A stretch of 64,000 nucleotides of DNA from Yinghuangia seranimata (GTDB lineage: Bacteria; Actinomycetota; Actinomycetes; Streptomycetales; Streptomycetaceae): the NCBI RefSeq assembly GCF_029953285.1, contig NZ_JASAOI010000027.1:1-64000 (forward strand), written 5' to 3'. Positions 1 through 64,000 of the stretch are shown here, in pieces. Position 1 is the first letter of the stretch. The number at the start of each line of letters is the position of its first letter. Both the position numbers and the translations under genes were made by a program. The notes beneath the pieces were generated by a model, which saw only the letters and a program-made list of their open reading frames with translations, searched no databases and was not told the DNA's origin.

Positions 1-375
1 CGCGATCGCCCCCGCCCCGCCGTCGAGGCCGCGGCGCAGCAGGCCGGCCGCGGCCCGGTCGGGCGCCAGCCGGTCGGGGGCCGCGCGGTCGGTGCCGGCG
101 GGCAGGTGGGCGGCCGCCTCGTCGGCGTCCTCCAGCAGCCGGGCCTCGGCGAGCAGGTCGAGCAGCCGCCGGGTGCGGCCGTGCGGCACGCCGAAGTGGT
201 CGCCCGCCGCGTACAGGTCCTCGGGGGTACGGGTGCCGTCGACGCGGTCGAGGAGCCGTGCGGTCGGCGGGTCCAGCCCGGCGACGAGGACGGCGCGGGC
301 CGGGTCGGCGCCGAGCTGCAGGGTGTCGTGGTCGCGCCACAGGCGGACGAGGGCGGTGCGCAGGCGTGGTCTCAT
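1..375 (-). CDS. ThiF family adenylyltransferase-like protein (N-terminal part)
   Basis: The minus-strand frame is open from an ATG at 375 to the window edge (125 codons), so only the N-terminus is present. It starts MRPRLRTALVRLWRDHDTLQ and continues with LGADPARAVLVAGLDPPTARLLDRVDG. This opening is typical of actinobacterial ThiF/MoeB-like proteins, which carry a short N-terminal domain before the Rossmann E1-like fold. The catalytic domain lies outside the window, so the assignment rests on the N-terminal pattern and on its divergent position next to an M48-type peptidase, a pairing I recall from Streptomyces. The 197 bp between the two genes is AT-richer than its surroundings and probably holds both promoters. 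Confidence 0.6.
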   Translation of the reverse strand, partial: MRPRLRTALVRLWRDHDTLQLGADPARAVLVAGLDPPTARLLDRVDGTRTPEDLYAAGDHFGVPHGRTRRLLDLLAEARLLEDADEAAAHLPAGTDRAAPDRLAPDRAAAGLLRRGLDGGAGAIA

Positions 376-572
376 GCCCGGCACTGTGGCCGAAAGCCGG
401 ACGACCCCGGTGTTCGTCGTCCACAGGGCCGGTAGGACTATCAGCCTTATTCGGCATGGAATCACCGGAAAATTCGGCAAAACGGACGGTTGTGGGTATC
501 GAACGCGGGCGATTTGTGGACGCGGCGGCGAAGCAACGGCTCCTGACGCGCGCTGTTGGGTAACGTCTGGTT

Positions 573-1328
573 GTGGCCGCCGATCCCGGGGCCGGGCGCT
601 CCGCCGTGCCCGGAAACCCGCCTGACAACGCCGTCGAGGTCCGAAGGAGCACCCGACGGCGCCGTACTGTGTCGGCCTATCGCGACGGGGACCGCACGGT
701 CGTGCTGCTGCCCGCGCGGATGTCCGCGGCCGAGGAGCAGCGCTGGGTCGGGATAATGCTCGACCGCCTCGCCGCCCAGGAGAAGCGCCGCCGGCCCAGC
801 GACGACGTGCTCGCCCAGCGGGCCCGCGAACTGTCCGACCGCTACCTCGGCGGCCGCGCCGTGCCGACCACCGTGCGCTGGGTCGACAACCAGAACACCC
901 GCTGGGGCTCGTGCACGCCGCTGGACGCGTCCATCAGACTGTCCAGCCGCCTCCAGGGCATGCCGCCGTACGTCGTCGACTACGTGCTGCTGCACGAGCT
1001 CGCGCACCTGCTGGTCCCCGGGCACGGGCCGCGGTTCTGGACCCTGCTCGCGGCGTACCCGCGCACCGAACGGGCGCGCGGTTATCTGGAAGGTGTCGCG
1101 GCGTCCGGCGGGCTGGGCCTGTCGGACGAGGACGACGACGTCGAGGGCCCGCACGAGGTCGAGGACCACCCGTCGGGCCCGGACGACGCCGCAGCCGAGC
1201 CGGTCGACGGCGCCTCCGGGGGCGCCGAGGGGCCCGACCCGCAGCCGCACTCGCGCGCGAGCGCCGCCGAGGGCGGCCGCGCCCACCGCGGCGCCACCGG
1301 CCGCCCGCCGCGTCCGCACAGCGGCTGA
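573..1328 (+). CDS. M48/YgjP-type zinc metallopeptidase
   Basis: The 251-residue protein carries the zinc site HELAHLLVPGH at residues 141-151 (H141, E142, H145 and probably H151). It is preceded by the RWGSC block at 110-114 that characterises the YgjP/WLM (DUF45) group. No signal peptide or membrane segment is visible, so it is probably cytoplasmic. The C-terminal 70 residues are acidic and low in complexity, with an Asp/Glu-rich run near 184-200, and are probably disordered. The start is GTG at 573; no strong ribosome-binding site is seen, so an internal start is possible. Its substrate is unknown. Confidence 0.85.
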   Translation: MAADPGAGRSAVPGNPPDNAVEVRRSTRRRRTVSAYRDGDRTVVLLPARMSAAEEQRWVGIMLDRLAAQEKRRRPSDDVLAQRARELSDRYLGGRAVPTTVRWVDNQNTRWGSCTPLDASIRLSSRLQGMPPYVVDYVLLHELAHLLVPGHGPRFWTLLAAYPRTERARGYLEGVAASGGLGLSDEDDDVEGPHEVEDHPSGPDDAAAEPVDGASGGAEGPDPQPHSRASAAEGGRAHRGATGRPPRPHSG

Positions 1329-1678
1329 TCCCGCGGTCTCGTTCGCCTGGCGTTCCACCCGACGGGCCCGCACGGCCGCGCCGCGGCCGCGGCGCACGCC
1401 CGAACGGCGCGCACCCGAACGGATGGTGGGTTCCCGGGCCCCCGGTTCCGTCGCGGCAGCGGTCGCGCACGTAATACCGTGAGCCCGCAGTCGGTGTGGG
1501 CGGCGCCATCGCGGGGGCGGTGCGCGGAACCGCGGACGCCGCACCCACGTCGGGATTCGACGGGGGAACAACGGGGCCGAGGGACCGGGCTCGGCCGGGG
1601 CCGGGATGTTGTAGCGTGCCGTGCGCGGTGGGGGTCGATGCCCGGATGGGCCCCTTCTGACGGGAAGGGAGCCACGAG
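1329..1678. other. Intergenic region upstream of the TerD-AIM24 operon
   Basis: About 350 bp with no convincing gene; reading frames here have poor codon bias. It must hold the promoter of the TerD/AIM24 operon. A weak -10-like TAGCGT is at 1612-1617, and the ribosome-binding site of the next gene is the GGGAAGGGA run at 1661-1669. No repeat or strong hairpin was found. Confidence 0.4.
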
Positions 1679-3364
1679 GTGGTCGAGTTCAGGAAGGGTC
1701 AGAAGGCCAAGCTGTCCGATCTGACCCCGGGAACCGATCTGTACGTCGGCCTGCGGCTTGACGCCCCCGGTCTGACGTTCGACATCAGCTGCTTCGGCCT
1801 GGACGCGAACGACCGGTTGTCCGACGACCGGTACTTCGTCTTCTTCAACCAGCCGAAGTCGCCGGAGGAGTCGATCCAGCTGCTCGGCGCGCAGGCCGGC
1901 GACCAGGAGTCGTTCCGGGTCACGCTCGACCGCGTGCCGCCGCAGATCGGGAAGCTCGCGTTCACCGCGACGATCGACGGCAACGGCCAGATGTCGCAGG
2001 TCGGCTCCGGCTACATCCGCATTGCGGTCGGCGGCCAGGAGGTCCTCCGGTACGCGTTCACCGGTGCCGAGTTCAGCACCGAGCGCGCCATCATGATCGC
2101 GGACATCTACCGCAAGGAGCCGGCCGTCTGGCGCGTCGCCGCCGTCGGCCAGGGCTTCGACGGCGGGCTCCAGGCGCTCCTGGAGAACTTCGGCGGCGAG
2201 GCGCTCGAGGACGAGCCCGCCGCGCCGCCGCAGCAGCAGGCGCCGTCGTTCGCGCCGCCACCCGCCGCGCCGCAGCCGCCCGCGCCCAGCTTCCAGCAGC
2301 CCCCGGCGCCGCAGTTCCAGCAGCAGCCGCCGGCCCCGAACTTCGGCCCGCCGCCCGGCGCCCCCCAGCAGGACCAGTTCCAGCCGATCGCCGTCCAGGG
2401 CGCCCAGCAGGGCATGGGCATGCAGCCGCCGCCCGGGCAGTTCCAGCAGCCCGGTATGCCGCCGCCGCAGGGCATGCCGATGGGGATGCCGCCGCAGGGC
2501 CAGATGGCGCCCCCCGTGCCGCAGCAGGGCATGCCGATGGGCATGCCGCCCCAGCAGGGGATGCCCCCGCAGGGCATGCCCGGCCAGTTCCCCGGCCAGC
2601 CCGGTATGCCCCCGCAGCAGGGGATGCCGCCGCAAGGCATGCCGATGGGCCAGCCCGGCGCGCCGATGGGCGCGGACCAGACGTACCAGTACGGCCTCAC
2701 ACAGTTCGCCGAGGTCCAGGGCGGGCAGCGCTGGACGCAGCAGAACACGAAGATGGTCAAGGCCCTCGTGAGCCGCAGCGGCGCGAAGGTCATCGCGCGC
2801 TCCGGCAGCATGGTCGCGTACCAGGGCAAGGTCGAGTTCAAGCGCACGACGCAGGGCTCGGCGCAGGGTCAGAGCCGCCTCCAGGCATGGGGCACCAACC
2901 GGCTCACCGGCCAGACCATGGAGCTCATGCGCTGCGAGGGCGACGGCGAGGTGTTCTTCGCCGAGGACGCCGGCTACCTGCACGTCGTCGAGCTCGGCGG
3001 TCAGCGGCTGTGCGTCAACGCGCAGAACCTGCTCGCGTGGGACGACGGCCTCCAGCTGGAGCCGCGCCGCATCGAGGGCCAGGGCATCCCGGGCGGCGGC
3101 CTCTTCGTGCAGACGGTGTCCGGCAACGGCACCTGCATCGTGAAGACGCTGGGCACCCCGATGGTCCTGCCGGTCAACCCCGGCGCGCCGACCTTCGCGG
3201 ACTCGAACGCGATCGTGGCGTGGACCGACGGCATGCAGGTGTCCACCAGCACCGCCGTGCGCGTGCGGCGCACCGCGTACCCCGGCCACAGCGGCGAGAC
3301 CGTGTCGCTGCAGTTCCGCGGCATGCAGGGGCACTTCATCGTCGTCCAGCCGTACGAGGTGTGA
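1679..3364 (+). CDS. TerD domain - AIM24 domain fusion protein
   Basis: 561 residues, GTG start with a good upstream GGGAAGGGA. Residues 1-175 form a TerD (tellurium-resistance/calcium-binding) domain, with FRKGQKAKLSDL at the start and blocks such as CFGLDANDRLSDDRYFVFFNQ split across the fold. Residues ~180-330 are an extreme Pro/Gln/Met/Gly linker with repeated PQGMPMGMPP-like units. Residues ~335-561 are an AIM24 beta domain ending in a VVQPYEV strand. TerD proteins act in stress and membrane-associated processes; AIM24 function in bacteria is unknown. It heads a three-gene run with two stand-alone AIM24 genes, 7 and 17 bp apart, so the products probably work together. Fusion of the two folds in one chain supports a physical link. 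Confidence 0.88.
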   Translation: MVEFRKGQKAKLSDLTPGTDLYVGLRLDAPGLTFDISCFGLDANDRLSDDRYFVFFNQPKSPEESIQLLGAQAGDQESFRVTLDRVPPQIGKLAFTATIDGNGQMSQVGSGYIRIAVGGQEVLRYAFTGAEFSTERAIMIADIYRKEPAVWRVAAVGQGFDGGLQALLENFGGEALEDEPAAPPQQQAPSFAPPPAAPQPPAPSFQQPPAPQFQQQPPAPNFGPPPGAPQQDQFQPIAVQGAQQGMGMQPPPGQFQQPGMPPPQGMPMGMPPQGQMAPPVPQQGMPMGMPPQQGMPPQGMPGQFPGQPGMPPQQGMPPQGMPMGQPGAPMGADQTYQYGLTQFAEVQGGQRWTQQNTKMVKALVSRSGAKVIARSGSMVAYQGKVEFKRTTQGSAQGQSRLQAWGTNRLTGQTMELMRCEGDGEVFFAEDAGYLHVVELGGQRLCVNAQNLLAWDDGLQLEPRRIEGQGIPGGGLFVQTVSGNGTCIVKTLGTPMVLPVNPGAPTFADSNAIVAWTDGMQVSTSTAVRVRRTAYPGHSGETVSLQFRGMQGHFIVVQPYEV

Positions 3365-3371
3365 GGGAACC

Positions 3372-4052
3372 ATGGATCAGCAGATGATCGCGGCGTACGG
3401 CCAGACCGCCCCGACCGCGCGCATGCAGGCGCACGGCAACAAGATCTGCCGCGTCGCCATGCAGCAGGGCTACGACCTGTTCGCCAAGCAGGGCTCGATG
3501 ATCGCCTACACGGGCTTCATCACCTTCAACCCGTGGCGCGACTCGCGCGGCCAGCGTGCCCGCGGCGCGATCACGGGCGAGAAGGTCGAGCTCATGCAGT
3601 GCACCGGGCAGGGCGACCTGTACCTCGCCGACTACGGCGCCGACGTCGTCATGCTCCAGCTGAACGGCGAGGCGCTCTCGGTCAACGGGGCGAACATCCT
3701 GGCGTTCGACGCGCAGCTCACCAAGAGCATCGAGTCGATCCCGGGCCTGGCCGCCAAGTTCAGCGGCAACGGCATGTTCAACATCAAGCTCGAAGGCACC
3801 GGGTGGGTGGCCATCACCACCCAGGGCACGCCGGTCGTGCTCAACCCGGGCGAGCGCGAGACGTACGTCGACCCCGACGCGCTGGTCGCGTGGTCCAGCG
3901 GGCTCCGAGTGAAGACCAAGAGCTCGATGCGGGCGATGAACCTGATCGGCCGCGGCAGCGGCGAGGCCATGCAGGTCGCGTTCACGGGCAGCGGCTACGT
4001 CGTCGTCCAGCCGTCCGAGGACTCCACCGACCGCTTCCACATCCGCGGCTGA
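3372..4052 (+). CDS. AIM24 family protein
   Basis: 226 residues, ATG start only 7 bp after the preceding stop, with GAGGGA just upstream. The whole protein is one AIM24 (DUF124-like) beta domain: MIAYTGFITF near residue 43, a VELMQCTGQGDLYLADYG block, and a closing GSGYVVVQPSE strand. It is clearly paralogous to the C-terminal domain of the upstream gene and to the downstream gene. No signal peptide or membrane helix is seen. The function is not established; bacterial AIM24 genes often sit beside TerD genes, as here. Confidence 0.88.
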   Translation: MDQQMIAAYGQTAPTARMQAHGNKICRVAMQQGYDLFAKQGSMIAYTGFITFNPWRDSRGQRARGAITGEKVELMQCTGQGDLYLADYGADVVMLQLNGEALSVNGANILAFDAQLTKSIESIPGLAAKFSGNGMFNIKLEGTGWVAITTQGTPVVLNPGERETYVDPDALVAWSSGLRVKTKSSMRAMNLIGRGSGEAMQVAFTGSGYVVVQPSEDSTDRFHIRG

Positions 4053-4069
4053 GCAGGGGAGGGATTTCT

Positions 4070-4828
4070 GTGCAGAGCTCGCTTTTCGCGCACGGCCCGG
4101 TCCAGTCGCAGGACCGCTGGGCGCTGCAGAACAGCCAGATGCTGAAGATCGACCTGGGCGGCCAGATGCGCGACGTGCTCGCGCGCAAGGGCACCATGGT
4201 CGCGTTCCAGGGCGGCGTCGACTTCGACGGCCACCTCCAGTCGGGCGGCGAGCGCATGGCCGCCACCGCGACCGGTGAAGAGCTGAACCTGATGCGCTGC
4301 TTCGGCGCGGGGACCGTGTACCTCGCGAACCTGGCGCAGAGCATCCACGTGCTCGACCTGAACCACGAGGGCATCACCGTGGACGGGCAGTACGTGCTGG
4401 CCCTCGACCCGACGCTCAGCTGGAACGTGGTGCGCGTCGAGTCCGACCAGGGCATCGCCGCGGTCGGCGGCGGCTACAACCTGGAGATCGGCGGCCAGGG
4501 CAAGCTGGCGATCATGACCTCGGGCAAGCCGCTCGTCATGCAGGTCACCCCGCAGCAGGAGGTGTTCGCCGACGCGGACGCCGTCGTCGCCTGGAGCACG
4601 AGCCTGGTGACGCGCATGGAGGCGCAGCTGACCTCGCAGCGCGTGTGGAGCCGCCGCGGCGGCACCGGCGAGGGCTGGAACATGAGCTTCCAGGGCCAGG
4701 GCTACGTCCTGGTGCAGCCCAGCGAGCTGCTTCCGCCGACGGTGTTCCAGCAGGCGGCGCAGGGCTTCCTCGCCAACCGCGGTCTGGGGCAGCAGGGCGG
4801 CATGCGCGGCAACACGTGGGGCGCCTGA
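4070..4828 (+). CDS. AIM24 family protein
   Basis: 252 residues from a GTG at 4070, preceded by GGGGAGGG at 4056-4063. It is a third AIM24 domain in tandem: GTMVAFQGGVDFDG near residue 43, ELNLMRCFGAGTVYLAN in the middle, and GQGYVLVQPSE near the end. A ~30-residue Gly/Gln-rich tail follows (ANRGLGQQGGMRGNTWGA). The three AIM24 domains are diverged from each other, which suggests old duplication and perhaps a hetero-oligomer. It is the last gene of the operon; a strong hairpin follows. Confidence 0.87.
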   Translation: MQSSLFAHGPVQSQDRWALQNSQMLKIDLGGQMRDVLARKGTMVAFQGGVDFDGHLQSGGERMAATATGEELNLMRCFGAGTVYLANLAQSIHVLDLNHEGITVDGQYVLALDPTLSWNVVRVESDQGIAAVGGGYNLEIGGQGKLAIMTSGKPLVMQVTPQQEVFADADAVVAWSTSLVTRMEAQLTSQRVWSRRGGTGEGWNMSFQGQGYVLVQPSELLPPTVFQQAAQGFLANRGLGQQGGMRGNTWGA

Positions 4829-4850
4829 CCCGCACCGCGTGACACGACGC

Positions 4851-4888
4851 CGAAGAGGCACCGCGCGGACCCGGGCGGTGCCTCTTCG
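4851..4888. terminator. Bidirectional terminator-like hairpin
   Basis: A perfect 14 bp stem (CGAAGAGGCACCGC at 4851-4864 with its complement at 4875-4888) with a 10 nt loop. It lies between the convergent AIM24 and NUDIX genes. Confidence 0.75.
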
Positions 4889-4909
4889 CATGCGGGATGT
4901 GCCGCGCCG

Positions 4910-5485
4910 TCAGCCGGTCAGCTTCGCGGCGTCCGCGACCAGGCGGCGGACCGAGTCGTCGGTCGGGTCCGGGAGCGCGTCGATCGGGAACCAGCGCAGG
5001 TCGAGGGACTCGTCGCTGATCGCGGCGACCGAGCCGGGCGGCGCGATCGCGGCGTACTGGACGTCGAAGTGCACGCTCCACTGGTCGGGGCCGCCGCAGC
5101 GCACGTCGTGCCGGTCGAGCCGGACGGGCTCGGGCAGCAGCCGCAGCCCCGCGATGCCGGACTCCTCGACGGCCTCACGCAGCGCGGCCTCGGCGAGCGC
5201 GCCGTCGCCGTCCTCGCAGTGCCCGCCGGTCTGCAGCCAGAGCCCCACCTTGGGGTGCAGCGTGAGCAGCACACGCCCCTCGGCCGGGTCGACGACGACG
5301 GCACTCGCGGTCAGGTGACCCTCCTGGCGCGTGCGCGACATCGCGTCGGCGTACGTCGCGAGGTGCTCCAGATACGCGTCCCGCAGCGCCCCCTGCCCCG
5401 GGTCCGGGGCGGCCCAGGCTGCGAGGACGCGCGCCGCGTCCGCGTGCAGCGTCGTGGACGGAAGTGCACTGTCGTGTGAGCTCAC
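4910..5485 (-). CDS. NUDIX hydrolase
   Basis: The Nudix core is visible as GGHCEDGD followed by LREAVEESGI, the REx2EExG metal-binding helix, preceded by VLLTLHPKVGLWLQTGG. The spacing between the first Gly and the helix is one residue longer than the classical box, a variant I have seen in actinobacterial members. The enzyme should hydrolyse a nucleoside diphosphate linked to another moiety; the substrate is unknown. I chose the GTG at 5485 (191 aa), because the extra N-terminus of a longer form starting at 5533 (GTG) is Arg/Pro-rich and unlike the family. Neither start has a clear ribosome-binding site. Confidence 0.82.
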   Translation of the reverse strand: MSSHDSALPSTTLHADAARVLAAWAAPDPGQGALRDAYLEHLATYADAMSRTRQEGHLTASAVVVDPAEGRVLLTLHPKVGLWLQTGGHCEDGDGALAEAALREAVEESGIAGLRLLPEPVRLDRHDVRCGGPDQWSVHFDVQYAAIAPPGSVAAISDESLDLRWFPIDALPDPTDDSVRRLVADAAKLTG

Positions 5486-6208
5486 AGGCGGCCGATCTGT
5501 CGCGACGGGTCGGGTCGCCGACGATCCTGCCACGCGAACGACCCCCCGACGGACGGCCAGAGCCGACGAGGCCGATCGAGGCGCAGTATCCCTCGCGCGC
5601 CGCCCAGGGGCTGTCTGGCGGATCTCTTCGGCAAGCCCGCACGTGGCCCGTGCGCGCTGCGCCGGGTCTGGAAACGCCGCGGAGCGAGCGCAGCCGGTGA
5701 GGAGGGCCGCCTAGGCCGCTCTGGGCCCGCGCCGACGAGGGGTGTACACGGCGGCACCCGCGTGCGGGACCGTTCGCCGACGGGCCCCGCAGGCGGGTGG
5801 AGCGCTGCTTGGCGAGATCGTCGGCCTTCAGCTGCGCCCGCCGACTCGGGGGCTGCCTGCGCCGCCAGCCGCACCGCCACGCCGCCCCGCAGGCCCGTCG
5901 TGTCGGTGTGCCGTGCGGCCAGTCGAATGCCGCCCCTTGCGAGGTCATCCGGCATCGTCGGGTCGGCCGAGCGTTGTCGGCGCGCTACGACTGTCGGGCC
6001 GCGGCCGGACCGTACGACCGAGGCCCGACGCCGCCCGACGTGCGACCTTGCCGGAACGCAGCCGCCCGTGGGCGACGTGCTGGACCAGGACGCCGAGGCC
6101 CGCCGCATGCAGCTCGGGCAGCCAGCGGTCACGGAACCGGCATGGGGCGGCCTTGCGGATGGGGGCGGTCCGGCGGCACATGTCGCGTCGCCGGACCGGC
6201 GTCATCGG
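5486..6208. other. Intergenic region without a convincing gene
   Basis: About 720 bp between the NUDIX and protease genes. All long open frames give Arg/Pro/Ala-rich translations without recognisable motifs. One minus-strand frame (5945-6205) starts 3 bp after the upstream protease stop and reads RDRWLPELHAAGLGVLVQHV near its start. That could be the remnant of a small co-transcribed gene, but it degrades into low-complexity sequence. I see no terminator or repeat that explains the region. Confidence 0.35.
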
Positions 6209-7735
6209 CTACTTGGCGTCGTCCTCGCCCTTGTCGTCCTTCTCGTCGGTCTTCTGGTCGTCCTTCTTGGCGTCGCGTTCGCCTTCCAGGGCCTCCAGGT
6301 CGGCCTGCATCTGGGCGGCGAGGGCGGAGATGTCGAGTTCCTCGCGGTGGACGAAGCCGTCCGGGTCGTCGAGGTCGTCGGCTGTCGGGAGCATGTCGGG
6401 GTGGGCCCACAGGGCGTCGCGGCCCTCGATGCCGCGGGCGTCCGCGAGGGAGGCCCACAGGCGCGAGGCGTCCCGCAGGCGGCGGGGGCGCAGCTCGAGG
6501 CCGACCAGGGTGGCGAAGGTCTGCTCGGCCGGGCCGCCGGTCGCGCGGCGGCGGCGGAGGGTCTCGCGGAGGGCGTCCGCGGACGGCAGGCGCGGCGCGG
6601 CGGCCGCGTGGACGACCGCGTCGACCCAGCCCTCGACGAGCGCCAGGGCGGTCTCCAGGCGGGCCAGCGCGGCCTTCTGCTCGGGCGTCTCCTCGGGCTC
6701 GAAGAGGCCCTGCGTGAAGGCCTCCTGCAGCGCCTCGGGGTTGGTCGGGTCGATGCGCCCGGCGGCCTCCTCCAGGCGGCTCATGTCGACCTTGATGCCG
6801 CGCGCGTACGCGTCGACCGCGCCGAACAGGTGCCGGCCCAGCCACGGCACGTGCGCGAAGAGCCGCTGGTGGGCCGCCTCGCGCAGCGCCAGGTAGAGGC
6901 GCACCTCGTCCTGCGGCAGGCCGAGCCCGGCGCCGAACTCGGCCAGGTTCGCGGGCAGCAGCGCGGCGCGCCCGGCCGGCCCGATCGGCAGGCCGATGTC
7001 GGCGGAGCCGACGACCTCGCCGGCCAGCGCGCCGAGCGCCTGCCCGACCTGGGCACCGAACATCGCGCCGCCCATGCCGCGCATCATGCCGATCAGCGGC
7101 CCGGCCATCTGCTGCATCTCGTCGGGCATCATCTCGCCCATCGCGCTGACGACGCGGGTGGCGAGCGGTTCGACGAGCTCCTTCCACTGCGGGAGCGTCG
7201 CCTCGATCCACTCGGCGCGGCTCCACGCCAGCGTGGTGGACGCGCCGGACGGCAGCGGGGTGGCCTCGTCGAGCCACAGCTCGGCGAGCCGCACCGACTC
7301 CTCGACCGCGGTGCGGTCGACCTGGCCGACGCTCGCGTCGCCGCCCTTCTGGGCGACGGTCTGCCGGGCGATGTCGTGCGCGAGGTCCCAGTTGACCGGG
7401 CCGCCCTCGTAGGACAGCAGCTTGCCCAGCTGCTGGAAGGCCGCGCCGAGGTCGGCCGGGTTCATGTTGCCGAACAGCGCGCCGAACGGGTTGTCGGGGT
7501 CGTTGGGGTTGCCGAACGGGTCGAACCCGCCCGGACCGCCCGGACCACCCGGTCCGCCGGGCCCCGAGGGTCCGCCGGGGCCCTTGCCCCCGCCGGAGCC
7601 CTCCGCGCCCGAACCGCCGAAACCGAAGCCCGGGGAACTACCGGACCCGCCTGACGCGTCGGAGGAACCAGGGTCGCGGTCGGGGTTGTCGCCGCCGCCC
7701 GACGGCTTGCCGAAACCGAAGGGGAAGTCACCCAT
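6209..7735 (-). CDS. Zinc-dependent metalloprotease / DUF2342 family protein
   Basis: 508 residues from the ATG at 7735, with AAGGAGGA 11 nt upstream; this favours it over a longer frame starting at 7831. The first ~100 residues are Gly/Pro-rich, with collagen-like GGP repeats. The rest is the helical DUF2342 fold (annotated as zinc-dependent metalloprotease or putative hydrolase, TIGR03624-like). It includes the conserved LREAAHQRLFAHVPWLGRHL block with an ExxH-type pair. The C-terminus is highly charged (Lys/Asp/Glu). No membrane segment is present. It is divergent from the SDR gene at 8011. Catalytic activity is not proven for this family. Confidence 0.85.
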   Translation of the reverse strand: MGDFPFGFGKPSGGGDNPDRDPGSSDASGGSGSSPGFGFGGSGAEGSGGGKGPGGPSGPGGPGGPGGPGGFDPFGNPNDPDNPFGALFGNMNPADLGAAFQQLGKLLSYEGGPVNWDLAHDIARQTVAQKGGDASVGQVDRTAVEESVRLAELWLDEATPLPSGASTTLAWSRAEWIEATLPQWKELVEPLATRVVSAMGEMMPDEMQQMAGPLIGMMRGMGGAMFGAQVGQALGALAGEVVGSADIGLPIGPAGRAALLPANLAEFGAGLGLPQDEVRLYLALREAAHQRLFAHVPWLGRHLFGAVDAYARGIKVDMSRLEEAAGRIDPTNPEALQEAFTQGLFEPEETPEQKAALARLETALALVEGWVDAVVHAAAAPRLPSADALRETLRRRRATGGPAEQTFATLVGLELRPRRLRDASRLWASLADARGIEGRDALWAHPDMLPTADDLDDPDGFVHREELDISALAAQMQADLEALEGERDAKKDDQKTDEKDDKGEDDAK

Positions 7736-8010
7736 GACGGCCGTGTCCTCCTTGCCGACCCCCGTCGCCGGGGGTGTGGGGGCGGTGGCCTGCCAGGCCC
7801 GCCGCGCCTCGTTCGACCTGCCCCGGGGCACGGACGGCGCATCGACGGGGGCGCGGATCGGCGCCTCGCGTGATGGTCACGGCCACACCTCGGGCAGGAT
7901 GGATTGCGGATGCTGCGTCATGTGCGCTCTCGGTACGCGGACCCGGCCGGCTTCCGGGCGGGTCGGCGTAAGCGAACCGCACGTACCAAACTAACCACGG
8001 GAGGCGGTCA

Positions 8011-9177
8011 GTGAGTTCCCAGCCTCCTCGCGTTCGCTCTCGGCGGAGTGAGCGGAACCAGACGGCCGAGCGGCCCTTGGAGGACGACATCGACACGTCC
8101 CGACGCGGGATGGGCCCGGGTGTGCGCCCGGTCGTGGCGGTCACCGGCGCGGCATCCGGGATCGGCCATCGGGTGGCCCTGCTGCTGTCCGAGAACGAGC
8201 AGGTCAAGCGGCTGATCGCGATCGACGAGCGGCGCGGCGACATCCCCGGCGCGCAGTGGCGGATCATGGACGTCCGGGACCCGGCGCTGGCGGGCCGGCT
8301 GGACGGCGTGGACGTCGTGCTGCACCTGGACCTGGACCTGTCGCTCGACTCCGAGCCGCGGGCACGCGGCGCGCGGAACGTGCGCGGCACCCAGACGGTC
8401 CTGACCGCGGCGGCCGCCGCGGGGGTGCCACGTGTCGTGCTGTGCACCTCGGCGATGGTCTACGGCGCGCTCCCGGAGAACGAGACGCCGCTGGACGAGG
8501 ACGCGCCGCTGAAGGCGACCGCCGACGCGTCGCTGGTCGGCGACCTGCTGGAGATCGAGGAGCTGGCGGCCCGCGCGCCCCGTGCGCACCGGGCGCTCAA
8601 CGTGACCGTGGTGCGCCCCGCCACGCTGGTCGGCGGCCCCGAGGCGGACAGCGTGCTGACCCGGCACTTCGAGGCGCCGCGGCTGCTGGTCGTGTCGGGC
8701 AGCCGTCCGCGCTGGCAGTTCTGCCACGTCGACGACCTCGCCTCCGCGCTGGTGTACGCGGCGCTCGGCAAGGTCGAGGGGGTCGTGACGGTCGCCTCGG
8801 AGGGCTGGCTCGAGCAGGAGGAGGTCGAGGAGCTGTCCGGCATGCGCAGGATGGAGCTGCCGGCCTCGCTCGCGCTGGGCACCGCGGAGCGGCTGCACCG
8901 GCTGGGCCTGACCCCGGCGCCGGCGGGCGACCTGGCGTACACGATGCACGGCTGGGTGGTGCCGTCGACGCGGCTGCGGGACGCCGGCTGGCGCCCGCTG
9001 TGGACGAACGAGCTCGCGTTCGCGGCGCTGCTGGAGGACGTCGCGGGCCGCCACGCCCTCGTCGCCCGCCGCCTGGGCCGCAAGGACGCCACCACGCTCG
9101 GCGCGGCGGGTGCGACGGTGGCCCTCATCGGCACCGCGGCGATCGTGCGGAAGGTGCGCAAGCGCCGCGGTATCTGA
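8011..9177 (+). CDS. SDR/epimerase-like Rossmann protein with C-terminal membrane anchor
   Basis: 388 residues, GTG start with GGGAGGCGG upstream. After a ~35-residue charged N-terminus comes an extended-SDR Rossmann fold: VAVTGAASGIGHRVALLL (Gly-rich NAD(P) loop), the LHLDLDLS strand, CTSAMVYGALPENETPLDE and VTVVRPATLVGG. The usual catalytic YxxxK is absent: the equivalent stretch is DASLVGDLLEIEE. The last ~30 residues (TTLGAAGATVALIGTAAIV, then KVRKRR) look like a tail anchor. It probably binds a dinucleotide at the membrane but may lack dehydrogenase/epimerase chemistry. It lies upstream of moaE. Confidence 0.85.
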   Translation: MSSQPPRVRSRRSERNQTAERPLEDDIDTSRRGMGPGVRPVVAVTGAASGIGHRVALLLSENEQVKRLIAIDERRGDIPGAQWRIMDVRDPALAGRLDGVDVVLHLDLDLSLDSEPRARGARNVRGTQTVLTAAAAAGVPRVVLCTSAMVYGALPENETPLDEDAPLKATADASLVGDLLEIEELAARAPRAHRALNVTVVRPATLVGGPEADSVLTRHFEAPRLLVVSGSRPRWQFCHVDDLASALVYAALGKVEGVVTVASEGWLEQEEVEELSGMRRMELPASLALGTAERLHRLGLTPAPAGDLAYTMHGWVVPSTRLRDAGWRPLWTNELAFAALLEDVAGRHALVARRLGRKDATTLGAAGATVALIGTAAIVRKVRKRRGI

Positions 9178-9260
9178 CCGCCCGCCGGGGGTCCGACCCG
9201 GCGGGCCGCCGCGCGGCCCTGGCGTGGCCGGGTGGGACGGCTCGGGGCATACTGCGCCGC

Positions 9261-9713
9261 ATGGGCAAGGACATGGATACGGACAAGGGCGCGGGGTCGA
9301 TCAGACTCCTCGAGATCCGGGACACCCCGCTGTCGGTCGACGAGGTGTTCGCCGCGGTCGGCGACCCGACCGCGGGCGGCACGGCGCTGTTCGTCGGCAC
9401 GGTGCGCGACCACGACGGCGGCCAGTCGGTCACCTCGCTGGAGTACTCGGCGCACCCGAGCGCGGCGGACGAGCTGCGCCGCATCGCCGAGAAGGTGGCG
9501 GCGGACTATCCGGTGAAGGCGCTCGCCGCGGTGCACCGGGTGGGCCGTCTGGAGATCGGCGACCTCGCGGTGGTGGTGGCGGTCTCGTGCCCGCACCGCG
9601 GTGAGGCGTTCGAGGCGTGCCGGAAGCTGATCGACACGCTCAAGCACGAGGTGCCGATCTGGAAGCACCAGCACTTCGCGGACGGCACGTCGGAGTGGGT
9701 CGGCGCCTGCTGA
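9261..9713 (+). CDS. moaE: Molybdopterin synthase catalytic subunit MoaE
   Basis: 150 residues from the ATG at 9261. It carries the MoaE hallmarks: LFVGTVRDHDGG at 44-54, HRVGRLEIGDLAVVVAVSCP at 92-111, and the catalytic lysines in RKLIDTLKHEVPIWKHQ (K128 and K135, equivalent to K119/K126 of the E. coli enzyme). It uses MoaD thiocarboxylate to sulfurate precursor Z (cPMP) during molybdenum cofactor synthesis. No moaD is in the window. The 83 bp gap from the SDR gene suggests possible co-transcription. A ribosome-binding site is weak. Confidence 0.93.
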   Translation: MGKDMDTDKGAGSIRLLEIRDTPLSVDEVFAAVGDPTAGGTALFVGTVRDHDGGQSVTSLEYSAHPSAADELRRIAEKVAADYPVKALAAVHRVGRLEIGDLAVVVAVSCPHRGEAFEACRKLIDTLKHEVPIWKHQHFADGTSEWVGAC

Positions 9714-9835
9714 GCCGCGTCCCGCCACGCGTGTTCGGCGGGTCGGGTGAACCGACCCGTTGTCCGAAATGCGACCCCTGATCGCGATAGATACGATTTA
9801 CGCACTATTCCGTTTCGCGTGGGCGGGGGTGCGGC

Positions 9836-10051
9836 ATGGCAGCGATCGTGGGCTGGTGGGCCATCCCGGCGGTCGCATTGGCCGCCGTCATCCTGTGGGC
9901 CGTATGGCGCGGCCGCCCCCGCAAACCCGCGGGGATGCGCGAAACCGTCGCGCACTACGAGCAGTTCCAAGCGGTGTTGACCCGCGTTGTCGAGGCCGAG
10001 CCGGGCGGCACCCCGGACGGTCGCGCTGCCGCGGCCCGCGACGTGCCGTAG
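9836..10051 (+). CDS. Small single-pass membrane protein
   Basis: 71 residues. An N-terminal hydrophobic helix (IVGWWAIPAVALAAVILWAV, ~4-23) is followed by a basic stop-transfer RGRPRK and a ~45-residue soluble tail with GMRETVAHYEQFQAVL. I recall a similar short gene at this position, between moaE and the PDZ protease, in Streptomyces; its function is unknown. It starts at ATG 9836 after GGGCGGGGGT and ends 10 bp before the next gene, so the two may be translated from one transcript. Confidence 0.7.
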   Translation: MAAIVGWWAIPAVALAAVILWAVWRGRPRKPAGMRETVAHYEQFQAVLTRVVEAEPGGTPDGRAAAARDVP

Positions 10052-10061
10052 TGTCGCGCAC

Positions 10062-11150
10062 ATGTCGCGTCGCTCCGCCACCCTGGCCGTCTCGGGCCTG
10101 CTGTTGATAGCCATGGTGTTCGCCGTGCTGACCACGGCGGTCCCGTACGGCGAGCTGAGCCCGGGGCCGACCGTGAACACCCTGTCGCCGAACTACCAGG
10201 GCAAGCCGGTCATCGAGGTCGAGGGCCACGAGACGTTCCCGGCCAGCGGGCACCTCAACATGACGACCGTCTCGGTCACCAGCAAGAGCTTCGACATGCC
10301 CCTGTTCCAGGCGTTCATCGGCTGGGCCAAGGACGACGCCGACGTCGTCAAGAAGAACGACCTCTACCCGGACGACAAGACCGAGAAGCAGGTCGAAGAG
10401 GAGAACGCCGAGGAGTTCACCTCCTCCCAGCAGCACGCCAAGGTCGCCGCATTCGACTACCTGTACGCGAACGGCCTGATCAGCCAGCCCGTCACCCGGC
10501 ACATCATCGTCAAGACGGTGTCCAAGGACATGCCCGCCACCGGCAAGCTGCACGCGGGCGACATCATCCTGTCCATCGACGGAACGCCGATCAAGACGAC
10601 CGGCGACGTCGGCGCAGCGATCACCAAGCACAAGGCCGGCGAGACCGTGCGGTTCGTCGTCGACCCCGAGGACGCCCGCGGCACCCAGCGCACCATCGAC
10701 ATCACCACGACCGCCGCCCCCCAGGACGGTCACGCCGTGGTCGGCATCACGCCGGGCGTGCTGCCGGAGTTCCCGTTCAAGGTGACGATCCACCTGGAGG
10801 ACGTCGGCGGCCCCAGCGCCGGCCTGATGTTCGCGCTCGGCATCGTCGACATCCTCAGCCCCGGCGACCTGACCGGCGGGAAGTTCGTGGCCGGCACCGG
10901 CACGATCGACGACGACGGCGGTGTCGGCCCGATCGGCGGCGTCCAGATGAAGACGATCGCCGCGCAGCGGGCCGGCGCCAAGTACTTCCTGACGCCGGCC
11001 GACAACTGCAGCGAGGCGGTCAAGAACAAGCCCGGCGGCCTCACCCTCGTCCGGGTGGAGTCGCTGAACGACGCCCTGAACGCGCTCAAGGTCATCAGCA
11101 GCGGCCAGGGCACCCTCACGGAGTGCACGGCCGACACGCACAACGGCTGA
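10062..11150 (+). CDS. PDZ domain-containing Lon-type (S16) membrane protease
   Basis: 362 residues. An N-terminal membrane helix (residues ~8-28) is followed by an extracytoplasmic region, a PDZ domain around residues 150-215 (KLHAGDIILSIDGTPI), and a C-terminal S16 protease domain. The catalytic dyad is visible: S252 in GGPSAGLM and K297 in GVQMKTIAAQRAGA. This architecture matches YlbL/SdrC-type secreted-side Lon-like proteases of Gram-positive bacteria. It probably acts on membrane or cell-envelope proteins. I chose ATG 10062 over an upstream in-frame start because the membrane anchor follows directly. It converges with the PPA1357-type gene. Confidence 0.92.
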   Translation: MSRRSATLAVSGLLLIAMVFAVLTTAVPYGELSPGPTVNTLSPNYQGKPVIEVEGHETFPASGHLNMTTVSVTSKSFDMPLFQAFIGWAKDDADVVKKNDLYPDDKTEKQVEEENAEEFTSSQQHAKVAAFDYLYANGLISQPVTRHIIVKTVSKDMPATGKLHAGDIILSIDGTPIKTTGDVGAAITKHKAGETVRFVVDPEDARGTQRTIDITTTAAPQDGHAVVGITPGVLPEFPFKVTIHLEDVGGPSAGLMFALGIVDILSPGDLTGGKFVAGTGTIDDDGGVGPIGGVQMKTIAAQRAGAKYFLTPADNCSEAVKNKPGGLTLVRVESLNDALNALKVISSGQGTLTECTADTHNG

Positions 11151-11177
11151 CCCGGAGGGTCAGGCGGGTCAGGCGGG

Positions 11178-11702
11178 TCAGGAGAAGGTCGCCTCGAGGG
11201 CCTCGGCGAGCCCCGGCACCAGCGAGGCGCCGGACAGCACCTCGGTGTCCTCGTCCTTGTCGCGCAGCCGCAGGACCGACTCGCGGGAGCCGTCGCGCAT
11301 CACGCCGACCGCGATGCGCACCTCCTGCCGGTCCGGGCGGGCCGCGACCCACGCCGCGATCTCCTCGTCGGTGCCGGACGTCGGCAGCTCGGCCTCGGCG
11401 GCCGGCGGCAGCATCAGCCGCTCGACGACGATGGCGCAGCCGAGTACCGCGTCCGGCCAGGCGATGCCGGCCAGGAACTCGTCGATCGGCGTCTCGGCCG
11501 GGATCTCGTCCTGCTCGATCGGGGTCAGCGTGGTCGGCGCGCCCTCCTCGGCGGCCAGGCCCAGGTCCTGCGCGAGCTGCGGCTCGGAGCGGACCAGGGC
11601 GGCGGTGTCGACGAGCGCGTACAGGCGGGCGGGCTGGTCCCACCCGAACGCCGACACGTGGCGCTCGATCTCCACGACGGCCTGGGTCAATGCAACGGTC
11701 AT
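11178..11702 (-). CDS. PPA1357 family protein
   Basis: 174 residues beginning MTVALTQAVVEIERHVSAFG. It carries family features: the WDQPARLYALVDTAALV block, a central IEQDEIPAETPIDEFLAGI segment, and GCAIVVERLMLPP. No signal peptide, membrane helix or known catalytic motif is visible. It is a conserved actinobacterial protein of unknown function, usually found beside the PDZ protease and the UPF0182 gene, as here. The start at 11702 is supported by the conserved N-terminus. It converges with the PDZ gene with 27 bp between stops. Confidence 0.85.
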   Translation of the reverse strand: MTVALTQAVVEIERHVSAFGWDQPARLYALVDTAALVRSEPQLAQDLGLAAEEGAPTTLTPIEQDEIPAETPIDEFLAGIAWPDAVLGCAIVVERLMLPPAAEAELPTSGTDEEIAAWVAARPDRQEVRIAVGVMRDGSRESVLRLRDKDEDTEVLSGASLVPGLAEALEATFS

Positions 11703-11932
11703 GGCTCCATCATCCCGGTATCCGGACGCTCCTCCGCACAGGCCGCCGGACACCGCCCTCACCGGGCCCCGCAAGGCCCTGTGAGGCCCTGTGAGGCCCC
11801 GCGGGCGTCCCGTCCCTCGGACAGTTCAGCCGTGTCGGTGGGGAACCATGTCAAGGCTCGGTAAGTTGACACGTCGAGCGCCGACCGGGCGCAACCAGGT
11901 AATGATCGAGGTGCGCACCCTTGGTTTTTCAG

Positions 11933-14900
11933 ATGCCCGAACGTGGCGACCCCCGGGGTCGCCGTATCAGATTGGGAGCCCCGTCCCGTCGGCTGCGGAC
12001 CCTGCTGCTGACTCTCGGCATCATCGCGGTGCTGGTTGTCGCGTGGATCCTGTTCGCCAACTTCTGGACGGACTGGCTCTGGTACAAGTCCGTCGGCTAC
12101 GGCAACGTCTTCACCACCAAGCTGTGGACGCGCCTGGGGCTCTTCCTGGTGTTCGGCGTCCTCATGGCCGCGGCCGTGGGCCTCAACATGTACTTCGCGT
12201 ACCGGTTGCGCCCGCAGTTCCGCGGCATGTCCCTCGAACAGCAGAGCCTGGACCGGTACCGCTCGGCGCTCGCCCCCTTCCGCGTGTGGATCCTCGCCGG
12301 CCTGTCCGTGATCGTCGGCATCATCGCCGGCACGTCCGCGGCCGGGCACTGGAGCACGTGGCTGCTCTTCGTCAACGGGGTGTCCTTCGGGGTCAAGGAC
12401 CCGCAGTTCCACAAGGACGTCTCGTTCTTCGCGTTCGACCTGCCGTTCTACCGGTTCCTGGTGGACTTCGCGTTCATCGCGGTCGTGGTCGGCCTGATCG
12501 TCGCGGTGCTCACCCACTACCTGTACGGCGGCCTCCGCGTGCAGAGCCCGGGCGCCCGCGCGACCCCCGCGGCGCAGGCGCACCTGTCGCTGCTGCTCGG
12601 CCTGTTCGTGCTGCTCAAGGCCATCGCCTACTGGCTCGACCGGTACGCGCTCGCGGTGCACTCGGGTGACTTCAAGGAGGCCACCCAGTTCACCGGTCTC
12701 CGGTACACCGACGCCAACGCCGTGCTGCCCGCGAAGACGATCCTGTTCATCGTCGCGCTGATCTGCGCGGTGCTGTTCTTCGTCAACGTCTTCCGCCGCA
12801 CCTGGGCGCTGCCGATCATCGGCTTCGGGCTGATGGTGCTGTCCGCGGTGCTGATCGGCGGGCTGTACCCGTTCATCGTCGAGCGCTTCCAGGTCAAGCC
12901 GAACCAGCAGGCCAAGGAAGCCAAGTACATCGAGTACAACATCAAGGCGACGCGGGACGCGTACGGCATCGCCGATGTGAACGCCGAGGGCTACGCGGGC
13001 TCCACCGACACCAAGGCCGGCCTGGTGGACGAGGCCCGCGGAGCCGCGAGCATCCGCCTGCTGGACCCGAACGTCGTCGGCCCGACGTTCCAGCAGCTCC
13101 AGCAGCTGAAGCAGTTCTACGGCTTCAACACGACCCTCGACGTCGACCGCTACGTGCTCGACGGCAAGGTCCAGGACACCGTCATCGCGCTGCGCGAGCT
13201 GAACCCGAACGGCCTGCAGAACCGCAACTGGGTGAACGACCACACCAAGTACACCCACGGATACGGCGTGGTCGCGGCCGACGGCAACCAGGTGGACGTC
13301 TACGGCAACCCCGAGTTCATCGTCTCGAACATCACGCCGGACGGTACGCCCAGCAACCTGGGCACCTACCAGCAGCGCATCTACTTCGGCGAGAAGACCA
13401 CCGAGTACTCGATCGTCGGCGCCCCGCAGGGCACCGCGCCGACCGAGATCGACTACCCGGACGAGAGGCTGCCGGGCGGCCAGGCGACGTACACCTACAC
13501 CGGCAACGGCGGCGTGCCGATCGGCTCGACGTTCAACAAGCTGCTGTACGCGACCAAGTTCGCGGACGGCAACATCCTGCTGTCGAGCTCGATCAACGAG
13601 AAGTCGCGCATCCTCTACAACCGCACCCCCAAGGAGCGGGTGGAGGCCGTCGCGCCGTGGCTCACCATCGACGGCGACGCGTACCCGGCCGTCATCGACG
13701 GCAAGATCCAGTGGATAGTCGACGCGTACACGACGACCAACGGCTACCCGTACTCGTCGCGGACGACGCTCGGTGACACCACCGCGGACTCGGCGGTGCG
13801 CGCCGACCAGAAGCGCGGCACGGTCGGCAACACCGGCAACGTCAACTACATCCGCAACTCGGTGAAGGCCACCGTCGACGCCTACACGGGCGCGGTGACC
13901 CTGTACCAGTGGGACGAGCAGGACCCGGTCCTCAAGACCTGGATGAAGGCGTTCCCCGGCACCGTGGAGAAGAAGGACAAGATCTCCCCGGCCCTGATGC
14001 AGCACCTGCGCTACCCGCAGGACCTGTTCAAGGTGCAGCGCGAGATGCTGACCCGCTACCACGTCACCAACCCGCAGACGTTCTTCAACGGCTCGGACTT
14101 CTGGAAGGTCCCGCAGGACCCGACGACGATCAAGCAGGCGGGCGGCGAGCAGCCGCCGTACTACCTTTCGATGAAGATGCCGCCCGCCCAGGGACAGGCG
14201 CCGGAGACCGACCAGGTCTTCCGGCTCACCAGTGCCCTCGTGCCGAACCAACGGCAGAGCATGGCGGCGTTCCTCGCGGTGAACGCGCAACCAGGGCCCG
14301 ACTACGGCAAGTTCAGACTCCTGTCGCTGCCGTCGACGACGACGATCAACGGGCCCGAGCAGATGCAGAACGTGTTCACCTCGAACCCGACCGTCAGTAC
14401 GTCGCTCGGCACCATCGGAGGCCTGAACGCCTCACAGGTGGTCTACGGCAACCTGCTGAGCCTTCCGGTGGGCGGAGGGATGCTCTACGTCGAGCCGGTC
14501 TACGTGAAGGCCGTGGCGCAGAACAACAGCTCGTATCCGCTGATGAAGAAGGTGCTCGCGTCGTACGGCAACACGATCGCGTACGAGGACACCCTCGAGA
14601 AAGCCTTCGCGGTGCTGTTCGCCGGGGCTCAGGGGGCGGTCCCCAACCCGGGCAGCCCGCCGCCGGCGGGCGGTACGAACACCACGCCGCCGCCGACCGG
14701 TGGGGCGACCACGCCGCCGTCGACGACCCCGCCGCCGGCCGGCGGGCAGCAGAACCCGACGGTCAAGCAGGCGCTCGACGACGCGCAGAAGGCGATCGCG
14801 GACGCGGACGCCGCGCTGAAGGCGGGTGACTTCGCCAAGTACGGCGATGCGCAGAAGCGGCTCAACGAGGCCATCACCCGCGCGGTGCAGGCCGAGACCG

Positions 14901-14998
14901 CGGCCACGGCCCCGGCGGCACCGCCCGCCTCGCCGACCCCCGGCCAGACCCAGCAGCCGGCCCTGCCGCCGGCCAGCGGGGCGACGCCGAAACCGTAG
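11933..14998 (+). CDS. UPF0182 family large membrane protein
   Basis: 1021 residues from ATG 11933. The first ~330 residues contain about seven transmembrane helices, beginning [20 protein letters not shown]. Family blocks are clear: [37 protein letters not shown], and [18 protein letters not shown] near two-thirds. A large extracytoplasmic domain follows, then a Pro/Gly/Thr-rich C-terminal ~120 residues with a short charged helix ([20 protein letters not shown]). UPF0182 proteins are conserved in actinobacteria; their function is unknown. No strong ribosome-binding site precedes the ATG. Confidence 0.93.
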
Positions 14999-15014
14999 AG
15001 CAGGACGCGCATAG

Positions 15015-15056
15015 ACCGGGTTGTCCCGGGTCCGTCAGGGCCCGGGGCAACCCGGT
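15015..15056 (+). terminator. Terminator-like hairpin after the UPF0182 gene
   Basis: A 16 bp stem (arms 15015-15030 and 15041-15056, one wobble pair) with a 10 nt loop begins 16 bp after the stop codon. It has no long T-run, as is usual in this GC range. Confidence 0.75.
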
Positions 15057-15098
15057 TGGCTTTCCGCCCGACGATCGCGTATGGTTAAGGCATACCGA

Positions 15099-15172
15099 CG
15101 CGGGGTGGAGCAGCTCGGTAGCTCGCTGGGCTCATAACCCAGAGGTCGCAGGTTCAAATCCTGTCCCCGCTA
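15099..15172 (+). tRNA. Initiator tRNA-Met (anticodon CAT), left copy
   Basis: 74 nt cloverleaf with CAT anticodon in CTGGGCTCATAACCCAG. Initiator hallmarks are present: an unpaired 5' C1 against position 72, and three consecutive G-C pairs at the base of the anticodon stem. The T-arm has GGTTCAAATCC. The 3' CCA is not encoded (TAC then TCAG follow). An identical gene lies at 21934; the identity covers 80 bp (15094-15173 and 21929-22008). A strong T-tailed terminator follows at once. Confidence 0.97.
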
Positions 15173-15178
15173 CTCAGT

Positions 15179-15233
15179 CGAAGGCGATCTGTGCTCACGG
15201 AAACGTGAGCCGGGTCGCCTTCGTTGTTTTTTG
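15179..15233 (+). terminator. Intrinsic terminator of the left initiator tRNA
   Basis: Two stacked stems: CGAAGGCGA at 15179-15187 with its complement at 15215-15223, and GCTCAC/GTGAGC inside. The T-run TTGTTTTTTG follows at 15224-15233. This is the clearest classical rho-independent terminator in the window. Confidence 0.92.
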
Positions 15234-15249
15234 CGCGGTTTCGCCGCGC

Positions 15250-15355
15250 GGGCGGGGCTTCGCCACCCGCACCCCCGCCTTCGGGGTGGGCCCTGCCGGG
15301 TCGGGCAGGTGGGGGCTTCGGCGCCCGCACCCCCGGCCTTCGGGGCTGTGTGACG
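15250..15355. repeat. GC-rich imperfect direct repeats
   Basis: Two ~45 bp units with the shared order GGGGCTTCG, CCCGCACCCCCG, CCTTCGGGG, each able to fold on itself. They lie in non-coding DNA just after the tRNA terminator. Such units are scattered in many actinomycete intergenic regions. Confidence 0.6.
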
Positions 15356-15369
15356 CAAGGCGGGGAAAA

Positions 15370-15417
15370 CACGACGCCGACCGGGCCCGAAGGCTTGCGG
15401 TCGGCGTTGGCGTCGTG
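15370..15417 (-). terminator. Hairpin downstream of the small ORF at 15436
   Basis: The inner stem CGCCGACCG (15375-15383) pairs with CGGTCGGCG (15398-15406), extended by CACGA/TCGTG (15370-15374 with 15413-15417) after a bulge. It lies 19 bp beyond the minus-strand stop at 15436 and suits a terminator for that frame. Confidence 0.5.
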
Positions 15418-15435
15418 CGGTGCGGGTGGCGCTGG

Positions 15436-15708
15436 TCAGAGAGAGACGCGGCGGCGCAGCCCACGGAGCGGCGCCGTCAGGACGGCGCGGGCGAGGCGGT
15501 GCCCCGCGGCACGGCTCGGACGCGGCGCGACCTCCTGGATGAGCATGGCGGACTCGCGTGCGTTGGCGGTGGCCGCCTCGGGGGCCTTGGCCGGTGCCGG
15601 GGCATGCCCGAAGAGAGCGAGGTGCCGTTCGAGTCGGTCGCCGCTGCCGCCGCGCAGGGCGTCGACCGCGGGGATCGGAACCCGCCGCGGCCTGCTCGAA
15701 TGGTCCAT
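15436..15708 (-). CDS. Small hypothetical protein
   Basis: 90 residues if the ATG at 15708 is used. The frame is strongly GC-biased at third positions inside this span and loses that bias upstream, which argues for a real gene starting near here. The product is basic (ending TAPLRGLRRRVSL) and has no known domain. It includes HLALFGHAPAPAKAPEAATA and a short SAMLIQEV segment. There is no ribosome-binding site at a good distance. It is followed by a hairpin. I do not recognise it. Confidence 0.42.
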   Translation of the reverse strand: MDHSSRPRRVPIPAVDALRGGSGDRLERHLALFGHAPAPAKAPEAATANARESAMLIQEVAPRPSRAAGHRLARAVLTAPLRGLRRRVSL

Positions 15709-16044
15709 TCCTGATATGACCACGACGCAGACCGTACCCCATCGGAGGCCCTCTGTGACCGCCTGTTCCCGCATGTCGGGGTGGCGTTTTCGGGCCGGAA
15801 CAGCCGTGTCGGGACGTCGATTTCACGCCGTCGGTCAGGTACGTCGCGCGCGCGGCCGCCCAGTTGGGATCAATCGGGCGAATCGTTCGGTCATATATCG
15901 ATTCGGCGATGTGATCACCGGGGGTGACCGCATCGCCTCGGCCTTGATTTCTCGCGGGCGCGCCCGGACGATGTGACGAACATCATGGCGAAATTCTTTT
16001 CGATATACCGAAAAGATCACGCGGCCTGAGAAAGGTGCCGGCGC
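15709..16044 (+). promoter_or_regulatory. Promoter/operator region upstream of the catabolic cassette
   Basis: 336 bp, AT-richer than its surroundings. Two inverted repeats look like operators: CGAATCG at 15879-15885 with CGATTCG at 15899-15905, and CTTTTCG at 15996-16002 with CGAAAAG at 16009-16015. The second ends 30 bp before the aldehyde dehydrogenase start. The ribosome-binding site GAGAAAGG is at 16028-16035. No regulator gene lies in the cassette, so the binding protein is unknown. Confidence 0.5.
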
Positions 16045-17553
16045 ATGACCGACGCGGTCGAGATCGTCGCAAGCCGCCGCGCATATGTCGACGGGAAGTT
16101 CGTGGAATTCGGCGTCCCCGGGACGCTTCCGCTCGCGGTGTCCGACCCCGCGACCGGGGCGGTCGTCGCCGAGGTGGTCGCGGCGGACGGCACGGCGCTG
16201 GTCGAGCGGGCGGTCCGCGCGGCGCGCGCGGCCTTCGACACCGGCCCCTGGCCGCGCACGACGGTCGCCGAGCGCGTCACTGTGCTCGACCGGATGACCG
16301 ACCATCTGGACGGGCTCCGCGACCGGCTCGTCGAGACCGCGATCGCGGAGGCCGGCGCGCCGCGCACGCTCGCCGAGGCCGCGCAGGTCGGCCTCGCGCT
16401 GGCGCAGGCCCGTGAGCTGACCGGCCTCGCCGCCGGGCTGCCCGCCTGGGAGCACAACGAACTCCCGTTGGAGCAGCACCTCTACGCGCCGGGCAAGGTG
16501 CGGCTCAGCATCCGCCGGTACGAGCCGGTAGGCGTCGTCGCGGCGATCACCGCGTACAACTTCCCGCTGGTGACCAACGTCGTGAAGGTGTTCCCGGCGC
16601 TCGCCGCCGGCTGCACCGTGGTGCTGCGGCCGAGTCCGCTGACGCCGCTGGCCGCGCTGGTGCTCGGCGACGCGGCGGCCGCGGCCGGGCTGCCGCCCGG
16701 TGTGCTGAACGTGGTCGCCGAGGCCGGTGACGCGGGCGGCGTGCTGCTGTCCACGCACCCGGACGTGGACCTGGTCAGCTTCACGGGGTCGACGGCCGTC
16801 GGCCGGCGCATCGCCGCGCAGGGTGCGGAGACCCTCAAGCGCCTCGTCCTCGAACTCGGCGGCAAGAGCGCGGGGTTGTACCTGCCGGACGCGCTCGCGG
16901 CCGGTCCCGCACGGGCGGTCGCGGGCGCCGTGGCGATGTTCGCGAGCCATTCCGGGCAGGCGTGCGCGGCGCAGACGCGCATGCTGGTGCCGCAGGACCG
17001 CAAAGCGGAGGTCCTGGACGCGCTGCGCGCCGCCGCGGCGGCGCTGCCCGTCGGGGATCCGCACGAACGGGCGACCGTGCTCGGGCCGTTGATCAGCGAG
17101 GCGCAGCGGGACCGGGTCGCCGGGCTCGTGGCCGCGTCGGTGGCGGCGGGCGGGCACCTTGTGACGGGCGGCGGTGTGCCCGAAGGGCTGGACCGCGGCT
17201 GGTACTTCGCGCCCACGGTGCTCGACGTCGACGACAACGCGAACCCGGCGGCGCGCGAGGAGGTCTTCGGGCCGGTGCTGAGCGTGCAGGGCTACCGCGA
17301 CGTGGACGAGGCCGTCGCGATAGCGAACGACAGTCCGTACGGGCTGTCCGGCGGGGTCTACACGGACGACCTGGCTGCGGGGATGGCGGTCGCCGAGCGG
17401 ATGCGCACCGGCACCGTGCAGATCAACACCGGGTGCGCGAGCGGCTTCACGCCGGCCGGTGGATACGGGCAGAGCGGTTTGGGCCGGGAACGCGGGGTAG
17501 CGGGGATCCGGGCGTTCCAGGAGACGAAGCACGTCGTGGTCGGGTCGGTGTGA
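16045..17553 (+). CDS. Aldehyde dehydrogenase family protein
   Basis: 502 residues, the usual family length. Motifs in order: AITAYNFPLVTNVVKVFPAL (cofactor/substrate entry), FTGSTAVGRRIA (NAD(P) turn), LELGGKSAG with general-base E270, and SGQACAAQT with nucleophile C307. The usual cofactor-binding lysine of the KPS motif is replaced: the sequence is LRPSPLTPLA with R195. It should oxidise an aldehyde to an acid with NAD(P)+; the substrate is not predictable. It is the first gene of a four-gene plus-strand cassette; the next gene starts 32 bp later. Confidence 0.92.
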   Translation: MTDAVEIVASRRAYVDGKFVEFGVPGTLPLAVSDPATGAVVAEVVAADGTALVERAVRAARAAFDTGPWPRTTVAERVTVLDRMTDHLDGLRDRLVETAIAEAGAPRTLAEAAQVGLALAQARELTGLAAGLPAWEHNELPLEQHLYAPGKVRLSIRRYEPVGVVAAITAYNFPLVTNVVKVFPALAAGCTVVLRPSPLTPLAALVLGDAAAAAGLPPGVLNVVAEAGDAGGVLLSTHPDVDLVSFTGSTAVGRRIAAQGAETLKRLVLELGGKSAGLYLPDALAAGPARAVAGAVAMFASHSGQACAAQTRMLVPQDRKAEVLDALRAAAAALPVGDPHERATVLGPLISEAQRDRVAGLVAASVAAGGHLVTGGGVPEGLDRGWYFAPTVLDVDDNANPAAREEVFGPVLSVQGYRDVDEAVAIANDSPYGLSGGVYTDDLAAGMAVAERMRTGTVQINTGCASGFTPAGGYGQSGLGRERGVAGIRAFQETKHVVVGSV

Positions 17554-17585
17554 GCGTGACGGGCGAGGCGTAAGAGGAGGCGGCG

Positions 17586-19265
17586 TTGGTCGGGGGAGAC
17601 GTGAGGACGGTGCTGCGCGGCGGTCTGGTCGCGGACGGCACCGGCGGGGCGCTGTACCGCGCGGACGTGGCGCTGTCGGCCGGCCGGGTCACCGAACTCG
17701 GCCCCGATGTGGAGGCGATGCCGGGGGACCGGGTGCTGGACGCGTCCGGCTGCGTGGTGGCGCCGGGCTTCATCGACGTCCACACGCACTACGACGCCCA
17801 GGTCTTCTGGGACCCGGCGTGCACGCCGTCGAGCTACCACGGGGTGACGACGGCGGTGCTGGGCAACTGCGGCTTCTCGCTGGCGCCTTGCCGACCCGAT
17901 CGGCGCGCGCTGATGGTGCGGATGCTGCACGACCTGGAGGACATGCGCACCGACACCCTGGAGGCCGGGATCGGCTGGGGTTTCGCGACCTTCGGCGAGT
18001 ACCTGGACGCCGTGGAGCGGCTCGGCCCCGTCATCAACCTCGCGGCGTACGTGGGGCATTCGGCGGTGCGCATCGACGTGATGGGCGAGGAGGCGTACGA
18101 GCGCGAGGCCACCGACCTTGAGGTCGCCGAGATGCGCATGGCGGTGCGGGACGCGCTCGCGGCGGGCGCGATCGGGTTCGCGACGAGCGCCTCGCCGACC
18201 GGGCGGCGCTGTCCGTCGCGGTTCGCGGGCGCCGCCGAGACGACCGGCTTGCTGGACGAACTGCGCGACGCCGGACGGGGAGTGGCCTCCTTCGTGCCGG
18301 GTGGCGCGTTCGACCACGCCGCGCTGTACGAGCTCCAGCCGCGTATCGGACGGCCGTTCACGTGGACCGCGCTGCTCGCCCTCGCGGACGGACGGCACCG
18401 CGAATGGGCGGACCTGCACCGCGCGGGGACCGCGGCCGGGGCGGACGTGCACCCGCAGGTGACCTGTCGGCCGCTGGTCGCACAGACGACGCTGCTGGCA
18501 CCGTTCGCGTTGCGCGCCGCGAGCCTCGCGGAACTCGAAGGCTCCTCAATGCTGTTGCGGGCCGCCGCCTACCGCGACCGGGGGTGGCGCGACCGGCTCG
18601 CCGCCGAGCTCGCCGAGGGCTTGCTGGCGCCGCGCTGGGACCGCTGGTTCGTCGCCGAGTCGGGCGACGAGGCCCTGGTCGGGCGGACGGTCGCCGAGGT
18701 CGCCGAGGAACGCGACACGGCGCCGCTGGACTGCGCGCTCGACATCGCGCTCGCGGACGACCTCGCGACGCGGTTCACGGTCGTGCTGGCCAACGACGAC
18801 GAGGCCGAGGTCGCCGACCTGCTCACGCTGGACGGCGCCGTGCTGGGGCTGTCGGACGCGGGCGCCCACCCCGACCAGATCTGCGACGCCGTACTGCCGA
18901 CGGACCTGCTCGGCGGATGGGTGCGCGACCGCGGCGTGCTGGCGCTGCCGGCGGCGGTGCGCAAGCTGACCGGCGAGCCGGCCGACCTGTTCGGGCTCGC
19001 GGACCGCGGCTACCTGCGCGTGGGCGCGGCCGCCGACGTCGTGGTGTTCGACCCGGCGGCGATAGGACCGGGCCCGATCAGGCGCGTGACGGACTTCCCG
19101 GCGGACGCGGACCGGCTGGTGGCGGACGCGCCGACCGGCGTGCGGCACGTCCTGGTCGCCGGGGTGCCGATCCGGTGCGAGGAGCGGCAGGTGGACCGCC
19201 CGATCGACTTCTGGGGCCACGCCCCGGGACGCGTCCTGCGGTCCACGGCGGACGGCGAGCGCTGA
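17586..19265 (+). CDS. Amidohydrolase, N-acyl-D-amino-acid deacylase type
   Basis: 559 residues from a TTG at 17586, chosen because GAGGAGG sits 6 nt upstream. An N-terminal composite beta domain (RGGLVADGTGGALYRADVAL) leads to the metal motif GFIDVHTHYDAQVFWDP (H66, H68). GNCGFSLAPC, AYVGHSAVR and GLSDAGAHPDQICDAVLPTD follow, and the C-terminus returns to the beta domain. This order is typical of D-aminoacylase/dihydroorotase-like enzymes that cleave C-N bonds in N-acyl-D-amino acids or related amides. The true substrate may differ. It is likely co-transcribed with the aldehyde dehydrogenase. Confidence 0.88.
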   Translation: MVGGDVRTVLRGGLVADGTGGALYRADVALSAGRVTELGPDVEAMPGDRVLDASGCVVAPGFIDVHTHYDAQVFWDPACTPSSYHGVTTAVLGNCGFSLAPCRPDRRALMVRMLHDLEDMRTDTLEAGIGWGFATFGEYLDAVERLGPVINLAAYVGHSAVRIDVMGEEAYEREATDLEVAEMRMAVRDALAAGAIGFATSASPTGRRCPSRFAGAAETTGLLDELRDAGRGVASFVPGGAFDHAALYELQPRIGRPFTWTALLALADGRHREWADLHRAGTAAGADVHPQVTCRPLVAQTTLLAPFALRAASLAELEGSSMLLRAAAYRDRGWRDRLAAELAEGLLAPRWDRWFVAESGDEALVGRTVAEVAEERDTAPLDCALDIALADDLATRFTVVLANDDEAEVADLLTLDGAVLGLSDAGAHPDQICDAVLPTDLLGGWVRDRGVLALPAAVRKLTGEPADLFGLADRGYLRVGAAADVVVFDPAAIGPGPIRRVTDFPADADRLVADAPTGVRHVLVAGVPIRCEERQVDRPIDFWGHAPGRVLRSTADGER

Positions 19266-19308
19266 CAGCACCGACAGCACCGACAGCAGCGACAGCGGTG
19301 ACTGCGGC
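19264..19308 (+). repeat. Short tandem repeat, five 9-nt units
   Basis: Units GACAGCACC (x2), GACAGCAGC, GACAGCGGT and GACTGCGGC directly follow the amidohydrolase stop codon. The run fills half of the 92 bp gap before the P450 gene and could vary in copy number. Confidence 0.8.
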
Positions 19309-19357
19309 GACACAGGTACGGCACGACCGACACCGACCACACCAGGAAGGCAGGCCA

Positions 19358-20644
19358 GTGGCCGACCAGCAGACCTCCGACGCCCCCACTGAGTTCGACG
19401 CGTTTGACGCGTTCGCGGCCAAGAACGCGCTCAACGGCGTCGGCGTCGTCAAGGACCCGTACCCGCGGCTCGCCGAACTCCGCTCGCAGTGCCCCGTCCA
19501 CCAGGGCTCGGTGTCGGCGCGCTTCGACCTCCCCGGCGCGGACCGGATCATCGCCGCCGAGGACGAGCAGGCGTCCGTCTACACCTACCAGGGCGTCGAC
19601 GCCGTCCTGCGCGACGCGGCCTCGTTCTCGTCGAGCTGGTACCGCATGTCGATCGGCGACGTCATCGGCCGGACCATCCTGGAGATGGACCCGCCCGAGC
19701 ACCGCCGCTTCCGCTCGCTGATCTCCCCGGCCTTCACGCGTCGCGAAATGGACCGCTGGGAGCACGGGTTCGTGCGCGGGATCGTCGACGCGTACCTCGA
19801 CCGCTTCCGCGCCGACGGACGTGCCGACCTGGCCGCGGACTTCGCGTTCCACTACCCGATCCACGTCATCGCGGTCGCCGCCGGGCTGCCGGTCGTGGAC
19901 CTGCCCGAGTTCTACCGGCACACGGCGCTGCTGACCAACGTCGCCGTCTCCCAGGACGAACGCCTCGCCGCGTCACGCGACCTCGGCGCCATGGTGCAGG
20001 AACTCATCGACGCCCGCCGCGCCGAGCCCGCCGACGACCTCATCGGCGTCCTGGTCCGCGCCCGGCTCAACGACGAGGACTGGGACGGCGCCAGCGACCG
20101 GCAGCTCACCGACGACGAGATCGTCGCCTTCCTGCGCCTGCTCGTCCCGGCCGGCGCCCAGACCACCTACCGCGCCATCACCACCGTCCTCTACGGCCTG
20201 CTCAGCCACCCCGACCAGCTCGCCGCCGTGCGGGCCGACCGCTCGCTGATCCCGCAGGCGATCGAGGAGGGCCTGCGCTGGGAGGTGCCGCTGCTGGCCG
20301 TCGGGCGAACGGCGGTGCGCGACACCGTCGTCGAGGGCTGCCCGGTCCGCGCGGGCCAGCACGTCAACGCCCCCGTCGCGGCCGCCAACCACGACCCGTC
20401 GCGCTGGGAGCGTCCGGACGAGTTCGACATCTTCCGTACGCCCGTCCCGCACGTGTCCTTCGGCGTCGGCCCGCACGTGTGCCTCGGCATCCACGCGGCC
20501 CGTATGGAGATGCGCGTCGCGCTCGACCTGCTGCTCGACCGGCTGCCCGGGCTGCGCCTGGACCCGGACACTCCCTGCGACGGCGTCACCGGCCTGGGGC
20601 TGCGCACCGCCGTGCGCCTGCCCGTGGTCTTCGACACACCCTGA
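19358..20644 (+). CDS. Cytochrome P450
   Basis: 428 residues from GTG 19358, with AGGAAGG 9 nt upstream. P450 signatures are complete: I-helix LVPAGAQTTYRAI, ExxR motif in EEGLRWE, and heme loop FGVGPHVCLGIH with proximal C375. ILEMDPPEHRRFR (helix C region) is also clear. Soluble and without a membrane anchor, it is a bacterial class I type that needs a ferredoxin and reductase, neither of which is encoded nearby. It probably hydroxylates or oxidises a small substrate, perhaps feeding the amidohydrolase and aldehyde dehydrogenase of the same cassette (inference). Confidence 0.95.
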   Translation: MADQQTSDAPTEFDAFDAFAAKNALNGVGVVKDPYPRLAELRSQCPVHQGSVSARFDLPGADRIIAAEDEQASVYTYQGVDAVLRDAASFSSSWYRMSIGDVIGRTILEMDPPEHRRFRSLISPAFTRREMDRWEHGFVRGIVDAYLDRFRADGRADLAADFAFHYPIHVIAVAAGLPVVDLPEFYRHTALLTNVAVSQDERLAASRDLGAMVQELIDARRAEPADDLIGVLVRARLNDEDWDGASDRQLTDDEIVAFLRLLVPAGAQTTYRAITTVLYGLLSHPDQLAAVRADRSLIPQAIEEGLRWEVPLLAVGRTAVRDTVVEGCPVRAGQHVNAPVAAANHDPSRWERPDEFDIFRTPVPHVSFGVGPHVCLGIHAARMEMRVALDLLLDRLPGLRLDPDTPCDGVTGLGLRTAVRLPVVFDTP

Positions 20645-20740
20645 CGGCTGAGCGTGGCCCTGTTGATCTGGCGGACGAGGCGTTAGCGTGCCGCCGCACC
20701 AAGGGCCGTGGCCGGAACGAGCGGGGAGTGGGCGGGCGCG

Positions 20741-21862
20741 ATGACCGATGTGACGACGGGGACGACGGGCGCGACGGACACCGAGCTGGGTGTCGTCATC
20801 GTCGGGACGGGCTTCGGGTGCCTCACGCACCTGCCGGCGTTCCGCGACGCGGGGTTCGAGGTGCGCGCGCTCGTCGGGCGCGACCCCGAGAAGACCCGGG
20901 CGCGGGCCGAACGCTTCGGTGTGCCGCACGCGTTCACCTCGCTGACCGAGGCGCTCGCGCTGGACGGCGTCGACGCGGTCAGCGTCGCCACGCCGCCGCA
21001 CACGCACGCCGACCTCGTGATCGAGGCCGTCGAGGCCGGCAAGCACGTGGTGTGCGAGAAGCCCTTCGCCGCCGACGCCGAGCAGGCCCGCCGCATGCTC
21101 GACGCCGCCGAGAAGGCCGGTGTCGTCCACCTGCTCGGCACGGAGTTCCGCTGGTCGACGCCGCAGGCGCTGCTGCGCCGCGTGGTCGCCGAAGGCGCGG
21201 TCGGCACGCCGACGCTCGCCACCTGGCTGCTGCACATCCCCGTGCTCGCCGGCCCCGACGCGGAGGTCCCGGAGTGGTGGGGCCGCGCCGAGGACAGCGG
21301 CGGCTGGCTGGGCGCGCACGCCACCCACTGGATCGACCAGGTCGAGTACACGCTCGGCGCGATCGAGGGCGTCAGCGCCGGGCTGCCGATCGTCTCCGAC
21401 CGGCCCGGGCAGACCGCCGAGGACACCTTCAACATCCGCTTCCGCACCGTCACCGGCGTCGAGGGCACGCTGCAGAGCTCCGGCGCGGTGTACGGGCCGC
21501 CGCAGATGATCACGCGGGTGGCGGGCACGCACGGCACCGCGTGGGTCGAGTTCGAGGACGTGTGGCTCGGCGACGCCGAAGGCGACCGCAAGGTCCCGGT
21601 GCCCGACGACCTGGCGAACCCCGCGCCCGAGCCGCCGCCCGGCGATCTGCTGCACACCGCGTACGACCTGCTGCACTGCATGGGCATCGACCGGGCGCCG
21701 TACGCGCGGCTCGCCGGCACGTTCCGCGACCTGATCCTGGGCTGCGAGGTGCCGGCCGACCCGCCGTACGCGACGTTCGCCGACGGCGTCGCGAACCAGC
21801 TGGTGCTGGACGCCGTGCGCCGGTCGGCGGCGGAGGGCCGCTGGGTCGCGGTCGAGCGCTGA
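20741..21862 (+). CDS. Gfo/Idh/MocA family oxidoreductase
   Basis: 373 residues from ATG 20741, with GGGGAG upstream; an in-frame GTG at 20708 would add 11 residues. The N-terminal Rossmann fold starts VVIVGTGFGCLTHLPAF and contains HVVCEKPFAADAEQA, the EKP motif of the family. The C-terminal half carries WLGAHATHWIDQVEYTLG, with the conserved histidine region. Family members oxidise or reduce sugars, inositols and related alcohols using NAD(P). It is the last gene of the tRNA-bounded cassette; 71 bp later comes the second initiator tRNA. Confidence 0.9.
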   Translation: MTDVTTGTTGATDTELGVVIVGTGFGCLTHLPAFRDAGFEVRALVGRDPEKTRARAERFGVPHAFTSLTEALALDGVDAVSVATPPHTHADLVIEAVEAGKHVVCEKPFAADAEQARRMLDAAEKAGVVHLLGTEFRWSTPQALLRRVVAEGAVGTPTLATWLLHIPVLAGPDAEVPEWWGRAEDSGGWLGAHATHWIDQVEYTLGAIEGVSAGLPIVSDRPGQTAEDTFNIRFRTVTGVEGTLQSSGAVYGPPQMITRVAGTHGTAWVEFEDVWLGDAEGDRKVPVPDDLANPAPEPPPGDLLHTAYDLLHCMGIDRAPYARLAGTFRDLILGCEVPADPPYATFADGVANQLVLDAVRRSAAEGRWVAVER

Positions 21863-21933
21863 CCCCGGAACACGCGGGTCGCGGTAATCGATTTGGCGAA
21901 CGGGGCACGCTGCCGTACTGTTGTCTTCACCGA

Positions 21934-22010
21934 CGCGGGGTGGAGCAGCTCGGTAGCTCGCTGGGCTCATAACCCAGAGGTCGCAGGTTCAAATCCTGTC
22001 CCCGCTACCA
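21934..22010 (+). tRNA. Initiator tRNA-Met (anticodon CAT), right copy, CCA encoded
   Basis: Identical over its mature 74 nt to the tRNA at 15099, with the same initiator features. Here the 3' CCA is encoded (22008-22010), unlike the left copy. The two genes form direct repeats 6835 bp apart. A strong hairpin follows. Confidence 0.97.
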
Positions 22011-22015
22011 CGTAC

Positions 22016-22050
22016 GAAGGTCCGGTTGCCTTTCTGGCAACCGGACCTTC
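22016..22050 (+). terminator. Terminator of the right initiator tRNA
   Basis: A perfect 15 bp stem (GAAGGTCCGGTTGCC at 22016-22030 with 22036-22050) and a TTTCT loop start 6 bp after the tRNA CCA. Confidence 0.88.
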
Positions 22051-22131
22051 GCCGTTGAAGAAACAGCATTGTCATCTAGTTATCGAGAAATCGACCCTGA
22101 CGCGTGCGTCCGATGATGCGACGATGGACGT

Positions 22132-24129
22132 ATGGGGGTACGGCGGGGACGAGGTGAGCGGAGCGCGCCTGCGCAGCCGCCACCTGACCCTGCCCGAATT
22201 CCTGTGGAAACGACGGATATTTCGGCTTCCGTCCCGGAGAGTGAGGCGTTCCCGACCGTCGTCCTCGACCGCGGCCGGTCCGACGGCTACCTGACGCCTC
22301 CGGCCAAACACCCTGACGACTATGCGGTGTTGGTGCCGTTCCGTCCCCGCCGCCGCGCCGCGGGCGCCGACGGCGGAGGCCCGGCCGCCGACTTCGCCGG
22401 CGCCGAGCCGCTGGACGACGACGACCTCGACCGCCGCGAACTCGCCGAGCTGGAAAGGCGCTACCGCGACCGCGCGGGTCGCGACGCGACCGCCGCGAGC
22501 CGACTCGGCCTGATGCTGCTGCGCCGCGGCGAGGAGAACGAGGCCGAGCCGTGGCTGCGCCGCGCCGCCGAGGCCGGGCACCGCGGCGCCGCCACCAACC
22601 TCGGCGTACTGATGCACCGTCAGGACCGGCTCGACGAGGCGCGGCGCTGGTGGTACCGGGCCGCCGAGGCGGGCAGCCGCATCGCGGCGTTCTCGCTCGG
22701 CGCGCTGCTCCTGGACACCGCCCTCGACGACGGGCCCGCGACGGCCGAGCAGGACGGCGACGACCTGGGCCAGGCGCTCTACTGGCTGCGCAACGCGGCC
22801 GAGGCCGGGCACGTCCGCGCGGCCCTGGTGCTCGGCGAGTTCCACGAGCAGCGCGGCCAGGCCGGCGCCGAGCGCTGGTACCGGCGCGCCGCCGAGGCCG
22901 GGCACCCGGAGGCCGCGTACCGGCTCGGCCGGCTCGGGCAGGACCGGGGCGACGAACGGGCGGCGTCCGCGTGGTTCCTGCGCGCCGCGTCGTGCGGCCA
23001 CATAAGGGCCGCCGTACGCCTCGCGCGGCAGTTGCAGCGCGCGGGGGACACCGACGAGGCCGAGGGCTGGTTCCGGCTCGCCGCCGAGGAGGGCGACCCG
23101 GGCGCGGCCCGCGCGCTCGGCTTCCTGCTCCAGGACGCGGGCGACGCGGACGGCGCCGCGCACTGGTGGCGGCGTGCCGCGGAGGCCGGCGACGGCATGG
23201 CCGCGAACGCGCTCGGCGCGCTGCTGGCCGCCGAGGGCCGGGCCGGCGAGGCCGCGCACTGGTACGAACGCGCCGCCGCCACCGGCGAGTCCAACGGCGC
23301 CTTCAACCTCGGGCTGCTGTACACCGCGCGCGACAACCAGGAGGAGGCCGAGCGCTGGTACCGCATGGCCGCCTACGCCGGGCACGCCGACGCCGCGAAC
23401 GCCCTTGCCGGGCTGTTGCTGTCGCGAGACGACGAGGAGGAGGCCGAGGTCTGGTTCGCGCGCGCGAGCGAGGCGGGCAGCCTGGACGGCGCCTACAACC
23501 TCGGCATCCTGTTTGCGCGCCGACCCGGTGCCGAGCCGCAGGGCGCCGCCGAGCGCTGCTGGGCGCGCGCGGCCGAGGGCGGACACCCGGACGCCGCACT
23601 CCAGTTGGGGCTGATCATGGAGCGCCGCGGTGCCGACGGGGAGGCCGCGCGCGCGTACCGCGTCGCGGCCGGTGCCGGGCGCACCGTGGCGGCCTGCCGG
23701 CTCGCCGCGCTGCTCGTCCGCGCCGGCGACACCGAAGGGGCCGAGCACTGGTACGGCACGGCGGCGGACTCCGGGCATGTGCCGGCCATGCTGCGCGCGG
23801 GCATCCTGCACGCCAAGCGCGGCGCGGAGGGCTCGGCCGCCCGCCGGTTCCGGGCCGCGGCCGACGCCGGAAGCGTCGCCGGGGCGTGGAACCTCGGCCT
23901 GGTGCACCTGCGGCGCGGCGACCCCAAGGGTGCCGAGCCGTGGCTGCGCGCGGCGGCCGAACGCGGCCACGGGCGTGCGGCGATGCGGCTGGTGGTGCTC
24001 GCCTTGAAGGCGGGCGACCCGGTCGCCGCGGAGCGCTGGTGCGGGCCTGTCATCACCCACGGCCCGCCCGAACTCGCGGCGCGCGCGGAGCGGTTGCTGC
24101 GCGCTCTACGCGAGGAGCTGGCGTCGTAG
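22132..24129 (+). CDS. Sel1/TPR-repeat protein
   Basis: 665 residues. After a ~100-residue acidic and variable N-terminus, the protein is a long solenoid of roughly fourteen ~36-residue helical repeats. The repeat pattern is AEAGHxxAAxxLGxLLxxRG followed by EAExWYRRA. Examples include NLGVLMHRQDRLDEARRWWY and GAWNLGLVHLRRGDPKGAEP. No catalytic domain, signal peptide or membrane helix is seen, so it is probably a cytoplasmic protein-interaction scaffold. Similar proteins exist in Streptomyces near this locus. The start is uncertain: ATG 22132 has no clear ribosome-binding site and a GTG at 22207 is possible. Confidence 0.85.
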   Translation: MGVRRGRGERSAPAQPPPDPARIPVETTDISASVPESEAFPTVVLDRGRSDGYLTPPAKHPDDYAVLVPFRPRRRAAGADGGGPAADFAGAEPLDDDDLDRRELAELERRYRDRAGRDATAASRLGLMLLRRGEENEAEPWLRRAAEAGHRGAATNLGVLMHRQDRLDEARRWWYRAAEAGSRIAAFSLGALLLDTALDDGPATAEQDGDDLGQALYWLRNAAEAGHVRAALVLGEFHEQRGQAGAERWYRRAAEAGHPEAAYRLGRLGQDRGDERAASAWFLRAASCGHIRAAVRLARQLQRAGDTDEAEGWFRLAAEEGDPGAARALGFLLQDAGDADGAAHWWRRAAEAGDGMAANALGALLAAEGRAGEAAHWYERAAATGESNGAFNLGLLYTARDNQEEAERWYRMAAYAGHADAANALAGLLLSRDDEEEAEVWFARASEAGSLDGAYNLGILFARRPGAEPQGAAERCWARAAEGGHPDAALQLGLIMERRGADGEAARAYRVAAGAGRTVAACRLAALLVRAGDTEGAEHWYGTAADSGHVPAMLRAGILHAKRGAEGSAARRFRAAADAGSVAGAWNLGLVHLRRGDPKGAEPWLRAAAERGHGRAAMRLVVLALKAGDPVAAERWCGPVITHGPPELAARAERLLRALREELAS

Positions 24130-24166
24130 AGCCGCCGGACCCGGGGCGTCCGGGACCGGCGGCTCT
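24128..24166. terminator. Bidirectional terminator-like hairpin
   Basis: AGAGCCGCCGG at 24128-24138 pairs with CCGGCGGCTCT at 24156-24166, followed by TTCA on the plus strand. It overlaps the end of the Sel1 gene stop and faces the converging ABC transporter operon. Confidence 0.78.
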
Positions 24167-24187
24167 TTCAGACGCTTCGGGCTTCGG

Positions 24188-25351
24188 CTATCCGCTGTGC
24201 CCGACGGCCTCGGCGTAGAAGGAGCGGTCGACGAGCTTGTCCTCGGGCAGCGCGGGCGCCTGGACGACCTCGCCCTCGACGAACATCTTCTCCGCCTTGT
24301 CGACGGTGCCCTTGCGGATCTCCCAGTCCGTCACCAACGACGGTACGGCGGCGAGCAGTTCGGGCTTGTTGCCGAGGATCTGCGCGAGCTCCTGCACGAA
24401 CGCCGGGTCCGCCTTGTAGTCGCCCGCGAAGTAGGTGCTCACGGTGCGGATCATCGCGCGCGCGAACGCGGTGCCCGCGGCACGGTTCTTGTCGAGCAGG
24501 CTCGGCCCGTACAGCATGCCGCCGATCGGCTCGCCGGCCGGCTGGCCGCCGAGGAACGCGTAGCCCGGCTTGTTCTCGAAGTCCTTCCACGCCGGGTCGA
24601 GCAGCCATGCGGCGTCGACGCCGCCGTTCTGCAGCGCCTGGATGTTGCTCTGCGCGTCCAACTGCTTGAACTGCACGTCGGTGACCTTGGTGTTGTGCTT
24701 CTCCAGCACCGACGCGATCGGGTACATGATGATCGACGTCTTGCCCACGAGGCTGCCGAAGGTCTTGCCCTTCAGATCCACCTGGTCCGCGGTCTGGCCG
24801 TCCTTGAGGCGCACCCACACGCCGGACTTCGACTTCGGGTCCGAGGAGTAGTTGCCGAGCACCCACTTGACGTTGAAGCCCTGCTTGGCGGCGTTGACCA
24901 TGCCGGCCTCGGGCGCCGAGTACAGCACGTCGATCTCGCCCTTGGAGAGCAGCGTGATGGCGTCCGTCGACGGCATCTGCTTGAGCTCGACGTCCAGGTT
25001 CTCCTTCGCGAACTCTCCCTTCGCGATGGCCACCCGGATCGGGCCCAGGTACTCGGCCGACAGCGTGCCGGCCGTCACGACGATGTGCGTCTTGGCCGGA
25101 AGCGGCTTCGCGGCCGGCGTGTTCGGCGCGCAGCGCGCCGGCGCTCTGGTCGGCGAGAGGTCGGCCGGGTCGGTCCAGCCCTTCTCGCAGCCGGGCACCG
25201 AGGCGACCTGCGCGGACGGCGTCGGCGCCGACTTGGCGGTGTTGTCGGTGTCGTCGGACGACACGCAGGCGGACAGCAGCGCGGTGCAGGCGACCAGTGC
25301 GGTGGCGAGTGCGGTACGGCGACCCGCACGGGGGGACGGGAGCAGCGGCAT
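24188..25351 (-). CDS. ABC transporter substrate-binding lipoprotein (NitT/TauT type)
   Basis: 387 residues from ATG 25351, preceded by AAGG-type sites. A lipoprotein signal peptide is clear: basic start, hydrophobic LATALVACTALL and lipobox LSAC. The mature domain has the SsuA/NMT1-like pattern: IVVTAGTLSAEYLGPIRVAI, LLSKGEIDVLYSAPEAG and TSIIMYPIASVLEK. Such proteins deliver small sulfonates, nitrate, thiamine precursors or similar compounds to the membrane permease. It is the third gene of the operon, after the ATPase and permease; the ligand is unknown. Confidence 0.9.
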   Translation of the reverse strand: MPLLPSPRAGRRTALATALVACTALLSACVSSDDTDNTAKSAPTPSAQVASVPGCEKGWTDPADLSPTRAPARCAPNTPAAKPLPAKTHIVVTAGTLSAEYLGPIRVAIAKGEFAKENLDVELKQMPSTDAITLLSKGEIDVLYSAPEAGMVNAAKQGFNVKWVLGNYSSDPKSKSGVWVRLKDGQTADQVDLKGKTFGSLVGKTSIIMYPIASVLEKHNTKVTDVQFKQLDAQSNIQALQNGGVDAAWLLDPAWKDFENKPGYAFLGGQPAGEPIGGMLYGPSLLDKNRAAGTAFARAMIRTVSTYFAGDYKADPAFVQELAQILGNKPELLAAVPSLVTDWEIRKGTVDKAEKMFVEGEVVQAPALPEDKLVDRSFYAEAVGHSG

Positions 25352-25368
25352 GGACACCTTGCCTTTCC

Positions 25369-26364
25369 TCAGGAGCCGCCCGGGCCGCGGCGGTCCGGGG
25401 CCCAGGGGGTGAGCAGCCGGCCGATCAGCCGGACGAGTTCGGAGAAGAGCACGCCGACGACGGCGACGGTGATGATGCCGACGTACATCGCCTTCTGGTC
25501 GAAGATGTTCTTGGCGTTGAAGATCAGGTAGCCGAGGCCGTCGTTGTTCGGCGACGCGAGGCCTTCCGACGCGACGATCACCAGGACGGCCATTCCGGAC
25601 GCCAGGCGCAGCCCGACCACGACGGGTGGGAGCGACGCGGGGATGAGGATGTGCCGGTACATCTGCCACTGGCTCGCGCCGAAGACGGTCGCGGCTTCGC
25701 GGTAGCCCTCGGGGACGGCGAGGACGGCGGCCATCGTCTGGATCCAGATCAGGAAGAACACGGTGACCGCGACGAGCATGATCTGCGGGGTCTCGCCGAG
25801 GCCGAAGATGAGCAGGAAGATCGGCAGCAGGGCGAGCTTGGGGACGACGTAGAGGGCGTCCAGCATCGGTTCCAGCGCGGCGCGGACCAGCGGGATCGAA
25901 CCGGTCAGCAGGCCGACGACGTAGCCGGCGAGCGAACCGAGCAGGAAGCCCGGGACGACGCGCTTGAGGGTGGCCCAGATGTCCGGCCACAGCTTGCCGT
26001 CGACGAGGCGCTTCCAGCCGTCTTCGAGGATCGTCTGCGGCGCGGGGTAGATGCGCGAGTCGATCCACTTCTGCTGGACGGCCAGTTGCCACCACAGGAG
26101 CAGCAGCAGGGGTACGGCGATGCCGAGGGTGATCTCCAGCGTGCGGCGGCGGCGCCGGGCTCGGTCCGGGTCGAGTTCGGCGGGGCCGGGGGAGCGGGTG
26201 AGCAGGAGCGTGGGGGTGGGCTTGGCCTGTTCGGTTCCGGGGGCTCCGGGGGCTCCGGGGGTTCCGACGGTTCCGTTGGTTCCGTCGGGTGTGGTGGCTG
26301 CGGTTCCGGGGGCTTCGGCCTTGGCGGCTTCGGCTTCGGTGGCTTCGGTGGTTCCGTCGCTCAT
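25369..26364 (-). CDS. ABC transporter permease (NitT/TauT type)
   Basis: 331 residues from ATG 26364. The first ~75 residues are Ala/Thr/Gly-rich and unusual, with a PGAPGAPG run. A first membrane helix (LGIAVPLLLLLWWQLAV) and about five more follow. The cytoplasmic EAA loop is GYREAATVFGASQWQMYRHI. The gene overlaps the upstream ATPase gene by four bases (ATGA), which implies translational coupling. The binding-protein gene follows 17 bp downstream. It forms the membrane channel of a NitT/TauT-family importer. Confidence 0.92.
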   Translation of the reverse strand: MSDGTTEATEAEAAKAEAPGTAATTPDGTNGTVGTPGAPGAPGTEQAKPTPTLLLTRSPGPAELDPDRARRRRRTLEITLGIAVPLLLLLWWQLAVQQKWIDSRIYPAPQTILEDGWKRLVDGKLWPDIWATLKRVVPGFLLGSLAGYVVGLLTGSIPLVRAALEPMLDALYVVPKLALLPIFLLIFGLGETPQIMLVAVTVFFLIWIQTMAAVLAVPEGYREAATVFGASQWQMYRHILIPASLPPVVVGLRLASGMAVLVIVASEGLASPNNDGLGYLIFNAKNIFDQKAMYVGIITVAVVGVLFSELVRLIGRLLTPWAPDRRGPGGS

Positions 26365-27170
26365 CGGGCGGCTCCTGAGGTCTCCACCTCGCCGCGCAGC
26401 AGCATCCACAACTCGGCCTGCATGGCGGCGAACTCGGGGGAGGTACGGACGGCTCCGGTACGCGGGCGCTCGAACGGCGGGACCCGCTCGGCGATCACCC
26501 GCCCGGGGCGCGACGACATCACGAGGACGCGGTCGCCGAGGAGCAACGCCTCCTCCAGGCTGTGCGTCACGAACAGCACGGTGCGCCGGTCGGCCTGGCA
26601 GATCTCCAGGAGCTCGTCCTGAAGGATCGTGCGGAGCTGCGCGTCGAGCGCGGCGAACGGCTCGTCCATGAGCAGGATCTCCGGCTCCACGGCGAGCGCG
26701 CGGGCGATCGACACGCGCTGCCGCATGCCGCCGGACAGCGCGGCCGGGTAGGCGTCGGCGAACTCCGCGAGCTTCAGGCGCGCGAGCCAGTCGCGGGCGC
26801 GCGCGTCGGCCTCCTTGCGGGGCACCCGCTGGATGTCCAGGCCGAAGCGGACGTTCGCCAGGACGGTCTTCCACGGGCTGATGCCGTAGTCCTGGAACAC
26901 CATCGCGGCCGGGTGCGGCGTCCCGGCGGTGATCTCGACGCGGCCCTCGCTCGGCCGGACGAGCCCCGCGACGACGCGCAGGAACGTCGACTTGCCGCAG
27001 CCGGAGGGGCCCACGATGCAGCAGAACTCGCCGGTGCGGATGTCGAGATCGATCGGCCCCAGGGCGTCGACGCGTTTGGTGCCGCGGCCGAAGTGCCGTG
27101 TCACGCCCGTCGCGTGGATCTTGACAGGGGCGTCGGGAGGCGGGTTCCCGGACGGTGGGGTTTCGGTCAC
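26361..27170 (-). CDS. ABC transporter ATP-binding protein (NitT/TauT type)
   Basis: 269 residues from a GTG at 27170, with GGAGGA upstream. All ATPase motifs are intact: Walker A GPSGCGKST at 54-62, Q-loop VFQDYGISPW, signature LSGGMRQRVSIARAL, Walker B ILLMDEPFAALD, and the switch histidine in LFVTHSLEEAL. The GISPW after the Q-loop is typical of the nitrate/sulfonate/taurine importer subgroup. It is the first gene of the three-gene operon. The promoter should lie in the ~170 bp upstream. Confidence 0.94.
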   Translation of the reverse strand: MTETPPSGNPPPDAPVKIHATGVTRHFGRGTKRVDALGPIDLDIRTGEFCCIVGPSGCGKSTFLRVVAGLVRPSEGRVEITAGTPHPAAMVFQDYGISPWKTVLANVRFGLDIQRVPRKEADARARDWLARLKLAEFADAYPAALSGGMRQRVSIARALAVEPEILLMDEPFAALDAQLRTILQDELLEICQADRRTVLFVTHSLEEALLLGDRVLVMSSRPGRVIAERVPPFERPRTGAVRTSPEFAAMQAELWMLLRGEVETSGAAR

Positions 27171-27341
27171 CTGGTGTCCTCCCCGGCAGGGCGTGCTGGC
27201 GGCGTACTAGCGGCGTTCTGGCGACGTACTGACGACGTACTTCGGCGCGTACCGGCGGATTTCGCGATCCCGAAAGGATCACCGACGGTGAACGGCGCGA
27301 CGATATGACGGGGTGTCAGATGAGACAAGAGGGATGAGCCG

Positions 27342-28271
27342 TTGGTCGACAAATGCACACCGACGTGCGCCGGCGTACGGCCGGAAAACGCGGGTCGTGG
27401 GTACGGAAGCGCGCGCGGTGTGGTTGGGGGTGCGACGGGTGGTGCGTGCGGAGGGTCGACGGGTGGTGCGTGCGCGGGGTCGACGGGTGAGGCAGGCTGG
27501 TACCCCGCGAGGTGGGTCTCCGACGTGGGTCTCCGGCGGGCGTCGGTAGGGGCGGTGGTTGCGGTGCGTGTGGTGCGACGTGGTCTGACCGGTACGGACC
27601 GGGTGCCTCGGGCGCGGCGTGAGATGCGTGGGGCGCGGCGTGAGATGCGTGGCGGGAAAGCGTTCGGCGCCTTCGCCTATCAGCCGCCGGGGGAGGCGCC
27701 TGTCGGTGGGGTTCGCGGCCACATGCTCGGCACTGTGACGCGCGCGCTTGCTGCGTCCGGGTATCCGCGTGCTGAGGCCGACGCTCTGTTGTTTTCGCTG
27801 CGCGACGCGGTGCTCGGGGACGACGCGGACCGCGACGCTGCCGCGGATGTCCTGGGCGGGGTGCCCGCGCGGACGTTGGTCGATCTCGACGAGCTCTCGC
27901 GGTCGGGTTCCGTCGAGGCGCTCGGCGGGCTCCGGGAGCGGCGTGCGCTGCTTCGGCGGACGGATCATCCGGCTGTCGCCGCGTTGTCGGGCATGGACGA
28001 GAACGGCGGACTGCGTGAGGAGGCCGTCGTCCGGCTCGCCGCGCGGCCCGGGCCGCTGGCTGCGGCCGTCCTCGCGCTGCGTACCGACGACTGGGTGGAA
28101 CCGGTGCGGCGGCGGGCCCGGATCGCGCTCATGTGGCGGATGGAGGCGGAGGAGGCGGCGGTGATCCTGCCGCTGCTTGAGCTTCGACGGGGCCGTTCCC
28201 GCGCTTCGGGCGTCCTCGATGTGTACCGCGAGGCGTGTCGGGGTGACGGGCCCCGGCTGCACCGTTCCTGA
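27342..28271 (+). pseudogene. HEAT-like repeat protein, probably truncated by a repeat element
   Basis: The open frame spans 309 codons but only the C-terminal part looks like a protein. From the ATG at 27723 onwards (MLGTVTRALAASGYPRAEAD) it resembles actinobacterial HEAT-like proteins, with GLREEAVVRLAARPGPLAAA and LALRTDDWVEPVRRRARIAL. The first ~110 codons read as Gly/Arg-rich low-complexity sequence, and third-position bias is weaker there. The last residues RLHRS and the stop codon lie within the left flank of repeat element A (28257 on). I infer that the gene was shortened when the element arrived, and that what remains may not be functional. A genuine short gene is possible. Confidence 0.5.
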
Positions 28272-28560
28272 CCTGGTTTGTGGTTTTGGCCTGACGCCCC
28301 TCCCGCTCTTGGATTTTCCGCGCGGACGGCCCGCGCCTCAAGCCGATCCTGCCAACGCTTGGTCTGGTGGCCTGGTTCGGTTGCGGCTTGACCTGCGGGC
28401 CGTCCGCGCTGAACCACCTCGTACCTGGCGGGAGGGGCGCGGGGTGTGGACGCGCTTGTTTGGTTTCCCTGCCGGGCTGCGGTTTCGCTTGGGGTTCCGG
28501 GCGGGTTTTGTTGCTTGGTTTTGTTGCGCTGCCGGGGGTCGTTCCAGCGTGGGGCCGCGC
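28257..28560 (+). repeat. Structured palindromic repeat element, copy A
   Basis: The outer inverted repeat is 11 bp (28295-28305 with 28429-28439, perfect). The inner inverted repeat is 26 bp (28320-28345 with 28384-28409, 23 matches). The left flank begins CTGCACCGTTCCTGACCTG at 28257. The right flank has GCGCGGGGTGTGGACGCGC after the palindrome, GCCGGGCTGCGG at 28471 and CCAGCGTGGGG at 28544. The same order of blocks occurs in copies B and C. It fills the gap between the HEAT-like gene and the rhomboid-like gene. No open frame in it is convincing. Confidence 0.85.
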
Positions 28561-28655
28561 TTGTCCGACTCGGTCGGGGGCGCGGCCTCGACCCCCCATC
28601 ACTTTGCCGTCACGTATGCGAATCACCAGAACTCCCTCATTGGGGGGTGTTCGCG

Positions 28656-29372
28656 TCACACTTGCGTCACTCGTGTTCTGGTGAGGACCGGCCACCACAG
28701 GATGCCTACTGCCAGGGCGAACGGGTGGCCGAAGGCGGCTACCGGGTCGTCCAGTTCGAGGACGTCGGGGATCAGGGTGGCGGCGATGAGCGCCAGGCCG
28801 AGCAGCCTGTGTCGGAGTGTGAGCAGGCCCATGAGGGCGCCTGCCGTCGCGTAGAGGCCGAAGCTCACGCCGACGTCGACGCGGTGGGCCGAGTCGTCCG
28901 GGAGGTGGTTGAAGCCCACCATGGCGGCGATGGGGAGTTCGGTGGCGAGGGTCGCGGCGATGTGGCCGGAGGCGAAGACCATGAGCAGGCGCCGGCCGCC
29001 GACGCGGCGTTCGAGCGGGGCGAGGATCAGGCTGAACTGGACGGCGTAGAGCGTCCACAGTCCGCCGGCCGTCCACAGCGCGCTCGCGATCAGGACGCGG
29101 AGCGGGCTGTGCGTCAGGTGGTACGCGTCGGTGCTGGACCCGGAGACCAGTCGCTCGACGGTGTCCTCGGGCAGCATCCGCCGCAGCTGGGTGGTGACCA
29201 GCAGGACCGCGAGGTACCAGAACGTCACCGGCGTGCGCCGGGGGTGCGGTAGGACGGCCGCCGCGCGTCGGAGTGCCGTGGTTGCGGCGGCCGTGGTCGC
29301 GGCGAGTGCCGCTGTGCGGGTGTGCGCCGGCGGGTGTGCCGGCCGTGTGTCGGTGCCCGTGACTGTGGTCAC
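28656..29372 (-). CDS. Rhomboid-like membrane protein
   Basis: 238 residues from a GTG at 29372 with GGGAGGGG upstream. After an Ala/Thr-rich N-terminus, about six hydrophobic helices are visible. VDVGVSFGLYATAGALMG (helix with the rhomboid-like serine) and the closing FGHPFALAVGILWWPVL are the family landmarks. In active rhomboid proteases the Ser is in GxSG and a His lies in the last helix; here the first motif is GVSFG, so activity is uncertain. It is divergent from a TetR regulator, with palindromes between them that suggest control by that regulator. Confidence 0.78.
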   Translation of the reverse strand: MTTVTGTDTRPAHPPAHTRTAALAATTAAATTALRRAAAVLPHPRRTPVTFWYLAVLLVTTQLRRMLPEDTVERLVSGSSTDAYHLTHSPLRVLIASALWTAGGLWTLYAVQFSLILAPLERRVGGRRLLMVFASGHIAATLATELPIAAMVGFNHLPDDSAHRVDVGVSFGLYATAGALMGLLTLRHRLLGLALIAATLIPDVLELDDPVAAFGHPFALAVGILWWPVLTRTRVTQV

Positions 29373-29386
29373 TGTGCGCCCCTCCC

Positions 29387-29459
29387 GTGCCAACGGTCGT
29401 AGGCCAACAACCGTTGGCACGAGTCTGCACCCGGTTTTATGGCGGGTCAACACGTGTTG
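29387..29459. promoter_or_regulatory. Operator palindromes between rhomboid-like and TetR genes
   Basis: An 11 bp perfect inverted repeat GTGCCAACGGT (29387-29397) / ACCGTTGGCAC (29410-29420) contains a smaller one, GCCAAC/GTTGGC (29403-29418). A second palindrome, CAACACGTGTTG, is at 29448-29459, close to the TetR start. All share CCAAC/GTTGG half sites, as expected for a TetR-family dimer repressing both genes. Confidence 0.7.
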
Positions 29460-29475
29460 GCCTACGCTTGTTGAG

Positions 29476-30108
29476 ATGAGAAGGACGTCACAGGACACGA
29501 AGTGCGCCATCCTCGCCGCCGCGCGCGAGCGCTTCGCGACCGACGGCTTCGAGCGTGCGACGATCCGGGCCATCGCCGCCGACGCGGGGATCGACCCGGC
29601 CATGGTCATGCGCTACTTCGGCAGCAAGGACAAGCTCTTCGCGGCCGCCGCCGAGTTCGACCTCGGGCTGCCCGGCCTGTCCGCCCTGCCTCCCGAGACC
29701 CTCGGCCGTGTGCTCGCCGAGCACTTCACGCGGCGCTGGGAGGACGACGAGGCCTTCATGGTGCTGCTGCGCACCAGCGTCACGAACGAGGAGGCCGCCG
29801 AGCGGCTGCGGGTCATCTCCCGGGAGAAGCTCTGCCCGATCGTCACGGCCGTGTGCCCCGACGCCGCGCAGGCGCAGCGTCGGGCCGGCCTGCTCGTCTC
29901 GCAGGTGCTCGGGTTCGCGCTGTGCCGCTACATCCTGCGCATCGGACCGGTCGTGGACATGACCCGCGACGAGGTCGTCGCGTGGCTCGCCCCCGCGCTG
30001 CAGCGCTGCCTCACCGGGCCGCTGGACGGCGCCTGGTCGCCGGAGTCGGTGTCGCCGGACTCGGTGGCGGCGCCGATGTGCGCGCCCGAGGCGGTCGCGG
30101 CCGGATAG
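29476..30108 (+). CDS. TetR family transcriptional regulator
   Basis: 210 residues from ATG 29476. The N-terminal helix-turn-helix is clear: AILAAARERFATDGFERATI, then RAIAADAGIDPAMVMRYFGS, followed by KDKLFAAA. The C-terminal half is an all-helical ligand/dimer domain with no recognisable ligand signature. There is almost no ribosome-binding site, so the transcript may be leaderless. It is divergent from the rhomboid-like gene and ends 4 bp before the converging Fur-type gene. It probably represses its own promoter and the rhomboid-like gene through the palindromes at 29387-29459. Confidence 0.9.
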   Translation: MRRTSQDTKCAILAAARERFATDGFERATIRAIAADAGIDPAMVMRYFGSKDKLFAAAAEFDLGLPGLSALPPETLGRVLAEHFTRRWEDDEAFMVLLRTSVTNEEAAERLRVISREKLCPIVTAVCPDAAQAQRRAGLLVSQVLGFALCRYILRIGPVVDMTRDEVVAWLAPALQRCLTGPLDGAWSPESVSPDSVAAPMCAPEAVAAG

Positions 30109-30112
30109 CGCG

Positions 30113-30529
30113 TCAGGCCTTGGCCTGGCAGTCGGGGCACAGCCCCCGGTAGGTGATCTCGACGTCCGAGATCCGGAACCCGAAGCAGTCGCCGGAGGGC
30201 GGGGCGTCGGTCGTCTCGTCCGCCGGAACATCGCGGATCGTCCGGCAGTTCGTGCACACCAGGTGGTGGTGCCGGTGGCGCGCGTTGGGGTCGTACCGCT
30301 TGGCGCGGCCGTCCGTGCTGACCTCGAGGACCTCACCGAGCGCGACGAGTTCGCCCAGCGTGTTGTAGACGGTCGCGCGGCTGATCTCGGGGAGCAGCCG
30401 GCCCGCGCGCTCGTGCACCTCGTCGGCGGTGAGGTGGACGTGGTCGCCGTTCAGGACCTCGGCCACGACGCGGCGCTGCGCGGTGAGCCGCCATCCCCGG
30501 TCGCGGAGTCGTTCCAGAAGGTCGCTCAT
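30113..30529 (-). CDS. Fur family regulator (peroxide-responsive type)
   Basis: 138 residues, Fur family length. The winged helix contains RLTAQRRVVAEVL and EISRATVYNTLGELVALGEV. The metal-binding region has RHRHHHLVC and two CxxC pairs (C92/C95 and C131/C134) for structural zinc. It is divergent from a catalase gene across 133 bp that holds a palindromic box, the arrangement of CatR-CatA and FurA-KatG systems. It should repress catalase until metal-catalysed oxidation releases it. The assignment to the peroxide-sensing branch is from context. Confidence 0.9.
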   Translation of the reverse strand: MSDLLERLRDRGWRLTAQRRVVAEVLNGDHVHLTADEVHERAGRLLPEISRATVYNTLGELVALGEVLEVSTDGRAKRYDPNARHRHHHLVCTNCRTIRDVPADETTDAPPSGDCFGFRISDVEITYRGLCPDCQAKA

Positions 30530-30555
30530 GCGGGGAAGGGTACACCCGCGCCAGT

Positions 30556-30601
30556 CTTAGAACTAGTCTAAGTATTGAGCTAGACAAAATCTAAGTTCGG
30601 A
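30556..30601. promoter_or_regulatory. Fur/PerR-type operator between regulator and catalase
   Basis: CTTAGAACTAGTCTAAG at 30556-30572 has 6 bp perfect arms (CTTAGA/TCTAAG). A second, weaker copy (CTAGACAAAATCTAAG) follows at about 30580-30595. The AT-rich character stands out sharply. It resembles the inverted repeats bound by CatR/FurA-type repressors. Confidence 0.78.
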
Positions 30602-30662
30602 TCTAGTTTGGCGATCGTTCCGCTGGCCGGGGGAGGTCCCCCGGGGTCCGAAGGGGAGAACA

Positions 30663-32132
30663 ATGACCGACCGCAACGCCTCGCGCGCCACCCTCACCAC
30701 CGAGTCCGGCGCCCCCGTCGCCGACAACCAGAACTCCGCGCAGGCCGGCGTCGGCGGCCCGCTGCTGCTCCAGGACCAGTACCTGCTGGAGAAGCTCGCG
30801 CGGTTCAACCGCGAGCGCATCCCGGAGCGGATCGTGCATGCGCGCGGCTCGGGCGCGTACGGCTACTTCGAGGTGACGGCCGACGTCACGCGCTTCACCA
30901 AGGCCCACTTCCTGGCCGAACCGGGGCGCCGCACCGAGGTGTTCGCGCGGTTCTCGACGGTGGCGGGCAACCTGGGCGCGGCGGACGCGGTGCGCGACCC
31001 GCGCGGGTTCGCCGTGAAGTTCTACACCGAGCAGGGCAACTACGACCTGGTCGGCAACAACACGCCGGTGTTCTTCATCAAGGACCCGCTGAAGTTCCCG
31101 GACTTCATCCACACGCAGAAGCGCGACCCGTACACGGGCGTGCAGGAGGCCGACAACGTCTGGGACTTCTGGTCCCTGTCGCCCGAGGCCACGCACCAGG
31201 TGACGTGGCTGTTCGGCGACCGCGGCATCCCCGCGTCGTACCGGCACATGAACGGCTACGGCTCGCACACCTACCAGTGGGTCAACGCCCAGGGCGAGGC
31301 GTTCTGGGTGAAGTACCACTTCAAGACCGACCAGGGCATCCGGAACCTGACCGCCGAGGACGCCGCAGCGCTCGCCGGCGCCGACCCCGACTCCCACCAG
31401 CGCGACCTCCACCAGGCCGTCGACGCGGGCCGGTTCCCGTCGTGGACGCTCAAGGTGCAGCTCATGCCGGTGGCGGACGCGGCCACGTACCGCTTCAACC
31501 CGTTCGACCTGACCAAGGTGTGGCCGCAGGCCGACTACCCGCTCATCGAGGTGGGCCGGCTCGTGCTCGACCGCAACCCGGAGAACGTGTTCGCGGAGGT
31601 CGAGCAGGCCGCGTTCTCGCCGAACAACTTCGTTCCGGGCATCGGTCCGTCGCCCGACAAGATGCTCCAGGGACGGCTGTTCGCCTACGCGGACGCGCAC
31701 CGGTACCGCCTGGGCGTCAACCACACCCAGCTGGCGGTCAACGCCCCGCACGCCACAGCCGCGAACAACCACGGCCGCGACGGCGCGATGGCGACCAACG
31801 CCGCGGGGCGCGCGAAGAACTACGAGCCGAACAGCTTCGGCGGCCCGTACGAGACCGGTGAGCCGGTCTTCGCGCCCGGCCAGGTGTCGGGTCGGACCGG
31901 CACGTTCGCCGCCCCCGCGCACGTGGAGGACGACGACTTCGTGCAGGCCGGCAACCTCTATCGGCTCATGGGCGAAGACGAGCGCGCCCGCCTGATCGCC
32001 AACCTGGCGGGCTTCGTCGCCCAGGTCTCACGCGACGACATCGTCGACCGCGCGATCGCCAACTTCCGTGCCGCGGACGCCGATTACGGCGACCGGCTGG
32101 AGGCCGCGGTCAAGGCCCTGCGGACCGGCTGA
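30663..32132 (+). CDS. Monofunctional heme catalase
   Basis: 489 residues, the small-subunit clade length. Catalytic H59 is in [12 protein letters not shown], the distal Asn is in VGNNTPVFF (near residue 132), and the proximal heme ligand Y342 is in [14 protein letters not shown]. It converts hydrogen peroxide to water and oxygen in the cytoplasm. GGGGAG sits just upstream of the ATG. It is divergent from the Fur-type regulator and is very probably under its control. A strong hairpin follows. Confidence 0.97.
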
Positions 32133-32143
32133 GCCCCGTGATC

Positions 32144-32183
32144 CGGTGGCCGGCCGGCGCCCTCGAGACCCGGCCGGCCACCG
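32144..32183. terminator. Bidirectional terminator-like hairpin
   Basis: A perfect 14 bp stem (CGGTGGCCGGCCGG at 32144-32157 with 32170-32183) and a 12 nt loop lie between the convergent catalase and CBS genes. Confidence 0.82.
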
Positions 32184-32186
32184 CAG

Positions 32187-32588
32187 TCATCCCACCAGTT
32201 CCGCGGCCCTGGCCTGCTCCTGCAGCGTGCAGCGCACGATGTCGCGGACCGAGATGATGCCGACCACGTCGTCCCGGTCGAGGACGACGAGGTGCCGGAA
32301 GTTGCCGCGGGTCATGGCGGCGGCGGCGTCCTGGAGGGTCCAGTGCGGCGTCGCGAACACGACGTTCGACGTCAGGTGGTCGGCCGCGATCTCACGGTCG
32401 GGGTCCTGTTCGGACCCCAGCGAGACGAGGATGTCCCGTTCGGTCAGGATGCCGATCCCGCTGGTGTCGGGATCGATGACGACGGCGGCGCCGATCTGCC
32501 GGGCTGCCATGAGCCGGGCGGCGTCGCGCAGGGTGTGGGTCGGGCCGATGGTCAGGACGACCGTGCTCATGCCGTCGCGTACGAGCAT
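32187..32588 (-). CDS. CBS domain pair protein
   Basis: 133 residues from ATG 32588, with GTGGAGGTGG upstream; a slightly longer frame lacks such a site. Two tandem CBS domains make up the whole protein: AARLMAARQIGAAVVIDPD with GILTERDIL, and AAAAMTRGNFRHLVVLDRDD with GIISVRDIV. CBS pairs bind adenosine nucleotides and sense energy state. With no fused domain, its partner is unknown. It lies downstream of hisN on the same strand, but a 200 bp gap makes co-transcription doubtful. Confidence 0.9.
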   Translation of the reverse strand: MLVRDGMSTVVLTIGPTHTLRDAARLMAARQIGAAVVIDPDTSGIGILTERDILVSLGSEQDPDREIAADHLTSNVVFATPHWTLQDAAAAMTRGNFRHLVVLDRDDVVGIISVRDIVRCTLQEQARAAELVG

Positions 32589-32789
32589 GGTGCACCACCT
32601 CCACAAGGGGGTCGGGCCGGCGCCCGTGAGCCGGGTACGCGCCCTCGACGGCCCTGGAGACCCTTGAGAACGCGTTCACAAGTTCACAAGCGGATGCATT
32701 CTTATGGTCACACGGCCCTACCGACTGGCGAAAGCTTTGTCGGGATTTACCGAGAATTTCTTGCTATCGGAGTGGTTGGCTGACGCGGA

Positions 32790-33578
32790 TCAGGCGGGCT
32801 GCGTCAGGTACCCGAGCAGGTCCTCGTGCAGCAGGCCGTTGGAGGCCGCCGCGTCACCCTCGGCGGGGCTCGGAATCCCGGACAGCGACGTGAACTTGCC
32901 GCCCGCCTCGGTCACGATCACCGACAGCGCCGCCAGGTCCCACAGGTTGACCTCGGGCTCCGCGCACATGTCCACCGCGCCCTCGGCGACCAGCATGTAC
33001 GACCAGAAGTCGCCGTACGCCCGGCTGCGCCACACCGCGCGCGTCAGGTCGAGCATGTTGTCCAGCGCGCCCCGGTCCTCCCAGCCGCCCAGGCTCGAGT
33101 ACGAGAACGACGCGTCCTCGACGCTCGCGACCTTCGACACGTGGATCCGCGACGCCTGCGACAGGCTGCGGCCGGTGAACGCGCCCGCGCCCTTCGAGGC
33201 CCACCAGCGGCGGCCCAGCGCCGGCGCCGACACCAGGCCCACGACGACCTCGTCGCCGTCCATCAGCGCGATCAGCGTCGCCCAGACCGGGACGCCGCGC
33301 ACGAAGTTCTTGGTGCCGTCGATCGGGTCGATCACCCAGCGGCGCGGGCCGTGGCCCGTCGCGCCGTACTCCTCGCCGAGCACCGCGTCGCGCGGCCTGG
33401 CACGGCCCAGCTGCGCGCGGATCAGCTCCTCGGCGGCCTTGTCCGCGTCGCTCACCGGCGTCATGTCCGGCTTGGTCTCGATCTTCAGGTCGAGCGCCTT
33501 GAAGCGGTCGAGCGTGGTCGCGTCGGCGGCGTCCGCGAGGACGTGGGCGAGGCGCAGGTCGTCGTCGTAGCCGGGCAT
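32790..33578 (-). CDS. hisN: Histidinol-phosphatase (inositol monophosphatase family)
   Basis: 262 residues from ATG 33578. Metal-binding motifs of the IMPase fold are present: GEEYGATG, WVIDPIDGTKNFVRGVPVW, and WDLAAL near the C-terminus. The start PGYDDDLRLAHVLADAADA and LKIETKPDMTPVSDADKAAE match actinobacterial HisN. It dephosphorylates histidinol phosphate in histidine biosynthesis. In Streptomyces this gene lies close to rsgA-aroA, as it does here apart from an accessory insertion of about 7 kb. Confidence 0.92.
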   Translation of the reverse strand: MPGYDDDLRLAHVLADAADATTLDRFKALDLKIETKPDMTPVSDADKAAEELIRAQLGRARPRDAVLGEEYGATGHGPRRWVIDPIDGTKNFVRGVPVWATLIALMDGDEVVVGLVSAPALGRRWWASKGAGAFTGRSLSQASRIHVSKVASVEDASFSYSSLGGWEDRGALDNMLDLTRAVWRSRAYGDFWSYMLVAEGAVDMCAEPEVNLWDLAALSVIVTEAGGKFTSLSGIPSPAEGDAAASNGLLHEDLLGYLTQPA

Positions 33579-33750
33579 GGCGCGAACACTAGCCGCTCCG
33601 GGGCGGGCGCTGCCACGCGGGCACGGGGTGGCGTGGGGGCGCACCGGGGGCGGTCGGCCGACCGGCGCCCTTTCGCGGCGTCCGTGACGCCTCGTACGCT
33701 TCGGGTGCACTCGGGTGTGCAGCGTGACGGCGGAAGGGGTCGGGGCCTCG

Positions 33751-34494
33751 ATGGCACTGTTCGGGGTCGGGCGCGGGCGTGCGCGCGACAAGGAAGCGTT
33801 CCAGGTGCCGGCGCTGGTGGCCCCGCGCCGCAGTCTCGACGGCTGGACGCTGGACGGCACAACGCTCGCGGCCCGGTTCGCCGGTGAGGACCTGCGCGAG
33901 CTCGGCACTCTCCTGCACGGCGTGAGCGCGGGGATGGACACCCCGTGGACCTACGAACGCGCCGCCGACCTGCTCGAACGCGGCGGCGAACGCCCCCAGG
34001 CCCTCGCGGTCCTGGAAGCCTGGTTCGCCCTTCCCTCGGCCGTACGGGACGCCCACCCCGTGCAGACGAAGACCCTCGGCCGCCGCCGCCAGCGGCTCCG
34101 TAAGCGCCTCGGCGCGATCCCGGAGCCCTCGACCAGCCCCGAGTCCCCGTCGGTCACGAGCGCTGTGCCGAGCGGGCCCACGCCGCCGAAGCAGGCCACC
34201 GCGTCGCCGGAGCCCGCCCCGGCGCCTGCCGCCGAGCCCGCGGTTCCGCCGAAGCCGACGACGACCCCTCCGGCGCCGACCGCGAAGCCGGATCCCGAAT
34301 CGGCCCCGGCGATCCCTGCAAAGCCCGCCGAACCGCTGGCGGCCACGCTGCCGCCGCTTCCGCCCCTGCCACCGCTTCCGCCCCTCCCCGCCACCCCGCC
34401 GCCTGCGGCGGACGCGACCGACGACGGGAAGGCGTCGGACGACGACGGGAAGGCGCCGGACGCCAGCGAGGACGAGAGCACGTCCGAGGACTGA
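33751..34494 (+). CDS. Hypothetical protein with proline-rich C-terminal tail
   Basis: 247 residues from ATG 33751, chosen because GGAAGGGG lies 10 nt upstream; an in-frame GTG at 33724 is an alternative. Residues 1-125 look folded, with a TPR-like helical segment (YERAADLLERGGERPQALAV, then LEAWFALPS) and a basic TKTLGRRRQRLRKRLGAI. The remaining half is Pro/Ala/Thr-rich with a PLPPLPPLPPLP run and an acidic end. No signal peptide is seen. I do not recognise the family. The next 1.3 kb is non-coding repeats. Confidence 0.6.
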   Translation: MALFGVGRGRARDKEAFQVPALVAPRRSLDGWTLDGTTLAARFAGEDLRELGTLLHGVSAGMDTPWTYERAADLLERGGERPQALAVLEAWFALPSAVRDAHPVQTKTLGRRRQRLRKRLGAIPEPSTSPESPSVTSAVPSGPTPPKQATASPEPAPAPAAEPAVPPKPTTTPPAPTAKPDPESAPAIPAKPAEPLAATLPPLPPLPPLPPLPATPPPAADATDDGKASDDDGKAPDASEDESTSED

Positions 34495-34706
34495 GCGACG
34501 GCGCGCCCGCGACCGCTGCGTCGGGCCCGGTGGCGCGGATGAGGTCGCGGACCGTCTGGCTGAAAGCCGTTGCCGGCCTTCCGGCCGGCCCAAGGCCGTT
34601 GCCGGACTCAGGCGTTGATCGGGCCCGTGCTCTCGCGTAGCGAGCGGGCCGCCCGGCCGTCGAAGGCGGCCAAGGCCTCGGCTGTTGCGGCGTGGCCGTC
34701 GAAGAC

Positions 34707-34959
34707 CTGCACCGTCCCGGACCTGCACGCTGGCGGTGGCCACCTCCCCCTCCCGATTTGTGATTGTCCGCGCGGCCGGTCGCCTGTCAAGGCGCGGTGG
34801 ATCAGTCGTCAACAGGCGGCCTGTCGCGTGCCGGGGAGGCGCCTTGACAGCCGCCCGGCCGCGCTAAAACCTCGGCAACTATCGGGAGGGGGAGGCGGTG
34901 TGGAGCCGCATCGGGTGCGCTGCGTCGCCGGGCTGCGGTCCCAGCGTGGGGCGGGCGGC
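34707..34959 (+). repeat. Structured palindromic repeat element, copy B
   Basis: The outer inverted repeat is 15 bp and perfect (34743-34757, CCTCCCCCTCCCGAT, with 34881-34895). The inner inverted repeat is 26 bp (34770-34795 with 34839-34864, 24 matches) and contains CTGTCAAG/CTTGACAG. The left flank begins CTGCACCGTCCCGG at 34707. The right flank includes GCCGGGCTGCGGTCCCAGCG from 34927. It has the same orientation as copy A and is inverted relative to copy C, which starts ~200 bp away. Confidence 0.88.
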
Positions 34960-35160
34960 CACCTTTGACGACCGGTGACCGGGCTTCACAGTTCTCATAT
35001 CGCACCAAAATCGGGCATTGAGGCGCCGAATCCCTTATTGGCTTTGCGTCAAAAGAACCAAATGGCCACATGTTGCCATCTGGTTCTTTTGAAAACCGTT
35101 GTCAGTGAGAGATGAGAGGTCGGCGACCGCAGCCCGGCAGCGCGGCACACTCGGCGTGAA
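34960..35160. other. AT-richer spacer between inverted repeat elements B and C
   Basis: About 200 bp with a far lower GC content than the window. It contains TTCTCATATCGCACCAAAAT-type sequence and a strong hairpin at 35051-35090. No gene is visible. A partial extra copy of the flank motif (GCAGCCCGGC at 35130-35139) suggests that element C extends into its right side. Confidence 0.6.
35051..35090. terminator. Strong hairpin with A/T tails
   Basis: AAAAGAACCA at 35051-35060 pairs with TGGTTCTTTT at 35081-35090; the stem continues through ATGGC/GCCAT after one mismatch, with an 8 nt loop. It looks like a bidirectional intrinsic terminator but has no gene next to it on either side. Confidence 0.7.
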
Positions 35161-35418
35161 GCCGCGCCGCCCACCACGCTGGGACCGCAGCCCGGCACGA
35201 CCAACGCGACCAAAGCGCCTTCACACCCCGCGCCCCTCCCGATAGCTGCCGGGTTGTCTGCGCGGACGGGCGGCTGTCAAGCCGCCCCCACCAGCGCGCG
35301 ACAGGCCGCCTGTTCGTAGGAGATCCACCGCGGCTTGACAGCCGTTCGGCCGCGCGGACCATCAAAAATCGGGAGGGGCGCCAGGACACCGCCACCAGCC
35401 AGGCCGGGAACGGTGCAT
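35161..35418 (-). repeat. Structured palindromic repeat element, copy C (inverted)
   Basis: The outer inverted repeat is 14 bp and perfect (35230-35243, GCGCCCCTCCCGAT, with 35368-35381). The inner repeat is 26 bp (35260-35285 with 35330-35355, 23 matches). Read on the minus strand, it begins ATGCACCGTTCCCGG (35418-35404). After the palindrome it has GCGCGGGGTGTGAAGGCGC and GCCGGGCTGCGGTCCCAGCG, ending at 35161. Block order and spacing match copies A and B. Confidence 0.88.
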
Positions 35419-35423
35419 GCCAG

Positions 35424-35514
35424 GCGCAGTCCATGCCGCAGCCCATCGGCCCGATCCCGGTGCGGCCACGCGCAGTCCATGCCGCAGCCCATCGGCCCGC
35501 AGCCCATCGGCCCG
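35424..35514 (+). repeat. Direct repeats next to element C
   Basis: A 30 bp unit beginning GCGCAGTCCATGCCGCAGCC is present at 35424-35453 and exactly again at 35470-35499. A third partial copy (GCAGCCCATCGGCCCG) ends at 35514. It directly abuts the outer edge of element C. Confidence 0.85.
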
Positions 35515-35805
35515 AAGCCCTGTTCGGTGACCGGTCTGATGAGCACCGCGGGCCGCGACTGTTCGAGCTGGCGCAGCGCCGTGGCCCAGGCATCGCACCT
35601 GCCCCGGTGAACCTCGTGTGCGTGTGGGCAGTGGCGAGGGTGCGGTGCCCGGCGGCCGGGATTCCACCCGTCTGACGCCCCGCTCGCCGGCACATAGTTG
35701 CCCCGTACACGCTCTTGACGGCCGCACCCGACCGGGACAATCCTGGTTGACACCAAGCCTCCACGTGTAAAGCACAGACCGCCGGTCCGTCCCCGAGGGG
35801 AGCAC
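35515..35805 (+). promoter_or_regulatory. Upstream region of the TetR gene at 35806
   Basis: About 290 bp without a credible gene. The last part contains TGGTTGACACCAAGCC near 35744 (TTGACA-like -35 hexamer at 35747-35752) and ends with the ribosome-binding site CGAGGGGA before the GTG. No clear palindromic operator was found. Confidence 0.4.
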
Positions 35806-36363
35806 GTGTTGTCCGTACGTCAGGCACTGCTCGACGCCGCCCGCGACGCGGCCGTCGCCGGCAACTGGGCGACCACGCGCATGGCCGACGTCGCCGCGGC
35901 GGCGGGCGTCTCACGCCAGACCCTCTACAACGAGTTCGGCGGCAAGGACGCGCTGGCCGAGGCGCTGACCCGGCACGAGGCCGACCGTTTCCTGGCCGGC
36001 ACCGCGGAGGCCTGCCGCGCCTCGACCGGCGACGCGGGCGACTGCGTCCGCGCCGCGACGCTGTGGTCGCTCCACGAGGCCCGCCAGAACCTGCTCATCA
36101 AGGCCGCGCTGACCGACGAGGCCGCGGGCCTGCTCCCCACCCTGACCACCCGCTCCGCGGGCCTGCTGGTGCTGTTCCGGGACGCCGCGGCCGCGGTGCT
36201 CCTGGAGCGCTTCCCCGACCTGGACCCCGACGAGGTGGCGTGGGTGGCCGAGATGGCCGTCCGCATCACGGTCTCGCACCTGGTCGTGCCCACCGAGGCG
36301 GCCGAGGTGACCGCCGACCACATCGCCGTCCTGGTCCGCCGGCTGCTGACCGCGTCCGGCTGA
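35806..36363 (+). CDS. TetR family transcriptional regulator
   Basis: 185 residues from GTG 35806, with GAGGGGA 6 nt upstream. The helix-turn-helix is clear: ALLDAARDAAVAGNWATTRM, then ADVAAAAGVSRQTLYNEFGG, followed by KDALAEAL. The C-terminal domain is helical with no known ligand signature. The ferritin-like gene follows 64 bp later on the same strand, so the two may form an operon or share control. I cannot tell what it senses. Confidence 0.9.
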   Translation: MLSVRQALLDAARDAAVAGNWATTRMADVAAAAGVSRQTLYNEFGGKDALAEALTRHEADRFLAGTAEACRASTGDAGDCVRAATLWSLHEARQNLLIKAALTDEAAGLLPTLTTRSAGLLVLFRDAAAAVLLERFPDLDPDEVAWVAEMAVRITVSHLVVPTEAAEVTADHIAVLVRRLLTASG

Positions 36364-36427
36364 CCCCGCGTCCCCCGCAACGCCCCCCGAACGTCACACG
36401 CACCACCGGCTCCGAAGGAGATCGCCC

Positions 36428-37537
36428 GTGTCGACGCACGAACTGTACGCGCTACCTGCCGAGATGCAGGTGTGGGAAGTCCCCGCGACCGGTTCCGCCC
36501 GCTTCACCTGGGAGTACGACGACGGGCGCGACCGGCTGCTGTCGCTGTACGCCAAGGGCAAGGACAAGCAGTGGGACGCCGCCCGCCGCATCGACTGGTC
36601 GCTGCCCGTCGACCCCGTCAAGCCGCTCGGCCTGCCCGAGGAGACCCACGCCCTCTACGGCACCCCCAGCTGGAACAAGATGTCGCAGCGCGAGCGCGAC
36701 GAACTGACCCGGCACAGCGTCGCCTGGCAGTTCAGCCAGTTCCTGCACGGCGAACAGGGCGCGATGGTGTGCAGCGCGCGCATCGTCGAGTCGGTCCCGG
36801 ACCTGGACGCGAAGTTCTACGCCGCGACCCAGACCATGGACGAGGCCCGGCACGCCGAGACCTACGCGCGGTTCCTCAAGGAGAAGGTCGGCCTCTACTA
36901 CCCGATCAACCCGCAGCTGAAGGAACTCCTCGACGACACCCTGTCCGACTCCCGCTGGGACATGCCCTACCTCGGCATGCAGGTGCTCATCGAGGGCCTC
37001 GCGCTCGCCGCGTTCGGCATGCTGCGCGACCTGACACCGGTCGAACTGCCCAAGCAGATCCTCGCGTACGTGATGCAGGACGAGGCCCGGCACGTCGCGT
37101 TCGGCCGCCTCGCGCTGCGCGACTACTACCGCGAGCTGACCGACGCCGAGCTCGCCGAGCGCGAGGACTTCGTCGTGCACGGCTGCTACCTGATGCGCGA
37201 CCGGCTGCGCGGCGAGGAGGTGTGGACCAACTTCGACATCGACAAGCGCGAGGCGACCGAGGCCACCGCGAACTCCGAGTGGCTGCGGGCGTTCCGCAAA
37301 CTGCTGTTCAGCCGCATCGCGCCGTGCATCAAGGACATCGGGCTGTGGGGCCCCAAGGTGCGCGACGCGTTCGCGGACATGGGCGTGCTCGACATGGCCG
37401 ACACCGACCTCGACGTGATGATGCGCGCCGACGAGGACACCGCCGAGGAGATCGACCGCAAGCGGCGGTTCACGGCCGAGGAGGCGGCGCGCGCCGACGA
37501 GGTCGCCGAGATGGTCGCGCTGGGCGCGGAGGACTGA
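36428..37537 (+). CDS. Ferritin-like di-iron protein, putative oxygenase
   Basis: 369 residues from GTG 36428, with GAAGGAG 7 nt upstream. The four-helix di-iron site is complete: E109 (HGEQGAMVCSARIV), E139 and H142 (DEARHAETYARF), E189 (LIEGLALAAFG), E219 and H222 (DEARHVAFGRLAL). This E...ExxH...E...ExxH pattern with the EARH sequence belongs to the ferritin-like/ribonucleotide-reductase-like oxygenase superfamily, not to storage ferritins. The substrate is unknown. It follows a TetR gene, which probably controls it. Confidence 0.88.
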   Translation: MSTHELYALPAEMQVWEVPATGSARFTWEYDDGRDRLLSLYAKGKDKQWDAARRIDWSLPVDPVKPLGLPEETHALYGTPSWNKMSQRERDELTRHSVAWQFSQFLHGEQGAMVCSARIVESVPDLDAKFYAATQTMDEARHAETYARFLKEKVGLYYPINPQLKELLDDTLSDSRWDMPYLGMQVLIEGLALAAFGMLRDLTPVELPKQILAYVMQDEARHVAFGRLALRDYYRELTDAELAEREDFVVHGCYLMRDRLRGEEVWTNFDIDKREATEATANSEWLRAFRKLLFSRIAPCIKDIGLWGPKVRDAFADMGVLDMADTDLDVMMRADEDTAEEIDRKRRFTAEEAARADEVAEMVALGAED

Positions 37538-37628
37538 GCCCGGACGGCGGGGGGCGCGCGGCCCGCCCGGGCGGCGCGCCCCCGCGGATGGCCGCGTCGC
37601 GGGGCGGCGGCGCGTTAGGTTTGGCGGT

Positions 37629-38318
37629 ATGAGCGATCTTGTCCGTCCTCCGGCCCCGGCGTTCGTGTTCGACCTCGACGGGACCCTCGTCGACAGCGTC
37701 TACCAGCACGTCATCTCGTGGCAGGAGGCGTTGCGCGAGGCCGGCATCCCGCTGGCGACCTGGCGCATCCACCGCAAGATCGGCATGAGCGGCGGCCTGT
37801 TCGTGAAGGGCGTGCAGCGCGAGACCGGCATCGTCCTGGACGACGCGCAGGTCGAGGCGCTCCAGGACGCCCACGGCCGGCACTACGCGGCGCGCGTCGC
37901 CGAGGTCGAGCCGCTGCCGGGCGCGCCCGAGCTGCTGCGCCACCTCACGAACGTCGGCATCAAGTGGACGATCGCCACCAGCGGCCGCCGCGCCGGCGCC
38001 GAGCCGATGCTCGCCAAGCTCGGCGCGCCCGCCGACCTGCCGATGGTCACCCGCGACGAGGTCGCCCGCGCCAAGCCCGACCCGGACCTGTTCCTGGCCG
38101 GCGCCGCCAAACTCGACGTCGACCCGCGGCACTGCGTCGTGGTCGGCGACAGCGTGTGGGACCTGCTGGCCGCGCGCCGCGCCGGCTCGCTCGGCGTCGG
38201 CCTGCTGTCCGGCGGCTACGGCCAGGACGAGCTGGAGCGGGCGTCCGCCTTCCGGGTGTACGAGGAGCCGGGCGATCTGCTCACCCACATCGACGAGTTG
38301 GGCGTGCGCGGCGCCTGA
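37629..38318 (+). CDS. HAD family hydrolase (phosphoglycolate phosphatase-like)
   Basis: 229 residues from ATG 37629. HAD motifs: I FVFDLDGTLVDS (nucleophile Asp), II WTIATSGRRAGAEP, III with ARAKPDPDLFLAGA, IV VVVGDSVWDLLAARRAG. A helical cap between motifs I and II marks a subclass I phosphatase of the Gph/beta-phosphoglucomutase kind. It should dephosphorylate a small phosphorylated metabolite in the cytoplasm. It is followed 30 bp later by the DUF2087 gene on the same strand. Confidence 0.93.
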   Translation: MSDLVRPPAPAFVFDLDGTLVDSVYQHVISWQEALREAGIPLATWRIHRKIGMSGGLFVKGVQRETGIVLDDAQVEALQDAHGRHYAARVAEVEPLPGAPELLRHLTNVGIKWTIATSGRRAGAEPMLAKLGAPADLPMVTRDEVARAKPDPDLFLAGAAKLDVDPRHCVVVGDSVWDLLAARRAGSLGVGLLSGGYGQDELERASAFRVYEEPGDLLTHIDELGVRGA

Positions 38319-38348
38319 CGCCGGGTCCGCGCCCTTAGGATTCAGGCC

Positions 38349-38900
38349 ATGTCAGCCGCAGCCGACGACGCCACGCAACTGCTCGGACTGCTCGCCGACC
38401 AGACCCGGTTGCGGGTGTTCGCCGTGCTGGTCCTCGGCACCCGCGGCACCGCGCAGATCGCCGAGCGGGCCGGGCTCGCGCCGGGGGACGCCGTGCGGAT
38501 CCTGGCCCGGTTCGAGGCGGCGGGCCTCGCGGTGCGGGTGGGCGACGGCTGGCACGCGTGCCCCGAACGCCTGCGCGAGGCCGTGCTGAACGCCGACGGC
38601 CCGCCCGAGGCCGCGTACCCCGGCCGCACCTCGGCCGAGGTCGCCGTACTGCGCACCTACCTGGTCGACGGCCGCATCCAGCAGCTGCCCGCGCAGCGCG
38701 CCAAGCGGCTGGTCGTCCTCGACCACGTCGCGGGCACGTTCGAGCCCGGCCTGCACTACTCGGAGACCGAGGTCGGCGAAGCGCTGCAGCGGTACACCGA
38801 CGACCCGACGGCGCTGCGCCGGCACCTGGTCGACGAGGGGTTCCTCGGCCGGGAGGGCGGCTCGTACTGGCGCACGGGCGGGACGTTCGACGTCGAGTGA
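38349..38900 (+). CDS. DUF2087 domain-containing transcriptional regulator
   Basis: 183 residues. The N-terminal half is an ArsR-like winged helix (LLGLLADQTRLRVFAVLVLG, then AQIAERAGLAPGDAVRILAR). The C-terminal half is a DUF2087 domain: QQLPAQRAKRLVVLDHVAGT, then FEPGLHYSETEVGEALQRYT and ALRRHLVDEGFLGREGGSYW. DUF2087 is often found in small regulators of unknown ligand. It is probably co-transcribed with the HAD gene. Confidence 0.9.
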   Translation: MSAAADDATQLLGLLADQTRLRVFAVLVLGTRGTAQIAERAGLAPGDAVRILARFEAAGLAVRVGDGWHACPERLREAVLNADGPPEAAYPGRTSAEVAVLRTYLVDGRIQQLPAQRAKRLVVLDHVAGTFEPGLHYSETEVGEALQRYTDDPTALRRHLVDEGFLGREGGSYWRTGGTFDVE

Positions 38901-38924
38901 CGGCGGGTCCCGCCCGTCGTGGGG

Positions 38925-39716
38925 CTACTGCGCGGCCGGCGGCGGCGTCCAGTAGCCCATCTTCACCGAGCCGTTGTCCGACGACAGGGTGACGGGGCGG
39001 CCGTCCGGCGCGGTGCGGACGCTGCCGATGTCCTTCGAGCCGTTGTCGGTGGACGCGGAGATCTTGTACGTCTCGGGTCCCTCGGGGACGTAGAGCTTCA
39101 GGCTGCCGTTGTCCGACGAGGCCTTCACGAACACGGGCGCGCTGTTCAGGTGCGCGTTGAAGCTGCCGTTGTCCGACGAGGCGTTGAGCGTCTGGACGAA
39201 GCTGCGGTTGACGGAGATGGACCCGTTGTCGCTCTCCATCCTCAGGTTGTCGACGCGCGAGTCGTTCACGTGGATCGACCCGTTGTCGCTGCGCAGGTCG
39301 AGGTTCTGGGCGAGCGAGTTCACGTGGATCGAGCCGTTGTCGTCCCGGACGACGATGTCCACGCCCTTCGGCACCTGGACGTCGTACTTCCCGTCGCAGA
39401 ACAGGTTGAGGAAACTCGGGCAGTTGGTGTCCAGGCGCAGCTTGCCGTTGCTCAGCTCCCACTCCGGGTCGCTGCCGTTGATGCTCTCGGTCGTCGTGCG
39501 GTCGACCTTGATCACGCCCGCGTCGCCGGGCACGAGGTTGATCTCGCCGCCGTCGCTGGTGATGGTGAGCGTCTGCCCGCTGAAGAGGAAGTCGTTGTGC
39601 CCCTTCACGTCGTGGCTCGACACCGCGACCAGCCCTATGTACGCGGCCGTGCCGATGGACGCGGCCGCCACCACGCCCCCGACGGTGAACAGGGCGACGC
39701 GCATCGGGCGGGACAT
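38925..39716 (-). CDS. DUF4097-type membrane-anchored beta-solenoid protein
   Basis: 263 residues. An N-terminal membrane helix (VALFTVGGVVAAASIGTAAY) leads to an extracytoplasmic beta-rich domain. Seven copies of DNGS (as in SDNGSIHVN) recur roughly every 20 residues from about 120 to 255, which predicts a right-handed beta-helix of the DUF4097/adhesin-like kind. It has no catalytic motif and probably acts as a structural or sensing module on the outer face of the membrane. It is divergent from the DUF2231 gene, with an operator-like palindrome between them. Confidence 0.85.
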   Translation of the reverse strand: MSRPMRVALFTVGGVVAAASIGTAAYIGLVAVSSHDVKGHNDFLFSGQTLTITSDGGEINLVPGDAGVIKVDRTTTESINGSDPEWELSNGKLRLDTNCPSFLNLFCDGKYDVQVPKGVDIVVRDDNGSIHVNSLAQNLDLRSDNGSIHVNDSRVDNLRMESDNGSISVNRSFVQTLNASSDNGSFNAHLNSAPVFVKASSDNGSLKLYVPEGPETYKISASTDNGSKDIGSVRTAPDGRPVTLSSDNGSVKMGYWTPPPAAQ

Positions 39717-39844
39717 GAAGGCTCCTGGGTGGTTCGGACGGGGACGACGCTGTACTCCGATGCGATGAGCCTATGAGCCGGTCCCGGACCGGCGGCATGC
39801 AGCGCCCTCCCCGATCGGTGGTAGGGACAGCCCCACCACGGTGT

Positions 39845-39873
39845 TCGAACCTGGTTCGAGCCGCGGTCGAACC
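39845..39873. promoter_or_regulatory. Candidate operator with TCGAACC half sites
   Basis: TCGAACC-T-GGTTCGA (39845-39859) is a perfect 15 bp palindrome, and a third half site TCGAACC follows at 39867-39873. It lies between the divergent DUF4097 and DUF2231 genes. The regulator is unknown. Confidence 0.55.
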
Positions 39874-39979
39874 GGGGAGGCCTCCCGCACGTGCAAGGCG
39901 TGCCGGAGCGTCCGTCCCGTCGTCCGGTTTGATCATGTGATCGGTTGAGCTTCCCCGAGGCGCTAAGGAGTGTCCGCGC

Positions 39980-40513
39980 ATGTTCGACACGGTGTTCGGT
40001 CTGCCCGTGCACATCCTGATCCTGCACCTGACCGTGGTCGGGCTGCCGGTGGCGGCGCTCGCGACGATCGCCGTCGCGGTGCGCCCGGCGTGGCTGCCCC
40101 GCTTCGGCTGGTGGGTGGTGGCCCTCGACGCGGTGCTGCTCGTCGTCGTGTACGTGACCCGCGAGAGCGGCGAGAAGCTCGCCCACCGGCTGTGGCCGAA
40201 CGCCGACGACCGGCCGCCGGCCGTGCGCACCCACATCAGCCGCGGCGAGGACCTGCTCTGGTACGCCGTCGCGCTGCTGGTCACCGCGATCGTCCTCGTG
40301 CTGGTGGCGCGTGAGCGCAACCGCGGCGCGATGTTCCGCCGCCCGTTCCCGCCGTTCCTCGTCCCGGTCGCGGGCGTACTCGCGGTCGCCGCCGCCGTGC
40401 TGACGATCATTCAGGTCATCCGGGTCGGAGACTCCGGCGCGCGGGCGGTGTGGCGGCCCGTCGTGCAGAGCACCAACGCGGTGTCCGCGCCGGTCGACCG
40501 GCTCCTCGGCTGA
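39980..40513 (+). CDS. DUF2231 family membrane protein
   Basis: 177 residues from ATG 39980, with AAGGAG 8 nt upstream. It begins MFDTVFGLPVHILILHLTVV, and the HPLxVHLPxxL-like opening with a membrane histidine is typical of DUF2231. Four transmembrane helices are predicted: ~8-32, 42-60, 93-110 and 125-145. The family is thought to be redox or heme related from its conserved histidines, but the function is not established. It converges with rsgA with 23 bp between stops. Confidence 0.88.
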   Translation: MFDTVFGLPVHILILHLTVVGLPVAALATIAVAVRPAWLPRFGWWVVALDAVLLVVVYVTRESGEKLAHRLWPNADDRPPAVRTHISRGEDLLWYAVALLVTAIVLVLVARERNRGAMFRRPFPPFLVPVAGVLAVAAAVLTIIQVIRVGDSGARAVWRPVVQSTNAVSAPVDRLLG

Positions 40514-40536
40514 CCCCGCGGGCGCGCCGGAGAGCG

Positions 40537-41586
40537 TCAGTCGCCCTCGGCGCGCTCGCGCGTCGCCAGCAGCCGACGCAGCGACGTCAGCCGCGCCGGG
40601 TCCGCGTGCCCGTCCGAGACCCACGCGTCGAGCGCGCAGTCCTGTTCGTCGTGCGAGCAGGCGCGCGGGCAGTCGACCGTGCCCGGCTCCAGGTCGGGGA
40701 ACGCGTGGATGATGCGGCCCAGGTCGACGTGGTTGAGCCCGAACGAGCGCACGCCCGGGGTGTCCACCACCCAGCCCTGCTCGCGGTCCTCGCCGAACGG
40801 CGGCAGCCGCAGCGTCAGGGCCGACGTCGTGGTGTGCCGCCCGCGCCCGGTGACCTCGTTGACGTGCCCGGTGGCGCGCTGCCGGTCCGGGACGAGCGCG
40901 TTGACCAGCGTGGTCTTGCCGACCCCCGAGTGGCCGACGAACACCGTCGTCAGGCCGGCCAGCTCGGCGTAGATCGGGTCGAGGTCCCAGTCGTCGTAGG
41001 CGTCGCCGCCGCGCGTGACCACGTACGGCACGCCCAGCGCGCCGTACAGCTCGAGCAGTGTCTCCGGCGGCGCGAGGTCCGCCTTGGTGAGCACCAGCAG
41101 CGGCTCCATGCCCGCGTCGTACGCCGCGACCAGGCAGCGGTCGATCAGCCGGGGCCGCGGCTCGGGGTCGGCGAGCGCCGTGACGATCGCCAGCTGGTCG
41201 GCGTTCGCGACGATGATCCGCTCGAACGGGTCGTCGTCGTCCGCGGTGCGGCGCAGCACCGAGTCGCGCTCCTCGACCCGTACGATGCGGGCCAGCGCGC
41301 CCTTGTCGCCGCTGACGTCACCCACGATCGCGACGCGGTCGCCGACCACGACGCCCTTGCGGCCCAGCTCGCGGGCCTTCATCGCGGTGACCTCGTGCTC
41401 GCGGCGGGTGCCCTCGTCGACCAGGCACGTGAAGCGGCCGCGGTCGATGGTCAGGACCCGCCCCGTCTCGGCGTCCTCGTGCTTGGGGCGGATCCGGGTA
41501 CGCGGCCGCGAACCGCGCCGCGACGGCCGGATCCGGACGTCGTCCTCGTCGAAGTCGGTGCGGCGCGTCGACCGGGCGTTGGCCAT
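40537..41586 (-). CDS. rsgA: Small ribosomal subunit biogenesis GTPase RsgA
   Basis: 349 residues from ATG 41586. The GTPase motifs are circularly permuted, as in all RsgA/YjeQ proteins: G4 LTKAD comes first, then G1 GHSGVGKTT, then G3 DTPG. An OB domain precedes them (TGRVLTIDRGRFTCLVDEG), and the C-terminal zinc finger has CPRACSHDEQDC. It matures the 30S ribosomal subunit. It starts 7 bp after the aroA stop, so the two form an operon; a more upstream start would overlap aroA heavily. Confidence 0.96.
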   Translation of the reverse strand: MANARSTRRTDFDEDDVRIRPSRRGSRPRTRIRPKHEDAETGRVLTIDRGRFTCLVDEGTRREHEVTAMKARELGRKGVVVGDRVAIVGDVSGDKGALARIVRVEERDSVLRRTADDDDPFERIIVANADQLAIVTALADPEPRPRLIDRCLVAAYDAGMEPLLVLTKADLAPPETLLELYGALGVPYVVTRGGDAYDDWDLDPIYAELAGLTTVFVGHSGVGKTTLVNALVPDRQRATGHVNEVTGRGRHTTTSALTLRLPPFGEDREQGWVVDTPGVRSFGLNHVDLGRIIHAFPDLEPGTVDCPRACSHDEQDCALDAWVSDGHADPARLTSLRRLLATRERAEGD

Positions 41587-41593
41587 CGGACGC

Positions 41594-42880
41594 TCAGCCG
41601 GCCTGCGCGGGCGCGAGCAGGTCGGACCACATGCCCGGGAAGTCGGGCAGCGTCTTGCCGGTGGTGGCGATGTCCTCCACCTCCACACCCGGCACGACCA
41701 GGCCGAGGACCGCGCCCGCGGTCGCGATCCGGTGGTCGTCGTAGCTGTGGAACACGCCGCCGTGCAGGGCGCGCGGCCGGATCTCCAGGCCGTCGGCGGT
41801 GTCCGTGGCGTCGCCGCCGAGCCCGTTGATCTCCTTGGCGAGCGCCGCGAGGCGGTCGGTCTCGTGCAGCCGCAGGTGGGCGATGCCGGTCAGCGAGCTG
41901 GGCGAGTCGGCGAGTGCGGCGACCGCCGCGACCAGCGGTGTCAGTTCGCCGACGTCGTGCAGGTCGACGGTGATGCCGTGCACCGTGCCGGTGCCGGTGA
42001 AGCGCAGGCCGTCGGGGGTGAACTCGCACGCCCCGCCCATGCGCGTGAACAGGTCGCGCAGCTGGTCGCCGGGCTGTGTGGTCGCGTGCGGCCAGTCCCG
42101 CACGGTCACCGTGCCGCCCGCGACGAGCGCGGCGGCCAGGAACGGCGCGGCGTTCGACAGGTCGGGCTCGACGACCATGTCCCGGGCGGCGAGCGCGCTC
42201 GGCGCGATCCGCCACACGTCCGGCTCGGAGTCGTCCACCGCGACGCCGGCGGCGCGCAGCATCTGGACGGTCATCTCGATGTGCGGCATGGACGGGACGG
42301 AGGTGCCCACGTGCCGCACCTCGACGCCCTCGGCGAAGCGCGGGCCCGACAGCAGCAGCGCGCTCACGAACTGCGACGACGCCGACGCGTCGATCTCCAC
42401 GATGCCGCCGCGCAGGCCGCCCGCGCCGCGGACCGTCATCGGCAGCCGCCCGGCGCCGCCGTCGTCGATGTCGGCGCCGAGCTCGCGCAGTGCCAGGATG
42501 ACGGCGTCCAGCGGGCGCTCGGTCGACCGCGGGTCGCCGGCGAACCGCACGTCGCCCGAGGCGAGCGTGGCCAGCGGCGGCAGGAAGCGCATCACGGTCC
42601 CCGCGTTGCCGACGTCGACCTGGGCGGGCCCGGTCAGCGGGGCCGGCACGACGTACCAGTCGCCCTCGGGGGTGTCCTCGACGGTGACGCCCAGCGCGCG
42701 CAGCCCGGCCGTCATCAGCAGGGTGTCCCGGCTGCGCAGCGGACGGCGGACGTACCCCGGGCCCTCGGCGAGCGCCGCCAGGACCAGCGCGCGGTTGGTG
42801 ACCGACTTGGAGCCGGGCAGCGCGACGACGGCGTCGACAGGAGCGGACGCGACAGGAGCGGGCCAGAGCGGGGTCGTCAT
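41594..42880 (-). CDS. aroA: 3-phosphoshikimate 1-carboxyvinyltransferase
   Basis: 428 residues from ATG 42880. EPSP synthase signatures: [20 protein letters not shown] near residue 21 (shikimate-3-phosphate binding), [20 protein letters not shown], and [20 protein letters not shown] near the C-terminus. It catalyses the sixth step of the shikimate pathway, making EPSP from shikimate-3-phosphate and PEP. The GNAGT motif is followed by V instead of the A found in E. coli, a form common in actinobacteria. It is the first gene of an aroA-rsgA operon and divergent from the SRAP gene. Confidence 0.97.
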
Positions 42881-42962
42881 GGGCAACCAGCCTATACGCG
42901 GGCACCGGAACGATCTCCGGGGTTTGTCCCGGCACTGCTCCGGACGTGCGAGGGTAGGGCAC

Positions 42963-43745
42963 ATGTGCGGTCGTTACGCCTCAAGCCAGCAGCCCGACGA
43001 CCTGATCGAGCTGTTCGAGATCGAGAAGTTCGACAGGTCGGACCCGGACCAGACGCTGCCCCCGGACTGGAACATCGCGCCGACGAAGAACGTCTACGCG
43101 GTGCTGGAACGTGCCGCGGCCGCCGAGGGCCCGCCGGTGCGGCAGCTGCGCGCGCTGCGCTGGGGCCTGGTGCCGTCGTGGGCGAAGTCCCCGGACATGG
43201 GCGCCAAGATGATCAACGCGCGCTCCGAGACGGTGTTCGAGAAGCCGGCGTACCGCAAGGCCTTCGCGTCGCGCCGCTGCCTGCTGCCGGCCGACGGCTA
43301 CTACGAGTGGTACACCCCGGAGACCGCCCCGGACGGTCCCAAGGGCAAGGTCCGCAAGCAGCCGTTCTGGATCCACCACACCGACGGCTCGCCGCTGGTG
43401 TTCGCGGGCCTGTACGAGTGGTGGCGCGACCGCACGCGCCCCGACGACGACCCGCTCGCGTGGCTGTGGACCTGCACGATCATCACCACCGACGCCGAGC
43501 CCGAGCTCGCCCGCATCCACCCCCGGATGCCGCTGGTCCTCGAGCCCGACCGCTGGGACGCGTGGCTCGACCCCAAGCTCGGCGACACCGAGCAGGCCCG
43601 CGCGCTGCTGACCGCGCCGGACCCGGGCCTGATGCAGGCGCACCCGGTGTCCCTGGAGGTCAACAGCGTGAAGAACAACTCGCCGCACCTGGTCGACCCG
43701 CTGCCTCCGGAGGAGGTCCTCGAGGCCGACGCGACGCTGTTTTGA
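42963..43745 (+). CDS. SRAP family abasic-site-processing protein (YedK/HMCES-like)
   Basis: 260 residues beginning MCGRYASS, so the catalytic Cys2 is exposed after Met removal. Other family motifs are [50 protein letters not shown], and [14 protein letters not shown] (active-site Glu). [20 protein letters not shown] closes the domain. SRAP proteins crosslink to abasic sites in single-stranded DNA through Cys2 and shield them. It is divergent from aroA across 82 bp. Confidence 0.95.
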
Positions 43746-43789
43746 CGCGTTTGACCGGCCCGCGCGACCGTGTCTGGCAGCATCGCGGC

Positions 43790-44464
43790 ATGACCCGCGC
43801 CAAGGCCGCCGCATCGCCCTCCGTCCACACGATCGAGACGCCCGTCGGCGAGGCCCGGGCGACGGTGCACGCCGCCACGGGGACGGCCCGCGGCTGGTTC
43901 GTGACGTCGCACGGCGCCGGCGGCGGGATCGAGGCGCGCGACCTGGTCGCGCTGGCCGCGGCGCTGCCGCCGCTGGGGATCACCGTGGCGCTGGTCGAGC
44001 AGCCGTGGCGGGTGGCGGGGAAGAAGCTCGCCCCGGCCCCGAAACGGCTGGACGAGGCCTGGGTACCGGTCGTCGAGGACCTGAAGGCCCGGATGGACGG
44101 CCTGCCGTTCGCCGTCTCCGGGCGGAGCGCGGGCGCGCGCGTGGCGTGCCGCACCGCGGCGGCGTCGGGGGCCGCAGGGGTGGTCGCGCTGGCGTTCCCG
44201 CTGCACCCCCCGGGCAAGCCGGCGGCGTCGCGGGCGGACGAGCTGCTCGGGGCGGGCGTGCCGACGCTGGTCGTGCAGGGCGACAAGGACCCGTTCGGCG
44301 GACCCGCCGAGTTCCCGGAGCCGCCGGCCGGCACGACGCTGGTCGCCGTGCCGTACGCCGACCACTCCTTCGGCGTCGCGAAGAAGGCCCCGGTGACCGA
44401 GGAGGACACCCTCGCGCTGATCACGGACACGGTCGGCGACTGGCTCGTAAGCCTGTTCGGGTGA
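43790..44464 (+). CDS. Alpha/beta hydrolase family protein (KANL3/Tex30-like dienelactone hydrolase type)
   Basis: 224 residues from ATG 43790. GWFVTSHGAGGGIEARDL supplies the oxyanion-hole region, SGRSAGARVA the nucleophile S113, VVQGDKDPFG the acid (D165 or D167) and YADHSFGVA the histidine H192. This small, lidless alpha/beta hydrolase resembles the family annotated as dienelactone hydrolase or KAT8 complex subunit 3-like. The substrate is unknown. It starts 44 bp after the SRAP gene and may be co-transcribed. Confidence 0.88.
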   Translation: MTRAKAAASPSVHTIETPVGEARATVHAATGTARGWFVTSHGAGGGIEARDLVALAAALPPLGITVALVEQPWRVAGKKLAPAPKRLDEAWVPVVEDLKARMDGLPFAVSGRSAGARVACRTAAASGAAGVVALAFPLHPPGKPAASRADELLGAGVPTLVVQGDKDPFGGPAEFPEPPAGTTLVAVPYADHSFGVAKKAPVTEEDTLALITDTVGDWLVSLFG

Positions 44465-44476
44465 CCGCCGGCGGTG

Positions 44477-44503
44477 GGGAATGAACCCCGCTGACCTCGC
44501 GTT
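44477..44503 (+). promoter_or_regulatory. SigR-dependent promoter upstream of sigR
   Basis: GGGAAT at 44477-44482, exactly 18 nt spacer, then GTT at 44501-44503. This equals the known SigR consensus GGAAT-N18-GTT. The start codon of the long SigR form is at 44539, ~35 bp downstream. Confidence 0.88.
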
Positions 44504-44538
44504 GTGGCCGATACACCCTCGACCTGTGGAGGCCGCCC

Positions 44539-45312
44539 ATGCTCACAGCCCTGCCCCCTGTCGGCCGCGCTGATGCCGCTGCCGACCCGTCGATCTTGCA
44601 GTGGCGCGCGTGGGCGCCGGGCGGTGATCCCGAGCGACCGATATCGTCGAGGTCGAACGGGTCCGTGGTGACCCGTGGGGATCGTCAGGTGGAGGAGGTG
44701 GGTCCCGTCGCGGAGACCGAGACCCTGGAGCAGCGGGACGCGCGGTTCGAGCGCGACGCGCTGCCGTATCTGGACCAGCTTTACTCGGCGGCGCTGCGTA
44801 TGACGCGCAACCCGGCGGACGCCGAGGACCTGGTGCAGGAGACGTTCGCGAAGGCGTACGGGTCGTTCCACCAGTTCCGCGAGGGCACCAACCTGAAGGC
44901 CTGGCTCTACCGGATCCTCACGAACACCTTCATCAACAGCTACCGCAAGAAGCAGCGGGAGCCCCAGCAGAGCGCCGCCGAGGAGATCGAGGACTGGCAG
45001 CTCGCGCGGGCCGAGTCGCATATGTCGACGGGCCTGCGTTCGGCCGAGGCGCAGGCGCTCGACCGGCTGCCGGATTCCGATGTGAAGGCAGCGCTGCAGG
45101 CGATCCCCGAGGAATTCCGCATCGCGGTGTATCTCGCGGACGTCGAGGGATTCCCGTACAAGGAGATCGCCGACATCATGGGGACCCCCATCGGTACGGT
45201 GATGTCCCGGTTGCACCGCGGACGCCGCCAGTTGCGCACCCTGCTGGAGGACTACGCCCGTGAGCGCGGGCTGGTCCCGGCGGGCTCGGATCGGAAGGAC
45301 TCGGTCTCATGA
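44539..45312 (+). CDS. sigR: Thiol-oxidative stress sigma factor SigR
   Basis: 257 residues from ATG 44539, or ~204 from the internal GTG at 44698, which is preceded by a GGTGGAGGAG run. Region 2 ([20 protein letters not shown]) and region 4 ([20 protein letters not shown]) are nearly the same as in Streptomyces SigR. In S. coelicolor a long, unstable form with a ~55-residue extension is made from the SigR-driven promoter, and a short stable form from a constitutive one. The 53-residue extension and upstream SigR promoter here fit that design. It directs transcription of the mycothiol and thioredoxin regulon. Its stop overlaps rsrA by ATGA. Confidence 0.96.
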
Positions 45313-45650
45313 GCTGCGGCGACCACCACGAAGTGGACTGCTCGCAAATCCTCGACCGGCTGTACGAGTACATCGACAACGAGCTGGCCGACGCCGACTG
45401 CGGGGACATCCGGACGCACTTGGACGAGTGCTCGCCGTGTCTGGAGAAGTACGGGCTGGAACAGCACGTGAAGGCGCTGGTGCAGCGCTGCTGCGGCTGC
45501 GACGACGTGCCGGTCGATCTGCGCAGCAAAGTCCTGGCGCGGATCCGCGAGGTGAAGACGCAGGTCGTGACGTCCGACGGGGCGTCGGTCGTCGTCGAAC
45601 AGGTGTCGGTGGAGTCCGTCGTCGTGGACGGCGACCGGCCCGGCGCCTGA
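45309..45650 (+). CDS. rsrA: Zinc-binding redox anti-sigma factor RsrA
   Basis: 113 residues; its ATG overlaps the sigR stop (ATGA), so translation is coupled. The ZAS-type motif is intact: C3, C11, then H37, C41 and C44 in THLDECSPC. These positions equal those of S. coelicolor RsrA. It holds SigR inactive; oxidation of the cysteines to a disulfide expels zinc and releases SigR. Extra cysteines C31, C61, C62 and C64 are also present. Confidence 0.96.
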
Positions 45651-45823
45651 CCGTCGTGCCCCAGGGCGCGTGATACGGCGAACGGCCTATTACGCGCCCC
45701 CCTTTCGGGTTAATCCGGCGACGCCGGGCAGAGTAAACCGGGCAGAAGGCGCTCAGCGCCCGTACGCCGTCCTATCCTCGGTTGGCGGTTGAATTCGCGA
45801 CCGGAGCCGAGGAGGCAGTCGCA

Positions 45824-46654
45824 ATGGGAACGCTGCCGATCATTACGGCCGGCCGGTCCACTGCCCGATTTCCACATATCGGGTTCGCGGTACGCGGCGC
45901 GGTCGCGCTGTCCGCAGCGCTCGTCCTGGTGCGCCGCGGCCTGGCCCGCGCCCGCGACCACGCGGAGCGCGACGCGGCGGTGCGCAGTCTGCTGCGGGCC
46001 GTCGAGGTCAAGGACGTCTACACCCGCGCGCACAGCGAACGGGTGGCCCACGCCTCGGTGTTGATCGCCCGTCAGCTCGGGATGCCGGACCGCCGCGTGG
46101 TGCTGCTGCGCTACGCGGCGCTGCTGCACGACGTCGGCAAGCTCGGCGTCCCGACCCGGCTGCTCACCAAGTCGGGCCCGCTCGACCCGGACGAGCGCGA
46201 GACCATTCAGCGGCATCCCGAGTGCGGCGCCGACCTGGTGCGCGACATGGACTTCCTCGGCGAGGGCCGGGACGGCATCCTGCACCACCACGAGCGCATG
46301 GACGGACGCGGCTACCCGGCGGGCCTCGAAGGCACCGCCATCCCGGAGTTCGCCCGCATCATCGCGGTCGCCGACGCGTTCGACGCGATGACCTCGACCC
46401 GCTCGTACCGCAGGTCGCGGCCGATCGAGGCGGCGCTCGCCGAACTGCACCGCTGCAGCGGCGACCAGTTCGACCCGCGCATGGTGCAGGCGCTCGACGC
46501 GGCCCTGCGCCGCTACGGCTGGCCGCTCGCCGAGCGCCCGGACACCGCCGCGGCGGGCCGGGCGGCGTCGCCGGTCCCCGTGCCGCGGCTGGGTGTCGAC
46601 GACACCCACAGCGTGGCCGGGGCGCTCGCGGCCGAGCGGCACGAGGCCGGCTGA
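45824..46654 (+). CDS. HD-GYP domain protein
   Basis: 276 residues from ATG 45824, with GAGGAGG 8 nt upstream. A hydrophobic N-terminal segment (HIGFAVRGAVALSAALVLV) may be a membrane anchor. The HD-GYP core follows: DVYTRAHSERVAHASVLIAR, LLHDVGKLGVP (HD), HHHERMDGRGYPAGL (GYP motif) and DAFDAMTSTRSYR. HD-GYP proteins commonly hydrolyse cyclic-di-GMP, but many actinobacterial single-domain forms are untested. No sensor domain is fused to it. Confidence 0.9.
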   Translation: MGTLPIITAGRSTARFPHIGFAVRGAVALSAALVLVRRGLARARDHAERDAAVRSLLRAVEVKDVYTRAHSERVAHASVLIARQLGMPDRRVVLLRYAALLHDVGKLGVPTRLLTKSGPLDPDERETIQRHPECGADLVRDMDFLGEGRDGILHHHERMDGRGYPAGLEGTAIPEFARIIAVADAFDAMTSTRSYRRSRPIEAALAELHRCSGDQFDPRMVQALDAALRRYGWPLAERPDTAAAGRAASPVPVPRLGVDDTHSVAGALAAERHEAG

Positions 46655-46692
46655 ACACCCCGGCCGGTCGGGGGCGTTCGGGCCCCGTCGGA

Positions 46693-47715
46693 TCACTTGC
46701 GGAACCACGCCGGCGACTTCGCCAGGTCGTTCAGTGCCGACTTGGTCAGCGGCGGCTTGCTCATCGCGGGTCCGGGGGCGTCCGGCCCGGTGAGGCCGTT
46801 GACGGCGTACAGCACCACCTGGTTGCCGTTGGCGAAGGTGAGGGACGCGGCGAAGCCGGCCGCGGAGCCGGCCGCGCCACCGGACTGCTGGTCGCCGGGC
46901 AGCGTCCAGGTCTTGAACACCGCGCCGCTGGACAGCGTCTCGGTCGTGCAGTCGGTGTTCGGCGGCGTCGTGCCGGTGCTCTCGCAGTAGTTGTGCGCGC
47001 GTTCGTCGTCGACCGTGCTGTGCCAGTCGTCGCGGTTGACCGCGATGTCGACGACGGCGACGTCGAGGTACCCGGTCTTGCCGTCCTTGGTCACGAAGTA
47101 GCGGCCGTTGAGCGGGTTGGTCGGCGTCTTGGCCGGGGTCTGCCGGCGCAGCGTCCCCGTGTCGGACGGAAGCAGCGCGGCGATGAAGGCGACCGGGTCC
47201 TTGGCCGCGGGCGGCGTGGAGGCGGTGGCCGGCGGCGAACTCCGCGTCGGGGTGCCGCTGCTCTTGGTCTGCTTGCTGATTCCGGCGCCGCCGGGCTGGG
47301 TGGTGCGCTCCTCGTCGGGGCCGTCGGCCGGGCTCGCGGTGGGCCCGGTGGACGCGCTCACCTCGCCCCCGCCGGGTTCGACGAGCGGCGCGGGGCTGCC
47401 GGTCGCGTGCGGCGCCGGCGCCGCGGCCGTGGTGCTCTGCGGCTGGGAGTTGCCCTGCGGCGCGGCCTGGTTGAGCTTCGGCAGGAGGCCCGCGCCGAAG
47501 CCGATCGCGAGCACGGCCGCGATCGACGACGCGGCCATCGCGTACCTGCGCCGCCGCCGGATCGCCCCGGCGCGCGCCATGATGTCGTCGGCGCCCGTGT
47601 CGCCGGGCGGCACGAACCCTTCGGCCGCCAGCTTGAGAAGCTGCTTGGCCAGCACGTCTTGTGGGTCACTCCCGTCGAAGTCGTCGTCCGTGTCGAACCT
47701 GTCCGTGCCGTTCAA
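46693..47715 (-). CDS. Candidate anti-sigma/membrane partner of the SigE-family sigma factor
   Basis: 340 residues from a TTG at 47715 that overlaps the sigma-factor stop (TTGA), so translation is coupled; no other start fits. A ~65-residue cytoplasmic N-terminus with DPQDVLAKQLLKLAAEG is followed by RRRRR and a membrane helix (YAMAASSIAAVLAIGFGAGL). Then come a Pro/Thr/Ser-rich stretch and an extracytoplasmic domain with FVTKDGKTGYLDVAVVDIAV. No zinc motif is seen. Position and topology suggest an anti-sigma factor or sensor, by inference. Confidence 0.75.
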   Translation of the reverse strand: MNGTDRFDTDDDFDGSDPQDVLAKQLLKLAAEGFVPPGDTGADDIMARAGAIRRRRRYAMAASSIAAVLAIGFGAGLLPKLNQAAPQGNSQPQSTTAAAPAPHATGSPAPLVEPGGGEVSASTGPTASPADGPDEERTTQPGGAGISKQTKSSGTPTRSSPPATASTPPAAKDPVAFIAALLPSDTGTLRRQTPAKTPTNPLNGRYFVTKDGKTGYLDVAVVDIAVNRDDWHSTVDDERAHNYCESTGTTPPNTDCTTETLSSGAVFKTWTLPGDQQSGGAAGSAAGFAASLTFANGNQVVLYAVNGLTGPDAPGPAMSKPPLTKSALNDLAKSPAWFRK

Positions 47716-48242
47716 AGCCGGGCCTCCTCGGCATTCGTGGCCGCGAGCGGCGCCCCGGGCAGCGCGTCGCCCAACGCGGTGCGCAGCGCCGCCAGCCCCC
47801 GGGCGCTCTGGCTCTTCACCGTGCCGGGCGAGACGCCGAGGATGTGGGCGGTCTCCTCGACGCTGAGGTCCTCCCAGTAACGCAGCACCAGGACCGCGCG
47901 CTGCCGGGCGGGTACGCGGGTGAGCGCCGCGCGTACCGCGAGCCCGAGTTCCGGATCCCCGCCCGGCGCCGCCTGGGTGTCCGGCGGTGCGGCGTGCGGG
48001 TGTTCGCGGCGCCACAGGCGGCGCCGCGACGATATGAACACGCTCATGAGCGTGCGGCGCGTGTACGCCTCGATGTTGTCGATCCGGTCGAGCCGCCGAC
48101 CCGCGAGCACCACCTTGACCAGGGTGGACTGCACGAGGTCCTCGGCTTCGTGGACGTCGCCGCACAGCAGGAACGCGCTGCGCAGCAGAGGACCGCGACG
48201 AGCGATGATGAACTCGCGCAGGGCATCGTCATGTCCTGCCAA
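47712..48242 (-). CDS. SigE-family RNA polymerase sigma factor (ECF)
   Basis: 176 residues from a TTG at 48242, chosen because GAGGAGGTGT lies 5-6 nt upstream. Region 2 reads LRSAFLLCGDVHEAEDLVQS and TLVKVVLAGRRLDRIDNIEA; region 4 reads RQRAVLVLRYWEDLSVEETA and HILGVSPGTVKSQSARGLAA. These match the actinobacterial SigE-family subgroup (TIGR02983-like). It is co-translated with the membrane protein gene at 46693. The stimulus and regulon are unknown. Confidence 0.92.
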   Translation of the reverse strand: MAGHDDALREFIIARRGPLLRSAFLLCGDVHEAEDLVQSTLVKVVLAGRRLDRIDNIEAYTRRTLMSVFISSRRRLWRREHPHAAPPDTQAAPGGDPELGLAVRAALTRVPARQRAVLVLRYWEDLSVEETAHILGVSPGTVKSQSARGLAALRTALGDALPGAPLAATNAEEARL

Positions 48243-48373
48243 CGCGACACCTCCTCGGGGGCCCGGTCAGGGCCTTCACCTTGGAAGAGACGCGACCCGG
48301 CTATCCGGTTGCGCGGCGCCGACGGCAATTGACAGCATCGTTCCCCTCCTACCGACCAAGCGGGGAACTCAGC

Positions 48374-48988
48374 ATGCTCATATGGGGCTTCAAGACCCTG
48401 TTCAAGGTCCTCTCCGAGGGCGTCTTCCACTGCCCGCGCTGCGGCGTGGACCGTGCCTACCGGCTGCGCCTCGCGCGGCGCTGGTTCACGCTGTTCTTCA
48501 TCCCCGTCTTCCCGTACCGCACGGACGGCAACCACGTGGAGTGCCAGACCTGCAAGGGCACGTTCTACGAGTCGGTGCTGCAACGGCCGACGTCCGGGCA
48601 GCTGTCGCAGGACCTGGCGAACGGCATGCGGCTGCTGGCTCTGGACGTGCTGCGCGCGTCGGGCACCCCGTCGACCGCGGCGCGTACCGCGGCGGTCAAG
48701 GCGGTCGTCGAAGCCGGCCTGCCGGACTACTCCATGGCCGCGCTCGACGCCGAACTCGCCGCCGCACCCGTCCCGTCGGGCAGCGTGCTCGTGCCGCTCG
48801 GCCAGCAGCTCGAGGCGCAGGGCCGCGAATGGCTGCTCACCCGCGGGGTGCGGATCGCCGCGGCCGACGGCGGGATCGGGTCGGCCGAGCGCGAGGTGCT
48901 CGACCGCTGCGGCGCGTTCCTCCAGATGACGGTCGCGCACGTGGCGGGCGTCGTGGACACCGTGCAGCGGAACGCGGCCCAGGCCTGA
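48374..48988 (+). CDS. Zinc-ribbon / TerB-like domain protein
   Basis: 204 residues from ATG 48374. An N-terminal zinc ribbon is formed by FHCPRCGVDRAYRLRLAR and HVECQTCKGTFY, separated by a hydrophobic WFTLFFIPVFPY. The C-terminal ~80 residues (VKAVVEAGLPDYSMAALDAE and IAAADGGIGSAEREVLDRCG) look like a TerB-type helical domain. Zinc-ribbon/TerB proteins are linked to membrane-associated stress systems. It is divergent from the sigma-factor gene. Its role is unknown. Confidence 0.8.
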   Translation: MLIWGFKTLFKVLSEGVFHCPRCGVDRAYRLRLARRWFTLFFIPVFPYRTDGNHVECQTCKGTFYESVLQRPTSGQLSQDLANGMRLLALDVLRASGTPSTAARTAAVKAVVEAGLPDYSMAALDAELAAAPVPSGSVLVPLGQQLEAQGREWLLTRGVRIAAADGGIGSAEREVLDRCGAFLQMTVAHVAGVVDTVQRNAAQA

Positions 48989-49028
48989 TCGTCCGCCGTG
49001 TCCGGCGCGGTACCGGCCCGGGGTCGGG

Positions 49029-49244
49029 TCAGGCGGTGCGGACGCCGTCCTCGACGCACTTGGCGGTCCAGCCGCGCGGCGTCACCTGCACGACCATCCT
49101 CCGGCGGCACTGCCCGCAGTAACGCGGCGGCTCCAGCTCGCGGCGCCGGGCGCACGCGGTGTGCCCGGCGGCGTCGGCGGGCTCGCCGCACTGGTCGCAG
49201 AAGGCCGCGGGCGTCGCGTCGGTCGGGTCAGCGGTCGTGTTCAC
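49029..49244 (-). CDS. bsaP: Biotin synthase auxiliary protein BsaP-like
   Basis: 71 residues from a GTG at 49244. Two cysteine pairs (FCDQCGEP and [19 protein letters not shown]) with [10 protein letters not shown] between them, and a later lone Cys (TAKC), match the small actinobacterial BsaP protein. BsaP supports biotin synthase by helping with its iron-sulfur cluster. bioB lies ~2.4 kb away on the same strand, so the context agrees, although an unrelated gene intervenes. Only 19 bp separate its start from that of the divergent thioesterase. Confidence 0.78.
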
Positions 49245-49263
49245 GGTCGTAGAGTACGGCCCT

Positions 49264-49665
49264 ATGCCGCACGAGCCCATTCCGGTGTCACCCGGAACAC
49301 ACGCCGAAATCACCCACACCGTGACCGACGCCGACACCGCGGCCGCGGTCGGCAGCGGTGACCTGGCCGTGCTCGGCACCCCGCGGCTGCTGGCGCTCGC
49401 CGAGGCCGCCACCGTCCGCGCGCTCGACGGCCTGCTCGGCGAGCGCCGCACGTCCGTCGGCACCCGCGTCGCGCTCGAGCACCTGCTCGCCACGCCGGTC
49501 GGCGGCACCGTGACCGTGCGCGCCGAAGTCGTCTACACCGACGGCCGGTTGGTGCGCTTCGCGGTGGTCGCCGAGGACGCCGCGCGCCGCCTCGTCGGGC
49601 AGGGCGAGGTCACCCGCGTCGTGGTCGACCGCGAGCGGTTCCTCGCCCGGCTGCCCGAGGCGTGA
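49264..49665 (+). CDS. Hotdog-fold thioesterase family protein (FlK-like)
   Basis: 133 residues from ATG 49264. A single hotdog domain: [19 protein letters not shown] carries the catalytic-type Glu and [13 protein letters not shown] the His, the pattern of fluoroacetyl-CoA-thioesterase-like (FlK) proteins. [20 protein letters not shown] completes the sheet. It probably hydrolyses acyl-CoA or acyl-ACP thioesters; the substrate is unknown. It lies between the bsaP-like gene (divergent) and the TPP enzyme (convergent, 7 bp between stops). Confidence 0.88.
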
Positions 49666-49672
49666 CGCGGCC

Positions 49673-51445
49673 CTAGACGCCCATGGTGCTGCGCGGATAG
49701 ACGGCGTCCGGGTCGGTCAGCACGTTGACCAGGTACGGCACGCCGGACGCGAACGCGCGGGCCAGCGCGCCCTCGATGTCGTCCGCCCTGCGGACCGTCT
49801 CGCCCGCACCGCCCAGCGCCCGCACCACCTCGTCGTAGCGGGTCTCCGGCGCCAGGGTGGCGGCGACGTCGTGGCCGTACAGCTTGCGCATCGGGTGTTT
49901 CTCCAGGCCCCAGACGCCGTTGTTGCCGACGACCATCACCACCGGCAGGTTGTGCCGCACGAGCGTGTAGGCGTCCATCAGCGAGAACCCCGCCGCGCCG
50001 TCGCCGAGCAGCACCACGACCTGGGCGTCGGGGCGGGCCAGGCGCGCGGCGACCGCGTAGCCGAGGCCGGTGCCCAGGCAGCCGTACGGGCCCGGGTCCA
50101 ACCAGCCGCCGGGCCGGCCGGGCTCGACGTACTTCCCGGCGTACGACACGAAGTCCCCGCCGTCGCCGACCACCACCGCGTCGTCTGCCAGCACCCGCAG
50201 CAGCTCGCCGTAGATCCGCACGGGGTGGATCGGGTCGCCGCCGCCGCGGAGCAGCGCGCGGTCGGACTGCGCGGCGGTGCGGGTCGCCGCCTGCATGTGC
50301 TCGAACCAGTTCCGGTACGTGCCCGGCTTGGCCTGCCGCTCCCACGCGTCCACCAGGCCGTCCAGCACGAGCGTGAGGTCGCCGCACACCGACGCCGCGA
50401 CGGGGGCGGTCGCGCTCAGCTGCTCGGGGGAGTCCACGAGATGCAGGACGCGGGCCGGCACGGCGCCGTCCCGGCCGCCGAACACGCCGTACCCGAGCCG
50501 GAAGTCGAGCGGCGCGCCGACCACGACGACCAGGTCCGCGCCGCCGAGCGCGGCCACGCGGGCGCGGGTGACCAGCAGCTCGTGGCCGGTCGGCAGCACC
50601 CCGCGGCCCATGCCGTTCGCGACGACCGGGACGCCCATGGTCTCCGCGGCCCGCCGCGCGGCCTCCTCTGCGCGGCCCATCCACACGTCCTGCCCGAGCA
50701 CCAGCACGGGCCGCTGCGCGTCGGCCAGCAGTCCCGCGGCGGTCGCCACCGCGACCGGGTCGGGGGCGACGGGCTCCGCGCGCACGGCGACCGGCGCCGG
50801 GGCGGTGGTCCGGTCGAACAGCACGTCCATGGGCACGTCCAGGAACACCGGTCCGCGCCGCGGTCGCTCGGCCAGCGCGAAGGCGTCGGCGAGCTCGGCG
50901 CCGATCCGGTCCGTCTCGTGCACCGTCGCGGCGTGCTTGGTCACCGGCGCGAGCAGCGGGGGGTGGTCGAGCTCCTGCAGCGCGCCCGAACCCCACCGGA
51001 ACGCGGGCGCCCGACCGCCGAGCACGACCAGCGGCGAGCCGTTGAGGTGTGCGGTCGTGACGGCGCTGATCCCGTTGGTCACGCCGGGCCCGGCCGTCAG
51101 CACCGCGAACCCGGCGCGGCGCGTCAGCTTCGCGGTCGCCTCGGCCGCGAACACGGCGGTCTGCTCGTGGCGCACGTCCAGCACCCGCAGCGGCTCGGCG
51201 GCACGCACCGCGGCGTCGTAGACGGGGAAGACGTGGCCGCCGGAGAGCGTGAAGAGCGTGTCGACACCGTACGCGCGGGCCGCCGCGACCACGAGGTCGC
51301 CGCCGTGGCCGGCCACGGTGCCGGGTGGGGTGTCGGGCGGGGCGGCGTTCGCCCGTGCCCCCTGCGGTGCGGCGGGGTCGTGCCCCGCGCCGTGCCCCGC
51401 GTCCTGCCCTGTGTCCTGACCTGCGTCCTTGTCCGTGCCCGCCAT
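49673..51445 (-). CDS. Thiamine pyrophosphate-dependent enzyme (acetolactate synthase-like)
   Basis: 590 residues from ATG 51445, with GGAGGTG upstream. The first ~45 residues are Asp/Gly/His/Ala-rich and repetitive. The three TPP-enzyme domains follow: the N-terminal one with VLDVRHEQTAVFAAEATAKL (activating Glu) and LTAGPGVTNGISAV, the middle one with VPVVANGMGRGVLP, and the C-terminal one with VVLLGDGAAGFSLMDAYT then MVVGNN (GDG...NN). It is not a clear IlvB ortholog; oxalyl-CoA decarboxylase or acetolactate synthase-like chemistry is possible. Confidence 0.88.
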   Translation of the reverse strand: MAGTDKDAGQDTGQDAGHGAGHDPAAPQGARANAAPPDTPPGTVAGHGGDLVVAAARAYGVDTLFTLSGGHVFPVYDAAVRAAEPLRVLDVRHEQTAVFAAEATAKLTRRAGFAVLTAGPGVTNGISAVTTAHLNGSPLVVLGGRAPAFRWGSGALQELDHPPLLAPVTKHAATVHETDRIGAELADAFALAERPRRGPVFLDVPMDVLFDRTTAPAPVAVRAEPVAPDPVAVATAAGLLADAQRPVLVLGQDVWMGRAEEAARRAAETMGVPVVANGMGRGVLPTGHELLVTRARVAALGGADLVVVVGAPLDFRLGYGVFGGRDGAVPARVLHLVDSPEQLSATAPVAASVCGDLTLVLDGLVDAWERQAKPGTYRNWFEHMQAATRTAAQSDRALLRGGGDPIHPVRIYGELLRVLADDAVVVGDGGDFVSYAGKYVEPGRPGGWLDPGPYGCLGTGLGYAVAARLARPDAQVVVLLGDGAAGFSLMDAYTLVRHNLPVVMVVGNNGVWGLEKHPMRKLYGHDVAATLAPETRYDEVVRALGGAGETVRRADDIEGALARAFASGVPYLVNVLTDPDAVYPRSTMGV

Positions 51446-51553
51446 GCCGACACCTCCGCGCAAGAGTCCGACCTGAAACGGTAGCGGCGCGGACACGCTG
51501 CGACACGGTCCGCGGCGGGATTTCCCCGGGAACCGGGCGCCCCGGACGCGCGA

Positions 51554-51590
51554 AGGCCCGTGCGTGAGCGGGTCGCTCGCGCACGGGCCT
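51554..51590 (-). terminator. Terminator of the bioD-bioB operon
   Basis: A 16 bp stem (51554-51569 with 51575-51590, one wobble) and a 5 nt loop lie 12 bp beyond the bioB stop on the minus strand. Confidence 0.85.
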
Positions 51591-51601
51591 CCGGATGGTG
51601 C

Positions 51602-52639
51602 CTACAGCGTCTGGTTCAGCGCCTTGACCGGCATGCTCAGCTGGTCGAGCAGCGCCAGGTCGCTCTCCGGCTTGCGGCCGAGCGTCGTCAGGTAGTTGCC
51701 GACGATGACGGCGTTGATGCCGCCCAGCAGGCCCTGCTCGGTGCCCAGGTCGCCGAGCGCGATCTCGCGGCCGCCCGCGTAGCGCAGGATGGTGCGCGGG
51801 AGGGCGAGCCGGAACGCGCCGATGATCTTCAGCGCCTCGCGCGGCTCGATGACCGTCTGCTCCTCGAACGGCGTGCCCGGGCGCGGGTTGAGGAAGTTCA
51901 GCGGCACCTCGTCCGGCTCCAGCTCGGCGAGCTGGCCGGCGAACTCGGCGCGCTGCTCCGGGGTCTCGCCCATGCCGACGATGCCGCCGCAGCACACCTC
52001 CATGCCGGCGGCGCGCACCATGCGCAGGGTGTCCCAGCGCTCCTCCCACGAGTGCGTGGTGACCACGTTCGGGAAGTAGGAGCGGGCCGTCTCGAGGTTG
52101 TGGTTGTAGCGGTGGATGCCCATCTCGGCGAGCTCGTCGACCTGCTCCTGCGAGAGCATGCCGAGGGAGGCCGCGATGTTGATGTCGACGGCCTCGCGGA
52201 TCGCCTTGACGCCCTCGCGCATCTGGCTCATGAGGCGCTCGTCGGGCCCGCGGACGGCGGCCACGATGCAGAACTCCGTCGCGCCGGTCGCCGCGGTCTC
52301 CTCGGCGGCCTTCACCAGCGACGGGATGTCGAGCCACGCGGCGCGCACGGGGGACGGGAACAGGCCGGACTGCGAGCAGAAGTGGCAGTCCTCCGGGCAG
52401 CCGCCGGTCTTGACCGACACGATGCCCTCGACCTCGACCTCGGGGCCGCAGTGCCGCATGCGCACCTCGTGCGCCAGCTGGAGCAGCTCCTCGAGGCGCT
52501 CGTCCGGGAGGTTCAGCACCTCCAGCACCTGCTCCTCGGACAGGCCGCGGCCTTCCTCCAGGACCTGCACGCGTGCGACGGCGAGGATGTCGCCGTCCGC
52601 GGGGGCCTGCCGGCTCGTCACATCGAGCGTTTCCGTCAC
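51602..52639 (-). CDS. bioB: Biotin synthase
   Basis: 345 residues from a GTG at 52639. The radical-SAM cluster site is [13 protein letters not shown] (C81, C85, C88). Further conserved blocks are [48 protein letters not shown] and [13 protein letters not shown]. It inserts sulfur into dethiobiotin, the last step of biotin synthesis. Its start overlaps the bioD stop by GTGA, so translation is coupled. No bioA or bioF is in the window. Confidence 0.97.
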
Positions 52640-53367
52640 CGTTCACCTCGCGCTGGATCGTGGGCGGCACGGAACGCGCCCGGGTCGAAGGTACCGCCCA
52701 GGGCCGGGGACAAACTCAAGCGGGCCGACACAAGGAACTCGGCGGGGTGCAGCGCTCCCGCCCCGGCGCCGATCGCGCCGGCCAGCGGGCGGGCCGCGAT
52801 GGTCTCCAGGTCCCGGATGTTGCAGCGCATCGCGAGGTCCGGTCGGGCCGGCCACGAGCCGATGACGACGCCCGCCAGGTCGATGCCGCGGTGCGCCATC
52901 GCCTCCAGCGTGAGCGCGGTGTGGTTCAGCGTGCCGAGGTCCGGGCGGGCGACCACGAGGACCTGGGCGCCGAGCGTGTGCGCCAGGTCGGCGAGCGTGG
53001 TGCCCTCCTCGTCGAAGCGCACCAGCAGGCCGCCGGCGCCCTCGACGACGACCAGCCGCCGGGTCTCGGCGAGCTCGCGGACCCGGCCGACGACCTCGTA
53101 CAGGTTGACCGGCGGGAGGCCGGACACCCGGGCCGCGGCGGCGGGGGACAGCGGGTCGGGGTAGCGGGCGTATTCGTGCAGGTCGGTGACGCCGGCCAGG
53201 CGCCCGACGTCCTGCAAGTCGCCGGGCTCGTCCGGGCCGATCCCGGTCTGGGCGGCCTTCACGACCGCGACGGACGACCCGCGCGCCGCCGCCAGTGCGG
53301 CCACCGCCGCGGTCACCACGGTTTTCCCGACCCCGGTGTCGGTGCCGGTCACGACGAGGATGCTCAC
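52636..53367 (-). CDS. bioD: ATP-dependent dethiobiotin synthetase
   Basis: 243 residues from GTG 53367. The P-loop GTDTGVGKT is at residues 8-16; [17 protein letters not shown] (substrate Lys and Thr) and [17 protein letters not shown] are also diagnostic. It closes the ureido ring of 7,8-diaminopelargonate with CO2 and ATP. It is the first gene of a bioD-bioB operon. No BirA-type operator was recognised upstream. Confidence 0.96.
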
Positions 53368-53729
53368 CGCAGCACCCTAAACGGCCCCGGTCGCCGGTCA
53401 GGACCAAGGTCCCGTCCGACTTCGGACCGTCGGCCCGGTTGGATCCGCCGCCGGCGGGGGCAGGATCAGGGTGTGGGCGTGGAGCCCGCGCCCGGACGGG
53501 CGCGGGCACGCGACCCGGTTCAGTTCGTGCCTTCGATTCTGCACGGGCCACACGGAGTGAACGGCATTCCTCCACCCTCGGCCGGGACGGCGGGCGAAAC
53601 CAAGCCCCCGCCGTCCCGGCCGACGTGTGTCCGGGTGTGTTTCCGGCCGTTTCCCCGGTTCCGCCACGCGCGCGCTGTGCGGTGATTCAGGGATGAACTG
53701 GGCTTATGCCCGTTTTAAGGGTTGATGTG
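53368..53729. other. Intergenic region between bioD and dasR
   Basis: 362 bp without a convincing gene. It should hold the bioD promoter next to 53368 and the dasR terminator at 53580-53621. Open frames here have Arg/Pro-rich translations only. No dre-like site was found. Confidence 0.5.
53580..53621 (-). terminator. Terminator-like hairpin downstream of dasR
   Basis: A perfect 15 bp stem (GGCCGGGACGGCGGG at 53580-53594 with 53607-53621) and a 12 nt loop, ~110 bp beyond the dasR stop on the minus strand. Confidence 0.75.
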
Positions 53730-54542
53730 TCACCCTTGAGGGCGCCGAAGGCGGGCCACGAACTTGTAGCGGTCGCCGCGGTACACGGAGCGGACCCACT
53801 CCACCGGCTCGCCGGCCGTGTCGAAGCTGTGGCGGGAGAGCAGCAGCAGCGGCATGCCGACGTCGGTGGAGAGCAGGCCCGCTTCGCGCGGGTTGGCGAG
53901 CGCCGTCTCGATGGTCTCCTCGGCCTCGGCCAGGTGGACGTCGTAGGCCTCGCTCAGGGCGGTGTACAGCGACGTGTACCGGTCGAGCGTGCGGCGCAGC
54001 GACGGGAACCGCTTGGTGGACAGGTGGGTGGTCTCGATCGCCATCGGCTCGGCGTTGGCCAGCCGGAGGCGTTCGATCCGCAGCACCCGGTTGCCGGGCT
54101 TGATGGCCAGGCGTTCGGCCAGTTGGTCGTCGGCGGTGATGTAGCCGATGTCGATGAGACGGGAGGTGGGCTCCAGCCCCTGGGCCCGCATGTCCTCGGT
54201 GTACGAGGTCAGCTGGAGGCTCTGGGCGACCTTGGGCTTCGCGACGAAGGTGCCGCGGCCCTGGACGCGCTCGAGCCGGCCCTCGATGACCAGTTCCTGC
54301 AGCGCCTGGCGCACGGTGGTGCGTGAGATGTCGAACTCTCCGGCCAGCGTCCGCTCGGGCGGCACCGGGGTGCCCGGCGGCTGGGTCTGGGTGAGCTCGA
54401 GCAGGTGCTTCTTGAGCCGGTAGTACTTCGGCTCCCGCGCGGCGCCCTCGGCGGCCAGGTCCCCACCCGCGGCGCTGTCCAGGCCAGCGCCCTGTTCGTT
54501 CGACGCCGCAGCCATCGCGGTCGCCCCTTGTTCCGCCGTCAC
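53730..54542 (-). CDS. dasR: GntR/HutC family regulator DasR
   Basis: 270 residues from a GTG at 54542, selected because AGGAGG lies 6 nt upstream; longer frames (ATG 54572) lack one. The winged helix ([20 protein letters not shown], then [20 protein letters not shown] and [20 protein letters not shown]) and the UTRA effector domain ([20 protein letters not shown]) are nearly identical to S. coelicolor DasR. DasR represses chitin and N-acetylglucosamine uptake genes by binding dre sites, and is released by glucosamine-6-phosphate. It is divergent from dasA, with two dre sites between. Confidence 0.96.
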
Positions 54543-54677
54543 CGGTGCCCTCCTGACACGTTCGGTCCCCATCGTGGCACGACCGTCCCGGCGGTGGTGC
54601 CGGGCCGCGTTTATCACGACGCAGATGTCGGTCGGATAACGGCTGGGGCCGGTCTTTCGCGGAACCTTGACACCCCA

Positions 54678-54693
54678 ATTGGTCTATGCCAAC
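54678..54693. promoter_or_regulatory. DasR operator (dre) 1
   Basis: ATTGGTCTATGCCAAC matches the dre consensus (AGTGGTCTAGACCACT) in its core. It lies 180 bp upstream of dasA and 136 bp from the dasR start. Confidence 0.85.
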
Positions 54694-54699
54694 CTCCGG

Positions 54700-54715
54700 A
54701 ATGGTCTAAACCATT
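54700..54715. promoter_or_regulatory. DasR operator (dre) 2
   Basis: AATGGTCTAAACCATT is a near-perfect dre palindrome 22 bp (two helical turns) from dre 1, so two dimers could bind on one face of the DNA. Confidence 0.92.
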
Positions 54716-54857
54716 GGTGGTCACCGCGCAACCCTCGTCCAGGTTCGCAACCCAACTCCCTCCAGGCGGATCCTGAAGGCCCGGCGCTCCAGAGCGGGCC
54801 TGAAGCGGGGAGCGCGATACCCACGGCAGCGGTACCAAGCATCCTGAGGAGGATGGT

Positions 54858-56165
54858 GTGAAGCGTCGTCTCTTCGTCGCGGCGGGTGTCGCGGCGGCGC
54901 TCGCCGGCGTTGCTGCCTGTGGCAGCTCGGACGACGGTGACAAGAAGGACGGCCAGACCCCGGCCGCCGGAGCGTCCAGCAACGCTCCCGCCCCGGGCAA
55001 CGGCAAGAAGGTCACCGTCTGGCTCATGAAGGGCACCGCCCCCGACGACTACCTCGCCGCCTTCAAGGCGAAGTTCGAGGCCGACCACCCCGGTGCCACC
55101 CTGGACGTCCAGATCCAGCAGTGGAACGGCATCGACCAGAAGATCATCTCCGCGCTGGCGAGCAAGGACGCGCCGGACGTCATGGAGGCCGGCAACACCC
55201 AGGTCGCCACCTACGCGGCCTCGGGCGGCGTGAAGGACCTGACCGGCAAGGTCAACGAGCTGGGCGGCAAGGACTGGCTGACCGGCCTGTCCAACCCCGG
55301 CAAGGTCGACGGCAAGCAGTACGGCGTGCCGTTCTACGCCGCCAACCGCGTCGTGATCTACAACAAGGAGGCCTTCGCGGCCGCCGGCATCACGGCCCCG
55401 CCGAAGACGCAGGCGGAGTGGCTCGAGGACACCAAGAAGCTCAACAGCGGCGACCAGCAGGGCATCTACCTGCCGGGTCAGAACTGGTACTTCTACGCGG
55501 GCCTGCTCAAGGACCAGGGCGGCGACCTGGCGGTCAAGGACGGCGACAAGTGGAAGGGCGGCCTGGACACCCCGGCCGCCGCCGCTGCCGCCAACTTCTA
55601 CAAGGACCTCCAGGCGAACAGCAAGGCGGCCAAGGACGGCGATGAGAAGACCCAGCCCGAGACCGTCGCGGCGGCCAACGGCAAGGTCGCGCAGTTCATC
55701 GCGGTCCCGGGTGAGCTCGAGACGGTCGTCACGAAGAACCCGGCGCTGAAGGACAAGTACGGCTACTTCCCGATCCCGGGCAAGGACGCCGCGAAGCCCG
55801 GCGCGGTGCTGACCGGCGGCTCGGACCTGATCATCCCGGAGACGGCGAAGAACCAGGACCTGGCCTACGACGTGATCAAGCAGTTCAACAGCGACGAGTG
55901 GCAGACCAAGCTCGCCAAGGCGATCAAGATGCTGCCGAACAAGACGACGCTGGGCGCGGCCCTCGAGGGCGACGCCGGTGCCGCCGCGATGATGACCGGC
56001 GCCTCCAACGGCTTCGCGACCCCGAACTCCCCGAACTGGACCGCGGTCGAGAGCAACAACCCGATCAAGGCCTACCTCACGAAGGTGCTGACCGGGACCG
56101 ACGCGGCCGCGGCGGGCAAGGAAGCGAACGAGACGCTCACCAAGACGCTCAACACCAAGTCCTGA
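54858..56165 (+). CDS. dasA: Chitobiose/GlcNAc-oligomer-binding lipoprotein DasA
   Basis: 435 residues from a GTG at 54858, with GAGGAGG 6 nt upstream. A lipoprotein signal is clear (KRRLFVAAGVAAALAGVAAC, lipobox LAGVAAC). The mature domain is a family 1 sugar-binding protein: KVTVWLMKGTAPDDYLAAF, PDVMEAGNTQVATYAASGG and YGVPFYAANRVVIYN. It captures chitobiose and related sugars outside the cell for the DasBC permease. Two dre operators upstream put it under DasR. A 19 bp hairpin follows the gene. Confidence 0.95.
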   Translation: MKRRLFVAAGVAAALAGVAACGSSDDGDKKDGQTPAAGASSNAPAPGNGKKVTVWLMKGTAPDDYLAAFKAKFEADHPGATLDVQIQQWNGIDQKIISALASKDAPDVMEAGNTQVATYAASGGVKDLTGKVNELGGKDWLTGLSNPGKVDGKQYGVPFYAANRVVIYNKEAFAAAGITAPPKTQAEWLEDTKKLNSGDQQGIYLPGQNWYFYAGLLKDQGGDLAVKDGDKWKGGLDTPAAAAAANFYKDLQANSKAAKDGDEKTQPETVAAANGKVAQFIAVPGELETVVTKNPALKDKYGYFPIPGKDAAKPGAVLTGGSDLIIPETAKNQDLAYDVIKQFNSDEWQTKLAKAIKMLPNKTTLGAALEGDAGAAAMMTGASNGFATPNSPNWTAVESNNPIKAYLTKVLTGTDAAAAGKEANETLTKTLNTKS

Positions 56166-56231
56166 GCAACGGGACCCGGCCGGACGCACACCCGGCCTGA
56201 TCCGATCGACTGAACAACAGTCAGCCCGAGC

Positions 56232-56278
56232 GGGCCGGTCCCGCCGGAGGGGAAAGCAGCCTCCGGCGGGACCGGCCC
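56232..56278 (+). terminator. Strong hairpin between dasA and dasB (attenuator candidate)
   Basis: A perfect 19 bp stem (56232-56250 with 56260-56278) and a 9 nt loop, 66 bp after dasA and 53 bp before dasB. There is no T-run. It probably stabilises the dasA transcript or partly stops transcription, so more DasA than permease is made. Confidence 0.85.
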
Positions 56279-56330
56279 CGGGCCACGATCGGCCTCGGAA
56301 CCCCACCCTTTCGACGACGGGAAGGCAGCT

Positions 56331-57347
56331 GTGGCAGCCCCCAAGGCACAGGCGGCGGTCGCGACGCCCGCGCAGCCCCCGCGGAAGGACGCGCGAACGC
56401 CTTCGCACGCGTCCCCCACCCATAGGTCCCCGCGCCGTCCGGGCGCCATCGCGCGGCAGGTCACCCCGTACCTGCTCGTCGCCCCGGCGATCCTCGGGAT
56501 CGCCTTCCTGCTGGTCTATCCGGTGGCCAAGAACACCGTCCTGTCCTTCCAGGACTACAACCTCAAGCAGCTGTTCAAGGGCGGCGCCGAGTACATCGGC
56601 TTCGACAACTTCACGACGCTGTTCAAGGACTCCGACTTCTGGGAAGTCACCTGGCGGACCTTCTGGTTCACCGGGATCCAGGTCGTCGTGATCATGGTCG
56701 TCTCGACGCTGATCGCGCTCATGGTCATGAAGCTCGGCAAGGCCATGCGCGTCCTGGTCCTGATCGGCCTGGTCGCCGCGTGGGCGACCCCGGTCATCGC
56801 GGCCACCACGATCTTCAAGTGGCTGTTCCGCTCGGACAACGGCGTCGTCAACTGGGCGCTCGTGCAGCTCGGCTTCGACTCGTACCAGAACTACACGTGG
56901 TTCGCGCACGGCGGCTCGACGCTGTTCGTCGTCGGCCTGCTCATCGTGTGGCAGTCGATCCCGTTCGCGACGCTCACCATCTACGCGGGCCTGACCACGA
57001 TCTCCTCCGAGATCTACGAGTCCGCGCGCCTCGACGGCGCGGGCCCCGTCCGGATCTTCCGCTCGATCACCTTCCCGATGCTGCGGCCGATCTTCGCACT
57101 GGTCACCTCGCTCGAGGTCATCTGGATCTTCAAGTCGTTCGCGCAGATCTGGTCGATCGCCGGTGAGAACGGCCCGATCAACGACGTGCGCACGCTGCCC
57201 GTGTACGCGTTCCAGATGGGCACGTCGCTGCACCACTACGGCATGTCGGGCGCCGTCGCGACGGTCACGGTGCTGCTGATCGCGCTGATGCTCGTCTTCT
57301 ACTTCCGACAGATGTTCAAGCAGGAGCGGGAGGCCGGGAACTCGTGA
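56331..57347 (+). CDS. dasB: Sugar ABC transporter permease DasB
   Basis: 338 residues from a GTG at 56331, with GGGAAGG upstream. After a ~40-residue basic N-terminus, six membrane helices follow, the first being TPYLLVAPAILGIAFLLVYP. The EAA loop is SSEIYESARLDGAGPVRIFR, the docking site for the shared ATPase MsiK, which is encoded elsewhere. This MalF-like subunit pairs with DasC. Its last four bases overlap the dasC start (GTGA). Confidence 0.95.
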   Translation: MAAPKAQAAVATPAQPPRKDARTPSHASPTHRSPRRPGAIARQVTPYLLVAPAILGIAFLLVYPVAKNTVLSFQDYNLKQLFKGGAEYIGFDNFTTLFKDSDFWEVTWRTFWFTGIQVVVIMVVSTLIALMVMKLGKAMRVLVLIGLVAAWATPVIAATTIFKWLFRSDNGVVNWALVQLGFDSYQNYTWFAHGGSTLFVVGLLIVWQSIPFATLTIYAGLTTISSEIYESARLDGAGPVRIFRSITFPMLRPIFALVTSLEVIWIFKSFAQIWSIAGENGPINDVRTLPVYAFQMGTSLHHYGMSGAVATVTVLLIALMLVFYFRQMFKQEREAGNS

Positions 57348-58177
57348 ACATGCGTTTCCTCAAGCGGTTTGCGCTCAACCAGGCGGCGTTCATCACGTTC
57401 GTCTTCATGATCTTCCCCGTCTACTGGATGGTCCTCACGGCGATCAAGCCGGGCAAGGACATCCAGTCGGAGACGCCGAAGTTCGTCCCCAGCTCGATCA
57501 CGTTCGAGAGCTTCAAGCACGCGATCGACACCCCGCACTTCGCCGACTACTGGCGCAACAGCCTGCTGGTCGCGGTCGGCGGCGTCGGCCTGTCGCTGGT
57601 CATCGCGTGCTTCGCGGCGTTCGCGGTGGCGCGGATGCAGTGGAAGGGCCGCGCGTCGTTCATCCTCATGGTGTTCATCGCGCAGATGGCGCCGTGGGAG
57701 GCGCTGATGATCCCGATGTACCTCATCGCGCGCGACAACGACATGCTCGACAACCTGCCGTTCCTCACCGCGATCTACTTCGTCATGACACTGCCGTTCG
57801 CGATCGTGACGCTGCGCGGCTTCCTCGCCGGCATCCCGGTCGAGCTGGAGGAGGCCGCCCGGGTCGACGGGTGCTCGCGGTTCACGGCGTTCCGCAAGGT
57901 CGTGTTCCCGCTGCTGGCGCCGGGCCTGCTGTCCACCTCGCTGTTCGGCTTCATCACCGCGTGGAACGAGTTCGCGTTCGCCAACGCGCTGCTGATCAAC
58001 AACGAGGACCAGAAGACGCTGCCGACCTGGCTCAGCTCGTTCAGCAACGGGCTGACCATCGACTGGGGCGCGATCATGGCGGCGTCGACGCTGTTCATGC
58101 TGCCGGTCCTGGCGATCTTCCTCGTCCTGCAAGGCAAGGTCACCGGGGGTATGACCTCCGGTGCGGTCAAGGGCTGA
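57344..58177 (+). CDS. dasC: Sugar ABC transporter permease DasC
   Basis: 277 residues; its GTG overlaps the dasB stop by four bases, implying coupled translation. Six membrane helices are visible (first, AAFITFVFMIFPVYWMVLTA). The EAA loop is EEAARVDGCSRFTAFRKVVF, followed by LLAPGLLSTSLFGFITAWNE. A MalG-like partner of DasB in the CUT1 family. dasD begins 9 bp later. Confidence 0.95.
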   Translation: MNMRFLKRFALNQAAFITFVFMIFPVYWMVLTAIKPGKDIQSETPKFVPSSITFESFKHAIDTPHFADYWRNSLLVAVGGVGLSLVIACFAAFAVARMQWKGRASFILMVFIAQMAPWEALMIPMYLIARDNDMLDNLPFLTAIYFVMTLPFAIVTLRGFLAGIPVELEEAARVDGCSRFTAFRKVVFPLLAPGLLSTSLFGFITAWNEFAFANALLINNEDQKTLPTWLSSFSNGLTIDWGAIMAASTLFMLPVLAIFLVLQGKVTGGMTSGAVKG

Positions 58178-58185
58178 TACGTCTG

Positions 58186-59682
58186 ATGTCGCACGAGTCC
58201 CACGAGCTCAACCGCCTCGCCCTGACCGTCCTGCAGCCCGGCTTCGAGGGCCTCACGCCGCCCGACTGGCTGCGCCGGCACCTCGGCGACGGACTCGGCG
58301 CCGTCGGCCTGTTCGGGCGCAACATCCACGCGCCCGAGCAGCTCGCGGGCCTGACCGCCGCACTGCGCAAGGAGAAGGAGGACGTCCTCGTCGCCATCGA
58401 CGAGGAGGGCGGCGACGTCACCCGCCTCGAGGTCGGCACGGGCAGCTCCTGGCCCGGAAACCTCGCGCTCGGCACCGTCGACGACCCCGCGCTCACCCGC
58501 GCGGTCGCCGGCGGGCTCGGCCGCGACCTGGCGCGCTGCGGCGTCAACTTCAACTGGGCGCCGGACGCCGACGTCAACTCCAACCCCGACAACCCGGTGA
58601 TCGGCGTCCGCTCCTTCGGCGCCGACCCCGACCTGGTCGCCCGGCACACCCGCGCGTACGTCGAGGGCCTCCAGGCCACCGGCGTCGCCGCGTGCGTCAA
58701 GCACTTCCCCGGGCACGGCGACACCGCGGTGGACTCGCACCTGGGCCTGCCGCGCGTCGACGCGTCCCGCGAACTGCTCGCCACCCGCGAGCTGGTGCCG
58801 TTCCGCGCGGCCATCGAGGCGGGCGCCAAGGCCGTCATGTCGGCGCACATCGTGCTGCCCGCGTACGACGACGAGCACCCCGCGACGCTCAGCCGGACGA
58901 TCCTGACCGGCCTGCTGCGCGAGGAACTCGGCTACGACGGCCTCATCGTCACCGACGGCATCGAGATGGGCGCCATCGCCGACACCTACGGCATCGCCGA
59001 CGGCACGGTGCGGGCGCTCGCCGCTGGCGCCGACGCGGTGTGCGTGGGCGGCGGCCTGTGCGACGAGGCCACCGTCGTGCTGCTGCGCGACGCCATCGTC
59101 GACGCCGTGCGCACCGGCAGGCTCCCCGAGGAACGGCTCGCCGACGCCGCCCGCCGGGTCGGCGAACTCGCCGCCTGGGCACGCTCGGTCGCCGAGTACG
59201 GCGGCTCCGGCGGCGACCACGCCGCGGGCCTGGACGCGGCGCGCCGCGCGGTCCGCGTCACCGGCGACCTCCACCCGTTCACCCGGCCCGCGCACGTGCT
59301 GGAACTCGCGTCGCAGGCCAACATCGCGGTCGGCGACCGGACCCCTTGGGGCGTCGGCGCGTACCTCGCCCGCCTGCTGCCCGGCACCACGGTGGCGCGT
59401 GCCTCGGTCACCACCTTCGGCCTGGTCGACACGCAGCTCGCGGCCGCCGCCGGGCGCCCGCTCGCGGTCGTCGTCCGCGACCTGCACCGCAACGTCCGCG
59501 CCGCCGACCTGCTGGCCGGCATCCTCGCGGCACGGCCCGACGCGGTCGTCGTCGAGATGGGCCTGCCGTACGGCGACACCCAGGGCGTCACGCGCGTCGC
59601 CACGCACGGCGCCGCGCGCGTGTGCGGCATAGCGGCCGCCGAGGCGCTCACCGGGCGCACCCTGGAACCCCTCTACACCTGA
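58186..59682 (+). CDS. dasD: Beta-N-acetylglucosaminidase, glycoside hydrolase family 3 (DasD)
   Basis: 498 residues from ATG 58186, 9 bp after dasC. The GH3/NagZ-like core is clear: NFNWAPDADVNSNPDNPVIG, then VRSFGADPDLV, KHFPGHGDTAVDSHLGLP (catalytic His/Asp loop, K172 on) and LIVTDGIEMGAIADTYG with nucleophile D257. No signal peptide is present, so it acts inside the cell, splitting imported chitobiose to GlcNAc. This fits its place behind the DasABC importer. Confidence 0.95.
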   Translation: MSHESHELNRLALTVLQPGFEGLTPPDWLRRHLGDGLGAVGLFGRNIHAPEQLAGLTAALRKEKEDVLVAIDEEGGDVTRLEVGTGSSWPGNLALGTVDDPALTRAVAGGLGRDLARCGVNFNWAPDADVNSNPDNPVIGVRSFGADPDLVARHTRAYVEGLQATGVAACVKHFPGHGDTAVDSHLGLPRVDASRELLATRELVPFRAAIEAGAKAVMSAHIVLPAYDDEHPATLSRTILTGLLREELGYDGLIVTDGIEMGAIADTYGIADGTVRALAAGADAVCVGGGLCDEATVVLLRDAIVDAVRTGRLPEERLADAARRVGELAAWARSVAEYGGSGGDHAAGLDAARRAVRVTGDLHPFTRPAHVLELASQANIAVGDRTPWGVGAYLARLLPGTTVARASVTTFGLVDTQLAAAAGRPLAVVVRDLHRNVRAADLLAGILAARPDAVVVEMGLPYGDTQGVTRVATHGAARVCGIAAAEALTGRTLEPLYT

Positions 59683-59714
59683 GCACGACCGCAACTACGG
59701 AAGGCCCCAAAGAG

Positions 59715-60776
59715 ATGTCTGCGAGCTCCGAAGGTGTGGCCCCGCGGGGCGGGATCATGTCCGCCGAGACGGCGGAGCAGCCGGAGGTCCTGCGCCGGAT
59801 CCTGACCGAAGGCGCGCCGCGGATCCGCGCGGTCGCCGCCGAGATCGCCGCCCGCAGCCCGCGCTTCGTGCTGCTGACCGCGCGCGGCACCAGCGACAAC
59901 GCCGCGCTGTACGCGAAGTACCTCGTCGAGGTGCTGCTCGGGAAGCCGGCCGGCCTCACCTCGATGTCGACCACCACCGCGTACGGCGCCGAGCCCGACC
60001 TCACCGACTGCCTCGTGATCACGGTCAGCCAGTCCGGCGGGTCGCCCGACCTGGTCGCCTCCACCGAGGCCGCGCGCAAGGCCGGCGCGATCACCCTCGC
60101 CGTCACCAACAACGCCGACTCGCCGCTCGCCGCCGTCTCCGAGTTCCACATCGACGTGCTCGCCGGACCCGAGAAGGCACTGCCCGCGACCAAGACCTAC
60201 ACCGCCGAACTGCTGTCCCTCTACCTGCTGGTCGAGGGCCTGCGCGGCGGCGACGGCGCGGCCGCCTCGGAGCTGCCGGAGCTCGCCGCGGGCATCCTGG
60301 CCCGGCGGGCCGAGGTCGCCGAGATCGCCCAGCGCTACCGGTTCGCGCAGCGCCTCGTCATCACGTCGCGCGGGTACGGCTACCCGACGGCGCGCGAGGC
60401 CGCGTTGAAGATCATGGAGACCAGCTACATCCCGGCCCACCCGTTCTCCGGAGCCGACCTGCTGCACGGCCCGCTGGCGATGATCGACAACGTCAGCCCC
60501 GTCATCGCGGTCGTCCCCGACGGCCGCGCCGGCGAGGCGCTCCAGCCCGTCCTCGAACGACTCCGCGGCCGCGGCGCCGACCTGATGGTCGTCGGCCAGG
60601 CCGACCAGGTCGAACGCGCCAGCGCGGGCTTCGCCCTCCCGGCGGGCGTCCCCGAGGAGGTCCAGCCGATCCTCGAGATCCTCCCGCTGCAACTCCTCGC
60701 CTACGAGATCACCATGGCCCGCGGCCTCGACCCCGACGCCCCCCGCGCCCTCGCCAAGGTCACCGAAACCCACTGA
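59715..60776 (+). CDS. SIS-domain sugar-phosphate isomerase/deaminase (NagB-II/GlmS-like)
   Basis: 353 residues from ATG 59715 (GGAAGG upstream; ATG 59757 is an alternative). Two SIS domains are present: the first with FVLLTARGTSDNAALYAKYL and VITVSQSGGSPDLVAST, the second with LVITSRGYGYPTAREAALKI and MIDNVSPVIAVVPDG. KTYTAELLSLYLL matches the linker of the GlmS isomerase half. Such stand-alone proteins include NagB-II glucosamine-6-phosphate deaminases. In S. coelicolor the gene after dasD is the unrelated NagB; here this protein probably does the same job. A strong terminator follows. Confidence 0.9.
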   Translation: MSASSEGVAPRGGIMSAETAEQPEVLRRILTEGAPRIRAVAAEIAARSPRFVLLTARGTSDNAALYAKYLVEVLLGKPAGLTSMSTTTAYGAEPDLTDCLVITVSQSGGSPDLVASTEAARKAGAITLAVTNNADSPLAAVSEFHIDVLAGPEKALPATKTYTAELLSLYLLVEGLRGGDGAAASELPELAAGILARRAEVAEIAQRYRFAQRLVITSRGYGYPTAREAALKIMETSYIPAHPFSGADLLHGPLAMIDNVSPVIAVVPDGRAGEALQPVLERLRGRGADLMVVGQADQVERASAGFALPAGVPEEVQPILEILPLQLLAYEITMARGLDPDAPRALAKVTETH

Positions 60777-60808
60777 CCCGGCGGCCCCCAACCCCGCCGC
60801 CACCCCAA

Positions 60809-60838
60809 GGCCCCGCCCCACGTCCCGGGGGCGGGGCC
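60809..60838 (+). terminator. Terminator of the das operon
   Basis: An 11 bp all-GC stem (GGCCCCGCCCC at 60809-60819 with 60828-60838) starts 32 bp after the stop of the SIS gene. Confidence 0.85.
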
Positions 60839-61014
60839 GCGGCGGGTCCGGAGCCGGGCGCCACGGGGCAAAACACTGGTCAGTTGACGGGCGCGCTCAT
60901 AAGATGACCGCGCCGCGCTGCGACTCCGCCGCGGCCGTGGGGGATTCGACACGCCTGCGCCTTTTCCGGGCCGAACGGCGACCGCCTGGTGCCCGTGCGA
61001 CGAGGAAGCACTAC

Positions 61015-63828
61015 TTGACCGCGTTTCTGAAGCGAACCGTGGCCGCCGCGTGCGCGGCCGCGTCCGTATCGTTCGTCCTGCCGGCGCTGACCTCGCCGGC
61101 GTACGCCTCCCCGGTGACCGTGACGGCGGCGCCGGGCGTTCCGGCCGTCTTCGCGCCCGCCGTCGTTCCCGCCGCGGTGCCTGCGGCTGCCGCCGCCGGA
61201 TATGTGAGCCGCCCGGACCTGCCGCGGTTCCACGCCGATACGACCACGCCGGGACGGCCGCACGACGGCGCGCTGTTCACGTCCTTCACGGGGCAGAGTG
61301 CAGGCGGAAACGTTCCTGCCATGGTGGTGTACGACAACACCGGCGAGCCGCTGGGGATCCAGTCCGGCGGCACCGGTGCCCGCCCCGTCCGGTACGCGTG
61401 GGGCGAGGGCATGGCCGCCTTCACCGCGCCGAACCGGTGGGACATCTACGACGACTGGGGGCACAAAGCCGCGTCCATCCCGGTCGATTCCGTCGCCCCG
61501 CACACGGGCGCGTCGATCGCGGTGAACGTCTCCGGCGAGATCGCGGTCGTCAGCGGCACGCAGGAGGTCACGGCCGACCTGCGGCCGTACGGCGGCCCGG
61601 AGAACGGCCGGGTCCTCGTCGCCACGGTGAAGAGTGTGGCCGTGCGGACCGGCGAAGTCCTGTGGGAGTGGCGGAGCCTGACTGCCGGTCAGGAATCCTT
61701 GCCGGACCAGGGGCCGATCCCCCTGTCGGACAGCTACCGGACCGCCTCCACCCGGACGTTCGACTACCTGGGCCTGAGCAGCGTCGCGTACTCGCGCGAC
61801 GGTCGCTACGTGTACGTCAGCGCGCGCGGCACCAGCGCCGTCTATCAGCTCGACGCCGCCACCGGGCAGATCGTCGCGACGCTCGGCGGCAAGCACCCCA
61901 CGCTGACCGGCCCCGCCGACATGCCGACCCCGAACAAGCCGTTCTCCGTGGCCGTGCACGACGACGGGGCGGTCTACGTAGGCGACGTGAACCCGGGGAC
62001 GGGCACCGCGCGCGGCTTGGTGTACAAGACCGGGACGGACGGTTCGGTCCGACTGCTGAAGTCCGTGGCCCCGGACTCCGCCCCGCAGGTCACAGACACG
62101 ACCAAGGGCGCCTTCCAGCCCGTGAGTTACGCGGTCTCCTTCGGCGGTACCTACGCGGGCCTGCTGTCCGCGGGCAACTGGTCGGCGGAGTACGACGTCA
62201 ACGGCCAGCTGGTGTTCACCGCGACGACGCCGCAGGGGGCGTCCCCCACCACCCGCGGTATGTGGCCGAGCAGCGCGTGGAAGACCAGGCCCGACGTGGG
62301 GGCGCTGCCCTCCGAGTCGGGCGGCACCGACGTCTACGCGAGCTGGAACGGCACCGACGTGCAGGCCTGGCGCGTCTCCGTCGGCCCCGACGCGGACCAC
62401 CTGCGCGTCGTGGCGACCACGCCGCGCGCCGGGTTCGAGACGCGGATCGGCGCGTCGTACACGTCCTCGGACGTCGTCACCCGCGTCGAGGCGCTCGGCC
62501 GCAGCGGGGAGGTCCTCGGGCGCACCGACCGCGTCGCGCTGGCGCAGGTCGCCCAGGCGTACGCGGCGGCGGGCGGGAGCGAGAAGCTCGGCGCGTTCGT
62601 CTCCCGCACCGAGAGCGACGGCGAAGTCAGCGTCAGCTACATGCACGGCACCGTCACCTGGAGGCCCGCCACCGGCGCGCACGCCGTCGCCGGGGTGATC
62701 TGGGACTACCTGGCCCGCGGCAACTCGCTCGGCGCGCCCGTGTCCGACGAGTACACGCCGGCGGGATCCACCACGCCGCGCCAGGACTTCGACCGCGGAA
62801 CGGTCTACGCCCTGCCGGCCGGTGCCGTCACCATGGCCGGCCCCTGGCTGACGCGGTACCGCGAACTCGGCGGCGAGCAGGGCCCCCTGGGGCTGCCCGC
62901 GGCCGACGTCAGCTCGGTGCGCGTGCCCGGCGGTGACATGTACGTCCAGAAGTTCCAGAACGGCGCGATCACCGGCACCTACGTCAACAGCACGCAGGAA
63001 CTGCACGGGATCTGGGGCGACATCTACACCAAGTGGAACGCGGCGGGCGGCGTCACCGGCCCGCTCGGCATGCCGCTCATGGAGGAGAACACGACGTCCG
63101 ACGGCGGCCGCTACGTGCACTTCTCCAACTACTGGAGCATCTTCTGGTCCCCGGCGACCGGTGCGCACACGGTCGACGCCGACGTCCGCACCAAATGGGC
63201 GGAACTGGGCTGGCAGGGCGGCTTCCTCGGCTACCCGGTCACCGACAGCACCGCGTCGGCGGGCGGGCGCGTCGTGCACTTCCAGCGCGGCACGGTCGCC
63301 TGGAGCCCGGCGACCGGAGCCCACGAGGTGCACGGCGGCATTCGCGACGTCTGGATGGCGAACGGCGCCGAGCGCGGCGGGCTCGGCTTCCCGCTGGCGG
63401 ACGAACTGGGCGCGGCCGACGGGGTGGGGCGTTACAACCACTTCTCCGGCGGGGCCTCGATCTTCTGGAGCCCGGCCACCGGCGCGCACATCGTGCAGCG
63501 CGGCATCCGCGACAAGTGGGCGGCGCTCGGCTGGCAGGGCGGCGTGCTCGGCTACCCGACGAGCGACGAGCAGTCGACGCCCGCCGGGACCGGTCGCTTC
63601 AACACGTTCGAGCGCGGCTCCATCTACTGGACGTCGTGGGGCGGCACCGCGGCGGTGCGTGGCGGAATGCTGAGCACCTGGGCGTCGTTGGGATACGAGA
63701 ACAGCCGCCTCGGTTACCCGCGCAGCGACGAGTACCGCACGGACGACGGGCGCCAGCGGCAGGACTTCGACGGCGGATGGATCTTCTGGGACCCGCGTAG
63801 CCAGAAGACGACCGTCCACTACTACTGA
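61015..63828 (+). CDS. Secreted beta-propeller (arylsulfotransferase-like) protein with C-terminal LGFP repeats
   Basis: 937 residues from a TTG at 61015, chosen because GAGGAA lies 8 nt upstream and a signal peptide follows at once (FLKRTVAAACAAASVSFVLP, cleavage near AYA-SP). An ATG at 60904 would add 37 Arg-rich residues. Residues ~70-520 resemble a quinoprotein/arylsulfotransferase beta-propeller (AMVVYDNTGEPLGIQ, DYLGLSSVAYSRDGRYVYVS, YQLDAATGQIVATLGG). The C-terminus carries about eight LGFP-type repeats (LGAPVSDEYTP, LGYPVTDSTAS, LGFPLADELGA, LGYPTSDEQST). LGFP repeats associate with the actinobacterial cell wall. Enzyme activity is unproven. Confidence 0.88.
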   Translation: MTAFLKRTVAAACAAASVSFVLPALTSPAYASPVTVTAAPGVPAVFAPAVVPAAVPAAAAAGYVSRPDLPRFHADTTTPGRPHDGALFTSFTGQSAGGNVPAMVVYDNTGEPLGIQSGGTGARPVRYAWGEGMAAFTAPNRWDIYDDWGHKAASIPVDSVAPHTGASIAVNVSGEIAVVSGTQEVTADLRPYGGPENGRVLVATVKSVAVRTGEVLWEWRSLTAGQESLPDQGPIPLSDSYRTASTRTFDYLGLSSVAYSRDGRYVYVSARGTSAVYQLDAATGQIVATLGGKHPTLTGPADMPTPNKPFSVAVHDDGAVYVGDVNPGTGTARGLVYKTGTDGSVRLLKSVAPDSAPQVTDTTKGAFQPVSYAVSFGGTYAGLLSAGNWSAEYDVNGQLVFTATTPQGASPTTRGMWPSSAWKTRPDVGALPSESGGTDVYASWNGTDVQAWRVSVGPDADHLRVVATTPRAGFETRIGASYTSSDVVTRVEALGRSGEVLGRTDRVALAQVAQAYAAAGGSEKLGAFVSRTESDGEVSVSYMHGTVTWRPATGAHAVAGVIWDYLARGNSLGAPVSDEYTPAGSTTPRQDFDRGTVYALPAGAVTMAGPWLTRYRELGGEQGPLGLPAADVSSVRVPGGDMYVQKFQNGAITGTYVNSTQELHGIWGDIYTKWNAAGGVTGPLGMPLMEENTTSDGGRYVHFSNYWSIFWSPATGAHTVDADVRTKWAELGWQGGFLGYPVTDSTASAGGRVVHFQRGTVAWSPATGAHEVHGGIRDVWMANGAERGGLGFPLADELGAADGVGRYNHFSGGASIFWSPATGAHIVQRGIRDKWAALGWQGGVLGYPTSDEQSTPAGTGRFNTFERGSIYWTSWGGTAAVRGGMLSTWASLGYENSRLGYPRSDEYRTDDGRQRQDFDGGWIFWDPRSQKTTVHYY

Positions 63829-63894
63829 ACCACCGGCCGGTCCACGACGGCCCGGAACGGCCTGAACGACGGTGCCACTCAAGGGGGATCGCAC

Positions 63895-64000
63895 ATGCGT
63901 TACCGGCTCTTCGGGAACACGGGGCTGCGCGTATCGGAGTTGTTCTTCGGGGCGATGACGTTCGGGGACGCGGGGACGGTCGGGGCGGCGCCGGAGGAGT
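63895..64000 (+). CDS. Aldo/keto reductase (N-terminal part)
   Basis: Starts at ATG 63895 with AAGGGGGAT upstream and runs off the window after 35 codons. MRYRLFGNTGLRVSELFFGA and MTFGDAG match the N-terminus of the aldo/keto reductase barrel (RxLGxTGLxVSxLxLGxMTFG). The catalytic residues lie outside. It follows the LGFP gene by 66 bp on the same strand. Confidence 0.82.
   Translation, partial: MRYRLFGNTGLRVSELFFGAMTFGDAGTVGAAPEE

Follow-up and report, generated by a model that had tools for sequence, protein, structure and literature searches.

The window analysed here, a 64,000-nucleotide stretch of the Yinghuangia seranimata genome, carries three arms of a dispersed palindromic family, A, B and C, all of which are present where the first-pass annotation had placed them. 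That annotation had taken them for three separate copies; we found instead that a single element of roughly 0.8 kb (about 34658-35515) has B and C as its inverted ends, and that A represents a different form reaching to about 28671. Since a module designated X proved to be the right end of A-type arms in an alignment of 26 single-arm loci, from which both ends were taken, we assigned the window's A element to about 28257-28671 (plus strand, about 415 bp). It begins with the left end CTGCACCGTTCC, continues through a hairpin and a GCCGGGCTGCGG...CCAGCGTGG box, and closes with the X module (28590-28671, minus strand), which is about 75-80 bp long and reads GTGACGCAAGTGTGACGC...GTGATTCGCATACGTGACGGCA. 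The hairpin core of A (28295-28439, plus strand) consists of an outer stem (28295-28306 with 28428-28439) and an inner stem (28316-28345 with 28384-28413), and scores 125.6 bits with the core covariance model of the family.

The inverted-pair element (34658-35515) comprises the B arm, a centre, the C arm and outer modules, a layout found in 26 pairs genome-wide. The B arm (34707-34959, plus strand, 169.9 bits) is built from an outer stem (34743-34757 with 34881-34895), an inner stem (34770-34795 with 34839-34864) and a right box, GCCGGGCTGCGGTCCCAGCGTGG, at 34927-34949. The C arm (35161-35418, minus strand, 171.5 bits) is inverted and carries the corresponding outer stem (35230-35243 with 35368-35381), inner stem (35256-35285 with 35330-35359) and right box (35174-35196). 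Between them, the centre (34960-35160) is lower in G+C (48% at 35000-35099) and contains a near-perfect palindrome of 44 bp at 35049-35092. To the left of B lies an outer module (34658-34706, plus strand, TTGCGGCGTGG...) that falls within the family similarity, and to the right of C are outer modules (35419-35515, minus strand) that include short tandem copies (GCAGTCCATGCCGCAGCCCATCGGCCCG).

Read from the sequence, the perfect outer stems measure 12 bp in A, 15 bp in B and 14 bp in C, in agreement with the earlier reading for B and C and correcting that for A, which had been given as 11 bp. The inner repeat, described as 26 bp in every copy, is so in B (26 nt at 92%), whereas A and C read 30 nt at 87%. 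Two motifs had been misread: A, to which CTGTCAAG / CTTGACAG was ascribed, has CCTCAAG / CTTGACC, and B has GAGGCGGTGTGG in place of GCGCGGGGTGTG. Folded as RNA, B gave z-scores of -3.75 (plus strand) and -6.18 (minus strand), with 0 of 200 shuffles as good on each, and A gave -2.65, with 1 of 100 shuffles equally good. When the sequence running from B to C (712 bases) was folded as single-stranded DNA, the two arms paired with each other to give mostly a single long hairpin (z -24.6, 20 shuffles).

Copy number, architecture and stem pairing

Through a search of the 9.8 Mb genome with the core covariance model (R1, built on 71 arms with 42 pairs), we identified 101 arms above 100 bits, which bears out the dispersed, many-copy family proposed at first pass. 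Scoring of 150 candidates yielded 145 matches, namely these 101 arms, 39 opposite-strand echoes and five weaker partial or deviant matches (counted by hand with duplicates checked), and the figure of 101 may be a lower bound given the number of candidates scored. Matches to a 23-base motif, with at most 3 mismatches allowed, numbered 67 in the genome and 3 for the reversed control, which places the family far above chance expectation, and blastn with B returned at least 41 strong matches, 40 of 229 first-look candidates having been scored. By our own count, 18 of the 101 arms lie less than 600 bp from a contig end, showing that the family breaks assemblies. Inverted neighbours account for 52 arms in 26 pairs; the remaining 49 stand alone or are truncated at contig ends. 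Spacing was about 470-620 bp in 23 pairs, about 295 bp in two and 1565 bp in one.

Typing by the outer stem of the 95 arms held in loci gave 32 B, 25 A, 22 D and 15 C arms, with one left untyped. The 26 inverted pairs comprised 10 BC, 11 BD (one of which includes the arm that the script left untyped, assigned to B by its position), 3 DD and 2 A-B composites, with no BB, CC or CD. With the two composites left out, 4.5 BB pairs are expected, and random pairing produced none in only 2 of 20,000 trials. The avoidance of BB together with the fixed BC, BD and DD combinations therefore indicates that each pair is one element whose two ends are defined. Their imperfect terminal inverted repeats are 68-81% identical in BC and BD pairs and 86-97% in DD pairs, and the best match elsewhere of the left arm of a BC or BD pair is mostly 83-96% identical.

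The usual unit measures 0.7-0.9 kb. Its two inverted arms, about 250-300 bp long and each containing a hairpin of about 150 nt, are separated by a centre of about 0.2 kb. This centre is A+T-richer, has a palindrome of its own, and occurs in several types and in both orientations among the copies; IS insertions were found in the centre of elements. Family similarity extends about 100 bp beyond the arms, and in some copies a further inverted repeat, GTGCGAGCC / GGCTCGCAC, can be read by eye outside them. A-type elements, 400-450 bp from the left end to the X module in the aligned single-arm loci that were read, have unlike ends with no terminal inverted repeats. An inverted X adjoins the right side of 23 of the 25 A arms; X also occurs outside 7 of the 32 B arms and beside one C-typed arm (L107), and none of the 22 D arms has it. 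Among the copies, X, a module Y, the centre types and the apical loops are combined as a mosaic.

Across the 71 aligned arms, 91.2% of the cells pair, compared with 84.1% in shuffles. Double changes that keep pairing affect 10 of the 42 pairs and 156 cells, against 7.5 pairs and 65 cells in shuffles, and no slid register exceeded 54 double-change cells. With more copies aligned, the arm differences thus show compensatory pairing, as the first-pass annotation expected. Counted on trees, double changes preserving a pair numbered 11 with all columns and 18 with the non-stem columns. Single changes preserving a pair numbered 13-14, and a mismatch was gained or lost in 66-73 steps. Both stems therefore keep pairing through double changes, but the earlier proposal that structure and not sequence is conserved was too strong, since variation is slight in roughly half of the paired columns and mismatch steps outnumber the double changes. 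One covariation measure ran counter to structure, in that further pair types did not exceed shuffles in these arms (15 versus 15.4, with 436 of 500 shuffles as high). As many double changes mark sub-families, stem-loops may be exchanged as modules, or one strand of the hairpin may have templated the other. G-T combinations occupy only 44 of 2967 pair cells, a content that would be unusual for RNA and easier to reconcile with DNA hairpins, although this is suggestive only.

With genes called by a simple codon-based model, no called gene spans any of the 70 arm clusters. Where both neighbours were called, they converge around 11 of the 22 pairs and 13 of the 27 single arms, compared with 9 of 48 gaps in the window. 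The 3' end of the upstream gene faces the arm in 29 of the 43 single arms with a called neighbour, and the idea that single copies always lie behind a stop codon was rejected on the remaining 14. Five single arms lie between divergent genes. Between tandem genes, four run with and five against the upstream gene; because the caller missed the ORF at 27342-28271, the A arm of the window is among the five, and four against four is an equally fair count. These neighbour counts point to a bias of the sites towards 3' ends without a clear rule of orientation.

Distribution, insertion and ORF-bearing elements

Searching relatives with the core model at 1e-6, we obtained no match in 30 genomes (2 of the same genus, 16 more of the same family and 12 of the order). 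Among 80 other genomes of the family, searched under stricter filters with 34 candidates scored in each, a single genome gave a match, of 58.5 bits. The wider search of Streptomycetales suggested at first pass thus added one weak, lone match. This match shares GTCAAG/CTTGAC and CGGCAGCT-TCGGG with the family, has the score of the opposite-strand echoes of true arms, is single in its genome (G056), and was missing from 9 further genomes in the same genus group. Plasmid and phage collections gave no match, nor did the exact pattern in genome_contigs and viral_contigs, from which the genome's own and near records may be missing. In the sister species genome (G001, apparently Yinghuangia soli), the 2.06 Mb examined contained no arms and no comparable intergenic repeat. 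The hairpin-arm family is nearly confined to this genome.

We compared 70 loci with this 2.06 Mb, about a fifth of the 9.7 Mb sister genome, and both flanks were found for two. Empty sites, which the first-pass annotation had proposed to seek in relatives, are represented by one clean case, L009, where the gap between two conserved neighbour genes measures 127 bp (alignable parts) in the sister species and 1025 bp in this genome; the inserted stretch is about 856 bp by eye, with an uncertain left border. As judged from this alignment, the empty site supports insertion. A second candidate, L015, was rejected because its left neighbour gene differs in the sister species. At the site of the window's inverted pair, the sister genome has about 1 kb of other sequence. 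No target-site duplication could be read by eye in the flanks, where the element ends vary and the exact termini are not fixed.

Two D-D elements, one on C75 (L093) and one on C36 (L092, cut by the contig end), carry an intact ORF between their arms. The ORFs encode 326 and 328 aa, are 73% identical, and occupy the same place and sense in both elements. Arms and ORF align over 1233 bp at 77%, and the surroundings share only short scraps; on these alignments, the ORF-bearing element is one unit that occurs at two unrelated sites. Arm identity is 96.9% (290 bp) or 98.5% (133 bp) within an element and 84-85% from one element to the other, a contrast that points to homogenisation of the arms. The dN/dS ratio of the ORF is 0.24 by NG86 (dN 0.20, dS 0.85), and YN00 gave a dN of 0.17 and a dS of 2.04, so that by these estimates the predicted protein of 326-328 aa is under purifying selection.

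The predicted protein is AbiEi-like. PADLOC AbiEi profiles matched the two products at 5.9e-14 and 5.9e-18, and Pfam AbiEi_4 gave E-values of 1.9e-5 and 2e-4, the first only narrowly passing the cut-off and the second falling short of it. A Vsr-like nuclease may form the C-terminal end, where Pfam reported a Vsr-like REase at E 0.21 in one copy and none in the other, and where a motif was also read by eye; that the protein acts as a nuclease is speculative. Searches of the PDB and of NCBIfam gave no relative and no family, respectively. Homologues with 28-44% identity occur in 62 of 149 other genomes of the family, and long inverted arms were found at none of the 19 homologue loci examined in other genomes. 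Within this genome, the sole other paralogue (36% identical) is without arms, and no remnants of the ORF were found at other loci. A general link between the AbiEi-like protein and the palindromes was rejected because the homologues examined elsewhere lack the arms.

Origin and spread of the family

We consider it likely that the hairpin arms belong to a MITE/REPIN-like family of mobile DNA, not RNA, that has expanded in this single species' lineage. Its inverted pairs, intergenic positions and many copies agree with the non-autonomous mobile or REP/BIME-like layout suggested at first pass. With MITEs the family shares short, non-coding elements with inverted arms, many copies and rarer ORF-bearing relatives with the same arms. 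It differs from them in that the ORF encodes no known transposase, the arms are much longer and contain palindromes of their own, the two ends of A-type elements are unlike, and no target duplication was found by eye. REPINs and BIMEs resemble it in high copy number, intergenic location, folding inverted doublets, modular mosaics, IS insertion in the centre and solo forms, but not in the 250-300 bp arms with nested two-stem hairpins, the fixed pairs of end types, the near restriction to a single genome or the absence of any detected Y1 transposase. BOX and RUP repeats of pneumococcus are modular, structured and intergenic with a restricted distribution, and by description may be set beside this family; we know of no end-type pairing in them.

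How such elements might spread can be outlined from their architecture. A B end and a C or D end form a fixed pair, and the shorter A form retains one arm and has X as its other end. Short copies may be internally deleted relatives of the ORF-bearing elements, because arms and centre palindromes are shared with the ORF-bearing form. A protein acting in trans would move the elements, recognising their hairpins or inverted repeats at the DNA level. No transposase tied to the family was found, and the two relatives of the short elements that carry an ORF match AbiEi, not a transposase. AbiEi is the antitoxin of type IV AbiE toxin-antitoxin systems; the element protein matches its PADLOC profiles, yet is not accompanied between the arms by a gene for the AbiEii toxin, possibly has a Vsr-like end, and lies inside an inverted-arm element. 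AbiEi proteins bind inverted repeats (PMC7319586, in excerpt), and the ORF product is therefore a plausible binder. It could be driver or passenger, and we put forward its role as mobiliser of the elements only tentatively, as a possibility with the odds somewhat against it. The fuller proposal, a new kind of mobile element in which an AbiEi-like protein with a Vsr-like nuclease end, not a transposase, would recognise and cut long hairpin arms, spread non-autonomous hairpin pairs and re-copy one arm onto the other, is in our estimation improbable.

An origin as static, old repeats is unlikely. Under this explanation, recombination and gene conversion without transposition would have swapped modular hairpins as blocks, and the mosaic of X, Y, centre types and apical loops, the double changes that mostly follow sub-families, and the higher arm identity within than between ORF-bearing elements are all consistent with it. 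However, the arms are absent from the examined part of the sister genome and from all but one genome searched, the copies lie in unrelated surroundings, and L009 offers one clean empty site.

Somewhat less probable again is a structured RNA or 3'-end element, such as a bidirectional terminator or mRNA stabiliser, copied for its usefulness behind genes. It would account for the double changes that keep pairing, the over-representation of convergent neighbours and the 3' ends facing most single arms. Against it stand the even split of tandem-context singles, the five singles between divergent genes, the scarcity of G-T pairs and the lack of a conserved site in relatives; moreover, Rfam 15 returned nothing at gathering score in the part of the window from 27900 to 35800. 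The structured RNAs that the first-pass annotation had offered as one option accordingly find little backing here.

It is very unlikely that the family is REP/BIME/REPIN proper, in which a RAYT (Y1, HUH) transposase spreads palindromes via single-stranded hairpins: about 100 copies, inverted doublets, a module mosaic, intergenic positions and IS insertions in the centre fit, and such doublets and such IS targeting are described for REP/BIME (excerpts of PMC3116915 and PMC1525189), but PF01797 at E 0.001 had no match in this genome (assembly 97.98% complete) and matched 5 of 14 control genomes, and the arm hairpins of about 150 nt are several times the length of REPs, given as 20-40 bp (PMC3733652, in excerpt), so that membership in the REP/RAYT group is not supported. 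An IS200/IS605-type insertion element was rejected because the same PF01797 search detected no Y1 transposase in this assembly.

The reading that we prefer thus remains a mobile DNA family related in layout to MITEs and REPINs. A literature search found no account of it among titles and abstracts. Study of dispersed palindromic repeats has gone furthest where they are accompanied by a RAYT transposase. The present family comprises about a hundred arms in an actinobacterium in which no RAYT was detected, with long two-stem arms, strict pairing of ends and two copies bearing a conserved gene of an antitoxin-like family. If the AbiEi-like gene drives their spread, small elements would have a novel means of movement; if it does not, the family would still provide a clean, recent and nearly one-species case of hairpin repeats multiplying and staying paired.

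Insertions in element centres

In the pair elements, two inverted arms of about 250-300 bp each flank a centre of about 0.2 kb. Foreign sequence starts inside the centre at three loci: L006 at the end of contig C23, L033 at the end of C67 and L005 at the start of C7. In all three, the start point lies at or adjoining CCTATT|G. A single insertion appears to have its two flanks at L006 and L033, and its partial ORF matched DDE_Tnp_4 (7.1e-9). The insertion at L005 is a different one, at the identical spot.

Arm variation and a hairpin in another genus

The left side of the arm apical loop (for example, window 34800-34835) was much more variable than the remaining hairpin, with variants recurring among copies. 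Short tandem copies of the A-type right box were observed at L094 and L102. In G056, a genome of another genus, a single hairpin (L248:2094-2257) displayed the two-stem plan of the family arms and motifs in common with them, scoring 58.5 bits with the core covariance model R1; it is either a distant relative or a chance match.

Genomic setting

The arms are clustered: six contigs of the genome (C25, C38, C39, C69, C98 and C33) carry 38 of the 101 arms, and some far longer contigs carry only one or two. The arm-rich contigs possibly represent chromosome arms. Because the final codons and stop of the ORF at window 27342-28271 lie inside element A (CTGCACCGTTCCTGA), the 3' end of this gene was probably replaced through insertion of the element.
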